Below, piece by piece: positions 1-48,288 of a DNA stretch of 48,288 nt. The notes beneath the pieces are model-generated. The model was not told the origin of the DNA, ran no database searches, and saw only the letters and a program-made list of their open reading frames with translations. The number at the start of each line of letters is the position of its first letter. Position 1 is the first letter of the stretch. The stretch spans positions 1 to 48,288 of the forward strand of contig JACNLL010000074.1 in assembly GCA_014381545.1 (NCBI GenBank), written 5' to 3'. Position numbers and translations under genes: made by a program. The stretch comes from Candidatus Desulfaltia bathyphila (GTDB lineage: Bacteria; Desulfobacterota; Desulfobacteria; Desulfobacterales; ETH-SRB1).

Positions 1-71
1 CTGGTTGCTTTAAAAAAATAGCTTTTTTATTTATTCATCAAACCTGGCTAATAAGAAAGGAGAAAATAGTA

Positions 72-647
72 ATGGGAAATCTAAAAGGGACTCAAACTGA
101 AAAAAACATTTTAACTGCATTTGCAGGTGAATCTCAGGCAAGAAACCGCTATACCTATTTTGCAAGCAAGGCAAAAAAGGAAGGCTATATCCAGATTGCA
201 GCGGTTTTTGAAGAGACGGCAAACCAGGAAAAAGAGCATGCCAAAAGGCTGTTCAAGCTGCTTGAGGGCGGGGAAGTAGAAATTACAGGAGCATTCCCTG
301 CGGGGGTGATCGACACGACCCTTGAAAACCTGAAGGCATCTGCAGAAGGAGAGAATTACGAGCATACGACTATGTACCCTGATTTTGCAAAAACTGCTCG
401 TGAGGAAGGGTTTGATTCAATTGCTTTAATATTTGAGGCGATTGCTGTAGCTGAAAAGCAGCATGAGAAAAGATACAACGCCTTTGCAGCTAATATTGAA
501 ACCGGCAAGGTGTTTAAAAAAGATGAAAAGGTTGTTTGGCGCTGTCGCAACTGCGGCTATCTTCATGAAGGTACAGAAGCGCCGGATGTTTGTCCGGCCT
601 GTGACCATCCCCAGACTCACTTTGAGTTGCTGGAAGAGAATTATTAA
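72..647 (+). CDS. rbr: Rubrerythrin
   Basis: This protein reduces hydrogen peroxide in the cytoplasm of anaerobes, taking electrons from rubredoxin. The 191-residue length is normal for the family. The ferritin-like diiron domain carries the expected ligands E20, E53, H56, E94, E97, E128 and H131. The C-terminal rubredoxin-like iron site has C158/C161 and C174/C177. An AAAGGAGA ribosome site lies about 9 bases before the ATG. Desulfoferrodoxin follows 14 bases downstream and rubredoxin is nearby, so the three genes form an oxidative-stress set. The 71 bases upstream are A+T-rich; I see no confident operator there. Confidence 0.97.
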
Positions 648-661
648 AAGGAGGAATAATC

Positions 662-1036
662 ATGGCGCAAAAACTTGAAATCTATAAATGTGAAGTATGT
701 GGAAACATTGTTGAAGTACTCCACGGCGGAAAAGGTGAGCTTGTATGTTGCGGCAAACCAATGAATCTGATCAAAGAAAATACCGTGGATGCGGCAAGAG
801 AGAAACATGTCCCGGTAACCGAAAAGATTGAAGGTGGTGTAAAGGTTAAAGTCGGTGATGTAGCACACCCAATGGAAGAAAAACACTATATCGAGTGGAT
901 CGAAATTATTGCCGACGGCAAAGCATACAGGCAGTTCCTTGACCCGGGACAAGTGCCCGAAGCGTTGTTTAGCGTGGAAGCCGGCGAGATCTCGGCGCGG
1001 GCATACTGCAATATCCATGGACTGTGGAAGGGATAA
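662..1036 (+). CDS. dfx: Desulfoferrodoxin (superoxide reductase, two-iron type)
   Basis: It reduces superoxide to hydrogen peroxide without making oxygen, and the peroxide would be handled by the neighbouring rubrerythrin. The N-terminal desulforedoxin-like Fe(Cys)4 centre is present as C10, C13, C29 and C30. The catalytic Fe(His)4Cys centre is present as H49, H69, H75, H119 and C116. At 124 residues it is full length for the two-centre class. A strong AAGGAGG site at 648-654 sits just before the ATG, and the gene is probably co-transcribed with rubrerythrin. Confidence 0.97.
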
Positions 1037-1051
1037 GGCTTAAGGAAAAGT

Positions 1052-1080
1052 GTGAGTTTATAGACAACACATGTTATACT
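1052..1080 (+). promoter_or_regulatory. Candidate extended -10 promoter for rubredoxin
   Basis: TATACT at 1075-1080 is preceded by TG one base further upstream, giving an extended -10 pattern (TGTTATACT). The -35 region 17 bases upstream (GTGAGT) is weak. It lies in the 100-bp gap between desulfoferrodoxin and rubredoxin, so rubredoxin may have its own promoter. This is pattern matching only. Confidence 0.35.
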
Positions 1081-1136
1081 CCTGATTGTGAATTTCAGGG
1101 AACAGATAAACGAATATCATAAATAAGGAGGAGACA

Positions 1137-1298
1137 ATGAATAAATATGTGTGCACAGTGTGCGGCTATGTTTATGACCCGAAGCAGGGAGATCCTGACA
1201 ATGGCGTTGAGCCGGGGACAAAATGGGAAGATGTGCCTGATGACTGGGAATGCCCGGTGTGCGGAGCTTCTAAGGATGAGTTTGAGAAGGAAGCATAA
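1137..1298 (+). CDS. rd: Rubredoxin
   Basis: A 53-residue electron carrier starting [14 protein letters not shown], with one Fe(Cys)4 site. The ligands are C6 and C9 near the N-terminus and C39 and C42 in the CPVCG knuckle. AGGAGGAGA lies a few bases before the ATG. It would donate electrons to rubrerythrin and desulfoferrodoxin upstream, and originally perhaps to the flavodiiron protein whose remnant begins 12 bases downstream. The gene is complete and of typical length. Confidence 0.96.
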
Positions 1299-1310
1299 AA
1301 GGGAAACAAT

Positions 1311-1478
1311 ATGAAACCGTTAGAAATAGCAAAAAATATTTATAGTGTTGGGGTGACTGACTGGAATATCAGGGATTTTCATGGGTATCCCACACATGCC
1401 GGGACAACCTATAATGCTTTTTTAATCATAGATGAAAAGATAGTGCTGATCGATACGGTTAAAGAGGGATTCTTTTGA
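1311..1478 (+). pseudogene. Flavodiiron protein (rubredoxin:oxygen oxidoreductase type), 5' fragment
   Basis: The 55 codons encode a sequence beginning MKPLEIAKNIYSVGVTDWNI and containing RDFHGY, a GTTYNAFLI stretch and LIDTVKE. These are the first strands of the metallo-beta-lactamase domain of flavodiiron proteins, which are normally about 400 residues. The reading frame ends at TGA (1476-1478), directly against the last codon of the helicase gene on the opposite strand. The diiron ligands and the flavodoxin domain are missing. Rubredoxin followed by a flavodiiron gene is a known arrangement, so this is most likely a gene cut by a rearrangement. Translation from an intact start could still yield a short peptide. 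Confidence 0.85.
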
Positions 1479-4400
1479 TTAAAACAATGTAAGTTGAAGC
1501 CGACTTTCCTTTTTCTTTTTTTTCAAATGAGTCTGTTTACGTTTTATTAACCTTTGCTCAATATCTTCCACAAAAGGTGAAATTGTTCTTAAAGTGCGCT
1601 TCCCATATATCGTCCGTTTTTTTGCCATAGTTAAATACAATCTTTCCCTTGCACGGGTCATGGCCACGTAAAAAAGTCTTCTTTCTTCATCAAGATCAAC
1701 CGGCTCTTCTCCAGGTCTTATAAAGGGAATAAAACCTTTTTCGCATCCGGCAATAAAAACCACCGGAAACTCCAGGCCCTTGGCGGCATGCATGGTCATT
1801 AAGGCGACCTTTTCGACCCGCGAATCGTATATATCCGTATCTGTCTGCAGGGCCATCATCTCAAAAAAGTTCGCCGCATTATCGCCAAACTCTTTAGACA
1901 TTCCTGTCAGCCTGTCCACAGCCTCTTTTTTCACTGAATGCTGTTTTAACGTCGAAGCAAGTTTAGTGTTGTTTATAATAAAGTGAAGTTTTTCTTCCAC
2001 ACTTTTCTCATTAACAGCCTTTTGCAATCCAGACAAATCGACTAAAAAATTATGGAATTTCAACTGGCGGGCTTTGCTCATACCGGGTATTGGGAAACGC
2101 TGGGCATTATAAAATCCTTTTGTTAAGATAAAATGATTCTGACAGCACCATCTTGTAAATATTTTTATCGTCTCGTCGCTGATGCCGGGTGATAATAAAC
2201 GAGCTCCCCTTTTAAGGTCGGCAAAGGAGCCATGCCCATCCATGATTTTAAGCATAGAAACAAGCTCTACAACTCCTTTCTGTCTGAATAGACTTTCTCT
2301 GCTTGCGATTTGGCATGGAATTCCCGCTTTTTCAAAAACCTGCCCAATTATTTTACTCTGGCTGTTGGTACGATACAAAACAGTAAAATCTGAAAAGCTT
2401 CTGTCAGCTTTGGTATTTATATCCTCAATCTTGCCTGAATCTATGGCATGAAAGGATAGTCCTCCTGTCAGGGCTTCAATTGTTTTGCCTATAGCCACTG
2501 CTTCTGCTTTTTCAGAGGCGAGTTCAAGAATACTGATCGTTTTTACGCCGTCTATCTGGGAATAAACACGCGACGTTGAAAGATTATCTGTTTTTGTATC
2601 TATGCTACGGTTTGTTATGATCTGATAAGAAGCTTCAAGAATAGTCTGAGTAGAGCGATAATTTTGATTTAGATGAATAATACTACCCTGTGGATAATCC
2701 TCAAGAAAGCGCTCAAAAAAGCGAACATCGGAACCTCGGAAACCGTAAATCGATTGATTTGGATCACCGATAACGCAAAGATCCTTGTCAGGCGGAGCCA
2801 GGGCTTTTATAATCCTGTATTGACCATGGTTTATATCCTGATATTCATCCACAAATATATATTTGAAAGATTGCCGGTAGATATTAGCAAATTCTTTGTC
2901 TGCTTCAAAACGCAGGACTACTTTTAATATAAGATCTTCAAAATCGTAAAGGGACTGGGCGGATAAAATGTCCTGATATGCTTGATATACCCTTGCGAAT
3001 GTATTTATTTCAGCCTTTCCGGCCACCCCTTCTAAATTATCGTGGGGCTGCAGTATCTGCTGTTTGGCTGATATAATTCTGTCTAACAGATACTTTTTTG
3101 ACAAAGATACTACACAGCTTTCGACGCCAGCCTGTTTTATTGCCTCTGAAATCAGGGCCATTCGATCATCATCATCAATAATAGTATGAGTCTGATTATT
3201 CTCCATGTCCTTTAAAATTTTTAAGCATAATGAGTGAAAGGTGCTTACATTTGGAATCAGGTTACTTCCTGTGATGCGTTTAATCCGGTCTTTCATTTCC
3301 CTGGCAGCCTTATTTGTAAAGGTTACTGCAAGAATACTTTCCGGCAAAACATCTTTTTCTTTTATCAGGCAGGCTATCCTACAGGTAATGGTATGGGTTT
3401 TGCCGGTCCCGGGTCCTGCGACAATCAATAAAGGCCCCCCATCGTGGCAAACTGCCTGTCGTTGCTGCGTATTTAAACCCTTTAATATATTTATCTCATT
3501 TTTAGTTTTTTCTCCGGCAGCAGGGATGCCTTTTTCTCTTGACGACCGTCGGCCTCCAAGATCTTGTAAAGACTGTTTAAGCTCTGTTTTTTTATTTTGT
3601 TGTTTTGTTATGGATCTTTTATGCGTTTTTATCGTCGAATCTGTCTCCGGCATGACAAATAGCGATTTCTGGCCCATCAAACGTTCACGCTCCTGGTCTT
3701 TAAATATCTTCACGCGGCCAAACTCACCATCATATCCAGGGGAAATATCGATTTCTTCCCTGCGCATCCTTTTCACAGCCTCACCAAGCAGCGGAATACC
3801 GGCCTTATCAATGGCCTTTGGTTGCAGGTTGTGAAGTATACTCAATTCCGGGCCAAGAATATCAAGGGCTGCATTGTAATTATTCATGACCTTTTTTGAC
3901 CCTGGGCCGACCTTTAATATTTCTGATAAAATATTGACCAGAGGAATTATGCTGTAATAAGGGTGGGTTCTTTTCGGCTTTTCATGCTTTGGCCGATCTG
4001 CCAGCTCTTCGACACGGTATAATACTCCGACGGTCAAAGGTTTCCCGCAAACCGGACATATCCCTTTATTCTTTACGGTTTTTTTTGGCCAAAGACAAAC
4101 AGAGCATTTGCGGTGTCCGTCCAGATGATATTTTCCCTCTTCAGGATAAAATTCAAAGGTGCCCAAGAAATGCTTGCGATCACCCGTCTTTATTGCCTCT
4201 CTTATTGCGGAATATGAAAGGTTGGTGTTGAAAAGATTTGCCTCCCGGCCGAGTTTTAACGGAGAGTGAGCATCTGAATTTGATACAAGGGTAAGGTTGT
4301 CAAGGCTGGACACACGCCAGTTCATCGGCGGATCGGATGAAAGGCCTGTTTCAGCGGCAAATATATGGGGGGTAAGATCCTCAAAGCATTCCCGGATAGA

Positions 4401-4940
4401 ATTAAATCCGGACTTTGAACCAAGAACAGAAAACCATGGCGTCCATATATGGGCGGGAATCAAAAAAGATATATCGGATGTCTCGAGAAGTATTTCAAGA
4501 AGATTTCTTGCATCAAGCCCAAGTATAGGCCTTCCATCAGATTTAATATTTCCGATCTTATCCAGTTTTGAACTAAATTTACAGGCAACATCCAGGTCAG
4601 GCACAAAGACAAGGTTATGATTTTTACGGGTTTTATTATCTTTTTTATAGATATTGCTGATTTCAGAAACCAGAATAAAACGAACCTTGCCGCGGCAGGA
4701 TAACGGGACCTTTTTGTCGCATTCCCTGGCGATTTCCCCTTTTAATTTAAAAAGTCCTTCCTCTGCCGGCTCTAATTTTTCCTTTATTTCCGCAAACCAG
4801 CCGGGATGTGTAAAATCGCCTGTTCCGACAACAGTAATGCCTTTTAATTGAGCCGCAATATAGAGGTTTTCAAGATCAAGATTTTTGGCAGTAGCTCTTG
4901 AAAATTTAGAATGGACATGAAGATCAGCAATAAATTGCAT
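1479..4940 (-). CDS. PHP/endonuclease Q-like domain fused to UvrD-type superfamily 1 helicase
   Basis: This is a 1153-residue two-part protein. Residues 1 to about 420 form a PHP metal-dependent phosphoesterase domain. Its motifs are DLHVHS (D6, H8, H10), GTGDFTHP (D42, H45), an AHIWTPW segment, SNSDAHS, and a CxxC...CxxC zinc ribbon around residues 280-300. This layout resembles endonuclease Q (TIGR00375 family), which nicks 5' of deaminated bases. After a charged linker, residues from about 485 form a 3'-5' helicase. It has a Q-motif (LNTQQRQAV), Walker A GPGTGKT (K514), DEYQD, GDPNQSIYGFRG, YRST, TMHAAKGLEF, and VAMTRARERL near the end. The assignment of the first half to EndoQ is from motif memory, and its substrate is unproven. 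The helicase C-terminus (LQLTLF) looks complete. Confidence 0.9.
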   Translation of the reverse strand: MQFIADLHVHSKFSRATAKNLDLENLYIAAQLKGITVVGTGDFTHPGWFAEIKEKLEPAEEGLFKLKGEIARECDKKVPLSCRGKVRFILVSEISNIYKKDNKTRKNHNLVFVPDLDVACKFSSKLDKIGNIKSDGRPILGLDARNLLEILLETSDISFLIPAHIWTPWFSVLGSKSGFNSIRECFEDLTPHIFAAETGLSSDPPMNWRVSSLDNLTLVSNSDAHSPLKLGREANLFNTNLSYSAIREAIKTGDRKHFLGTFEFYPEEGKYHLDGHRKCSVCLWPKKTVKNKGICPVCGKPLTVGVLYRVEELADRPKHEKPKRTHPYYSIIPLVNILSEILKVGPGSKKVMNNYNAALDILGPELSILHNLQPKAIDKAGIPLLGEAVKRMRREEIDISPGYDGEFGRVKIFKDQERERLMGQKSLFVMPETDSTIKTHKRSITKQQNKKTELKQSLQDLGGRRSSREKGIPAAGEKTKNEINILKGLNTQQRQAVCHDGGPLLIVAGPGTGKTHTITCRIACLIKEKDVLPESILAVTFTNKAAREMKDRIKRITGSNLIPNVSTFHSLCLKILKDMENNQTHTIIDDDDRMALISEAIKQAGVESCVVSLSKKYLLDRIISAKQQILQPHDNLEGVAGKAEINTFARVYQAYQDILSAQSLYDFEDLILKVVLRFEADKEFANIYRQSFKYIFVDEYQDINHGQYRIIKALAPPDKDLCVIGDPNQSIYGFRGSDVRFFERFLEDYPQGSIIHLNQNYRSTQTILEASYQIITNRSIDTKTDNLSTSRVYSQIDGVKTISILELASEKAEAVAIGKTIEALTGGLSFHAIDSGKIEDINTKADRSFSDFTVLYRTNSQSKIIGQVFEKAGIPCQIASRESLFRQKGVVELVSMLKIMDGHGSFADLKRGARLLSPGISDETIKIFTRWCCQNHFILTKGFYNAQRFPIPGMSKARQLKFHNFLVDLSGLQKAVNEKSVEEKLHFIINNTKLASTLKQHSVKKEAVDRLTGMSKEFGDNAANFFEMMALQTDTDIYDSRVEKVALMTMHAAKGLEFPVVFIAGCEKGFIPFIRPGEEPVDLDEERRLFYVAMTRARERLYLTMAKKRTIYGKRTLRTISPFVEDIEQRLIKRKQTHLKKKKKESRLQLTLF

Positions 4941-4962
4941 ACTAACCGGGAACCGATAGAGA

Positions 4963-4978
4963 GGTTTGCAAAAGTCTC
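4963..4978. repeat. Possible decayed end of the AGACCTTTGAAAA palindromic element
   Basis: GGTTTGCAAAAGTCTC resembles the GTTTTGCAAAGGTCTC end seen at 41525-41540 with three differences. It lies between the helicase start and tRNA-Cys. A single decayed end is weak evidence. Confidence 0.3.
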
Positions 4979-4986
4979 AAATTTTG

Positions 4987-5061
4987 TGGAGGCGGCAACC
5001 AGATTCGAACTGGTGAATAGCGGTTTTGCAGACCGCTGCCTTACCACTTGGCTATGCCGCC
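4987..5061 (-). tRNA. tRNA-Cys (GCA)
   Basis: The reverse complement folds as a standard cloverleaf. The acceptor GGCGGCA pairs with TGCCGCC. The D-arm is GCC...GGC, the anticodon stem GCGGT/ACCGC has loop CTGCAAA (anticodon GCA), and the T-arm is ACCAG-TTCGAAT-CTGGT. The discriminator is T and the CCA tail is encoded at 4987-4989. It is 75 bases long including CCA. Confidence 0.97.
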
Positions 5062-5066
5062 CAAAC

Positions 5067-5208
5067 GAGACCTTTGAAAAACGTCCCCTTTTGCCCAATT
5101 ACTGCGTCAGGCTCAAATTTTAATCCTCGAAATACTCAATGTATTCCTCCGGTTAAAATCTTCGCCTTCCTTGAACTTGAACAAAATTGAACATTTTTCA
5201 AAGGTCTC
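5067..5208. repeat. MITE-like palindromic element, family 1, copy A
   Basis: A 142-bp element between tRNA-Cys and tRNA-Gly, bounded by GAGACCTTTGAAAAACGT and its inverse (18-bp terminal inverted repeats, one mismatch). The centre is also an imperfect palindrome: AATAC-TCAAT-GTATT inside ATTTTAA...TTAAAAT. A second copy in inverse orientation lies at 43726-43865. By hand alignment 8 of 140 positions differ (about 94% identity). No protein is encoded, so it would depend on another enzyme for movement. Confidence 0.9.
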
Positions 5209-5214
5209 AAACAA

Positions 5215-5289
5215 TGGAGCGGGAAACGGGATTTGAACCCGCGACTTCGACCTTGGCAAGGTCGCACTCTACCGCTGAGTTATTCCCGC
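5215..5289 (-). tRNA. tRNA-Gly (GCC)
   Basis: The reverse complement gives acceptor GCGGGAA/TTCCCGC, a D-arm with AGCGGTAGAGT, anticodon stem CGACC/GGTCG with loop TTGCCAA (anticodon GCC), and T-arm CGGG-TTCAAAT-CCCG. The discriminator is T and CCA is encoded at 5215-5217. It is 75 bases long including CCA. Confidence 0.97.
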
Positions 5290-5342
5290 TCAGGTTTATG
5301 GATATTTTACAAAAATACCAATTTTGTCAACAAAAAATTGGG

Positions 5343-5909
5343 CTAAATTTTGAGATGCCTTTTGAACTTTATGAAATAATCAACGCCTGACCAGACCGTT
5401 AATACAAGGGCCGCCCATAAAAACAGGGTTCCGATTGCATGGAAATTTAAACCAAAATAAGGGTAATGGAATAAAAGAGGTATGATAGCGGCTATCTGAA
5501 ACCCTGTTTTATATTTTCCAAGACTGGATGCGGCAATATCCTCTCTGCTTTCAACGGCAAAATTACGCAGGCCTGTTACGGCGATCTCACGGCCTATAAT
5601 TATGCAAACCATCCATCCGGGAATCCAGCCAAGAGAGGAGAGCATTATAAAGGCTGAAGAAGCCAGGAGCTTGTCGGCAACAGGATCCATAATCTTCCCA
5701 AAATCAGTCACAAGTCCCCGGCGTCTTGCAAAATAACCATCCAGATAATCGGTAATTGCCGCAGCGCTGAACAAAAGGGCCGCAATAAATGTGAAAAACC
5801 TGTTCGGAAACAGCATCAAAATCACAATGACCGGTATTATCGCTATGCGACATAATGTTAAGCTATTGGGATGGCTTAACAAATTTTTTATCTTGTCTTT
5901 AGAAAGCAT
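5343..5909 (-). CDS. pgsA: CDP-diacylglycerol--glycerol-3-phosphate 3-phosphatidyltransferase
   Basis: It makes phosphatidylglycerol phosphate at the inner membrane, the committed step to phosphatidylglycerol and cardiolipin. The CDP-alcohol phosphotransferase motif is complete: D54-x2-D57-G58-x2-A61-R62...G71-x3-D75-x3-D79. Several hydrophobic segments fit the usual six-helix membrane protein, and 188 residues is the normal length. It is the last gene of the long minus-strand series, 9 bases after transaldolase. The start ATG gives the common MLSKDKIKN-type N-terminus. Confidence 0.96.
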   Translation of the reverse strand: MLSKDKIKNLLSHPNSLTLCRIAIIPVIVILMLFPNRFFTFIAALLFSAAAITDYLDGYFARRRGLVTDFGKIMDPVADKLLASSAFIMLSSLGWIPGWMVCIIIGREIAVTGLRNFAVESREDIAASSLGKYKTGFQIAAIIPLLFHYPYFGLNFHAIGTLFLWAALVLTVWSGVDYFIKFKRHLKI

Positions 5910-5918
5910 TCCGTTTGA

Positions 5919-6563
5919 TTACTTCTTTGCCTTGTTCCAATCGTCAAGAAAGGCTTTTAGTCCTTTATCGGTCATGGGATGAGCGGCAAACTTTGCAAGC
6001 ACATTAAAGGGTATAGTGGCAATATCAGCGCCGATCAGGGCCGCATCAAGGACATGAAGCGGGTTGCGTATGCTTGCTACTATGATTTCTGTGTCAAATG
6101 CATAATTACTATAAATTTCAACAATTTGTTCAATAAGAAACATGCCTTCACTGGCCAGATCATCAAGACGGCCAATAAATGGACTAACATATGTAGCGCC
6201 GGCTTTGGCCGCCATAAGGGCCTGAAGGGGTGAAAATACAAGGGTTACATTTGTTTTAATTCCTTCGCTCGAAAGCTTGCACGTAGCCTTTATTCCATCA
6301 ATAGTCATGGGTATTTTTACGACAATATTGTCATTGATAGCTGCCAGATGACGCGCCTCTTTGACCATACCTTCGGTATCGAGGCTGATAACTTCGGCGC
6401 TTACTGGACCATCCACAATTTCGCAAATTTCTTTAATAAGCTCTTCAAAATCACGACCTTCTTTTGAGACCAGGCTGGGGTTGGTTGTAACCCCATCAAC
6501 CATACCCATGCTGTTGGCATCCTTTATTTCTTCTATGTTTGCAGTATCAATAAAAAATTTCAT
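5919..6563 (-). CDS. tal: Transaldolase, short (TalC/fructose-6-phosphate aldolase-like) type
   Basis: This 214-residue TIM-barrel enzyme matches the compact transaldolase family, which moves a three-carbon unit between sugar phosphates. It begins [16 protein letters not shown], has the GVTTNPSL segment, and carries the Schiff-base lysine K83 in VVKIPMT. The C-terminal part has [17 protein letters not shown], typical of the family. Members are either transaldolase or fructose-6-phosphate aldolase, and sequence alone does not decide safely; transaldolase is the usual call in this lineage. It sits between pgsA and the small TRASH protein in one transcription direction. Confidence 0.93.
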
Positions 6564-6576
6564 CTGTTAAAGCCTC

Positions 6577-6843
6577 CTAAACATCCCCTTTCGAATGTCC
6601 TGCAATAAATTTGTCCCTGCATTCTGTACTGCAAAAATACAGATCCTTTCCATTAATATTTAAATGCACACCGTTTCTCTTTGGGAAATATACCTCGCAA
6701 TAAGGATCTTTTACCATTACATCGTCAATTTCACCGGTAGGCTCGCGGGAAACCTTATTTTTCGATGAGCCGCCTGGTAACATCCAAGACTTAAGCGCCC
6801 GGTATGCAAAGTATATTAATGCTAATATTATTAAAAACCGCAT
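6577..6843 (-). CDS. Small membrane-anchored TRASH-type metal-binding protein
   Basis: An 88-residue protein with one N-terminal hydrophobic helix (MRFLIILALIYFAYRAL) followed by a cysteine-containing domain. It shows VKDPYCEVYFPK and later LYFCSTECRDKF, a TRASH/YHS-like pattern thought to bind metal. The exact function is unknown to me. Its stop is separated by 13 bases from the transaldolase start, and its own ATG abuts the folK stop, so it belongs to the same run of genes. Confidence 0.75.
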   Translation of the reverse strand: MRFLIILALIYFAYRALKSWMLPGGSSKNKVSREPTGEIDDVMVKDPYCEVYFPKRNGVHLNINGKDLYFCSTECRDKFIAGHSKGDV

Positions 6844-7359
6844 CTATATTAAATCATGCCCTTTCAGCTCTCTCACCATTTGCCCATCATCATCCAGGCT
6901 GTCTAACAGGCATTGCATATCCTTTTTTAAAACAGGATGAACAATGTGCGGGTCTATACCACAAATAGGCTTTAAAACAAAGTGTCTTTTATGCATTTCG
7001 GGATGAGGGATGATTAGTTCGGGTGAATTTATTACAAAATCATCATACATAATGATATCAAGATCAAGTATTCTGGGGCCAAACCTTTCGGCATTATGAT
7101 TGCGACCAGCATTGCTTTGAATTGATTTTAGTTTATCTAAAAGCCGGAAAGGATCGAGTCTGGTCCCAATCTTTACAACAAGATTTACGAACCAATCCTG
7201 ATTTATATAATCAACCGGTTCGGTTATATAAAATGGTGACTTTGCCTTTAAAGTTGCTATGTTGGATTCTGTAAGAGCAGTTATGCCGTTTTGACAGTTT
7301 TCAAGCCTGTTTCCTATATTGGATCCTGCAGAAATGTATGCAATGTGCTGCTTACTCAC
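6844..7359 (-). CDS. folK: 2-amino-4-hydroxy-6-hydroxymethyldihydropteridine pyrophosphokinase
   Basis: It transfers pyrophosphate from ATP to the pterin in folate synthesis. The N-terminal AYISAGSNIGNRLENC, the middle FVNLVVKI, and the signature RFGPRILDLDIIMYDD with IPHPEMHKRHFVLKPI are all diagnostic. I chose the GTG at 7359, one base after the dapL stop, because it gives the usual short N-terminus (VSKQHIAYIS). A TTG at 7389, inside dapL, would add ten residues. Translation is probably coupled to dapL. Confidence 0.93.
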   Translation of the reverse strand: MSKQHIAYISAGSNIGNRLENCQNGITALTESNIATLKAKSPFYITEPVDYINQDWFVNLVVKIGTRLDPFRLLDKLKSIQSNAGRNHNAERFGPRILDLDIIMYDDFVINSPELIIPHPEMHKRHFVLKPICGIDPHIVHPVLKKDMQCLLDSLDDDGQMVRELKGHDLI

Positions 7360-7360
7360 C

Positions 7361-8530
7361 TTAAAAACCGATGGAACGGATCCTTTCAATAACCTCTTTC
7401 AGCCTTTCCTTCCCGACTGTTAAAGCCATCCTTACATAACCTTCACCTGCAGCGCCGAATCCATTACCGGGCGTTACTACAATCCCTCCCTTTGTTAACA
7501 GGTGGCTGGCAAATTGTGATGAATTATATCCCTTTGGCGCTTCGATCCAGACATAGAATGTCGCCTTTGGCTTTTCAAATGAAAGACCAAGGCCGGAAAG
7601 TCCTTCAGCAAGGATATCGCGACGCTCAGCATATTTCCTGTTCATGGCTTTTACACAGGTCTGATCCCCTTCCAGAGCGGTTATTCCCGCAATCTGGATT
7701 GCCTGGAACGCCCCTGAATCAATATTGCTTTTCACCTGGCCAAGCGCCTGTATTACCTCGGCCCTGCCGACCGCAAACCCAATACGCCAGCCCGTCATAT
7801 TATATGTCTTTGAAAGTGAATGAAACTCTATCCCCACATCCTTTGCACCGGCGGTTTCAAGAAAACTTTTCGGTTTGTATCCATCAAAAGCCATCTCCGT
7901 ATAGACTGCATCGTGACAAACAATTATATTATTGGATCCCGCAAAGGCAACAACTTCTTCAAAAAACTCCCCGGTTGCAACCGCAGACGTCGGATTGTTG
8001 GGATAATTAATAAACATCAGCTTTGCTTTCCCTGCAATCTCGTCAGGCACAGCCCCTAAATCAGGCAGAAAATTATTTTCCTTTATAAGATCCATGAAAT
8101 ATGTCTCACCGCCGGCAAATTTTACACCAATATCATAGACCGGATATCCCGGACTTGATACAAGGGCAACATCACCTGGATTGATAAAGGCAAGAGGGAT
8201 ATGAGCTATCCCTTCCTTGGATCCTATCAGGGTCACAACCTCATTTAAAGGATCAAGATCAACATTGAATCTGCGCTTATACCAGCGAGCAACAGCTCCA
8301 TTAAAATCCTCCATCCCCGAATAAGAAGGATATCTATGATTTGCCGGATCTGATGCCGCCCTGTTTAAGGCTTTAATTATATGAGGCGGCGTGGGCATGT
8401 CAGGATCCCCTACGCCCAGGTCAATAATATCAATGCCCTGTTTTCTGACCTCTTCCTTTTGCCTGTCTATCTCCTTAAACAGATATGGGGGAAGATTATT
8501 CAATCTGTCTGACTTTTCAATTTTGATCAT
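7361..8530 (-). CDS. dapL: LL-diaminopimelate aminotransferase
   Basis: A 389-residue fold-type I PLP enzyme that converts tetrahydrodipicolinate directly to LL-diaminopimelate, bypassing succinylated or acetylated intermediates. It has [13 protein letters not shown] near the N-terminus, [12 protein letters not shown], and [15 protein letters not shown] with the PLP lysine K241. It overlaps the dapF stop by 4 bases (ATGA), and lysA precedes dapF, so the last steps of lysine synthesis are made from one unit. Related aminotransferases share these motifs; the neighbours make DapL the best choice. Confidence 0.93.
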
Positions 8531-9360
8531 AAACTATACTCCCAGGCATCCTCATAAAGCTCGCCCTTGTAGATGATTCGAGCATCCCCCTCAAGATAAA
8601 CATCAGAACATTTGCCATTATTTACTTTATAATAAATATAAAGACTTTCCCCGCTCTTTGTGATTACCCTTACAGGTGATTCTGCCCCGAATTTGAATGC
8701 CGTAACAATAGCGGCAGCCACAGCGCCTGTGCCGCAGGCTAAGGTTTCATCTTCGACTCCCCGTTCATAGGTGCGGATGGAAATTGTATCATCCTTATTT
8801 TGACATATAAAGTTTACATTTGTTCCGGCAGGAGCAAACATGTCATGAAAACGGATTTCCCTGCCAAGCTTAACAACATCAACATTATCTATGCTGTCCA
8901 TAACTATAACCACATGGGGAACACCGGTATTTATGCTGCTTATTTTTAAAGCGCCGTTTTCCAGATCAAGCAAATAATCTGTCTTAAGCTCAGCCGGCTC
9001 CGGTATATTGATCTTTACCAAGTCGTTTGAAACCTTTGCTGAAACAATTCCTGCTTCGGTTTCAAAGGACATCTTTGAGCCGGCGATCCTGTTTAAATAT
9101 GCAAAACGGGCCGCGCACCTTGCGCCGTTCCCGCACATCTCAGCCGGGTTTCCGTCAGCATTAAAAAACCGCCACCTGAAATCAACAGAATCAGACTTTT
9201 CAATAAGTATAAACCCGTCAGCGCCCACCGACATTTTTCTGCGGCACACATTTGCAACAAAATTTTTCAGATTCTTTTCATCAATAATCCTGTCCCTGTT
9301 ATCGATTATGATAAAATCGTTGCCGCTGCCGCTTACTTTAAAGAATTCAATATGTTTCAT
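8527..9360 (-). CDS. dapF: Diaminopimelate epimerase
   Basis: It converts LL- to meso-diaminopimelate, the precursor of lysine and of peptidoglycan cross-links, without a cofactor. The two active-site cysteines are in EMCGNGARC and LACGTGAV. The N-terminus has [18 protein letters not shown]. The 277-residue length is normal. It overlaps dapL by 4 bases and starts 36 bases after the lysA stop. Confidence 0.97.
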
Positions 9361-9396
9361 ATTGTCAATTTTAGATTGCCGATTGAAGGTATTCTA

Positions 9397-10656
9397 TTAA
9401 TTTTCTAAAAACGGAGGTGTTGACTCGCCTGCAATAAGATCTTCGTATTCCTGCCGTGCCCTTACAACATAAAACAGGTCGTCCTTTACCATTACTTCGG
9501 GTATCCTCAGCCTGGAACAGTAATTGGATGACATGGTAAATCCATATGCTCCAGCGCTCATGACCGCAAGAAAATCCCCGTTTTTGACATCGGAAATTTC
9601 ACGGTTAACAGCCAGAAAATCGCCTGATTCACAAATAGGCCCTACAATATCTGCTGTTATCAACCTCTCTTTTGTCTTTACAACAGGTTTTATGGCATGA
9701 AAAGCATTGTATAATGTTGGACGCATCAGATCGTTCATGCCTGCATCAGTAACAATAAACTCCTTGCCCCTGCCGGATTTTCTGTAAAGTACACGGGTAA
9801 CCAGTATGCCGGCATTTCCAACAATAACCCTGCCGGGCTCCAGAATAAGCTGAAGGTGCGAGCTTTCAAGGGCATTGACTATCGGTCTGGCATATTCGCC
9901 GGGATGTGGAGGGGATTCATCATCATAGGTTATTCCAAGACCGCCACCCATATCGAGATATCTGATCTCTATGCCGAGATCCTTTAATTCATCTATCAGC
10001 CTTTTTATGCTTTTCAAGGCATCTTCAAAAGGCTGCGCTTCAATAATCTGCGATCCTATGTGGCAATCAATGCCTATAACCTCGATGTTCTCAAGTCTGC
10101 CTGCAAGCTTGTATCCTTCAATAACCGTCTTATAATCAATGCCGAATTTGTTCTTTTTAAGCCCTGTTGAAATATATGGATGGGTCTTTGAATCAATGTT
10201 CGGATTTACTCGAATTGCAACAGGAGCCTTCAGATTTAAAAGAGATGCTCTTTTGTTAATCAGCTCAAGTTCTTCAATCGACTCTACATTAAACATCAAT
10301 ATGCCTGTCTTTAAAGCATAGTCGATTTCGTCAACGCTCTTTCCAACACCGGAATAAACGATTCTGTCCGGTAAGATGCCGGCTTTTAAGCCGCGAAAAA
10401 GCTCTCCACCCGACACGATATCCAGGCCGCCTCCAAGGTTTGCAAACAGTTTTAATACAGCTATATTGCTGTTTGCCTTTGCCGAAAAACATACAAGCCT
10501 GTTTATGCCGTCAAAAGCATCATTAAAGGCAGAGAAATGACGCTTTAATGTAGCATGACTGTATAAATAAAAAGGGGTGCCTACTTTTTGAGCAATTATC
10601 TGTATCGGAACATCTTCGCAATACATTTCATTGCCGCGGTATTGAAAATGATGCAT
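9397..10656 (-). CDS. lysA: Diaminopimelate decarboxylase
   Basis: A fold-type III PLP enzyme that makes L-lysine from meso-diaminopimelate. The PLP lysine is K60 in CFSAKAN. LGGGLDIVSGGEL, the DCHIGSQI segment, EPGR and the CESGDFLA active-site cysteine segment are all present over 419 residues. The start ATG gives MHHFQYRGNEMYCED, typical of this family. It follows a short lipoprotein gene and leads into dapF and dapL. Confidence 0.97.
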   Translation of the reverse strand: MHHFQYRGNEMYCEDVPIQIIAQKVGTPFYLYSHATLKRHFSAFNDAFDGINRLVCFSAKANSNIAVLKLFANLGGGLDIVSGGELFRGLKAGILPDRIVYSGVGKSVDEIDYALKTGILMFNVESIEELELINKRASLLNLKAPVAIRVNPNIDSKTHPYISTGLKKNKFGIDYKTVIEGYKLAGRLENIEVIGIDCHIGSQIIEAQPFEDALKSIKRLIDELKDLGIEIRYLDMGGGLGITYDDESPPHPGEYARPIVNALESSHLQLILEPGRVIVGNAGILVTRVLYRKSGRGKEFIVTDAGMNDLMRPTLYNAFHAIKPVVKTKERLITADIVGPICESGDFLAVNREISDVKNGDFLAVMSAGAYGFTMSSNYCSRLRIPEVMVKDDLFYVVRARQEYEDLIAGESTPPFLEN

Positions 10657-10661
10657 AAAAT

Positions 10662-10679
10662 TGCTGCTCGTTGCTGGTT
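10662..10679. repeat. Short AACCAGCAACGAGCA-type repeat
   Basis: The reverse complement reads AACCAGCAACGAGCAGCAA. The first 15 bases recur at 37430-37454 before purB. It fills the 21-bp gap between the lipoprotein and lysA and overlaps the lipoprotein stop. Confidence 0.55.
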
Positions 10680-11127
10680 AGTGGTCAAATTCTATATAAT
10701 TGGAGTCTTTTCCAGAAGCCCCTGTTTTTGTATAAACTGTTACCTTATAGATATACCTGTAGCCCTTTTCCAGGGTTTCATTGTAGGTTATTTTCTTATT
10801 TATATCCTTTTCTTTGATAGGAATATCGGCAATTCGCTTAAAAAGCACAGGACACCCTTTACAGTCGGACTCGGAAAGAGAAGTTTTTGATTTATATACA
10901 ATAAAACCGCCTAAATCTGATACGATCTTCCCTTTTTCATCAGGAATAGTCCAGGCAAGTTCGAGAATGTTCCCATCTATGCTTGAGCTTAAATCATCAA
11001 CTACAGGCGGAATGACCTGACCGGGAGGAACAGGAGCCGCCTTTCTGCCGCATCCCAAGTGAAAAACAACGATGCAGAGCAAAATTGAAAATATTGCTAT
11101 CAAACCTCTATCAAAACCTTTATTCAT
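10678..11127 (-). CDS. Lipoprotein with fibronectin type III-like domain
   Basis: The N-terminus has a hydrophobic signal followed by a lipobox-like HLGC and then [10 protein letters not shown], a proline-rich start resembling small YifL/LptM-like lipoproteins. The remainder (LELAWTIP ... GGFIVYKS ... [11 protein letters not shown]) looks like a single fibronectin type III fold. Function is unknown. I chose the ATG at 11127, which overlaps the argH stop (ATGAATAA); an in-frame ATG at 11145 is an alternative that adds six residues. It sits between argH and lysA in one transcription direction. Confidence 0.75.
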
Positions 11128-12517
11128 CAGTGTGTTCCAAAACATTAAGACTCGTTTCAGCTTTCTTTATGGCAGCCATGACATTTTCTTTGGCGGTTCC
11201 GCCAAAAGATTTCCTGCGGTTTATCATCTGATCTGTGCTTAAAATGTTAAAAATATCCTTTTTAATAAGGTTTGAAAAGGATTTTAACTCTTTTAGTGTA
11301 AGTTCATGCAGATCTTTATTCTTATCCAGCGCATAGCTCACCGCCTTGCCGGCACAGGTATGGGCCTGCCGAAACGGCATTCCTGCCGTTACAAGATAAT
11401 CAGCCAGATCTGTTGCATTTAAAAACCCTTTAGCTGCGGCTTTATGCATTGCCTCTTTGTTGATTTTCAGCTTGGGAAGCATAGATGAGCATATATCAAT
11501 GCAGGCTTTTAAAATGTCAACCGCATCAAACAACGGCTCTTTATCCTCCTGCATATCGCGATTATAGGCAAGCGGCAATGACTTCATAATGGATAAAATG
11601 GCCATCAGGTTTCCAAAAACACGACCGGTTTTCCCGCGGATCAGTTCAGGAACATCAGGGTTCTTCTTTTGAGGCATGATGCTGCTTCCTGTGGCAAATG
11701 AATCAGGAAGCTCGATAAAATCGAATTCAGATGTGGACCATAAAATCAACTCTTCCGACAAACGGCTGAAATGCACCATGCATATACTTGCCGCTGATAA
11801 AAATTCAATGATAAAATCTCTGTCAGACACAGAGTCTATGCTGTTTCTCGACACCTCTTTAAATCCAAGAAGATTGGCCGTGTAATCTCTGTCGATCTGA
11901 AATGTTGTGCCGGCAAGGGCTCCGCTTCCAAGCGGCATTACATTTATCCGTTTCAGGCAATCCCTGAATCTGTCCGCATCACGCAAAAACATCTCATAAT
12001 AGGCCATCATATGGTGAGCCAAAAGCACCGGCTGCGCTCTCTGCAGATGGGTATATCCAGGCAAAATCGTATCAATGTTGGCTTTGGCGACCAACAAAAT
12101 AGCTTTTTTCAGATTAACGAGGCTTTTAATAATCTTTGCGGTCTCATCTCTCAGGTACATACGCACATCCAGGGCCACCTGATCGTTACGACTCCTTGCA
12201 GTATGAAGCTTCTGCGCAACCTTTCCGGCCACTTGGAGAAGTCTGGATTCAACATGCATATGGATATCCTCCAAACCTTTATCAAACAGGAATTTTCCTC
12301 TCTCAATTTCCCTTTTTATCTTGCCAAGGCCCTGGATTATTGATGAAGCATCCTCTTCTGTAATAATCGATGCCTTTTCAAGCATACTGCAGTGAGCGAT
12401 ACTGCCTTCAATATCATAAGCATAAAGCCGCTTATCTACATCTATTGAAGAGGTAAAAATCTCTACACCTCTATCTGTCTTTTCTGAAAATCTGCCGCCC
12501 CACGGCTTTTCGGTCAT
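11120..12517 (-). CDS. argH: Argininosuccinate lyase
   Basis: It splits argininosuccinate into arginine and fumarate, the last step of arginine synthesis. The fumarase/aspartase superfamily signature [12 protein letters not shown] is present, with earlier [13 protein letters not shown] and [14 protein letters not shown]. It begins [15 protein letters not shown], the typical start, and at 465 residues is full length. It is separated from argG by a 350-bp gap holding a palindromic element, which may split transcription of the arg genes. Confidence 0.97.
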
Positions 12518-12614
12518 ATATAACTCCTTGTGAAGTGCTGTTTATTTTTCCATTTGCCAGGTTTAAAACCTTTTATATTAGTTTAGTCTTTTGAAATAAA
12601 TCACCTTTAAATAA

Positions 12615-12813
12615 GCTTCAAGTATGATTAAATTTTATACTGAAAACTGTTTGAGTGGATTAGGGATCGTTATGAAAGAACCATAAGCGATCTAATTTAA
12701 AGATAAAAGATTTTCTTAAAACAAAAATCTTTATTAATAGCCCGGGCAGATTCTTTCATTACGAGCCGTTATCTACGAGTTTTTTCAGTATAAAATTTAA
12801 TTATATTTGAAGC
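12615..12813. repeat. MITE-like palindromic element, family 2, copy 1
   Basis: About 199 bp between argH and argG. The ends are inverted repeats of about 32 bp with two mismatches (GCTTCAAGTATGATTAAATT at the left end), and weaker inverted similarity continues through GATCGTTATGAAAGAACC, so each arm is about 65 bp. A second copy in the same orientation and of nearly the same length lies at 24252-24449. No coding capacity was seen. The rest of the 12518-12867 gap is A+T-rich with no gene visible. Confidence 0.8.
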
Positions 12814-12867
12814 AGTAATATTTTTAAAAAGCTAAAGTGTTACAACCTTTTTTAGGGGTAGTGTTTA

Positions 12868-14076
12868 TTAGGACCTGTTTTGTATCATTTTTTGAATACG
12901 CAATCTTAGCGCATTAAGCCGGATAAAGCCTTCGGCATCTTTCTGGCTGAACACACTGTCTTTTTCAAATGTTGCAAAATCCTCACTGTAAAGGGACCGA
13001 TCGGATTTGCGCCCAAGAACACGACAGTTTCCCTTATATAGTTCTAAACGCACAACCCCTGAAACATTCTTCTGGGTCTGGTCTATCATATCCTGCAGAA
13101 GCTTCATCTCAGGTGAAAACCAGAAACCATAATATACGATCTCAGAATATTTCGGTATCAAAGAATCCCTAAGATGCATTATCTCTCTGTCCATGGTAAT
13201 CGACTCAATCGCTATGTGGGCCGTCCTCGATATAGTGCCCCCGGGGGTCTCATATACTCCACGGGATTTCATGCCAACAAAGCGGTTTTCAACTATATCT
13301 GCCCTGCCTATGCCGTTACGGCCGCCCAGCCTGTTTAGCTCCTTAAGCAGATTCGCCGGAGACAGCTCTTTGCCGTTTATTGCAACCGGATCACCATGCT
13401 TAAACGTTATTTCAATTATTTCGGGCTTGTCAGGCGCATCCTTGGGCGAAACAGTCAATGTGAACATATCCTCAGGCGGTTCCTGCCACGGATCTTCAAG
13501 CACGCCGCCTTCGTAACTTATATGAAGAAGATTCCTATCGGAACTATAAGGTTTTGCCGGAGTTGTCGGAACAGGTATGCTATGGGTTTTAGCAAACTCC
13601 ATAAGGGATGTGCGGGAATTAAGCGTCCATTCCCGCCATGGAGCGATGATTTTAATATCCGGATTAAGCGCGAGATAGCTCAGCTCAAAACGCACCTGGT
13701 CATTTCCCTTTCCGGTAGCTCCATGGCTTACGGCGTCCGCCCCTTCTATCTGCGCTATCTCAATCTGTCGCTTTGCTATAAGGGGCCTGGCAAGGGATGT
13801 GCCCAAAAGATACTGGCTCTCATAAAGGGCATTTGCGCGAAAGGCCGGAAATACATAATCCTTAACAAAGGTCTCCTTAAGATCATCTATATAAACCGCT
13901 TTAGCGCCGGTCTTTAATGCTTTTTCTTCCAGATGATCAAGCTCCTCTTCCTGCCCTAAATCGGCTGAAAATGCGATCACTTCGCAATCATATGTCTCAA
14001 TAAGCCATTTTAATATAACCGATGTATCAAGGCCGCCCGAATAGGCCAGAACCACCTTATTTATTTTATCAGACAT
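12868..14076 (-). CDS. argG: Argininosuccinate synthase
   Basis: It joins citrulline and aspartate using ATP. The N-terminal pyrophosphatase-type P-loop [18 protein letters not shown] is clear. [16 protein letters not shown] and IAPWREW are family signatures, and 402 residues is the normal length. It is 18 bases after argF in the same direction, so argB-argD-argF-argG look like one operon. Confidence 0.98.
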
Positions 14077-14094
14077 GATATTATCCTATTCCAC

Positions 14095-15009
14095 TTAATT
14101 GCCCATCAATACTTCAAGCACCGCCTTGTGCATATGGAGTTTATTTTCAGCCTGATCCCAAACAACCGAATTAGGCCCTTCCAGCACCTCTTCGCTGATT
14201 TCTTCACCCCTGTGAGCCGGCAGGCAGTGCATTACTATAACATCTTCAGAAGCCTTACTTACAAGCTCTTTGTCTACCTGAAAAGGCTTAAATACCTGCT
14301 TTCTTGTGGTTTGTTCACCCTCCTGCCCCATGCTCGCCCATACATCGGTATATATCACATCAGCGCCATCTGCCGCCTCAACAGGATCAGAAGTTATCAG
14401 AATTTTGCCGCACTTTCTCTCAAGCGCCTTTTCGACAATTTTGCTATCAGGGTAATATCCTTCAGGACAGGCTAATGTAAGATCCAACCCAAGGACAGCA
14501 GCAGCATTTATCCATGAATGAGCTACATTATTGCCATCTCCGACCCATGCTATTTTCAGATCTTTGTAACCCCCTTTGCGCTCTATCACGGTCAAAAGAT
14601 CGCTTAAAACCTGGCACGGATGGTATAGATCGGTCAGGGCATTTATCACCGGAATAGTGGCATACTCTGCAAACTCCTTCAACAGATCCTGAGAAAATGT
14701 CCTGATAGCGAGGCAGTCCAGGTATCTTGAAAGAACCCTGGCAGTATCCCTTACCGGCTCATCCCTGGCAATCTGAGTATCTTTGGCGCTGATAAATATC
14801 GAAGTTCCGCCAAGCTGAATCATTGCTGTTTCAAAAGACAGGCGGGTGCGTGTCGAGTGCTTATCAAAAATAAGGCCCAGTGTTTTCCCTGCAAACGATT
14901 TATCGGGGATCCCTTTATTATGTTCCTTTTTAAGCTCAAGCGCCCGCCTAAAGAAGATCTCAAAGTCTTCTTTGGACAGGTCTAAAAGCGTTAGTATGTC
15001 TTTTTTCAA
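14095..15009 (-). CDS. argF: Ornithine carbamoyltransferase
   Basis: It forms citrulline from ornithine and carbamoyl phosphate. The carbamoyl-phosphate loop STRTRLSFE, the HPCQVLSDLLT segment, the WVGDGNNVAHSW ornithine-domain segment and the catalytic HCLPAHRGEE are all present in 304 residues. The single base between its start and the argD stop indicates one transcript. Confidence 0.98.
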   Translation of the reverse strand: MKKDILTLLDLSKEDFEIFFRRALELKKEHNKGIPDKSFAGKTLGLIFDKHSTRTRLSFETAMIQLGGTSIFISAKDTQIARDEPVRDTARVLSRYLDCLAIRTFSQDLLKEFAEYATIPVINALTDLYHPCQVLSDLLTVIERKGGYKDLKIAWVGDGNNVAHSWINAAAVLGLDLTLACPEGYYPDSKIVEKALERKCGKILITSDPVEAADGADVIYTDVWASMGQEGEQTTRKQVFKPFQVDKELVSKASEDVIVMHCLPAHRGEEISEEVLEGPNSVVWDQAENKLHMHKAVLEVLMGN

Positions 15010-15010
15010 T

Positions 15011-16198
15011 TCAACCTCTTAAAAATATTTCATCCAGACATGTTATTAGAGAGTCTATCTCCTCCTTTTCTATGATAAGGGGAGGAATGAATCGTAAGAT
15101 ATTACCCTGAATGCAGTTTATCAGAAACCCTTTTTCCATGCATTTTTTCACAACAGGCTCACCGTCTGTTTTAAGTTTTATTCCAAGCAGCAAACCGATT
15201 CCGCGAACATCTGCAATGGAATCATGCCTGTCTTTCAGCCACAAAAGTCTTTCCTTAAAATATGCCCCGATCTGTAAGCAATGGTCTATAACCATTTCCC
15301 TGACAAGCGTCCTGACAACTTCGAGTGAAGCAGCGGTAACAACCGGCGTGCCTCCAAATGTCGATGCATGCGAACCCGGCCCGAATGCCACGGCAATATG
15401 CTCTTTAGCCAGCATGGCGCCTATGGGCAATCCATTGGCAAGCGCTTTGGCCAATGTCATGATATCGGGCTCAATCCCGAAATGCTCATAAGCAAAAAGT
15501 TTTCCGGTTCGGCCTATTCCTGTCTGTATTTCATCAAAAATCAGCAATGTCCCTGTTTCATCACAAAGCCGTCTCACATCTTTAAGGTATTCGGCATTAG
15601 GGCAGCGGACCCCTCCTTCACCCTGGACAGGTTCTATAATAACTGCGCATGTAAAGGGATTTATTTTATTTTTTAGCGCATTAATATCGTTAAAAGGCAC
15701 AAAGTCAAAACCTTCGAGCAATGGGTCAAATCCCTGCTTGATCCTGTCCTGACCTGTAGCAGAAAGGGTGGCCATGGTGCGGCCGTGAAAGGATTGCTCC
15801 ATGGCAATTATCCTGTTGCGGCGCAGGTCCCCTTTATCATTGAAATACTTCCTAACTAATTTTATTGCAGCCTCATTTGCTTCAGCCCCGCTGTTGCAGA
15901 AAAAAACCCTGTCTGCAAAACTGTTGTCGACAAGCCATGACGCAAGCTCTACCTGGGGAACAGTATAATAAAGGTTCGACACATGAAAAAGGGTATTTGC
16001 CTGGTCTGACAGAACTTTTGACACTCCTGGATGCGCATGGCCAAGGTTGCAAACGGCGATTCCCGCAACAAAATCGGTATAGGCGCGTCCTTCGCTGTCC
16101 CAGAGAGTGCATCCTTTGCCCCTTGTGATTACAATCGGAAACCTGTTATATGTTTTTGCTATAACCTTATCAGTCCTATCTATTATGTCGGTTTTCAT
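15011..16198 (-). CDS. argD: Acetylornithine aminotransferase
   Basis: A class III PLP aminotransferase of 395 residues. It has FVAGIAVCNLGHAHP near the N-terminus, a FCNSGAEANEAAIKL phosphate-binding segment, LIFDEIQTGIGRTGKL, and the PLP lysine in LAKALANGLPIG. In this operon it should act on N-acetylornithine; family members can also serve as succinyldiaminopimelate aminotransferase, but dapL makes that unnecessary here. It overlaps argB by 4 bases. Confidence 0.96.
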   Translation of the reverse strand: MKTDIIDRTDKVIAKTYNRFPIVITRGKGCTLWDSEGRAYTDFVAGIAVCNLGHAHPGVSKVLSDQANTLFHVSNLYYTVPQVELASWLVDNSFADRVFFCNSGAEANEAAIKLVRKYFNDKGDLRRNRIIAMEQSFHGRTMATLSATGQDRIKQGFDPLLEGFDFVPFNDINALKNKINPFTCAVIIEPVQGEGGVRCPNAEYLKDVRRLCDETGTLLIFDEIQTGIGRTGKLFAYEHFGIEPDIMTLAKALANGLPIGAMLAKEHIAVAFGPGSHASTFGGTPVVTAASLEVVRTLVREMVIDHCLQIGAYFKERLLWLKDRHDSIADVRGIGLLLGIKLKTDGEPVVKKCMEKGFLINCIQGNILRFIPPLIIEKEEIDSLITCLDEIFLRG

Positions 16199-17070
16199 AT
16201 TGTAACTTCAGTCCCGATCCCTTTATGGGTAAAAAGCTCCAGCAATACTGAGTGACGTTTGCATCCATTAATAATGTGAACCTTTTCAACCCCGTTTTTC
16301 AGTGCATCCAAGGCGCATTCAAGCTTTGGAATCATACCCTTGGAAACGGTTTTATCTTGAATCATGTTATTTATCTTTTCAGCATTGATTGAAGATATTG
16401 CCAAGCCCGAGGCATCAAGCACTCCATCAACATCTGTAATATAAATAAGACGTCCGGCTTTCAGCGCTATGGCTATCCTGCTTGCCACATGATCAGCATT
16501 GATATTGAATGTCTCGCCGGAATCTCCAGCCCCGACCGGAGCAACAATTGGGATAAAATCCTGTTTGGTCAGCGTGTTGATAATATCAGGATTGACATGT
16601 GTAATCTGTCCCACCAGACCTGGATCAATTATTTCAGGCGGCTTATCAGCATCCTCCTGATATTTGATATGGAGTTTTTTTGCCGATATAAGTCCTCCAT
16701 CCTTGCCGCTTAAGCCGACTGCTTTTCCTCCGTGTTGATTAATTCCAGCGACAATCGCCTTGTTTACCTTGCCCCCAAGTACCATCTCCACAACATCCAT
16801 AGTCTGCTCATCAGTAAAACGCATCCCTCTGACAAACTTCGGGTCTATACCCATTTGCTCAAGGACTGAGTTAATCTGCGGGCCGCCGCCATGCACAACA
16901 ATCGGGTTGAGCCCAATAAATTTCAACAAAGTGATATCCTGGGCGAAATCGGCCTTTAACTGCTCATCAACCATTGCATGCCCGCCGTATTTAATTACAA
17001 TGGTCATGCCGTAAAAACGACGTATATAGGGAAGAGCTTCAATGAGTATGTCTGCAACATTTGGGGTCAT
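16195..17070 (-). CDS. argB: Acetylglutamate kinase
   Basis: It phosphorylates N-acetylglutamate, the second step of ornithine synthesis and the usual arginine-feedback point. It carries IVIKYGGHAM, VVHGGGPQI and a C-terminal KGMIPKLECALDALKNGVEKVHII segment in 291 residues. It is the first arg gene of the cluster, 56 bases after hslU. argC and argJ are not in the window. Confidence 0.97.
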   Translation of the reverse strand: MTPNVADILIEALPYIRRFYGMTIVIKYGGHAMVDEQLKADFAQDITLLKFIGLNPIVVHGGGPQINSVLEQMGIDPKFVRGMRFTDEQTMDVVEMVLGGKVNKAIVAGINQHGGKAVGLSGKDGGLISAKKLHIKYQEDADKPPEIIDPGLVGQITHVNPDIINTLTKQDFIPIVAPVGAGDSGETFNINADHVASRIAIALKAGRLIYITDVDGVLDASGLAISSINAEKINNMIQDKTVSKGMIPKLECALDALKNGVEKVHIINGCKRHSVLLELFTHKGIGTEVTI

Positions 17071-17126
17071 AATGAATCGCTGCGCTCTAATTTTAAATTA
17101 TGAATGTTTAATTTAAAATTGTTCTG

Positions 17127-18500
17127 TTAAAGGATATACCTGCTAAGGTCCTCATCGTCTTTGATATCTTTTAATTTATCATCAACATATTTTCCGTCAA
17201 TTACAATCCTTTTTTCTTTCATGTCAGGAGCATCAAAGAGTATATCTTCAAGCAGATATTCCATAAGTGTATGTAGTCTCCTTGCACCGATATTTTCAGT
17301 CAGGTTGTTAACCTCTTCAGCAATTTTCGCAATTTTCGCCACAGCATCATTCTCAAAGACCACATCAACACCTTCTGTCCTTAAAAGCGCCAGGTATTGA
17401 AGAAGCAATGCGTTTTTCGGTTCGGTAAGTATCCTGACAAACTCGTCCTTTCCGAGGGAATCAAGTTCTACCCGGATCGGGAACCTGCCCTGAAGCTCGG
17501 GGATTAAATCAGAAGGTTTAATTGTGTGAAAAGCGCCGGAAGCAATAAAAAGGATATGGTCTGTTTTCACTGGGCCGTATTTAGTTGTAACATTGCACCC
17601 TTCCACTACAGGGAGAAGATCCCGCTGCACCCCTTCCCTGGATACATCAGGACCGTGGCTGCCGTTTTTACTTACAATTTTGTCTATCTCATCTAAAAAA
17701 ATTATTCCTGTCTGTTCAACCTTTTTAATTGCCCGGCTTACGACCTCTTCCATATCCACAAGGTTCTGAGCCTCTTCCTGAGCCAGAGTCCTCATGGCTT
17801 CAGGCACTTTAAGCTTCCTTCTCTTTGAGCTTTTGGGCATTATGCCGCCTAACATATCCTTAAAGTTAATGCCCATCTCCTCTATCCCCATGCTTGAGAA
17901 AATCTCCACAACAGGCACAGCCCGATCTGAAATATCAATATCAACATACCGGTTGTCAAGTTTTCCTTCCCGAAGCATTTCGCGAAGTTTTTCTCTTGTT
18001 GAGGATGATTCAGCATCATTATGCGCCATAAAATCAATTGGGATTTGTTTTGCGGCTTCACTATCCTGCTTTTGCTTAGCTCTTGGCTTTGGAAGCAGAA
18101 GGTCAAGCATTCTTTCTTCGGCAATCTGCCGCGCTTTTTCTTCCACCGATTCCTGTGCCTTTGCTTTAACCATATTTACGGTAAGCTCCAAAAGATCCCT
18201 TACCATTGATTCAACATCTCTGCCCATATATCCTACTTCTGTAAACTTGGATGCCTCAACCTTGGTGAAAGGTGAATCGGTAAGCCTGGATAGCCTCCTT
18301 GCTATCTCTGTCTTTCCTACCCCTGTGGGACCTATGAGTATAATATTTTTGGGCGCAATTTCATCGCGGAGATCTTCCGGGACCTGTCGCCTTCGCCATC
18401 TATTCCTTAATGCAATGCTGACAGAACGCTTTGCCTTTTGCTGGCCGATAATATATTTATCAAGCTCTTTAACAATTTCTGATGGTTTTAAATCGCTCAT
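17127..18500 (-). CDS. hslU: HslUV protease ATPase subunit
   Basis: A ClpX-type AAA+ ATPase of 457 residues that unfolds substrates for HslV. The Walker A motif [12 protein letters not shown] and Walker [11 protein letters not shown] flank a family-specific insertion (I domain). The C-terminus ends [10 protein letters not shown], and this tail activates HslV. It begins [20 protein letters not shown]. hslV lies upstream but is separated by 179 bp containing short direct and inverted repeats. Confidence 0.98.
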
Positions 18501-18570
18501 ATTTCCATTCTTTTTTAGTTATAGTTATAATTTACGGGTTAAAGTAATTATTTGTTTTATCAATCCTCTT

Positions 18571-18672
18571 GAATTGAGGAATTCAGGAATTGGGGAATTC
18601 AGGAATTGAATGTATCCTATTGATTTTAATTCCTCAATCTCATAATTCCTCAATCCCTTAATCGTTTAATTC
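18571..18672. repeat. GGAATTCAGGAATTG / AATTCCTCAATC short repeat cluster
   Basis: Between hslV and hslU there are two tandem copies of GGAATTCAGGAATTG (18578-18608) preceded by GAATTGAGGAATTC, followed by two copies of AATTCCTCAATC. The second group is the inverse of GATTGAGGAATT and could pair with the first. No gene is visible in the 18501-18679 gap. Confidence 0.7.
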
Positions 18673-18679
18673 TTAATCC

Positions 18680-19210
18680 CTACAACTCTTCTATAGTTAT
18701 TGAATCGTTTGTAAATATGCAGATTGAACCGGCTATTCTCATGGCTTCTTCCACAATAGCTCTGGCATCCATATCTGTATGCCTTATCAGAGCTGTTGCC
18801 GCTGCCTGAACGCTGACTCCTCCGGACCCGATACCCATAACTCCTTCATCAGGTTCGATTACATCACCTTTGCCTGAGATAAGAAACATTCTGTCTTCAT
18901 CTGAAGCAATCATGATTGCCTCAAGACGTCTTAAATACTTGTCGGTTCGCCAGTCTCTTGCCAGCTCAACAGCGCTGCGAGTCAGGTTTCCGTTGTAACG
19001 TTCAAGTTTTGCTTCCAAACGTTCAGAAAGATTTAAAGCATCAGCAGTTGCTCCTGCAAATCCCACAATAATCTTGTCATTATAAATCTTTCTTACCTTT
19101 TTGGCATGATGTTTTATAATATTATTATTCAAAGTTACCTGGCCGTCACCGGCAACCGCCAGCTTATCCTTATGCCTTACAGCAAGGATGGTCGTTCCAT
19201 GAATTTTCAT
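18680..19210 (-). CDS. hslV: HslV peptidase (ClpQ, proteasome-like)
   Basis: An N-terminal nucleophile peptidase forming a double ring capped by HslU. The mature protein should begin at T6 of MKIHGTTILAVRH; AGDGQVTLN and GSGGVSVQAAATAL follow as expected. I prefer the ATG at 19210 because it gives a short propeptide; a GTG at 19222 that overlaps the xerC stop would add four residues. The order xerC-hslV-hslU is a widely conserved arrangement (codV-clpQ-clpY in Bacillus). Confidence 0.96.
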   Translation of the reverse strand: MKIHGTTILAVRHKDKLAVAGDGQVTLNNNIIKHHAKKVRKIYNDKIIVGFAGATADALNLSERLEAKLERYNGNLTRSAVELARDWRTDKYLRRLEAIMIASDEDRMFLISGKGDVIEPDEGVMGIGSGGVSVQAAATALIRHTDMDARAIVEEAMRIAGSICIFTNDSITIEEL

Positions 19211-19218
19211 ATCATTAA

Positions 19219-20169
19219 TCACCTTCTTGGATGGGCTTTATCATAGGTTTCCATTAGTCTGTCTATACTCACATGTGTATATTTTTGTGTAGTAGAAAGG
19301 TTTTTATGCCCCAGGAGTTCCTGCACTACCCTTAAATCCGCTCCCGCGTCAAGCATATGTGTTGCAAACGAGTGACGCAAAGCATGCGGTGAAACAGGCA
19401 TTAAAAGACCGCATTCTTTTGCAACCCTGGCAAGGATACGGGCAATAGATCTTGCTGTAAGACGGCCATTGTTTTTGTTTAAAAACAACGGGCCGTTTTC
19501 ATCAATTTGCATGCCTGCTTCCAGGCGCAGCCTATTTCTATAAGCCTTTATTGCATCAAGAGCATTTTTGCCGATCGGCACAATTCTTTCCTTGTTGCCT
19601 TTTCCAAAGACACGGATAACACAGCTCGTAAAATCCACGTCAATCAAATTCAATCCCGCAAGCTCAGATACTCTTATTCCGCTCGAATATAGGGACTCAA
19701 AAACAGCGCAATTCCTCAGTCCGGCCAGAGTGTCCGTCTTTATGAAATTCAGCAGCCTGAATGTGTCGTCAACTGTCAAACAGACAGGAATAGCCTTTCT
19801 CTGTTTTGGCGAAAGAATCAAATCAGCCGGATTATCAGTAATTACACCATGCTTCACAAGATATCTGAAAAAGGAACGCAAAGAGGAAAGCTTGCGTGCT
19901 ATGGTTACCTTTTTGTTCTTTTTGTGTAAAAATCCCAAATAACCCCTTATCATCAATGGGCTTACTTCATCCACTCCAACCTGATTTTCTTTATATGAAT
20001 CTGCATGATTACTCTTTCCTCCCGTTAAAGACCGGTTTTGAGCAAAAAAGGATGCAAACTCTTCAAGATCGTGCAGGTATGCGCGAGAGGTGTTTTTGGA
20101 ATACCCCTTTTCCAGGGAAAGAAATTCGATAAAAGATCCGATTAACTTTTTGAAAGCAGATGAAATCAT
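19219..20169 (-). CDS. xerC: Tyrosine recombinase XerC
   Basis: It resolves chromosome dimers at dif sites. The SAM-like N-terminal domain is followed by the catalytic domain with R in SSGIRVSELAGL, K in FGKGNKERIVPI, HALRHSFATH, GHKNLSTTQKY and the terminal Tyr nucleophile. The ATG at 20169 overlaps the HAD gene stop (TGATG), suggesting coupling; a TTG one codon upstream is possible. Next to hslVU it is likely the housekeeping recombinase rather than a phage integrase, though XerD and XerC are hard to tell apart by sequence alone. Confidence 0.93.
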   Translation of the reverse strand: MISSAFKKLIGSFIEFLSLEKGYSKNTSRAYLHDLEEFASFFAQNRSLTGGKSNHADSYKENQVGVDEVSPLMIRGYLGFLHKKNKKVTIARKLSSLRSFFRYLVKHGVITDNPADLILSPKQRKAIPVCLTVDDTFRLLNFIKTDTLAGLRNCAVFESLYSSGIRVSELAGLNLIDVDFTSCVIRVFGKGNKERIVPIGKNALDAIKAYRNRLRLEAGMQIDENGPLFLNKNNGRLTARSIARILARVAKECGLLMPVSPHALRHSFATHMLDAGADLRVVQELLGHKNLSTTQKYTHVSIDRLMETYDKAHPRR

Positions 20170-20738
20170 CAAAATTTAATTAGCTCTTCAAGATCGCTCC
20201 AGGTTTCGACCTCCACAAATGGATGAGCCTCCCTGTTCCACGGCTGCTTGAACAGAACCGGCGTTATGCCGGCCTCTTTAAGTTTAAAACAGGTCTCAAG
20301 CCTGTCTTCAACAAAATAGGCGACATTTTTGCGCAAAAGAACATCCGACTTGCCTTCAAATGTGCCTGTTGTAACAATCTCTATTGAATCAGGTTTAAGC
20401 GGCAGGATGCTTAACATCCAATCGTAGATGGGACCCAAATAAGGTCGTGCCGTTACAAAGAGAAGCCGTCTTTGGCTCATTCCCAACTTTGTCAACACCT
20501 CGGGAGCCCCGTCTATAGGTTTTAAGGTAACATTGTAATTGCCATCGAGTATGCTGTTTAATATGTTGTTAATAATGTTCTTATCAATATCAATGCAATC
20601 TTCAATAGAATAACTGGTAATATCTTCGGGCCTGATCCAATTTATGCCATACTCCTTGTGTGCTATATCAAGAAACAATGTCATGGTGTCGGCAAAAACC
20701 CCATCAACATCAAAAGCTATAGAGGACGGATTAATCAT
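20169..20738 (-). CDS. HAD-family phosphatase, 5'(3')-deoxyribonucleotidase-like
   Basis: About 190 residues with HAD motif I IAFDVDGVFADT, motif II LLFVTARP, and acidic motif YFVEDRLETC. The small cap region resembles NT5C-type nucleotidases, which dephosphorylate nucleoside monophosphates. The specific substrate is not deducible. The ATG at 20738 is chosen; an in-frame GTG at 20747 is an alternative. It overlaps xerC and lies 31 bases downstream of the Rho-N protein gene. Confidence 0.8.
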   Translation of the reverse strand: MINPSSIAFDVDGVFADTMTLFLDIAHKEYGINWIRPEDITSYSIEDCIDIDKNIINNILNSILDGNYNVTLKPIDGAPEVLTKLGMSQRRLLFVTARPYLGPIYDWMLSILPLKPDSIEIVTTGTFEGKSDVLLRKNVAYFVEDRLETCFKLKEAGITPVLFKQPWNREAHPFVEVETWSDLEELIKF

Positions 20739-20769
20739 AAATATCACTAAACCATTAACCTTTTAAAAG

Positions 20770-21099
20770 TTATGCTGCTTTTCTTGTTTTTTTCTTCAAC
20801 CTGGAAATGCGGCGCCTGAAAATAATCGCCATCTTTTTATTATCGGCCTTTAAAAAGGCTTCTCGCTCAGCCTTTAATTTTCTGATTTTTGACTTGATGT
20901 CACGAACCGATGCATCGGCTTTCTTCTTAGGCGTATCTTCGATCTCCCTTGCCTTTTTTATTGAAGCAAGTAACTCTGCCTTGTTCATTCCGTAAACAGT
21001 AGTAATTTCAGGGATCTCCTTGGCTACCTCTCTCAGATCCTTGACAGTCATTTTATCTATAGGTTTTTCTTCGATCTTCTTTTTTTTCTCAGCGCTCAT
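20770..21099 (-). CDS. Rho termination factor N-terminal (SAP-like) domain protein
   Basis: A 109-residue basic protein. Residues 15-52 (MTVKDLREVAKEIPEI...GMNKAELLASIKKA) match the Rho N-terminal helix-extension-helix pattern, which binds nucleic acid in Rho. The rest is a lysine- and arginine-rich helical tail (RRRISRLKKKTRKAA) likely to bind RNA or DNA. It is not Rho itself, since the ATPase is absent. A good promoter lies upstream. The role is unknown. Confidence 0.75.
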   Translation of the reverse strand: MSAEKKKKIEEKPIDKMTVKDLREVAKEIPEITTVYGMNKAELLASIKKAREIEDTPKKKADASVRDIKSKIRKLKAEREAFLKADNKKMAIIFRRRISRLKKKTRKAA

Positions 21100-21168
21100 A
21101 TCCAGCCGATCTCCTTTTTTATCCTTGAGGGTTTTACAAAACGGTCAATCATGATAAGAAAAAAGGTT

Positions 21169-21197
21169 TTTTTAACTATTTTATTTTATTATGTCAA
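21169..21197 (-). promoter_or_regulatory. Candidate sigma-70 promoter for the Rho-N / HAD / xerC / hslV unit
   Basis: On the minus strand TTGACA (21192-21197) is followed after 17 bases by TAAAAA (21169-21174), four of six matches to the -10 consensus. It points to the Rho-N gene, about 70 bases away. Pattern match only. Confidence 0.5.
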
Positions 21198-21211
21198 CAG
21201 GCGATGCATTT

Positions 21212-21982
21212 TTAGGTCTCTTTTTTCAATGTGTCTTTATTATCAATAAGCTTTAAAAATGGCTTGAAAAGATCAATTGGAAACGGAAAAATTGTTGTTG
21301 TATTCTGCTCTGCCGACATCTCGCGCATTGTCTGGAGATACCTGAGTTGCAAGGCCGTAGGGTGACTTTCAATTATTTTCGATGCTTCAGCCAGCTTGGT
21401 AGCGGCCTGGAATTCCCCTTCTGCATTGATTACCTTGGCGCGACGTTCCCTTTCCGCCTCAGCCTGCTTGGCCATCGAGCGCTGCATCTCTTGGGGCAGA
21501 TCAATATGCTTGAGTTCCACGGTTGTAACCTTTAATCCCCACGGGTCTGTATGTGTGTCCAGTATTGTTTGAAGCTGCTCATTAATCTTTTCCCTTGCAG
21601 ACAAAAGCTCATCTAACTCTACCTGGCCGCACACACTTCTCAGGGTTGTCTGGGCGAGTTGAGACATTGCATAGTTGTATTGCTCAACCTCAACTATAGC
21701 CTTTGTCGGATCGATTACCCTGAAATAGATTACGGCATTAACCTTTACCGAAACATTATCCTTGGTTATAACATCCTGCGGATCCACATCCATGGCCACA
21801 AGACGCATACTTACCTTTACCATTTTATCTACAATGGGAATAAGTATAATCAGGCCGGGCCCTTTTGCCTTTATAACCCTGCCAAGCCTGAATATAACCC
21901 CGCGTTCATACTCATTTAATATTCGTACGGCTGATGACAGAAAAAAGGCTACAAGTATAATAACAGCAATTAATGTATACAT
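21212..21982 (-). CDS. Slipin / SPFH (band 7) membrane protein
   Basis: A 256-residue stomatin-like protein with one N-terminal membrane helix and an SPFH domain ([32 protein letters not shown]). The C-terminal half is a coiled coil ([23 protein letters not shown]). These proteins form membrane scaffolds. The partner NfeD-type protease is the next gene upstream, a conserved pairing in which the protease cleaves or regulates the slipin. A 130-bp palindromic element fills most of the gap between them. Confidence 0.94.
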
Positions 21983-22016
21983 TTTATTCTCCTTTTATAA
22001 AATAGCTTATAGTTAG

Positions 22017-22146
22017 TGCTTGAATGAAAACCCCACTTTTTGTCATTTCGACCAAAGGGAGAAATCTTTTAACGCAAGCATTTTCAATACTATAAGATTT
22101 CTCGCTCCGCTCGAAATGACAACTTTGCTTGGTTTTCGTTCAGGCA
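22017..22146. repeat. MITE-like palindromic element with TTAG target duplication, family 3
   Basis: A 130-bp element whose two arms (about 53 bp) are inverted repeats. The left arm starts TGCTTGAATGAAAACC and contains GTCATTTCGACC...GAGAAATCTT; the inverse of the right arm starts TGCCTGAACGAAAACC and contains GTCATTTCGAGCGGAGCGAG. It is flanked by TTAG at 22013-22016 and 22147-22150, consistent with a 4-bp target duplication. It abuts the stop codon of the NfeD-type gene. Confidence 0.8.
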
Positions 22147-23442
22147 TTAGTTATCATGTCGGCCGATACTGACCGGCTCAACATCAAGCACGAGATTTAC
22201 CACCTTTATCACCCTTACTTTTGTCCCTTTGCTTATCCGGTTTTTTGAAGTCGCATTCCAGAGCTCCCCGTGCACAAAGACCTTTCCCTCCGGCATGATA
22301 TCCTCTTTTACAACTCCGATTTCACCGACAAGGCCCTTTGCGCCTGTTTTAGGCTTTGATACCTGCGCTTTAAAAACCAGGCTCGCAAGTGTGACAAAAA
22401 AACCTGAGACTATAACAATTGTTGGCAAAAATACCTGCCAAGAAACCCTTAGTTCAGGACTTGCGTTCTCAAACAACATCAGGGAACCTAAAAAAAGTGA
22501 GGTTACCCCTGCTATGCTGAGAAGGCCATAGCTTGTAATCTTCATCTCCATAATAAAAAATATCATCGCAAGTATAATGAGGAGTATGCCCGCATAGTTG
22601 ACGGGAAGTGTCTGAAAGGAAAAAAATGCCAATACAATTGCGATGGCTCCGATCACTCCGGGGAAAATAGCGCCAGGATGCGATAGTTCAAAATAAATCC
22701 CTGCCATGCCTATCATCATAAGAATATATGCAATATTAGGATCACTTATTATCTTTAAAATTTTTGTTCTTATATTTTCTTCCAGTATCGTCCTTCTGGG
22801 ATTGTCAAGGTTAATCACTCCCTTGTCCTTAATTTCACGGCCATTAATCTGTCTGATCAGATCATCCATATCTGTTGCCACAATATCGATGATATTTTGT
22901 TTCAGGGCCTCGGTTTCCGTTACAGAGACACTTTCACGAATGGCCTTTTCAACCCACTCTGCATTCCGCCCCTGTTTGTTTGCAACACTTTTGGCATGAG
23001 CCACCATGTCATTAACCATCTTTTCAGACATGGTTTTGTCTATCTTTTGCCCCCCTGCGCCTACCGGGTGCGCAGCGCCGATATTTGTTCCCGGAGCCAT
23101 TGCAGCAATATCGGCCGCCATGGTAATCATAACCCCTGCCGAAGCAGCCCTTGCTCCGCCCGGAGAAACATAGACCACAACAGGAACTCTGCTTGCAAGT
23201 ATGGCCATTACAATATCACGCATAGACTCAGCCAGGCCTCCCGGGGTATTAAGCTCAATAATAACGCAGGAAACATTATCATCTGATGCCTTCTTAATCC
23301 TCTTTTTTAAAAAGTCGGCTGTGGCAGGGCTTATTGCGCCTGATGCCTTGATAATATAGATTTCATTTTCCCCTGAAAAACCATTTGCAGAAGAAAGCAG
23401 CAATAATGCCGACAGGGTGATTATGAAAAATTTGTATTTCAT
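22147..23442 (-). CDS. NfeD-type membrane-bound serine protease (ClpP-class 1510-N + NfeD)
   Basis: A 431-residue protein with a signal peptide, an N-terminal ClpP-like protease domain, four or five membrane helices and a C-terminal OB-fold (NfeD) domain. The Ser nucleophile lies in ARAASAGVMITMAADIAAM, and GAAHPVGAGG follows. The C-terminal KGLVGEIGVVKEDI...GELWNATS is the soluble NfeD domain. Long NfeD proteins pair with slipins, the downstream gene here. Its stop codon lies in the target duplication of a palindromic element. Confidence 0.93.
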   Translation of the reverse strand: MKYKFFIITLSALLLLSSANGFSGENEIYIIKASGAISPATADFLKKRIKKASDDNVSCVIIELNTPGGLAESMRDIVMAILASRVPVVVYVSPGGARAASAGVMITMAADIAAMAPGTNIGAAHPVGAGGQKIDKTMSEKMVNDMVAHAKSVANKQGRNAEWVEKAIRESVSVTETEALKQNIIDIVATDMDDLIRQINGREIKDKGVINLDNPRRTILEENIRTKILKIISDPNIAYILMMIGMAGIYFELSHPGAIFPGVIGAIAIVLAFFSFQTLPVNYAGILLIILAMIFFIMEMKITSYGLLSIAGVTSLFLGSLMLFENASPELRVSWQVFLPTIVIVSGFFVTLASLVFKAQVSKPKTGAKGLVGEIGVVKEDIMPEGKVFVHGELWNATSKNRISKGTKVRVIKVVNLVLDVEPVSIGRHDN

Positions 23443-23475
23443 ATTAAATACTCCGCAACAACAACCAAAAAGCTT

Positions 23476-24171
23476 TTATTCCCCCATTTCATTTATCAGT
23501 TTCTTCATATCCTCCCAGACATCCCTTTTTTTATCCAGATTGCGAAGAAGATATGCGGGATGATATGTAGGCAAAAGCTTAATCCCCTTGTAATCATGGA
23601 AACGCCCTCTGAGCTTTGAGATAGGCTCTTTTGTTTCAAGGAGGGTTTGTGTTGCAAAAAGTCCGAGAGCGCATATGAAATCCGGCTTTAAAGCAGCGAT
23701 CTGGCGCTCCAAAAAAGGGAAGCATGCCTTAATTTCATCTGGCTCAGGATTTCTGTTGCCTGGAGGACGGCATTTTATAATATTGCAAATATATACCTGC
23801 TCACGTGTAAGTTTAATGGCCTGAATTATTTTGGTAAGAAGCTTACCTGCCGCCCCAACAAACGGTTTGCCGGTTTTATCCTCCTCAAAACCGGGCCCTT
23901 CACCAACAAATACAAGCCTCGCTACGGGACTCCCCGCCCCAAAGACAATATTCTTACGACTGTTCGATAATTTGCAGCAACGACAGTCTCCAAGATCGGC
24001 GCGTATCTGCTCCAGTGTTTGCGGCATAAATGCCATGTCTTTTCCCCAGCATTCAATAGTCTCAAGACTTTTCTTTTCGCAGTCAAAACCGGTGCAGCCG
24101 GTTTCAGCCAGAAAACAAAGCGTATTTTTTACCTCTTCAACAGCGATATTTAATTCTCGGCCATTTGTCAT
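23476..24171 (-). CDS. udg: Uracil-DNA glycosylase, family 4 (iron-sulfur)
   Basis: It removes uracil from DNA. The motif FVGEGPGFEEDKTGKPFVGAAG (shown in part) with GEGPG..ED and the downstream LPTYHPAYLLR are those of family 4 enzymes. CRCCKL, CNIIKCRPPGNRNPEPDE and a later Cys (KACFPFLERQ) supply the 4Fe-4S cysteines. About 60 residues precede the catalytic domain. The start at 24171 is uncertain; an upstream in-frame start at 24207 adds 12 residues. Confidence 0.93.
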   Translation of the reverse strand: MTNGRELNIAVEEVKNTLCFLAETGCTGFDCEKKSLETIECWGKDMAFMPQTLEQIRADLGDCRCCKLSNSRKNIVFGAGSPVARLVFVGEGPGFEEDKTGKPFVGAAGKLLTKIIQAIKLTREQVYICNIIKCRPPGNRNPEPDEIKACFPFLERQIAALKPDFICALGLFATQTLLETKEPISKLRGRFHDYKGIKLLPTYHPAYLLRNLDKKRDVWEDMKKLINEMGE

Positions 24172-24251
24172 TCGACAATTGCCACCTGTTCTTTGAGTAA
24201 TCCCCAATTCTAATGGCTTCGTAAAAAGTTATGTTATGCCGCCAGCAGTAA

Positions 24252-24449
24252 GCTTCAAGTGTGATTGAATTTAAATCAGGAAACTGTTTGAATGTATTAG
24301 AAATCGTTAAGAAAGAACCTAATACGCTATTGTTATTTATAAAGGATCGTCTTACTTGTCACAATTATTATTTTTATTATGGCCTGTTCTTTCTTTACGA
24401 TTTCTTATATGTGAGTTTTTCCTGGTTTAAATTTAATTATACTTGGAGC
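24252..24449. repeat. MITE-like palindromic element, family 2, copy 2
   Basis: About 198 bp between udg and coaBC. It shares its ends, arm pattern (GCTTCAAGTGTGATTGAATT ... AAATCGTTAAGAAAGAACC) and orientation with the element at 12615-12813; the arms are roughly 70% similar and the middle diverges. The terminal arms are inverted copies of each other (GCTCCAAGTATAATTAAATT at the inverse right end). No gene is visible in the 24172-24473 gap. Confidence 0.78.
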
Positions 24450-24473
24450 GGCGCCTGCCAAAGACCGGATTTT

Positions 24474-25685
24474 TTACGAGACCATCAGTTTTACAATCCT
24501 ATCCAGAAGTATATGCGCCAGATCATCCTTTCCCATTTCAGGAAGGACCTCCTTTGTTTTATCTTTATAAAAAAGCGTTACCCTGTTGGTGTCTGAGCCA
24601 AACCCGGAAGATGGAGTGTTAACAAGGTTTGCTGCGATGATATCGAGTTTTTTTTCTACGAGTTTTTTTTCTGCGTTGATTTCAAGGTTTTCTGTTTCCG
24701 CAGCAAAACCGACAAGAACCTGATTCTTTTTTTTCCTGCCAAGTTCCTTTAAAATATCCTGGTTTTTTTTCAGAAACAAAGTAATTTCATCTTTTCCCTT
24801 CTTTATTTTCTGTTTTGCTGAATCAACAGGCCTGTAATCGGAAACCGCTGCTGCTTTTATAATAATGCGGGCATCTTCCATGTGCTCAAACACAGCCAGT
24901 GCCATTTCCTTTGCCGTCTCCACCCTGATTACCTTTACATTGACCGGATCAGGAAGATTTGTCGGGCCGGCAACCAGCACAACCTCGGCTCCCCTGTGCT
25001 CTGCTGCCCTTGCAATGCTATAGCCCATCTTGCCTGATGAAGGATTGCTGATAAACCTCACAGGATCGAGAGGTTCCCGTGTCGGACCGGCGGTTACAAG
25101 AATCTTTTTGCTTTTCAGATCCTTGGGGGCAAGACAGTATAAAAGCCTGTCCAGTATATCTTTTGGTTCAGGAAGACGTCCGGGACCGGAATCGCCGCAT
25201 GCAAGCTCCCCTGACTCCGGCTCAACAATAAAATATCCATCAGCCCTTAGCATGGAAAGATTTCTACAAACCGCCTTATTCGCATACATTTGAGTGTTCA
25301 TTGAAGGGCACAAAAGAACAGGGGCTGTTACGGCAAGCATGAATGTGCTCAAGGCATCATCAGCTATGCCGTTTGCGAGCTTGCCGATAATATTGGCTGT
25401 TGCAGGAGCAATAATAACAGCATCCGCATCCCTCGCCCAATCAATGTGCCTTATGGATGCATCATTTTTTCTATCAATATTTTGAAAAAGGTCAAAGCAG
25501 ACCGGACAACCTGATAATGCTTCAAAGGTCAGCGGCCCGACAAAAGACCGGGCATTTTGAGTCATTACTACCCTGACCTTTGCCCCCTGCTTATTAAGGA
25601 GCCTTAATAATTCTACACTCTTATATGCCGCGATGCCGCCGCATACACCAAGAACGATTTTTTTATTGTCTATTCTGGTTTGCAT
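24474..25685 (-). CDS. coaBC: Bifunctional phosphopantothenoylcysteine decarboxylase / synthetase
   Basis: It performs two steps of coenzyme A synthesis. The first half is the FMN-dependent CoaC decarboxylase: GVCGGIAAYKSVELLRLL, the active-site His in IRHIDWARDADAVIIAPATAN, and LLCPSMNTQMY. The second half is CoaB, with ILVTAGPTREPLDPVRFISN, SSGKMGYSIA and AAAVSDYRP. The 403-residue length is standard. It is followed by the udg gene after the repeat and preceded by a lipoprotein gene 10 bases away. Confidence 0.97.
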   Translation of the reverse strand: MQTRIDNKKIVLGVCGGIAAYKSVELLRLLNKQGAKVRVVMTQNARSFVGPLTFEALSGCPVCFDLFQNIDRKNDASIRHIDWARDADAVIIAPATANIIGKLANGIADDALSTFMLAVTAPVLLCPSMNTQMYANKAVCRNLSMLRADGYFIVEPESGELACGDSGPGRLPEPKDILDRLLYCLAPKDLKSKKILVTAGPTREPLDPVRFISNPSSGKMGYSIARAAEHRGAEVVLVAGPTNLPDPVNVKVIRVETAKEMALAVFEHMEDARIIIKAAAVSDYRPVDSAKQKIKKGKDEITLFLKKNQDILKELGRKKKNQVLVGFAAETENLEINAEKKLVEKKLDIIAANLVNTPSSGFGSDTNRVTLFYKDKTKEVLPEMGKDDLAHILLDRIVKLMVS

Positions 25686-25694
25686 AATAATCTT

Positions 25695-26180
25695 TTATTT
25701 AAGCAGCCCTGCTTCAGCTTCATTAATTGTCGGCGCGACCCACACCTCAACAAGGGTCCTAAAATCTTTCTCAGTAATGTTTATCATGCACCATCTGCTT
25801 TCTTTCTGGAACAGCATCACAGTTCGCGGAGACTTAAATGAACTTATGATCCTCCAGTTATCCTTTTGCATATTGTTTTCAAAAAAAGCGACAAGGGAAC
25901 TTATCCCGATTTTGCCGCTTAAAACAAGAACGCCCGCTGAAAAACCGGAAGTCTTGTACACAAAGGATGCTTTCTTGTTGACCTTTAATTCATTTGGTAT
26001 AAGCACATCTCCGAAATCATAATATAGAGGGGAAGGCCCTTTATCCTTGGGGGTTGTAGCTTGCGATTCGGGACCGTTCCTTTTCGTTTTCCCTCCGGCG
26101 CATCCGAAAATTATGAGAAAAAAAACAGCACTTATTCCGATAAACGCCAAAACCTTTTTTCTCTGCCTTATTATTGTCAT
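25695..26180 (-). CDS. Lipoprotein of unknown function
   Basis: 161 residues with a signal sequence and lipobox IIFGC (C27), then a low-complexity linker and a globular region. That region contains LYYDFGDVLIPNELKVNK, GVLVLSGKIGISSLVAFFENNM and DNWRIISSFKSPRTVMLFQK, which suggests a small alpha/beta domain. I do not recognise a characterised family. It is located 10 bases upstream of coaBC and is likely a periplasmic or outer-membrane-anchored protein. Confidence 0.8.
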   Translation of the reverse strand: MTIIRQRKKVLAFIGISAVFFLIIFGCAGGKTKRNGPESQATTPKDKGPSPLYYDFGDVLIPNELKVNKKASFVYKTSGFSAGVLVLSGKIGISSLVAFFENNMQKDNWRIISSFKSPRTVMLFQKESRWCMINITEKDFRTLVEVWVAPTINEAEAGLLK

Positions 26181-26200
26181 AACCTTACCTCCTATATGAG

Positions 26201-26464
26201 TTACGCGTTTCTAATATTTTTGAGCTTTTTCAAGTTATTATATTTAAGCTCAAGATCAATCCATTTGCTAAGCAATAAAACAGGATCATTTGGAGTTTTT
26301 TCAGAAAGTTTTTTTTCAATTTTGGAAAGCTCATCAATAAGATCCTTCCTGTCGGGCTCCTGTTTTAAAAGTAATCTATAGATTTCAGCCGCCTTGCTTA
26401 AATAACCCTGGTCAGCGTAAACCTTTGCCATGGTTTTTGTATAAAAATCAGGATGATCAGTCAT
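26201..26464 (-). CDS. Small TPR-like protein
   Basis: 87 residues with a tetratricopeptide-like pair of helices (FYTKTMAKVYADQGYLSKAAEIYRLLLKQEP, given in part: residues 7-37) followed by a charged helix. TPR modules mediate protein contacts. It overlaps the FtsB-like gene by 4 bases, so the two are probably translated together. Partner unknown. Confidence 0.75.
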   Translation of the reverse strand: MTDHPDFYTKTMAKVYADQGYLSKAAEIYRLLLKQEPDRKDLIDELSKIEKKLSEKTPNDPVLLLSKWIDLELKYNNLKKLKNIRNA

Positions 26465-26760
26465 TTTTTGTTGCCCTGATTTTTACCTGTTTTGAATATA
26501 ACCTCATCTTTACCTATTACTCCTAATTCCTGTCTTACCACACTTTCGACAAACTTGGGGTCATTTTTCAACCTATCTATCTCACGATACATATTAAGGT
26601 TCTCCTGGTTAAGCTTTTCATTTTTTTCAACCAGTCTATCCTTTTCACCCTTTATGAGGACAAAATCAACAAGTCCATTGTCTCCAAATATTATAAGCAA
26701 AAACAGGGAAAACAGAATTAATATTATTAGAGACAGCATGATATTTTGCTTGGTAGTCAA
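26461..26760 (-). CDS. FtsB/DivIC-like septum formation initiator
   Basis: 99 residues: a short cytoplasmic start, one membrane helix (IMLSLIILILFSLFLLIIFG, residues 7-26), then a coiled coil (KLNQENLNMYREIDRLKNDP) and the typical RQELGVIGKDEVIFK end. These single-pass proteins help recruit the cell-division complex. It overlaps murJ by 4 bases. Confidence 0.88.
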   Translation of the reverse strand: MTTKQNIMLSLIILILFSLFLLIIFGDNGLVDFVLIKGEKDRLVEKNEKLNQENLNMYREIDRLKNDPKFVESVVRQELGVIGKDEVIFKTGKNQGNKK

Positions 26761-28325
26761 CTTTTTCTTATGCCCTTAACAATTACGCCCCAAATCTTTT
26801 CCAGTTCCGGTCTTTTCATTAAAAAGGAAAAGAATCCATAAAGAAGAAAGCCGATTATTATTGTTCCCATAAGCCCGAAAAAAAGGCCGTATAGAGATCC
26901 GCCTGCTAACGGAATCAAAAAAATGGAAACAATGCTGACAATTACACCCATTATTGCGGCACAAAGCAAACTTTTGCAAGCAGATTCGGCAATGCTCCTT
27001 AATCCTAATGAACCAAGTTTTATTTTTAATGCCCGAACAAGAAGCCCTAAGTTCAGCATTGAAGCAAGAGAGGTGGAAAGGGCAAGGCCCCCGTGAGCGA
27101 GCGGCCCCATCAGAATGATCCCAAGCACTATATTGGCAACAATCGATATTACGGCCATGCGCACAGGGGTCCTTGTATCCTGCAGAGCATAAAATGTAGA
27201 AACAACTATCCTTACACCTGAAAATGCCCATAAACCTATACTATAATATAAAAGAGCATATGCAGTCAATTGTGTGGCTTTGGAATCAAAAACACCCCTT
27301 TTAAACAACAGAGCAACGATCGGCTCCCTGAGTATAATAAGACCGACCATGGAAGGTATTGTTATGAATAACACCAGATTCATTGCATGTGAAAAGGTGG
27401 CTTTAACAGCCTCTAAATCCCTTGACGCAGCCTGCCTTGAAAGGCTTGGCAAAATAGCAGTAGCAGTCGCTATTGCAAATATGCCTAAAGGAAACTGCAC
27501 CAGCCGGTCTGCATAATAAAGATATGAAACGCTTCCTTCAGGCAGTAATGAGGCAAGAAGGGTGCCGACCAGGATATTAATCTGGTAAACAGCGGCTCCG
27601 AATACGGTTGGAAGCATTAATACGCCAATCCTTTTCAGCCCTGGATGAAATATTTTTATCCTTTGCCAAAAATATAATCCTTTTTTAATAAGGAAGGGGA
27701 TCTGAAGAGCAAGCTGAAGAACACCGCCGATAAGCACCCCTATGGCAAGGCCGGTTACCGGATCGGACATGTATGGTGAAATAAAAAACACCGAACATAT
27801 CATTGCAATATTCAAAAAAACCGGCGCCAGGGCCGGGGCGGCAAAGTGGCCGAGACTATTCAGAATTCCCATGGAAAGGGCTACCAGCCCGATGAAAAAA
27901 ATATAAGGGAACATAATGCGGGTCAGATTGACCGTCAGGAAAAACTTTTCAGGCGAGTCAATAAATCCGGGCGCAATAATCTTTATGATAACCGGGGAAA
28001 GGAGAATGCCAAAAACCGCAACAATCGCAAGGATCATGGAAAGAAGCCATATAGCGGCTCTGGCCAGCTTAAAGGCTTCCTCTCTGCCTTTGACCGTCAG
28101 ATATTCCGTAAACACCGGTATGAATGCAATGCTAAGCGAACCTTCGGCAAAAAGTCTTCTCAGCAGGTTTGGAATCCTGAATGCTACAAAAAAAGCGTCC
28201 GAACTGAGTCCGGCCCCAAAGAACCATGCAATGACGACATCCCTTATGAAGCCGAACAGACGGCTTAATAAGGTTGCGGCGCCTACAACACCTGCAGCTT
28301 TTGTCACGCGAGTATTTTCAGACAT
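26757..28325 (-). CDS. murJ: Lipid II flippase MurJ
   Basis: A 522-residue integral membrane protein of the MOP superfamily with about 14 helices. It begins with the family pattern TKAAGVVGAATLLSRLFGFIRD (residues 8-29) and has FRIPNLLRRLFAEGSLSIAFIPVF. It moves the peptidoglycan precursor across the inner membrane. It overlaps the FtsB-like gene by 4 bases and is divergent from rpsT. Confidence 0.97.
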   Translation of the reverse strand: MSENTRVTKAAGVVGAATLLSRLFGFIRDVVIAWFFGAGLSSDAFFVAFRIPNLLRRLFAEGSLSIAFIPVFTEYLTVKGREEAFKLARAAIWLLSMILAIVAVFGILLSPVIIKIIAPGFIDSPEKFFLTVNLTRIMFPYIFFIGLVALSMGILNSLGHFAAPALAPVFLNIAMICSVFFISPYMSDPVTGLAIGVLIGGVLQLALQIPFLIKKGLYFWQRIKIFHPGLKRIGVLMLPTVFGAAVYQINILVGTLLASLLPEGSVSYLYYADRLVQFPLGIFAIATATAILPSLSRQAASRDLEAVKATFSHAMNLVLFITIPSMVGLIILREPIVALLFKRGVFDSKATQLTAYALLYYSIGLWAFSGVRIVVSTFYALQDTRTPVRMAVISIVANIVLGIILMGPLAHGGLALSTSLASMLNLGLLVRALKIKLGSLGLRSIAESACKSLLCAAIMGVIVSIVSIFLIPLAGGSLYGLFFGLMGTIIIGFLLYGFFSFLMKRPELEKIWGVIVKGIRKS

Positions 28326-28358
28326 TGATTGCTTTTAAATAAAACCGTCAAATTTAAC

Positions 28359-28387
28359 TTGACATGCTTTTTAATATTATGTAGCTA
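28359..28387 (+). promoter_or_regulatory. Candidate promoter for rpsT
   Basis: TTGACA at 28359-28364 is a perfect -35. The hexamer 17 bases later (TAGCTA) is a poor -10, although it is preceded by TATG. It lies in the 98-bp gap between the divergent murJ and rpsT genes. Confidence 0.4.
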
Positions 28388-28423
28388 AAATTGTTTTAAA
28401 CCTATGCAAAGGAGTTGTATAAA

Positions 28424-28690
28424 TTGGCTAATCATAAATCAGCATTAAAACGGGCGCGCCAGAATGAAGAAAGGCGCATGCGTAACAAAACAACGATGAC
28501 CAAGGTTAAAAACATTGTCAAGGATGTACGGCTTGCCGCAGGTAAAGAGTCGAATGAAACAGTTTTAAACAAACTTAATCAAGCGCAATCTATTATCGAC
28601 AAAGCGGCAAAAAAGGGGACTATCCATAAAAAAAATGCATCTCGAAAAATTTCACGCCTTGCCGGCCTGGTAAACTCAATTACAGTCTAA
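28424..28690 (+). CDS. rpsT: 30S ribosomal protein S20
   Basis: 88 residues starting at TTG (28424) to read ANHKSALKRARQNEERRMRN, the usual S20 start, with GGAG 9 bases before it. An upstream TTG at 28415 lies directly on the ribosome site and is less likely. Its 3' end overlaps the convergent lptE stop by 4 bases. It is the only plus-strand gene in the 1.5-35 kb region. Confidence 0.96.
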   Translation: MANHKSALKRARQNEERRMRNKTTMTKVKNIVKDVRLAAGKESNETVLNKLNQAQSIIDKAAKKGTIHKKNASRKISRLAGLVNSITV

Positions 28691-29205
28691 AAATCCTCTG
28701 TTAAACTATTATAAACCTTTTCTGCAAGCCTTGTTGAAAGAGTTGAAATTGCACTGCGTCTGTTTTGTTCTGTTGTCAGCTTGTCGGATGCCACATCATA
28801 CGCCTCGTTGTCTGAAATACCTTTTGCAGACCAAACTATCCTGCCGTCGTTATCTGTCAATTTCAAATCAAGTGTAAACCTTACCCGTCTTTCAAGAGAG
28901 GTATGGACTCCGCTGTGGGATATCGTCTCAATACTCATTGATTTAACAACACCGGAAAGGAGAGCATCTGCCTTGTCTATACCTGCGAATTTGCCGTTTC
29001 TCGTAAATTCGTAGATAAGATCACTTGTAAATGTATTTTCAACCCCGATCTCAGAGGTGCGGTTTTCAAGAATTGTTACGCAAACACTATTTATGCCTGA
29101 CGGAAGAGTTCCGCCGCCGGCAAACCTGTAGCCACATGCTGATAAAAAAGCCAAAGACCACAATATCGCAAAGATAATCCAAATTATTTTCCCTTTGAAA
29201 AACAT
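28687..29205 (-). CDS. lptE: LPS-assembly lipoprotein LptE
   Basis: 172 residues with a signal peptide and lipobox LSAC followed by GYRFAGGGTLPSGINSVCV, the family start. It should plug the LptD outer-membrane channel that delivers lipopolysaccharide. The middle (ENRTSEIGVENTFTSDLIYEF) and the C-terminal helix with LAEKVYNSL are typical. It follows leuS by 12 bases, a common order. Confidence 0.92.
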   Translation of the reverse strand: MFFKGKIIWIIFAILWSLAFLSACGYRFAGGGTLPSGINSVCVTILENRTSEIGVENTFTSDLIYEFTRNGKFAGIDKADALLSGVVKSMSIETISHSGVHTSLERRVRFTLDLKLTDNDGRIVWSAKGISDNEAYDVASDKLTTEQNRRSAISTLSTRLAEKVYNSLTEDF

Positions 29206-29217
29206 TTTCCTCCTTTA

Positions 29218-31821
29218 TTACACTACAATACTTACCAACTTCTTCTTAACGACAATAACCTTTTTTATGGGTTTGTCGTTTATGAATTTCCTTGCGCGTT
29301 CATCTGAAAGGGCCATCTCTTTTATGGCAGCATCATCCGCATCGGCGCTTACGCTGAATCTGCTCCGAAGTTTGCCGTTTACCTGCACTACTATTTCAAG
29401 AATGTCCCGCACAAGAGCATCTTCCCTGTATGATGGCCATGATTCCAAAAGAACACTGGATTCATGCCCCAGAGCGCCCCAGAGTTCTTCAGTAAAATGT
29501 GGAACTATGGGTGACAAAAGAAGTATAGTCGATTCCATGGAAAATCTCATTACCCCGGCCGCTTCAGAGCTTTTTCCCGCCGAATCTATACCGTACATGG
29601 TATTGACAAGCTCCATTACAGCGCTGATTGCTGTATTGAAATGGAACCTGCCTTCTATATCATCGGTAACCTTTTTTATGGTTTGATGAGCTTTTTTATA
29701 TACAACCCGTATACTCTTCTCCAGTTCGTCAGGACTGCCGTCAAAAGGGGTTGCCCCTTTTATCAAATTCATCCAGCCTGTCGCAAGGTTCCATATACGA
29801 TTCAGAAAGCGATATCCGCCTTCAACTCCTTGGTCGCTCCATTCAAGGTCCCTCTCGGGCGGAGCCGCAAAAAGACAAAAGAGCCGTGTAACATCAGCGC
29901 CGTATTGTTTGAGCATAATATTCGGATCTATCACATTCTTTTTTGACTTTGACATCTTTTCAACCCGGCCGATTACGACCTTCTTGTGGCATTTTTTACA
30001 AAACCTGTCTCCGTTGCTTCCCTGAACCTCTTCAGGCAAAAGAAATCCATGCTCGGGGCAGGAAGCAGTCTCTTTGCAGACCATACCCTGCGTCAGCAGT
30101 CTGGTAAAAGGCTCCTTGTATTTGACAAGCCCCAGATCTTTAAGCACACGCGTAAAATACCTTGAATAAAGAAGATGCAAAATAGCATGCTCAACACCGC
30201 CGATATATTGATCAACAGGCATCCAGTAATCAACAGGCTTTGTATCAAACATGCCGCCATTGTAATTTGCGCTGCAGTATCTTTCAAAATACCAGGAGGA
30301 TTCAACAAACGTATCCATTGTATCGGTTTCTCTTTTTGCGTCAGGGCTGCCGCATTTTGGACATTTAGTTCTTGCGAAATAATCGAGACCTGCAAGCGGC
30401 GACCTTCCTCCTGGCAGAAGATCAGCCTCCTCAGGCAATACAACCGGAAGACCCTCTTCCGGGACAGGAACAACCCCACACTTCTTGCAGTAAACTATGG
30501 GGATAGGGGCTCCCCAGTAACGCTGCCTGGAAATACCCCAATCCCTCAACCTGAAGTTGTCTGTTTTTTCTCCAAAGCCCTTTTCATCAAGAAAAGAAGC
30601 GATTTCATCAAGAGCCTTTTTATTATCCATGCCGTCAAAACGGCCTGAATTGACCATAACCCCTTCGCCAATGTATGCTTCGGTCATGGCAGCGGCGTCG
30701 AGGTCCTTATCAGAAGGCTTAACAACAACAATAATGTCAAGCCCGTATTTTTTGGCAAATTCAAAATCACGCTGGTCGTGTGCGGGCACCGACATAACAG
30801 CGCCTGTGCCATATTCCATGAGAGCAAAATTGGCTGTATATATCGGCATACGTTTGCCGCTCAAAGGATTTATGCAATATGAGCCTGTAAAGACCCCTTC
30901 CTTTTCATAAGTTTCAACAGCCCTGTCGGATCTATCCTGCATTGACATCCGTTCCACAAATTCTCTAACCTTATCTTCCTGACCGGTGTCTTTTGAAAGC
31001 TCGGACACAAGTGGATGCTCAGGGGCGAGACACATGAAAGTTGCCCCGAAGACCGTATCCTGACGGGTTGTAAATACAGGTATAACCTTGTCTGGATTAT
31101 CTTCGGCATTTTCAATCGGGAACCTTATCTGCGCGCCTATGCTCTTGCCGATCCAGTTTTTTTGCATGGTAATGACCTTGTCAGGCCAGCCGGGAAGCCT
31201 GTCGCAATAAGCAAGCAAATCTTCCGCATAGTCGGTTATACGGAGAAACCACTGCCAGAGCCTCTTCTGGCGAACCGGTTTCCCGCATCTCCAGCACATG
31301 CCGGCCTCTACCTGTTCATTGGCAAGAACTGTCCGGCATGTATTACACCAGTTTACAAAGGACTCCTTTCTATATGCTATCCCCTTTTCATACATCTTTA
31401 AAAACAGCCACTGTTCCCACCTGTAATATTCGGGCTTGCAGGTAGCTATTTCCCTGTCCCAGTCATAGCTGAAACCCATGCGCTTCAGCTGAGATCGCAT
31501 CGACTTGATATTATCGTATGTCCATCCGGCCGGATGGGTATTGTTTGCAATAGCGGCGTTTTCCGCAGGCATTCCAAAAGCATCCCATCCCATTGGATGC
31601 AGAACATTAAATCCTTGCATTCTTTTATATCTTGCGACTACATCCCCTATGGTGTAGTTTCTGACATGACCCATATGTATCTTACCTGAAGGATAGGGAA
31701 ACATTTCAAGAAGATAATACTTTTCCCTGTCAGGATTCTCTTTACACTTAAACAGCTCTTTTTCATCCCAATAGGATTGCCACTTTGATTCAATGGTTTT
31801 TGGATCGTATTTCTTATCCAT
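29218..31821 (-). CDS. leuS: Leucyl-tRNA synthetase
   Basis: An 867-residue class I synthetase. The HIGH-type motif is in [17 protein letters not shown], the KMSKS motif in [13 protein letters not shown]. The editing domain segment AEHPLVSEL is recognisable as [15 protein letters not shown], and [13 protein letters not shown] and the C-terminal anticodon domain follow. The start [20 protein letters not shown] is typical. It heads the minus-strand series into lptE. Confidence 0.98.
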
Positions 31822-31880
31822 TTTCTATAAAACACCTCTATCAATAAAGCCGGTTCAAGGAGGATAAACAACCAAAATTA

Positions 31881-31910
31881 TATTAATAATGCCATAATAT
31901 ATTATTAATA
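31881..31910. repeat. 10-bp perfect inverted repeat upstream of leuS
   Basis: TATTAATAAT and ATTATTAATA separated by 10 bases. It lies 60 bases before leuS and could be a binding site or an accidental palindrome in A+T-rich DNA. In the remaining gap (31822-32073) I see no gene. Confidence 0.4.
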
Positions 31911-32073
31911 GCAAGAGTTGCAATCACCTTCCAGCAATTCTCAACTGAACTTCCAAAGAAGTTGAAGCTGTCACAATCTTCTGTGAGTATTTCAGACAGG
32001 CGGGGCAAAAAGATCGCCGTTGATAATAGATTTGACCTGTTGGAAGGTTAGTAAGTTATACGTTTCCTACCCT

Positions 32074-32628
32074 TCATTCATTTCTTAATTGAAGATTCCC
32101 TGCAGCAAGCTGCGGGGAATGCGCTCGCTGTTGCAGTTCAAAATATTGCTCGGTTACCTCAGCACCCCAATGAACTCCACTTTGTTGTTTAATAAGCTTA
32201 AAGCCTACCTCTTCATATAGGTGTCTTGCAGCATCAAGCCCCTCGAAGGTCCAGAGGTATATCGTTTTGTAGCCCTTGCTCTTGCAAAAATCGATTGCTC
32301 TATTGATAAGCTTCCTACCAACCCCTTTTCCCCTGAGAACATCAGAAATGATGAGCCACCTTAGATGAGCGCCTTCATTTTCAGTATGAATACCGTCTAT
32401 AATAACTGAACCTTCAACTCGGCCATTCACTGTGGCAATCCAAATTCCATCGCTGTTTTTATCATATCGCTGGAGAAACTCAGAAAGCTCAGTGGCAACC
32501 TTTGCCTCAAAATAGAGCCCAAACCCCCAATGATCGTGGTAGTAGGTACCATGAAGTTCAGAAATCCGACCGATTGAGCCGGGTATATATCCGCTTTCTA
32601 TTCTAAATTCTGGTACAATATTCATCAT
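32074..32628 (-). CDS. GNAT-family N-acetyltransferase
   Basis: 184 residues. The acetyl-CoA-binding motif A is LRWLIISDVLRGKGVGRKLI, and a later YLWTFEGLDAARHLYEEVGF completes the GNAT fold. The start has HGTYYHDHWGFGLYFEAKVA, like the GNAT half of MarR-GNAT fusion proteins. The last 20 residues are encoded across a REP-like hairpin (32096-32119), so the original stop may have been elsewhere. The substrate is unknown. It flanks the A+T-rich accessory island. Confidence 0.85.
   Translation of the reverse strand: MMNIVPEFRIESGYIPGSIGRISELHGTYYHDHWGFGLYFEAKVATELSEFLQRYDKNSDGIWIATVNGRVEGSVIIDGIHTENEGAHLRWLIISDVLRGKGVGRKLINRAIDFCKSKGYKTIYLWTFEGLDAARHLYEEVGFKLIKQQSGVHWGAEVTEQYFELQQRAHSPQLAAGNLQLRNE
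32096..32119. repeat. REP-like hairpin within the end of the GNAT gene
   Basis: TTCCCTGCAGC-AA-GCTGCGGGGAA forms an 11-bp stem with one G-T pair and a 2-base loop. It falls inside the reading frame, encoding part of the C-terminal tail. Confidence 0.65.
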
Positions 32629-32659
32629 TAATTGCTCCGCATAACCCAGGGATAACCGG

Positions 32660-32685
32660 TTTGAAAAAGCGCCAGCTTTTTCAAA
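32660..32685. terminator. Perfect hairpin between the GNAT gene and the methyltransferase fragment
   Basis: TTTGAAAAAGC-GCCA-GCTTTTTCAAA is an 11-bp perfect stem with a 4-base loop. It could end transcription of the island in the minus direction, but no T-run follows outside the stem. It may instead be an extragenic palindrome. Confidence 0.45.
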
Positions 32686-32712
32686 TCCGTGTTCATCCCA
32701 TTGTTAACCAAT

Positions 32713-33024
32713 CTATTCGTTGAATAACCTTAATTGTTTAGTATGGTTGGAGATTCTTCTTTCTGCCAATTTTACATATTCAGAATCAATATCATACCCA
32801 ATATAACTACGCTTATCTTTTATAGCAGAGAGACAGGCTGTCCCACTCCCGACAAAAGGGTCTAAAACAACATCGCTTTTGAAAGTATATAACTGAATCA
32901 GTCTATGAGGCAATTCTTCAGGAAAAGGGGCAGGGTGTCCAATTTGTCTTGCTGAGACGGCAGGAAATGTCCATACGCTTTTTGTCCATTCAAGAAATTC
33001 TTCTTTTTTAATTGTGTTTTCCTC
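32713..33024 (-). pseudogene. DNA methyltransferase, C-terminal fragment (amino-MTase type)
   Basis: The open frame reads EEFLEWTKSVWTFP..., HPAPFPEELPHRLIQLYTF and then VVLDPFVGSGTACLSAI, the S-adenosylmethionine motif (motif I) of N4-cytosine or N6-adenine methyltransferases. The order fits enzymes in which the catalytic S/DPPY motif comes first; that half is missing. There is no ATG; an upstream TAG stops the frame at 33025-33027. A perfect AGGAGG (33021-33026) lies 8 bases before an ATT codon (33010-33012). I read this as a remnant of a restriction-modification methylase. Confidence 0.8.
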
Positions 33025-33032
33025 CTAACTTT

Positions 33033-33884
33033 CTAATTAAATTGATAATGAATTTCCTTTTTATATTTTATCGGTACGCTATCAATGATTTGATTTACAA
33101 TAAATTCATCGTTATTGAATTTTACGCGCCTTAACCATCCTTGTTCATCAAAAAACTCTTCAAGATTTGCATAGGTAAATTGAGCATGAATGTTAGGGCT
33201 GACAACTAAAAGATTTTTCAAATGATGCCCTAAATCAGGCTTTATATGATGGATTTCGAAGTAAGATTTGCCAGTTTTCATTAAAAATCCAAATCCAGAA
33301 ATTTGGCACTTGCCATTGTAAATCGTAGATAAAATCGTTCTTATAGAAGCAGGAACACTCATTTTTGCTTTACTTACCCTTGGCTTAGATATCCTTTTGT
33401 TAACGTCTTTTTTTGAAAGTCTGTAAAATTCACTAAGTAGTGTTTCCTCAAACCCGTAATTTGTAATGGTTGATATTTGCTGAAGTTTTGAACCGGCTTC
33501 TACTTCATCTTTAGATTTATCCAATTCTTCTTCAATTTTTGTGATCTTGTTTTCAAACTGTTTTTCTGTAAATATTCGGTATCTGTCCTTGTCCAGAATC
33601 TGAATTACAAGTTCATCACCATCCTGGACCTTAAAATCTTTATAAAAACTTTTCATTCCTCCAATTCTACTTTCTCTGCTACTGCTCGAATATGGAGTAA
33701 AGTTTTTCAAGATAGCTTCCTTATCCTTATTACCAAAAGCCACATAGATTCTATTTTTCCTTTTTGGAAAATAATCAATTAAAGAAACAGGAATAGCTAA
33801 AAGACCTTTATTTATACGGCTTTGTGTTACCCTAATTGTTTTGTAATTAAAGGGCAATTTACTTTCAACAGTTTTCATAGTCAT
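33033..33884 (-). CDS. HNH endonuclease with N-terminal B3-like DNA-binding domain
   Basis: 283 residues. The N-terminal region (YKTIRVTQSRINKGLLAIPVS ... VYVAFG ..., read in part) resembles a B3-type pseudobarrel used by restriction enzymes to bind DNA; this is inference. A coiled-coil linker (residues 105-135) leads to an HNH_2-like domain: GKCQISG, EIHHIKP (H212, H213), N224, and SPNIHAQF (N231, H233). Only one of the usual zinc cysteines is seen. The start at 33884 overlaps the DpnD-like gene by 20 bases. Likely a Type II restriction enzyme; a homing or phage role cannot be excluded. Confidence 0.75.
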   Translation of the reverse strand: MTMKTVESKLPFNYKTIRVTQSRINKGLLAIPVSLIDYFPKRKNRIYVAFGNKDKEAILKNFTPYSSSSRESRIGGMKSFYKDFKVQDGDELVIQILDKDRYRIFTEKQFENKITKIEEELDKSKDEVEAGSKLQQISTITNYGFEETLLSEFYRLSKKDVNKRISKPRVSKAKMSVPASIRTILSTIYNGKCQISGFGFLMKTGKSYFEIHHIKPDLGHHLKNLLVVSPNIHAQFTYANLEEFFDEQGWLRRVKFNNDEFIVNQIIDSVPIKYKKEIHYQFN

Positions 33885-34056
33885 TTAATTCCACTGTATC
33901 AGCTTCTTTCCAATTTTCAAGGTTAGATAATAGCTCAATACTATCAATTTGCCGATTCCTGGCTTTTATAATTGCTTCTGCCTCATTTTCTGATTCGATC
34001 TGATAAGTGCAAAAGCCTGAGTAGTATATTTTTACTTCAAACTTTTTCGATTTCAT
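33865..34056 (-). CDS. DpnD/PcfM-like small protein
   Basis: 63 residues from the ATG at 34056 with GGAG 8 bases upstream. The pattern KFEVKIYYSGFCTYQIESEN-EAEAIIKAR (split across residues 5-33) followed by NLENWKEADTVEL resembles DpnD-like proteins encoded next to some restriction systems; function unknown. In the longer frame it is fused to a scrap of the neighbouring endonuclease. It overlaps the HNH gene start by 20 bases. Confidence 0.65.
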   Translation of the reverse strand: MKSKKFEVKIYYSGFCTYQIESENEAEAIIKARNRQIDSIELLSNLENWKEADTVELNDYENC

Positions 34057-34239
34057 TATTTCTGCTCCAATCTCAATTTGAGAAAGTCTTGGTGGTCTTG
34101 GAATAGCAAACAAACCCTTATCAATGCGACTTTGGGTTATTCTAATAGTCGAGTAGTTGTAGAATATCCCGCTATCAATTCGGATAGTCTGTGAGAAATC
34201 TGGCCTCACTGGATCCTTTCCTTTTTGATTATTCACCAA
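34057..34239 (-). pseudogene. Duplicated N-terminal scrap of the B3-HNH endonuclease
   Basis: Continues in frame into the DpnD-like gene. It contains YSTIRITQSRIDKGLFAIP, matching YKTIRVTQSRINKGLLAIP of the adjacent endonuclease, but breaks off after PRPPRLSQ. It begins at a GTG overlapping the zinc-ribbon gene end. This points to a tandem duplication followed by loss of most of one copy. Confidence 0.65.
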
Positions 34240-34447
34240 ACCCGAAATTCCGACCTATGCCAACCTCACGTTCGCAATATGGACAGATTACTGGATGCTG
34301 TGGATCAGCAACCAAACTATGATGAGCAGTACATTCCCAATGATATCCATGCCAAGACCATTCTTCGGTCATTTGCGCTGTAAACCAAATCCTATCTAGT
34401 GTCTTATTACAGTTAGGACATTTTTTCATTTCTTCTTGTGTACTCAT
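34229..34447 (-). CDS. Small zinc-ribbon protein of unknown function
   Basis: 72 residues with CPNC (residues 10-13) and CPYC (residues 55-58) plus an internal WECTAHHS. The two CxxC pairs suggest one zinc site. I do not recognise the family. It begins with ATG directly after the TGA of the ThaI-like fragment, so translation could be coupled. Confidence 0.6.
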   Translation of the reverse strand: MSTQEEMKKCPNCNKTLDRIWFTAQMTEEWSWHGYHWECTAHHSLVADPQHPVICPYCEREVGIGRNFGFGE

Positions 34448-34774
34448 TCAGTGCGCACCTACTGTCCAGATTAGTTTAACTCCACCAAAACCCTTACCTG
34501 TGATTGTTTTAACGGAGATTGGTTGTCCAAATAACTGCATATCGACCTCTGGCTCGGTGATAGGAATTTCAGTCTCTACATTTGCTTTGCCAAATTTGCA
34601 GATAAGTAAAGCTACTATTACTATTATTCTTTCACGAAGAGAACCTATCTCCATTCCAATTTTTCCGGCTCTTGAGCTTTCCAATTCTGCAAGATGAAAT
34701 AAACGTGGAAATCGTTTCTTAATTTTATCTGTGAGTTTGTTATCTTTAAATATTTCTTCTAAGTGACTTGGCAT
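34448..34774 (-). pseudogene. ThaI-like Type II restriction endonuclease, N-terminal half
   Basis: 108 residues including LFHLAELESSRAGKIGMEIG and SLRERIIVIVALLI, then TEIPITEPEVDMQLFGQPIS with D78 and K89 in a PD-(D/E)xK-like arrangement, and ITGKGFGGVKLIWTV. This resembles ThaI-family enzymes, which are about 200 residues long. Here the frame stops after VGAH, where the family continues. Assignment is from memory of the family and should be searched. Confidence 0.65.
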
Positions 34775-35223
34775 ATCTCTACCCTACATTTGTAGTTGTT
34801 GGCTAACAAGTAATTATACGATTGCTCGCTTAAATACCAAAAATAAAAAAGATTGACAAGAAAAATACTATTACTTATGTTTTTATCTAACCGCTTAACA
34901 CTCAATAAATGAAGATAGACGTACACGGATAAACACAATGAGAAAGATTCCCGCCGCCCTAAATGCACAGTTCGACGCTTGATAACATGTTAAAATTATT
35001 TATGCTAAGGAAAGCAAGAATCGATACTTCAGGAGCACTGGATCACATGATATGTCGAAGCATTGAAAAAAGGCATTAGATCATGCCGACCTTGCGCGGG
35101 TTCAAGGGGATGAACAGAGAAATTGTTTGACTTGTATATGGCTATTTTATATCTAATAAAAGCAAATAATTAAGAGAAGATAAAAATATATTTTAGTTTT
35201 AAGGGAGAAAAAATAAATATTAT
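34775..35223. other. Intergenic gap between the restriction island and rng
   Basis: A+T-rich, with no convincing gene on either strand. It holds the divergent start regions of the restriction island (minus) and of the rng operon (plus). The only strong signal is the promoter listed at 35127-35155. Confidence 0.6.
35127..35155 (+). promoter_or_regulatory. Candidate sigma-70 promoter for the rng operon
   Basis: TTGACT (35127-35132), 17-base spacer, TATCTA (35150-35155). It is about 70 bases before rng, the first gene of the plus-strand series. The leader GGGAG (35203-35207) lies 16 bases from the ATG, unusually far for a ribosome site. Confidence 0.6.
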
Positions 35224-36684
35224 ATGAACTGCAATATCCTTATCAATGCTATAGATCCTGAAGAATGCAGAATTGCAAAGGTTAAAGACGGTAAGCTGGA
35301 AGAATTTCATATAGAAAGCGCCGCAAGGGAAATAATCCGCAGCAATATCTATAAAGGAATTATTGCACGTGTTGAACCCAGCCTTCAGGCGGTTTTTGTC
35401 GATTATGGAACAGAAAGACACGGCTTTCTGCAAAAGCATGAAATTCACAGCGATTACTTTCAGGACAGTCATCCAGGAGATCGTTCAATAACAAATATAG
35501 TAAAACGCGGCCAGGAACTCATTGTGCAGGTCACAAAAGACCCTTACATGAAAAAAGGGGCCATGCTTTCGACACTTATATCTCTGCCTGGAAGATACAT
35601 CGTTCTTTTGCCTGGAAGCAAAACAAGAGGAATTTCGCGCAAGGTTGAAGATGAAGATGAGCGGACACGGTTAAAAAGTATTATTGACGGTCTGGCCCTG
35701 CCTGAAGGATTCGGCATTATCATCCGTACGGCCGGGACAAACAGCACCAAGTCGCTCATGTCCAGGGATCTGAGATATCTTCTGCGACTGTGGAAAAACA
35801 TCAAAAAAAATGTTAAGAATATAAAAGCTCCTGCCCTTCTTTACAAAGACAGAAATCTTGCTTTAAGATCAATACGTGATTATTTTACTCCTGATGTTAC
35901 TGAAATTCTGATAGATAATTCTTCAATATACCATGAAACCAAAGAGTTTGTTAAAATCATATCTCCAAAGCACACAAAAATCGTAAAACTTTATAAAGGC
36001 GCAAAACCGATATTTACAAAATACCAGCTCGAAGACCAGATTGCATCTATATTTGAAAACCGTGTTACCTTGAAATCAGGCGGATCAATTGTTATAGAAC
36101 AAACAGAGGCCATGGTCTCCATAGATGTTAATTCAGGTAAAGGAACCAGGAAAAAGTCAGTCGAAGAAACAGCATTTATGACCAATATTGAAGCAGCGGA
36201 AGAGATTGCGCGTCAATTGAGGTTAAGAGATTTAGGCGGCCTGATAGTGATAGATTTTATCGACATGAGGGATCAGAAACACAAAAGTAAGGTTGAAAGT
36301 ATGTTGAAAACAAATCTAAAAGGAGATAAAGCCAAAATAAAAACAGGCAAGATCACAAGGTTTGGTCTGCTTGAGATGTCAAGGCAAAGGCTAAGACCGT
36401 CTATTAAATTCGGCGGCTTTGAATCCTGCCGGTATTGCAAGGGAAAAGGGCTTACCCCGTCCCCGGAAACTCTGGGGGTAAGCTTTCTGCGCAAACTCAG
36501 CCTCGGAACTTTAAAGGACGGGATTTCCAGCGTAAAAGCTATTGTGCCGATCGAAGTCGCAAATTATTTATTAAACAAAAAACGTAAGGAAATCTTTGAC
36601 ATGGAAGCCAGGCGGAATCTTTCAGTTGAAATCAAAGGGGACAATACAATGGTCCCCGGGGAAAGCAATATTATTTATGAATAA
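35224..36684 (+). CDS. rng: Ribonuclease G (RNase E/G family)
   Basis: 486 residues without a long C-terminal scaffold, which makes RNase G more likely than RNase E. The S1-like RNA-binding part is NIYKGIIARVEPSLQAVFVDYG, cited to residue pairs, and the catalytic centre includes SIDVNSGK and GGLIVIDFIDM. A zinc-link CRYCKGKG follows. It processes rRNA and mRNA. It begins the plus-strand operon after a candidate promoter. The ATG is chosen because the frame is stopped just upstream. Confidence 0.95.
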   Translation: MNCNILINAIDPEECRIAKVKDGKLEEFHIESAAREIIRSNIYKGIIARVEPSLQAVFVDYGTERHGFLQKHEIHSDYFQDSHPGDRSITNIVKRGQELIVQVTKDPYMKKGAMLSTLISLPGRYIVLLPGSKTRGISRKVEDEDERTRLKSIIDGLALPEGFGIIIRTAGTNSTKSLMSRDLRYLLRLWKNIKKNVKNIKAPALLYKDRNLALRSIRDYFTPDVTEILIDNSSIYHETKEFVKIISPKHTKIVKLYKGAKPIFTKYQLEDQIASIFENRVTLKSGGSIVIEQTEAMVSIDVNSGKGTRKKSVEETAFMTNIEAAEEIARQLRLRDLGGLIVIDFIDMRDQKHKSKVESMLKTNLKGDKAKIKTGKITRFGLLEMSRQRLRPSIKFGGFESCRYCKGKGLTPSPETLGVSFLRKLSLGTLKDGISSVKAIVPIEVANYLLNKKRKEIFDMEARRNLSVEIKGDNTMVPGESNIIYE

Positions 36685-37399
36685 CTCTTTAAAAATCATT
36701 CTAATCTGCGCAGTTGCTGCCGTAACGACTGCAACAGGTTTATGGCTTTGGCAAAAGCAAAATAAAGCTCATCTTCCCGGACAAATTGCTGAAAAAGCTT
36801 ATATGCCTGTCAAGCCTCAACCCGTTATTAATTACAATAAGCTTCAAGACATTACAAAGAAACGTAAAGCAAAATACGGTCTTAAAAAAGGGGTTGACAT
36901 TATTGTCAGATCTGATGAATCCTTTAAAGTGGGCGAATTAACCGTTTCCATGCAGGAAATCCGGGATAAGATACGGCTTAAAAGTGGCGATATCATAGAA
37001 AAGGATATAAAACCCGGCAAAATAACAGATGACGCTATAGATGAATTCGGGATATATGTTGTGCGTCCAGGAGACAGCTTATGGGCCATTCATTTTAAAT
37101 TCTTAAAAGACTACTTTGATCAAAAAAATATTGCCATTTCTCCGCTTGCCGACGAACCAGATAGATTCGGATATAGTTCAGGGGTAGGCAAACTTTTAAA
37201 ATTTTCAGAAAAGACTGTTTGCATTTACAATTTAAAGGAAAAAAAACTCGATGTTGACATTAATCTGATTTTCCCTTTAAGCAAGATAGTGGTCTATAAT
37301 ATGAGCCGCATTTTTGCGCTTCTGGATCATATAGACTACCAATATGTAAACAAAATTCAGTTTGACGGTGAAACGATCTGGATACCGGCTGAGCGGTAA
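36677..37399 (+). CDS. Membrane-anchored LysM domain protein
   Basis: 240 residues from ATG 36677, which overlaps the rng end by 8 bases. An N-terminal membrane helix (IILICAVAAVTTATGLWLW) leads to a periplasmic part with YVVRPGDSLWAIHFKFLKDY, a LysM-like peptidoglycan-binding module. The C-terminus ends IWIPAER. Its function is unknown. A start 81 bases earlier, inside rng, would add an implausible leader. Confidence 0.82.
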   Translation: MNNSLKIILICAVAAVTTATGLWLWQKQNKAHLPGQIAEKAYMPVKPQPVINYNKLQDITKKRKAKYGLKKGVDIIVRSDESFKVGELTVSMQEIRDKIRLKSGDIIEKDIKPGKITDDAIDEFGIYVVRPGDSLWAIHFKFLKDYFDQKNIAISPLADEPDRFGYSSGVGKLLKFSEKTVCIYNLKEKKLDVDINLIFPLSKIVVYNMSRIFALLDHIDYQYVNKIQFDGETIWIPAER

Positions 37400-37427
37400 G
37401 CGCAAAGCTGAAGGCTGAAAGGTAAAA

Positions 37428-37454
37428 GCAACCAGCAACGAGCAACGAGCAACC
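37428..37454. repeat. AGCAACGAGCAAC short repeat
   Basis: AGCAACCAGCAACGAGCAAC followed by GAGCAACC, made of three near-copies of GCAAC units; the preceding bases carry GCTGAAGGCTGAAAGGT. Related to the stretch at 10662-10679. It lies just before purB. Confidence 0.55.
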
Positions 37455-37465
37455 GCTATTAAATT

Positions 37466-38764
37466 ATGATAACACGATATACAAGAAAGGTCATGGGAGA
37501 TATCTGGACCGATAAAAACAGATATCAGACATGGCTAAATGTTGAAATATTAGCCTGTGAAGCCCTGGCAAAGAAAGGAAAGATCCCCAAAAAGGCCGTT
37601 GATAATATCAGGAAAAAAGCAGGGTTTTCCATAAAAAGAATCGAAAAGATCGAGGCTGAAACCAGGCATGATGTAATCGCCTTTCTTGCAGATGTTGCCG
37701 AACATGTCGGCCCTGATTCAAGATACATTCACATGGGCCTGACATCCTCCGATATTCTTGATACAAGCATGGCATATCTTCTCAGACAGGCCGGCAAGAT
37801 TATTCTTAAAGACTGCAAAATCCTCTTACAGACTATCAAGAAAAAAGCATTTAAACACAAAAACACAGTGATGATCGGACGCTCCCACGGAATCCATGCT
37901 GAGCCTATAACATTTGGGCTGAAGCTTGCGGTCTGGTATGATGAAATGCGCCGCAATCAGGAAAGATTTGAGCGCGCTGTTGAAACGATAAGCTTTGGGA
38001 AGCTATCAGGAGCAGTGGGAACATTTGCCAACATTTCCCCTGAGGTTGAGGCGTATGTATGTAAAAAACTGGGGCTTAAACCCGCTCCCGCCTCAACCCA
38101 GATTGTTCAAAGGGACAGGCATGCTGAATATTTTACAAGCCTGGCCATCATGGCTTCATCCATAGAAAAGATGGCGGTCGAAATAAGGCATTTGCAAAGA
38201 ACAGAAGTTCTTGAAGCAGAAGAATTTTTCTCAAAAGGCCAGAAAGGTTCTTCAGCCATGCCGCACAAGCGCAATCCAATAGGATCTGAAAATATATGCG
38301 GCCTTGCCCGTATCATACGTTCAAATGCCACGGCTTCCCTTGAAAATATTCCCCTATGGCATGAACGGGATATCAGCCATTCCTCTGTTGAAAGGGTCAT
38401 AGCGCCTGACAGCACGATACTGATCGATTATATATTAAACAGAATCACAAAAATCATAGATAACCTGATCGTATATCCTGAAAGAATGAAACAAAACCTG
38501 AATATGCTTAAAGGGCTTATCTTTTCTCAGCAAATATTACTGGCTCTTACGGAATCCGGCGCAACTCGTAAAGATGCTTATGAAATGGTCCAAGCAGTTG
38601 CAATGCGGGTTTGGAAGGATAAAAATGATTTCAAAGCCCTTATTTTGAAAAACAAAAAGATTTGTAGCCTGTTAGGCTCTGAAAAAATTGAAGAAATATT
38701 TGACGTAAGTTATCATTTAAAGTATATCAGCGCCATTTTTAACCGTGTGTTTGTTGACAGTTAG
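37466..38764 (+). CDS. purB: Adenylosuccinate lyase
   Basis: 432 residues; acts twice in purine synthesis (SAICAR cleavage and AMP formation). The superfamily signature is SSAMPHKRNPIGSE, with GLTSSDILDTS and GRSHGIHAEPITFG as further active-site segments. It begins MITRYTRKVMGDIW. The lipoprotein gene starts at the next base after its stop. Confidence 0.97.
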   Translation: MITRYTRKVMGDIWTDKNRYQTWLNVEILACEALAKKGKIPKKAVDNIRKKAGFSIKRIEKIEAETRHDVIAFLADVAEHVGPDSRYIHMGLTSSDILDTSMAYLLRQAGKIILKDCKILLQTIKKKAFKHKNTVMIGRSHGIHAEPITFGLKLAVWYDEMRRNQERFERAVETISFGKLSGAVGTFANISPEVEAYVCKKLGLKPAPASTQIVQRDRHAEYFTSLAIMASSIEKMAVEIRHLQRTEVLEAEEFFSKGQKGSSAMPHKRNPIGSENICGLARIIRSNATASLENIPLWHERDISHSSVERVIAPDSTILIDYILNRITKIIDNLIVYPERMKQNLNMLKGLIFSQQILLALTESGATRKDAYEMVQAVAMRVWKDKNDFKALILKNKKICSLLGSEKIEEIFDVSYHLKYISAIFNRVFVDS

Positions 38765-39409
38765 ATGAAATTATTAAGAATATTCTCTATAAAAATTTTT
38801 CCGGTAATTATAGTTATCACCCTTTGTCTGGGGTGCCGGGCTTTTAAGCCTATAGAACGGCTTAAAGAGTCGTATGATCCTTACCATGGTGGTCAATATA
38901 AGGCATCCCTTACAGATTGGAGTAGAGAAGCCCGTATTTACAGAGGCCTTGGCGTTGAACTAATAGCTACCGCCACATTCAAATCTTCTAAGTTTAGAGA
39001 TGCTTATTCAAATGAGTATGCCAGGACATACAAGCTGACAGATAGTGAAAAAACAAAGCTGTTAAAAGATCAAAAAAATGCCGCTTTAGCTTATAATGAT
39101 TTTCTGCTTGCCGCATATGTGCCTGATAAAAAGCTCAATGATTTTAACAAAAAGGATTCCATATGGAAAATATATTTAACTGCTGGAAAAAACGGGCTGC
39201 TAACTCCACTTAAAATTAGAAAAATAAAAAAGGTTGATGCTGTAATAACTCACTTTTTCCCTTATATAACCCCGTGGAAATCGGTATATCTGGTAAGATT
39301 TCCCGCAATATCTCCGGCAGCCGGCAAGTCTATGATTGATGGCAGCACTGAAAATATAAAACTTATTATCACAGGCGTATTGGGCTCTGCTGAAATGGTT
39401 TGGGAATAA
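38765..39409 (+). CDS. Lipoprotein of unknown function
   Basis: 214 residues with a signal peptide and lipobox ITLCLGC (C24). The mature part has no motif I recognise; charged and helical in the middle with a beta-rich end (WKSVYLVRFPAIS). Its ATG directly follows the purB stop. It is likely an envelope protein co-transcribed with purB. Confidence 0.75.
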   Translation: MKLLRIFSIKIFPVIIVITLCLGCRAFKPIERLKESYDPYHGGQYKASLTDWSREARIYRGLGVELIATATFKSSKFRDAYSNEYARTYKLTDSEKTKLLKDQKNAALAYNDFLLAAYVPDKKLNDFNKKDSIWKIYLTAGKNGLLTPLKIRKIKKVDAVITHFFPYITPWKSVYLVRFPAISPAAGKSMIDGSTENIKLIITGVLGSAEMVWE

Positions 39410-39480
39410 AAGGCACAAATTAGTGTCTTAGAGGCTGAATAGTTACAAATATTACAAACAACAAAAAAGGAGGGTTAATT

Positions 39481-39843
39481 TTGATTGACATAGCATATGC
39501 AATGGGTCAGGGCGGCGGCGCTGCTGGACAGGGGGGTGGATTTGGATCATTTATCCCTCTTATTCTTATGTTCGTTATTTTTTATTTTCTTCTTATCCGG
39601 CCCCAGCAAAAAAAGCAAAAAGATCATCGTTTAATGGTCAGTAATGTTAAAAATGGAGACCGTATAATAACAACGGGCGGCATTCATGGACGCATTACCT
39701 CTGTTAGCGATGACACCTTAACAATAGAGATAGCGGATAAAGTTCGTGTAAAGCTAAATCGGAGTAATGTTTCAACATTGTTACAGTCTTCATCACAGGC
39801 TCAGCCGGCAAAAATAGAGAAAACCGATTCAGATAAAAAATAA
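39481..39843 (+). CDS. yajC: Preprotein translocase subunit YajC
   Basis: 120 residues with a glycine-rich start, one membrane helix (FIPLILMFVIFYFLLI), then RPQQKKQKDHRLMVSNVK and a small beta domain (NGDRIITTGGIHGRI). The TTG start at 39481 is supported by AGGAGG upstream. It accompanies SecD and SecF, encoded next, in the Sec export complex. Confidence 0.95.
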   Translation: MIDIAYAMGQGGGAAGQGGGFGSFIPLILMFVIFYFLLIRPQQKKQKDHRLMVSNVKNGDRIITTGGIHGRITSVSDDTLTIEIADKVRVKLNRSNVSTLLQSSSQAQPAKIEKTDSDKK

Positions 39844-39859
39844 AGACCGAAAAGTAAAA

Positions 39860-39892
39860 AAAGCCCCGGTGATATAGGTTGACTGGGGCTTT
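39860..39892 (+). terminator. Hairpin between yajC and secD
   Basis: AAAGCCCCGGT pairs with ACTGGGGCTTT around an 11-base loop, with one G-T pair. A-rich bases precede it and only TTAA follows, so it would be a weak or partial terminator, adjusting yajC versus secDF levels. Confidence 0.5.
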
Positions 39893-39929
39893 AATATGAT
39901 AAAAACCTGGCAACAGAAAGAATAGATCG

Positions 39930-41507
39930 TTGAAAAATATTTCCTGGAAATTAATTTTAGTTATAATCGTCGTTATAGCTGCTGTTATCTACATTCTTCC
40001 TTCAATTAAACCGACATGGTGGCCGCACAAGAAGATAAATCTCGGTCTCGATCTCCAGGGAGGCATGCATCTTGTGCTTGAAGTGGATACGGAAAAGGCT
40101 TTGGAAAGCACAATAGAACGCATTAGACTTGAGATCCGAACCCTCTTAAAGAAAGAACGCATAAGGTTTCTAAATGTAGAGAGGGTTAACGGCACAAAGA
40201 TTTCGGTCAGATTGCAGGGAAAGGATAACATCGACGGGTTTAAACAGATCCTGAACAAAGAGTTTAAAGATCTGCGTCTTGTTTCGAGAACAACAGATGA
40301 CGGGGTGCTTTCCATAGTTATGGATCTCCCTGAAGAAGAAGCCGATAATATCAAAAAACTTGCGGTAGCACAGGCCCTTGAAACCATAAGAAACCGTATC
40401 GACCAGTTTGGTGTGAGCGAACCCGACATCAGACATCAGGGGGAAAAACGCATTCTAATTCAATTGCCTGGGATAAGGGATACACAAAGAGCAAAGGATC
40501 TCATCGGCAAAACAGCGCTTTTGGAGTTCAAGCTGGTGGATGAAACACACGATGTTAATGCTGCTCGAGATGGAAATATTCCTCCGGGAAGCGAACTACT
40601 TACTCAGATCACAAAGAGTCCCGACACAAATCGCGAAACAAAAAGCTACTTTCTTATTAAAAAGCAAACGCTCTTAACAGGTGCAAATCTTACAGATGCA
40701 AGAGTTCAAATAGATTCACAGTTCAATGAACCTTATGTTTCCCTTGCTTTTGACAAAAAAGGCGGAAGAACTTTTGCTAAAATAACAGAAGAAAATGTAA
40801 AAAAACGCCTTGCAATTGTTTTGGACAATCATGTCTATTCCGCGCCGGTTATACAGGAAAAAATCACCGGCGGTGAGGCCCGCATTACAGGTAACTTTAC
40901 TTTAGAAGAAGCCAAGGATCTTGCCATAGCTCTGCGTGCCGGCGCGCTTCCCGCCCCTGTAAAAATACTTGAGGAAAGGACCGTCGGTCCCTCTCTTGGA
41001 GCTGATTCAATCAACAAAGGTCTTGTTTCAGTGTATGTCGGAGGTATCCTCGTAGCCCTGTTTATGATTATATATTATAAGGGTTCAGGCCTAATAGCCG
41101 ATCTTGCTCTTATCCTTAACATTATCCTGATCGCCGGAGGACTCGCAGGTTTTCAGGCTACTTTAACACTTCCGGGCATTGCGGGCATTATACTAACCAT
41201 AGGAATCGCCGTGGATGCAAATGTTCTTATTTTTGAACGTATCAGAGAAGAGCTAAGCATAGGCAAAACACCGCGAGCTGCTGTAGATGCAGGGTATAAG
41301 AAAGCCACACTTGCAATCCTGGATGCAAACGTCACAACACTTATCGCGGCCCTTGTTTTGTTTCAGTTCGGAACAGGACCTGTTAAAGGATTTGCCGTTA
41401 CACTGAGCATGGGCGTAATTGCCAGTCTGTTTACATCTCTTATCATGACACGGCTTGTATTCGACTATTTGTTAATTAACCGAAAAGTAAAAAGTTTAAG
41501 TATATAA
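39930..41507 (+). CDS. secD: Protein translocase subunit SecD
   Basis: 525 residues, RND-superfamily membrane protein that pulls exported proteins using the proton gradient. It has an N-terminal helix, LGLDLQGGMHLVLEVD, a large periplasmic region, and the six-helix block starting LVSVYVGGILVALFMIIYY. IGIAVDANVLIFERIREE is a signature. TTG is the start; the ribosome site is weak. A 32-bp element remnant lies between it and secF. Confidence 0.97.
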   Translation: MKNISWKLILVIIVVIAAVIYILPSIKPTWWPHKKINLGLDLQGGMHLVLEVDTEKALESTIERIRLEIRTLLKKERIRFLNVERVNGTKISVRLQGKDNIDGFKQILNKEFKDLRLVSRTTDDGVLSIVMDLPEEEADNIKKLAVAQALETIRNRIDQFGVSEPDIRHQGEKRILIQLPGIRDTQRAKDLIGKTALLEFKLVDETHDVNAARDGNIPPGSELLTQITKSPDTNRETKSYFLIKKQTLLTGANLTDARVQIDSQFNEPYVSLAFDKKGGRTFAKITEENVKKRLAIVLDNHVYSAPVIQEKITGGEARITGNFTLEEAKDLAIALRAGALPAPVKILEERTVGPSLGADSINKGLVSVYVGGILVALFMIIYYKGSGLIADLALILNIILIAGGLAGFQATLTLPGIAGIILTIGIAVDANVLIFERIREELSIGKTPRAAVDAGYKKATLAILDANVTTLIAALVLFQFGTGPVKGFAVTLSMGVIASLFTSLIMTRLVFDYLLINRKVKSLSI

Positions 41508-41508
41508 C

Positions 41509-41540
41509 GAGACCAGGGGGGGGCGTTTTGCAAAGGTCTC
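41509..41540. repeat. Internally deleted remnant of the family 1 palindromic element
   Basis: GAGACC at 41509-41514, then G-rich bases and GCGTTTTGCAAAGGTCTC up to 41540. The right part matches the inverse of the left end of copy A (ACGTTTTTCAAAGGTCTC) with two differences; the left part keeps only GAGACC. It fills the gap between secD and secF. Confidence 0.65.
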
Positions 41541-41558
41541 ATAGCAGGAGCATGTTTA

Positions 41559-42599
41559 ATGCAGTTTATAAAACCTGATATAAACATTAATTTCATCAGC
41601 AAAAGAAAAATCGCATTCTATATATCCACTGCAATGATCATCATCAGTTTTTTCTCGTTGATACTACATAAGGGGCCGAAATACGGGATTGATTTTGCCG
41701 GCGGGACATTAATACAGGTTAAGTTTAACACGCCTGTTAACTTAGATGATGTAAGGTCGGGGCTCAATGAACTTGAATTAGGCAAATCATCGGTTCAAGA
41801 GTTTGGCGATAAAAAAGATAATGAATATCTCATAAGGACCGATATGTCTATCTCGAGCTCTCAAGGTTTTACTTCCAGGGTAAAAAAAGCCCTTGAATAC
41901 ACCACGGGAAATCATGTGCAGATTCGTCGGGTCGAGATGGTAGGCCCACAGGTAGGCAAAGATTTACGTGAAAAAGCTCTGTTTGCCATGTTCTATGCCC
42001 TGCTCTTTATCACCATATATATATCCGGGCGCTTTGAATTAAAGTGGATCTTAAGCGGCGTCATGGCTGGATCGCTGATGGTTGCCGTATATTTTCTTTC
42101 CTTATTCAATGTCGGCGTAGCCTTCCTTATTGGCACTGCCGTAATCGTTACACTTATCCTTTTCTGGTTTCTTAAGCTTAAATACGCTATGGGGGCTATT
42201 GTTGCCCTTATCCATGACATTATTATTACTGTAGGTATTTTTTCTATTTGCGACAAGGAGTTCTCCCTTCCGATTATCGCCGCCCTTCTTACCATAATCG
42301 GATATTCTTTGAATGATACAATTGTTGTTTTTGACCGCATCCGTGAAAACTTCCGAAAATACCACAAAAATACTCTGGAAGTAGTCATCAACAGAAGTAT
42401 AAATGAAACGCTCAGTCGTACAATTCTAACCTCTTTGACAACTCTTTTTGTGGTTGTCACGCTTTTTACTCTTGGAGGTGGAATTATCCACGACTTTGCA
42501 TTCGCAATGATAGTCGGGGTGCTTATAGGAACATACTCCTCAATATTTGTGGCAAGCCCCATACTCCTTGCCTGGCAAAAGCACGGGAAGAAAAAATAA
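41559..42599 (+). CDS. secF: Protein translocase subunit SecF
   Basis: 346 residues. FISKRKIAFYISTAMIIIS leads into GIDFAGGTLIQVKF, then the six-helix domain with ALIHDIIITVGIF and SLNDTIVVFDRIREN. It pairs with SecD. AGGAG lies about 9 bases before the ATG. Confidence 0.97.
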   Translation: MQFIKPDININFISKRKIAFYISTAMIIISFFSLILHKGPKYGIDFAGGTLIQVKFNTPVNLDDVRSGLNELELGKSSVQEFGDKKDNEYLIRTDMSISSSQGFTSRVKKALEYTTGNHVQIRRVEMVGPQVGKDLREKALFAMFYALLFITIYISGRFELKWILSGVMAGSLMVAVYFLSLFNVGVAFLIGTAVIVTLILFWFLKLKYAMGAIVALIHDIIITVGIFSICDKEFSLPIIAALLTIIGYSLNDTIVVFDRIRENFRKYHKNTLEVVINRSINETLSRTILTSLTTLFVVVTLFTLGGGIIHDFAFAMIVGVLIGTYSSIFVASPILLAWQKHGKKK

Positions 42600-43718
42600 G
42601 TGGAAAATATTCTGCCATGGTTTGCCCTTAAAAGCGTTCCGGGAATTGGGCGCTACCATTTCAAGCGTCTTATCGACCATTTCAAGTCCCCGGCGCATGT
42701 TTTTGAAGCATCGCGCGAAGAACTTCTCGATCTCGACGGCATGTCCGAACGCCTTGTGTCGGCGATAAAGCAGCACAGGATACCTGAACAGGTTAAAAAG
42801 GAGCTTGATCTTGTTACGCAAAAAGGTTACCGGATTGTCACAATGGCAGATAATGATTACCCTCCCCTTTTACTGCAAATACCTGACCCTCCCCCTTTTT
42901 TGTATGTCTACGGAAATCTTGACGGGTCTATAAAAAATGTTGCCGTTGTTGGTTCCAGGAATGCGACAACCTATGGGATATCGACGACCAAACAGCTTTG
43001 CGCAAATCTGGCTTCAAATGGAATTACAGTAGTCAGCGGCATGGCAATAGGGATAGATGCTGCTGCCCATGAAGGCGCCTTGATGGGTAAAGGAAAAACA
43101 ATCGCCGTGCTGGGAAGCGGTCTTGAACGGGTTTATCCCTCGGAAAACATAAAGCTTTTTCATAAAATTGCAGTCAGCGGCGCTGTTATTTCAGAGTTTT
43201 CTCTCATGACGGAACCTGAAGCTCATAATTTTCCTGTACGAAACAGGATAATCAGCGGCATTTCACTTGGAACCGTTATAGTGGAAGCAACCAAAAAAAG
43301 CGGGTCGCTCATTACAGCGCGCCTGGCAGCAGAGCAGAACAGAGAGGTGTTTGCTGTTCCGGGAAGCATCCATTCCTTTAAAAGTACCGGTACGCATACA
43401 CTTATCAAGCAGGGAGCCAAACTGGTTGAACAAACGCAGGATATTATAGAAGAACTTGCGCCTCTGATACAGGAGCAGGCCGCAACCAAAAACACTAAGC
43501 AAAATAAAACAAAGGCTAAGCTTCCGCCATTATCATCAGAGGAATTGACGGTATATAAAGCGCTCGGTCCATATTCTGTTCATATAGACGAGCTTGTGAG
43601 GAAAATCTCCATAGAACCCGGGAAACTTTCGAGCATATTGCTTAAGCTGGAATTAAAAGGAGTTGCAGTGCAAACACCCGGCAAACTCTTTTCCATAAAA
43701 ACCAAAAGCATGAAGTAG
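42600..43718 (+). CDS. dprA: DNA processing protein DprA
   Basis: 372 residues; loads RecA on incoming single-stranded DNA in transformation. An N-terminal helix-hairpin-helix-like region (GIGRYHFKRLIDHF) precedes the Rossmann-like core with GSRNATTYG, VSGMAIGIDAAAHEGAL, AVLGSGLERVYP and FPVRNRIISGIS; a winged-helix end follows. GTG at 42600 directly after the secF stop is the start. Presence alone does not show natural competence. Confidence 0.95.
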   Translation: MENILPWFALKSVPGIGRYHFKRLIDHFKSPAHVFEASREELLDLDGMSERLVSAIKQHRIPEQVKKELDLVTQKGYRIVTMADNDYPPLLLQIPDPPPFLYVYGNLDGSIKNVAVVGSRNATTYGISTTKQLCANLASNGITVVSGMAIGIDAAAHEGALMGKGKTIAVLGSGLERVYPSENIKLFHKIAVSGAVISEFSLMTEPEAHNFPVRNRIISGISLGTVIVEATKKSGSLITARLAAEQNREVFAVPGSIHSFKSTGTHTLIKQGAKLVEQTQDIIEELAPLIQEQAATKNTKQNKTKAKLPPLSSEELTVYKALGPYSVHIDELVRKISIEPGKLSSILLKLELKGVAVQTPGKLFSIKTKSMK

Positions 43719-43725
43719 GAAAGGA

Positions 43726-43865
43726 AGACCTTTGAAAAATGTTCAATTTTGTTCGAGTACAAGGAAGGCGAAAATTTCAACCGGAGGAATATATTGAATA
43801 TTTCGAGGATTGAAATTTGAGCCTGACGCAGTAATCGGGCAAAAGGGGACGTTTTTCAAAGGTCT
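43726..43865. repeat. MITE-like palindromic element, family 1, copy B
   Basis: Inverse-orientation copy of the element at 5067-5208: 140 bp between AGACC and GGTCT, differing at 8 positions by hand count. It sits between dprA and topA; its last bases run to 13 bases before the topA GTG. It contains a GGAGG within a short frame that reads toward topA but stops. Confidence 0.9.
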
Positions 43866-43878
43866 TAAAGGAATGATA

Positions 43879-46146
43879 GTGACTAAACCGCTTATCATCG
43901 TTGAATCACCAACAAAAGTAAAAACCATAAAAAAGTATCTTGGCAATACCTATAATGTGGCTGCAACCGTTGGCCATATCAAGGATCTTCCCGCAAAGGA
44001 AATGGGGATAGATATTGAAAAAGGTTTTAAGCCAAAATACAGAATAATCCCAGGCAAGAAAAAGGTTATATCCTCTTTAAAAAAGGTCGCCGGAGATGCT
44101 TCAGACATATACCTTGCTCCCGACCCTGACAGGGAGGGTGAAGCGATCGCATACCATACTGCAGAAATTCTAAAAAAACAGGGCAGAAAGTTTTACAGGG
44201 TGTTGTTTCACGAACTCACAAAAAATGCCATCAATAAGGCAATCGCCGCTCCTGAAAATCTCAACAAGAAAAAATATGAGGCTCAACAGACACGCAGAAT
44301 ACTTGACAGGCTGGTGGGATATCAGGTTTCACCCTTGCTGTGGCGCAAGGTCAAAGGCGGGTTGAGCGCAGGAAGGGTGCAATCTGTCGCGGTGCGGATA
44401 ATCAGCGAGAGAGAGCGGGCTATCTATGCTTTTAATCCAGAAGAATACTGGTCGATAACAGCCTATCTTGAGGGCACCGAACCACCCCCATTTACTGCAA
44501 AACTTGTGAAAAAGGACGGAAAGAAGATCGGTATCCCAGATGAAAAGGCTTCAATCGCTATCCTTAATGAGATGTCAGACAGCAGTTTTATTGTGGAAAA
44601 AGTTCAAAATAAAACCACAAAAAGAAATCCTCTTCCCCCTTTTATCACAAGCAAACTTCAGCAGGAAGCCATCAGAAAACTTAAGTTTTCCGCCAAGAAA
44701 ACTATGACTACAGCACAACAGCTTTATGAAGGTATAGACCTGGGGCCCGGCAAACCGGAAGGGCTTATCACCTACATGCGTACAGATTCAACCAGGCTAT
44801 CAAAAGAGGCTGCCGAAGAAGCCCTTTTGCTGATCCGGGAGCGTTTTGGCAAGCAATATGCTCTTGAAAAGCCGAGGTTTTTCAAAAACCGCAAAAAGAT
44901 TCAAGATGCCCATGAGGCAATACGACCCACATCGGTCTTTAATACACCTGAAAAAATTGCCGGTTATCTTTCCAAAGACCAACTGTCTCTATACACCCTT
45001 ATATGGAAACGGTTTGTTGCATCACAGATGAAACAGGCCCTTATAGACACCAGCTTGATATCTATCAAAGCCGGTTCCTATTTGTTTGCTGCAAGCGGAT
45101 CGACCATTAAATTTCCGGGCTTTATGACACTTTATATGTCTGTTGACGATACAAATGAAAGGGAAAGAAAAACAGATGATCTTCCGGAACTTTCTGAAGG
45201 CATGGTATTAAAACTCAACAAGTTGGATCCAAAGCAGCATTTTACATTGCCGCCACCAAGATTCTCAGAAGCATCACTCGTCAAAGAGCTTGAAGAAAAC
45301 GGAATAGGACGACCCAGCACCTATGCCGCCATATTGTCAACTATCAGACAAAAAGGATATGTGGATTTTGTTAAAGGTTATTTCATACCAAGCGAACTCG
45401 GATTCATTGTAAACGACCTTCTGGTAGAGAGTTTCCCTGATATATTTGACGTCGATTTTACCGCCAGAATGGAGAATAGTCTGGATAGCATTGAAGACGC
45501 AGAGGCCGATTATTTAGAAGTGCTCACACGTTTTTACGACCCTTTCAAAAAAGATCTGGATGCAGCGTCAGAATCGATGCTCAGCATGCGAGGCCTTGGT
45601 TTCCCAACAGATTTAACCTGTCCCGACTGTAACAGACAGTTGCATGCCAAGGTGGGTAAAAATGGACAATATCTTGCCTGCAGCGGATATCCTGAATGCA
45701 AATATTCAACAAACTATACACGGGATGAAACAGGAAAAATCCAGCCGATTGAACTGCCCAAAGATGAGGCTACAGACAAAATTTGTGAAAAATGCGACAA
45801 ACCCATGGTCTTAAAACATGGACAATACGGACCGTTTCTTGCGTGTAGTGGATACCCGGAATGCAAAAACACCAAATCAATAAATTCAAATCATGCCGGA
45901 CAGGATACAGGTGTTAAATGCCCTGAAAAAGGGTGCGGCGGCAGCCTTGTTGAAAGGAAATCAAGGCGCGGTAAAATCTTCTATGGATGCAGCCGCTATC
46001 CTGAATGTACATTTGCCATCTGGGATAAGCCGGTCGCAAAAGAATGTTCTGAATGCGGGGCAAAGTTTCTTGTCGAAAAAACAACTAAAAGACAAGGCAC
46101 TTTTTACGCCTGCATGGAAAAGGGATGCGGGTATAAGGAAAAATAG
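43879..46146 (+). CDS. topA: DNA topoisomerase I
   Basis: 755 residues from the GTG at 43879, giving (V/M)TKPLIIVESPTKVKTIKKYLG. AGGA lies 6 bases before it. An earlier in-frame ATG at 43810 falls inside the repeat element and would add a 23-residue leader; I reject it. The TOPRIM acidic residues are in IIVESPTK and APDPDREGEAIA; the catalytic Tyr is in LITYMRTDSTRLS. Four C-terminal zinc ribbons with CxxC pairs follow. It relaxes negative supercoils. Confidence 0.97.
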   Translation: MTKPLIIVESPTKVKTIKKYLGNTYNVAATVGHIKDLPAKEMGIDIEKGFKPKYRIIPGKKKVISSLKKVAGDASDIYLAPDPDREGEAIAYHTAEILKKQGRKFYRVLFHELTKNAINKAIAAPENLNKKKYEAQQTRRILDRLVGYQVSPLLWRKVKGGLSAGRVQSVAVRIISERERAIYAFNPEEYWSITAYLEGTEPPPFTAKLVKKDGKKIGIPDEKASIAILNEMSDSSFIVEKVQNKTTKRNPLPPFITSKLQQEAIRKLKFSAKKTMTTAQQLYEGIDLGPGKPEGLITYMRTDSTRLSKEAAEEALLLIRERFGKQYALEKPRFFKNRKKIQDAHEAIRPTSVFNTPEKIAGYLSKDQLSLYTLIWKRFVASQMKQALIDTSLISIKAGSYLFAASGSTIKFPGFMTLYMSVDDTNERERKTDDLPELSEGMVLKLNKLDPKQHFTLPPPRFSEASLVKELEENGIGRPSTYAAILSTIRQKGYVDFVKGYFIPSELGFIVNDLLVESFPDIFDVDFTARMENSLDSIEDAEADYLEVLTRFYDPFKKDLDAASESMLSMRGLGFPTDLTCPDCNRQLHAKVGKNGQYLACSGYPECKYSTNYTRDETGKIQPIELPKDEATDKICEKCDKPMVLKHGQYGPFLACSGYPECKNTKSINSNHAGQDTGVKCPEKGCGGSLVERKSRRGKIFYGCSRYPECTFAIWDKPVAKECSECGAKFLVEKTTKRQGTFYACMEKGCGYKEK

Positions 46147-46154
46147 GCAACATT

Positions 46155-46997
46155 ATGAGATTTGGAGATTATGAATGCTTTTCTGTTGAAACAGGCAAAT
46201 TTGAATTGGATGGCGGCACAATGTTCGGAGTTGTTCCAAAGATATTATGGGAAAGGAAAATTCCTGCCGACGAAAAAAATCTCATCCCCATGAGTATGAG
46301 ATCTCTTTTAATACAGGGAAAAGGGAAAAACATTCTAATTGACACAGGAATCGGCGATAAATTGTCCGAAAAGCTGAAAAATATATATAAAGTCGATCAG
46401 GATTCGGTAAATATCGATATATCATTGTCTAAACTTGGATTGACCTGCAACGATATTACCGATGTCATAATAACACACCTCCACTTTGATCACGCAGGAG
46501 GATCAACATCTATCATAGACGGCAAGACTGTCCCGACATTTCAGAATGCCAGATATTATATTCAGAAAAAACAGTGGGAAATTGCGAACAATCCATGTGT
46601 AAGGGATACAGCAAGTTACATGAAAGAAAATTTTATTCCCTTGCAGAAATCAAAGGTCTTAACTCTTATTGACGGCATGCAAAAAATATTTGATGGAATT
46701 GATATTATCGTAACCGACGGACACACACCCGGCCAGCAGCATCTACTTATAAATGATAAAACAAATCCTCTGTTTTTCTGTGCGGATCTTATACCAACAT
46801 CAGCGCATCTGCCTGTCCCGTGGCATATGGCGTATGACAACTTTCCTATGATTTTACTTAATGAAAAACAAAATCTTCTAAGCAAAGCATTGAAAGAAAG
46901 CTGGATTCTTTTTTTCGAACACGACCCTCACATTGCCGCTGCAAGTATCAAGCAGGGTGAAAAAAATATAGAAATCGATAGTGTTGTCTCAATTTGA
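46155..46997 (+). CDS. Metallo-beta-lactamase-fold hydrolase
   Basis: 280 residues with the HLHFDHAGG metal motif (H108, H110, D112, H113), DTG near residue 63, and later TDGHTPGQQ with another ligand and FCADL. The closest look is the lactonase-like group, but the substrate is unknown. It follows topA by 8 bases, and its end overlaps the convergent thioesterase by 9 bases. Confidence 0.88.
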   Translation: MRFGDYECFSVETGKFELDGGTMFGVVPKILWERKIPADEKNLIPMSMRSLLIQGKGKNILIDTGIGDKLSEKLKNIYKVDQDSVNIDISLSKLGLTCNDITDVIITHLHFDHAGGSTSIIDGKTVPTFQNARYYIQKKQWEIANNPCVRDTASYMKENFIPLQKSKVLTLIDGMQKIFDGIDIIVTDGHTPGQQHLLINDKTNPLFFCADLIPTSAHLPVPWHMAYDNFPMILLNEKQNLLSKALKESWILFFEHDPHIAAASIKQGEKNIEIDSVVSI

Positions 46998-47417
46998 TTT
47001 TGGCACAAACCATTCTTTTTTCCGATATACCAAGTCTTGACTCTTTGCTACAAGCTCCCCGGTTCGGTCGTCTCTAATAGTGATGTCATACAGAGCTATA
47101 GGTCCAGAAGCGGTTTGTTCTGTAGCTTCAGCTATTAGTCGATCACCGGAATTCGTTGCTTTTAAGAAGTTAATTCCAACGTTCAGCGCCACTGCCGTCT
47201 GTCCATGGGAATTACCAGCAGCAGCAAAGGCCATGTCGCCAAGCGCAAAAATCACTCCGCCGTGAGTATTGCCGTGAAAATTAACCATATCGTCAGTCAC
47301 AGTAAGAGTCACCCGACTATGGCCTGGTTTTAGAATTTCAACCTTAGCCCCTAAAAGTCGTGCGAATGGATCACGCTGGATGTATTCATTTATCTTTTTT
47401 TCTCTATCTTCGCTCAT
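46989..47417 (-). CDS. PaaI-type acyl-CoA thioesterase (hotdog fold)
   Basis: 142 residues from the ATG at 47417, with GGGAG upstream; a start at 47450 is less likely. The hotdog motif VNFHGNTHGGVIFALGDMAF has the active-site N/H and D/E-type positions; IALYDITIRDDRTGELVAKSQ is also typical. It hydrolyses acyl- or aryl-CoA esters, substrate not deducible. Convergent with the upstream hydrolase. Confidence 0.88.
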   Translation of the reverse strand: MSEDREKKINEYIQRDPFARLLGAKVEILKPGHSRVTLTVTDDMVNFHGNTHGGVIFALGDMAFAAAGNSHGQTAVALNVGINFLKATNSGDRLIAEATEQTASGPIALYDITIRDDRTGELVAKSQDLVYRKKEWFVPKSN

Positions 47418-47459
47418 TATTCTCTCCCTGGAAAATGAGGCCGCTCGCATAAGTCACCT

Positions 47460-47544
47460 GCCGGAAAAGCCAAAGATAAAATTGGCAGATACGAGATTTT
47501 ATATGAAATAACGTTAATGCGAAAAACGCCCCGGCTTTTCCGGC
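47460..47544. repeat. 12-bp perfect inverted repeats before the recombinase gene
   Basis: GCCGGAAAAGCC (47460-47471) and GGCTTTTCCGGC (47533-47544) are 61 bases apart; a second hairpin GCCGC-TAC-GCGGC lies at 47570-47582. They may mark the edge of the mobile element whose recombinase follows. No gene is visible in 47418-47677. Confidence 0.6.
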
Positions 47545-47677
47545 CTGGTGGAATAATTTGTTCAAGTAAGCCGCTACGCGGCAGCTTGTTTTCAGATAGC
47601 GTTCATGGTATTCCATATACCGGCGTTTGCAGGTTGGTATCTCTACCCGACAAGGTATTAAGAGAAAAGGAGATACC

Positions 47678-48288
47678 ATGAACGCAAAACTGTATGATCG
47701 ATTTATATCAGACTTGGAACTAAAAGGCTATGCAAAAAGGAGCATAAATTCATATGTTAAATCTGTAAGGCAGCTGCAGCGGTTTTGCAACAAGCCTTTG
47801 AGCAAGATCACACAGGCTGATTTGAAAGCCTACTGGCTGGCCTGCAAGACAGAATACGGCTGGAGTTCAGCCACATTACGAATCAGTTACAGCGGCATTA
47901 AGCTGTTTTTTTCCATAACGCTGGTTCGCAAGTGGAAGATATTCAGTCAAATACGGTGGCAACGAAAAGAAAGTCTGCCGACTGTCCTAAGCACTAAGGA
48001 GGTCAGGCGGATTATTGGCAACCTTCCAACGCTGCAGAGTAAGGTATTCTATCTAACACTATACTCCCTGGGCTTACGCCTTCAAGAGACCATCAACCTG
48101 CAAGTCGGCGATATCGATAAAGATCGTCTAATTGTTCACATACGTAACGGTAAAGGTGGACGGGACAGGGTGGTTCCGTTGCCTGGTGTCACTCTACGAG
48201 GACTCCGCGCTTATTATAAAACTCATCGTAATTCCCAATGGATATTTCCTGCTTTAGGTCATAATCAAGGCAAAGAGGCCGGCACAAC
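47678..48288 (+). CDS. Tyrosine recombinase, partial (IS91-associated type)
   Basis: 203 codons are open from ATG 47678 with AAAAGGAGA just before it; the gene runs off the window. The start MNAKLYDRFISDLELKGYAK leads to a SAM-like domain and then the catalytic domain: R in LGLRLQE and K in NGKGGRDR are visible, while the HxxR and Tyr parts lie beyond the edge. It resembles integrases encoded beside IS91-type transposases; that identification is from memory and the transposase is not seen. Confidence 0.85.
   Translation, partial: MNAKLYDRFISDLELKGYAKRSINSYVKSVRQLQRFCNKPLSKITQADLKAYWLACKTEYGWSSATLRISYSGIKLFFSITLVRKWKIFSQIRWQRKESLPTVLSTKEVRRIIGNLPTLQSKVFYLTLYSLGLRLQETINLQVGDIDKDRLIVHIRNGKGGRDRVVPLPGVTLRGLRAYYKTHRNSQWIFPALGHNQGKEAGT
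47678..48288 (+). mobile_element. Probable left part of an IS91-like mobile element
   Basis: Inferred from the recombinase type and the inverted repeats upstream; the true boundary and the rest of the element are outside or unresolved. Confidence 0.4.

Follow-up and report, generated by a model that had tools for sequence, protein, structure and literature searches.

We found that a B3-HNH nuclease gene, accompanied by two small genes, occupies the middle of a ThaI-type restriction-modification (R-M) operon in Candidatus Desulfaltia bathyphila, with the nuclease gene whole and both R-M genes broken. The stretch analysed, hereafter the window, has 48,288 nucleotides and makes up one entire contig (G000:C87) in an assembly of 107 contigs and 2.07 Mb. 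In the best explanation, a cassette took over the operon, and its HNH protein, at about an even chance, would be a methylase-independent defence nuclease, plausibly one that cuts modified DNA. At the level of sequence, the locus shows how one restriction-type system took over another's operon, with the methylase shortened every time; the pattern is repeated in two lineages at least, and probably in three.

Layout of the locus

The cassette and both R-M remnants all lie on the minus strand. A reading of the window from its sequence alone had proposed these parts, apart from the 27-aa stump, in this order, at 32713-34774, and each of them is present. In order of transcription, the features are as follows.

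34448..34774, minus strand: ThaI-family restriction endonuclease, N-terminal half (~107 aa); Pfam ThaI E=1.4e-42, PDB 3ndh E=1.4e-41, and alignment
34229..34447, minus strand: zinc-ribbon-like small protein, 72 aa, the first cassette gene; 60% identity to an ORF of G399
34099..34179, minus strand: N-terminal stump (27 aa) of a second B3-HNH protein; 63% identity to residues 6-32 of the intact HNH protein
33865..34056, minus strand: DpnD-like protein (weak label), 63 aa; sequence, with 71% identity to an ORF of G204 and 48% to one of G296
33033..33884, minus strand: B3-HNH endonuclease, intact, 283 aa; alignment with G001, G204, G296 and G399, and HNH and B3 matches on homologues
33025..33035, minus strand: right junction, from the HNH stop to methylase sequence within 0-9 bp; G296 and G399 have an equally tight junction
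32713..33024, minus strand: beta-class amino-methyltransferase, C-terminal 103 aa; N6_N4_Mtase E=1.3e-24, profile positions 134-220 of 221

The ThaI gene of the window lacks its 3' half, and the methylase gene lacks its 5' two thirds. The ThaI fragment ends in a TGA that abuts the ATG of the zinc-ribbon gene. The DpnD-like ORF has GGAG as its ribosome-binding site and runs into the start of the HNH gene. A search for mobile-element ends revealed no convincing repeats flanking the cassette.

Gene content at window:31821-35224, between leuS and a ribonuclease-G-like gene, differs among genomes of the genus, which marks the segment as a variable site. Over the whole window, CTAG occurs once against ~39 expected and GTAC 26 times against 69 expected.

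Two truncated genes from one R-M family

The restriction-gene fragment scores 146.2 bits against Pfam PF15514 (cut-off 25), covering positions 1-98 of the 203 in the profile, and aligns with residues 17-120 of the 225-aa chain of PDB 3ndh. With ~107-108 of ~211 residues left, it falls short of a full-length PF15514 protein. Its nearest relatives are in the main ThaI branch, at 77% identity, against 55% for the ThaI protein of locus L040. Two of its 22 invariant sites are changed, and it carries in addition a two-residue duplication (IVIV) that the aligned relatives lack. Searches of plasmids and viral contigs returned no ThaI matches.

The methylase fragment belongs to the amino-methyltransferase family that partners ThaI, with 103 of ~305 residues left. 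It keeps DPFVGSG and lacks the TSPPY region, so that only one of the two motifs sought (TSPPY and DPFxGSG) is present. A methylase without TSPPY beside a restriction gene without half its length means that the R-M system of the window cannot work. The fragment is 78-83% identical to the methylases of L040, G004 and G296, its best intact match being that of G004, a genome of the same genus (82.5% identity); in a tree it clusters with those of L040 and G296 at a branch support of 0.93. We defined invariant sites from 27 intact methylases, among which leave-one-out counts gave 0-6 changes; by this measure none of 29 positions is changed in the window fragment, none of 80 in the methylase of G296 and 4 of 80 in that of G399. 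So few changes suggest that the events are recent or that the remnants are still constrained.

Judged by these comparisons, the ThaI and methylase fragments share an R-M family, yet each matches a different branch of it. Such a mismatch would be explained either by an earlier exchange of partners or by an HNH gene arriving with a methylase remnant. The methylase family is also found behind other upstream partners, namely main-branch ThaI, L040-branch ThaI and, in G004 and G296, unassigned ORFs.

Intact ThaI-methylase pairs in other genomes

A scan of genome contigs with the ThaI fragment yielded 40 loci. A full ThaI ORF directly precedes a full methylase at more than 20 of them, with gaps of -112 to +1 bp, and ThaI is followed by methylase at ~30 of the 40 once contig-edge, frameshifted and one ORF-separated case (L010) are counted. 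This is the arrangement that had been predicted from the window, and because it is the normal one elsewhere, the missing middle in the window is real.

Decayed ThaI loci are common (L028, G021). At L086 (G021:C254), ThaI is reduced to its C-terminal third, which stands before an intact methylase, the restriction gene having decayed from the other end, and at L028:5574-6118 a methylase with an internal deletion (residues ~112-191 gone) lies behind a frameshifted ThaI gene. The ORF at L010:5618-5995, between an intact ThaI gene and an intact methylase, is Cys-rich and encodes 125 aa.

Proteins of the cassette

The first cassette ORF is zinc-ribbon-like and Cys-rich, with no family above its cut-off; its G399 counterpart likewise lies between a ThaI fragment and an HNH gene. 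Homologues of the 63-aa DpnD-like ORF in G204 and G296 are both directly upstream of HNH. The DpnD label itself is weak, as judged from sequence profiles: PF14207 (DpnD-PcfM) has no match on the window ORF and matches only the G204 homologue (E=0.041, 14.3 bits against a cut-off of 25).

In the HNH protein, residues H212/H213, N224 and H233 are invariant in five homologues including that of the window. Three of the four zinc cysteines of the window protein are lost; such cysteines are lost in the group formed by the window, G204 and G001, whereas G296 and G399 keep them. The HNH_2 match on the window protein (E=0.009) is below cut-off, HNH matches on the homologues of G399 (E=3.6e-4) and G296 (E=3e-4) are just below it, and B3 (PF02362) is sub-threshold on homologues (G399, E=0.0011, 19.2 bits against a cut-off of 30.1). 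The best PDB profile match is EcoKMcrA (6ghc, E=1.8e-4), over the HNH part only. PADLOC run on the homologues gave weak matches that include a type IV model, with other HNH families scoring equally. An AlphaFold single-sequence model of the protein had a pLDDT of 33, too low for use. IscB was rejected as an identity for this protein, its matches being far below cut-off and reflecting the common HNH domain.

Upstream of the DpnD-like ORF, the 27-aa stump that resembles the intact HNH protein of the window is also 62% identical over 34 aa to the HNH protein of G399.

Distribution and recurrence of the takeover

HNH relatives are rare: 395 genomes of the phylum gave three new ones, and the same genus gave one. 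We found no further true family member in 389 genomes of the window's class, nor any new one by denser sampling of the class of G399, and searches of 192 relatives with the zinc-ribbon and DpnD-like proteins recovered the window alone. Phages and plasmids yielded no relative with the window HNH protein at E<=1e-5, and phages none with that of G399. A plasmid search with the G296 protein returned nine partial matches only, centred on the HNH region; in viral contigs, there were four HNH-region matches over 59 residues, and another search gave none.

Given this small set, each locus can be described. In G399 (L085), ThaI residues 3-27 and 27-45 are followed by zinc-ribbon, HNH and a methylase that starts from residue 71. 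In G296 (L084), a 197-aa ORF is followed by DpnD-like, HNH and a methylase from ~residue 61-72 with a frameshift; this 197-aa ORF has no match in Pfam, NCBIfam, PADLOC or PDB. Both methylases lack 60-70 N-terminal residues of their intact relatives and keep TSPPY as well as DPFxGSG, in open frames of 244 (G296) and 270 (G399) codons. G204 carries DpnD-like and HNH and G001 carries HNH, with no R-M remnant seen at either.

Three side observations concern these loci. The ThaI remnant of G399 is split at codon 27 by a ~270-bp insert (L085:4375-4644) with inverted and direct GC-rich repeat ends, which is MITE-like. A second C-terminal fragment of the ThaI-partner methylase family lies on another contig of G296 (L138:4593-4868, G296:C214). 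The idea that the 197-aa ORF of G296 is the N-terminus of the protein preceding the G004 methylase was dropped, the similarity amounting to a few residues and a 10-bp match (E ~0.4).

The breakpoints differ between loci. In the window, G296 and G399 alike, methylase sequence starts 0-9 bp past the HNH stop. On the other side, no more than ~8 bp separate the end of the ThaI remnant from the zinc-ribbon ATG, both in the window and in G399. Such tight ends could be the product either of the arrival of the cassette or of later trimming up to genes that need to be retained. We regard the takeover pattern as probable in G296, whose upstream ORF has no family assignment, and as well supported in both the window and G399.

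The event is composite and recurrent, and the sequence-only reading is right in its core. It had envisaged one contiguous insertion-deletion: the missing parts of both R-M genes are real, but the fragments come from different branches, an HNH stump lies between them and the pattern recurs. It had suggested a search for free copies of the cassette, and HNH genes without R-M remnants do occur in G204 and G001. As for the outcomes that it named as damaging, the R-M systems matched by the two fragments are of one kind rather than unrelated, and instead of assembly breakpoints at 33.0 and 34.45 kb we found junctions that are reproduced in independent assemblies.

Absence of the methylase and CGCG sites

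We searched G000, G001, G204, G296 and G399 for an intact methylase of the ThaI-partner family and found none, only fragments or members at ~40% identity or less. Conversely, 40 ThaI-carrying genomes gave weak, distant HNH-region matches in one genome only. Within the genomes searched, the HNH cassette and the intact R-M pair show mutual exclusion and a common locus; at three of the loci, the absence of an intact methylase follows partly from the insertion itself.

The window contains 54 CGCG sites against 86 expected by shuffling. Having these sites without a working ThaI-partner methylase makes it unlikely that the nuclease cuts unmodified CGCG here; an enzyme that did so would be lethal unless another methylase protects, and this favours a methylase-free enzyme. 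The product of the methylase, we presume, is N4-methylcytosine, given TSPPY and the lack of an adenine in CGCG, a specificity that we take over from ThaI.

An unrelated methylase of the SPPYWQLKDY type, truncated to 132 aa, lies elsewhere in the same genome (L139:1475-1873, G000:C40:20474-20872), adjoined by a convergent ORF of 335 aa which, judged by eye, resembles a nuclease. Longer relatives of this methylase occur in G002, G004 and G006.

Discussion

On this evidence, a small nuclease cassette (zinc-ribbon, DpnD-like and B3-HNH) has invaded a ThaI-type R-M operon, in which both R-M genes are now broken while the HNH gene is whole. The resemblance of the HNH stump to the G399 protein suggests two successive replacements, in which zinc-ribbon and a first HNH gene (HNH-A) may have come in, and DpnD-like with a second (HNH-B) later, at the cost of most of HNH-A and of a further part of the methylase. 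Expression of the cassette is probably from the R-M promoter, with the truncated ThaI ORF as a translated leader, a role suggested by its TGA directly before the zinc-ribbon ATG. The HNH enzyme would act without a methylase, plausibly as a cutter of modified rather than unmodified DNA, and it might be able to establish itself only where the resident methylase is destroyed, in parallel to DpnI/DpnII. We judge a nuclease that works without a methylase, and is perhaps modification-dependent, to be most likely; cutting modified DNA would be the simplest form of a methylase-free enzyme, with precedent in DpnI/DpnII and PcaRCI/PcaRCII.

This explanation draws on the commonness of intact pairs, the tight junctions, the absence of the methylase, the HNH active-site residues kept in all five proteins, the CGCG sites and the EcoKMcrA match. 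Against it, the McrA and type IV matches are, in the alignments, to the generic HNH part only, and the truncated methylases of G296 and G399, which keep their motifs from TSPPY on, may be active. Taken together, the function proposed here for the HNH protein, as predicted from sequence, stands at about even odds. A more specific version, which we consider doubtful, would make the cassette an R-M-displacing unit whose predicted nuclease cuts DNA that bears the methylation of the displaced R-M family (probably N4-methylcytosine in CGCG) and which establishes itself by breaking the methylase gene, that is, a DpnI-like counter-system for m4C R-M.

In another reading, the restriction gene was swapped: B3-HNH would be a new restriction partner that recognises the methylase's site. 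In G296 and G399, it would form a working hybrid system of type II with the shortened methylase, and the window would hold a decayed version that has lost the methylase. HNH lies directly upstream of the ThaI-partner methylase family in three of five loci, and this family does occur behind varied upstream partners; the open frames and the few or no changes at invariant sites in G296 and G399 also speak for it, and intact HNH zinc cysteines are found at just those two loci where the methylase is nearly complete. However, the N-terminal truncation makes both methylases start inside the strand before TSPPY with no clear ribosome-binding site, that of G296 has its upstream frameshift, and the window, G001 and G204 carry HNH without an intact methylase of the family, so that we hold a swap to be unlikely. 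A homing-like selfish element, whose HNH protein cuts within the R-M operon near the junction of the two genes or the methylase 5' end and whose gene is captured by repair with loss of the flanks, strikes us as improbable too. It would account for the three insertions of HNH into a locus of the same gene family (far above random placement), for the missing methylase 5' end in all three R-M cases, for variable breakpoints and, through repeated visits to the same place, for the nested second HNH remnant. Yet homing normally inserts without deletion and splits its target exactly, whereas no exact split was found and hundreds of bases of both genes are gone at each locus; the accessory DpnD-like and zinc-ribbon genes are atypical of homing genes, and there are no phage or plasmid relatives at the limits used.

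The fragmented state of the assembly (107 contigs) and the frequency of decayed ThaI loci would fit a chimera or a chance pile-up of decaying fragments, but the same gene order and tight junctions recur in the independent assemblies of G399 and G296 (in G296 on the right side), which makes this last reading very improbable indeed.

If, as our favoured takeover explanation has it, the nuclease is modification-dependent, mutual exclusion of epigenetically incompatible defences would become directly testable and a B3-HNH branch would be added to the modification-dependent nucleases. If HNH instead cooperates with the shortened methylase, the locus would be an example of a restriction gene exchanged within an R-M operon.

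Among known systems, the ThaI-family CGCG R-M systems (PDB 3ndh), of which CpaAI is an isoschizomer (PMC3658993), are the source family of both window fragments, but neither window gene is complete. EcoKMcrA (PDB 6ghc; PMC7145662) has an N-terminal recognition domain and a C-terminal HNH domain, like the window protein. The N-terminal domain of EcoKMcrA is unmatched by sequence, however, and the N-terminus of the window protein is B3-like. The hpyIII methylase of Helicobacter pylori stays intact beside hrgA, which is not known to be an HNH nuclease. hrgA is mentioned in PMC4687069 as a restriction-gene-replacing gene, present where the restriction gene is absent. The likeness is that another gene stands in the place of the restriction gene, and the difference that the window methylase is truncated.

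The PcaRCI R-M system and the methylation-dependent HNH nuclease PcaRCII are in conflict over the methylation of the R-M system itself (PMC8989522); epigenetic silencing is the way out in that case, whereas in the window the conflict, if it exists, would be resolved by destroying the R-M pair. Each strain of Streptococcus pneumoniae carries one of two systems, an R-M system blocked by modification (DpnII) or a nuclease that depends on it (DpnI), and a small DpnD protein adjoins the nuclease at the DpnI locus (PMC3573125); their specificities are cited as complementary in PMC3874153. The locus of the window may be a comparable either-R-M-or-nuclease site, but its nuclease, for which dependence on modification is a prediction, is B3-HNH and not DpnI, the DpnD link is weak, and the R-M genes are left as fragments.
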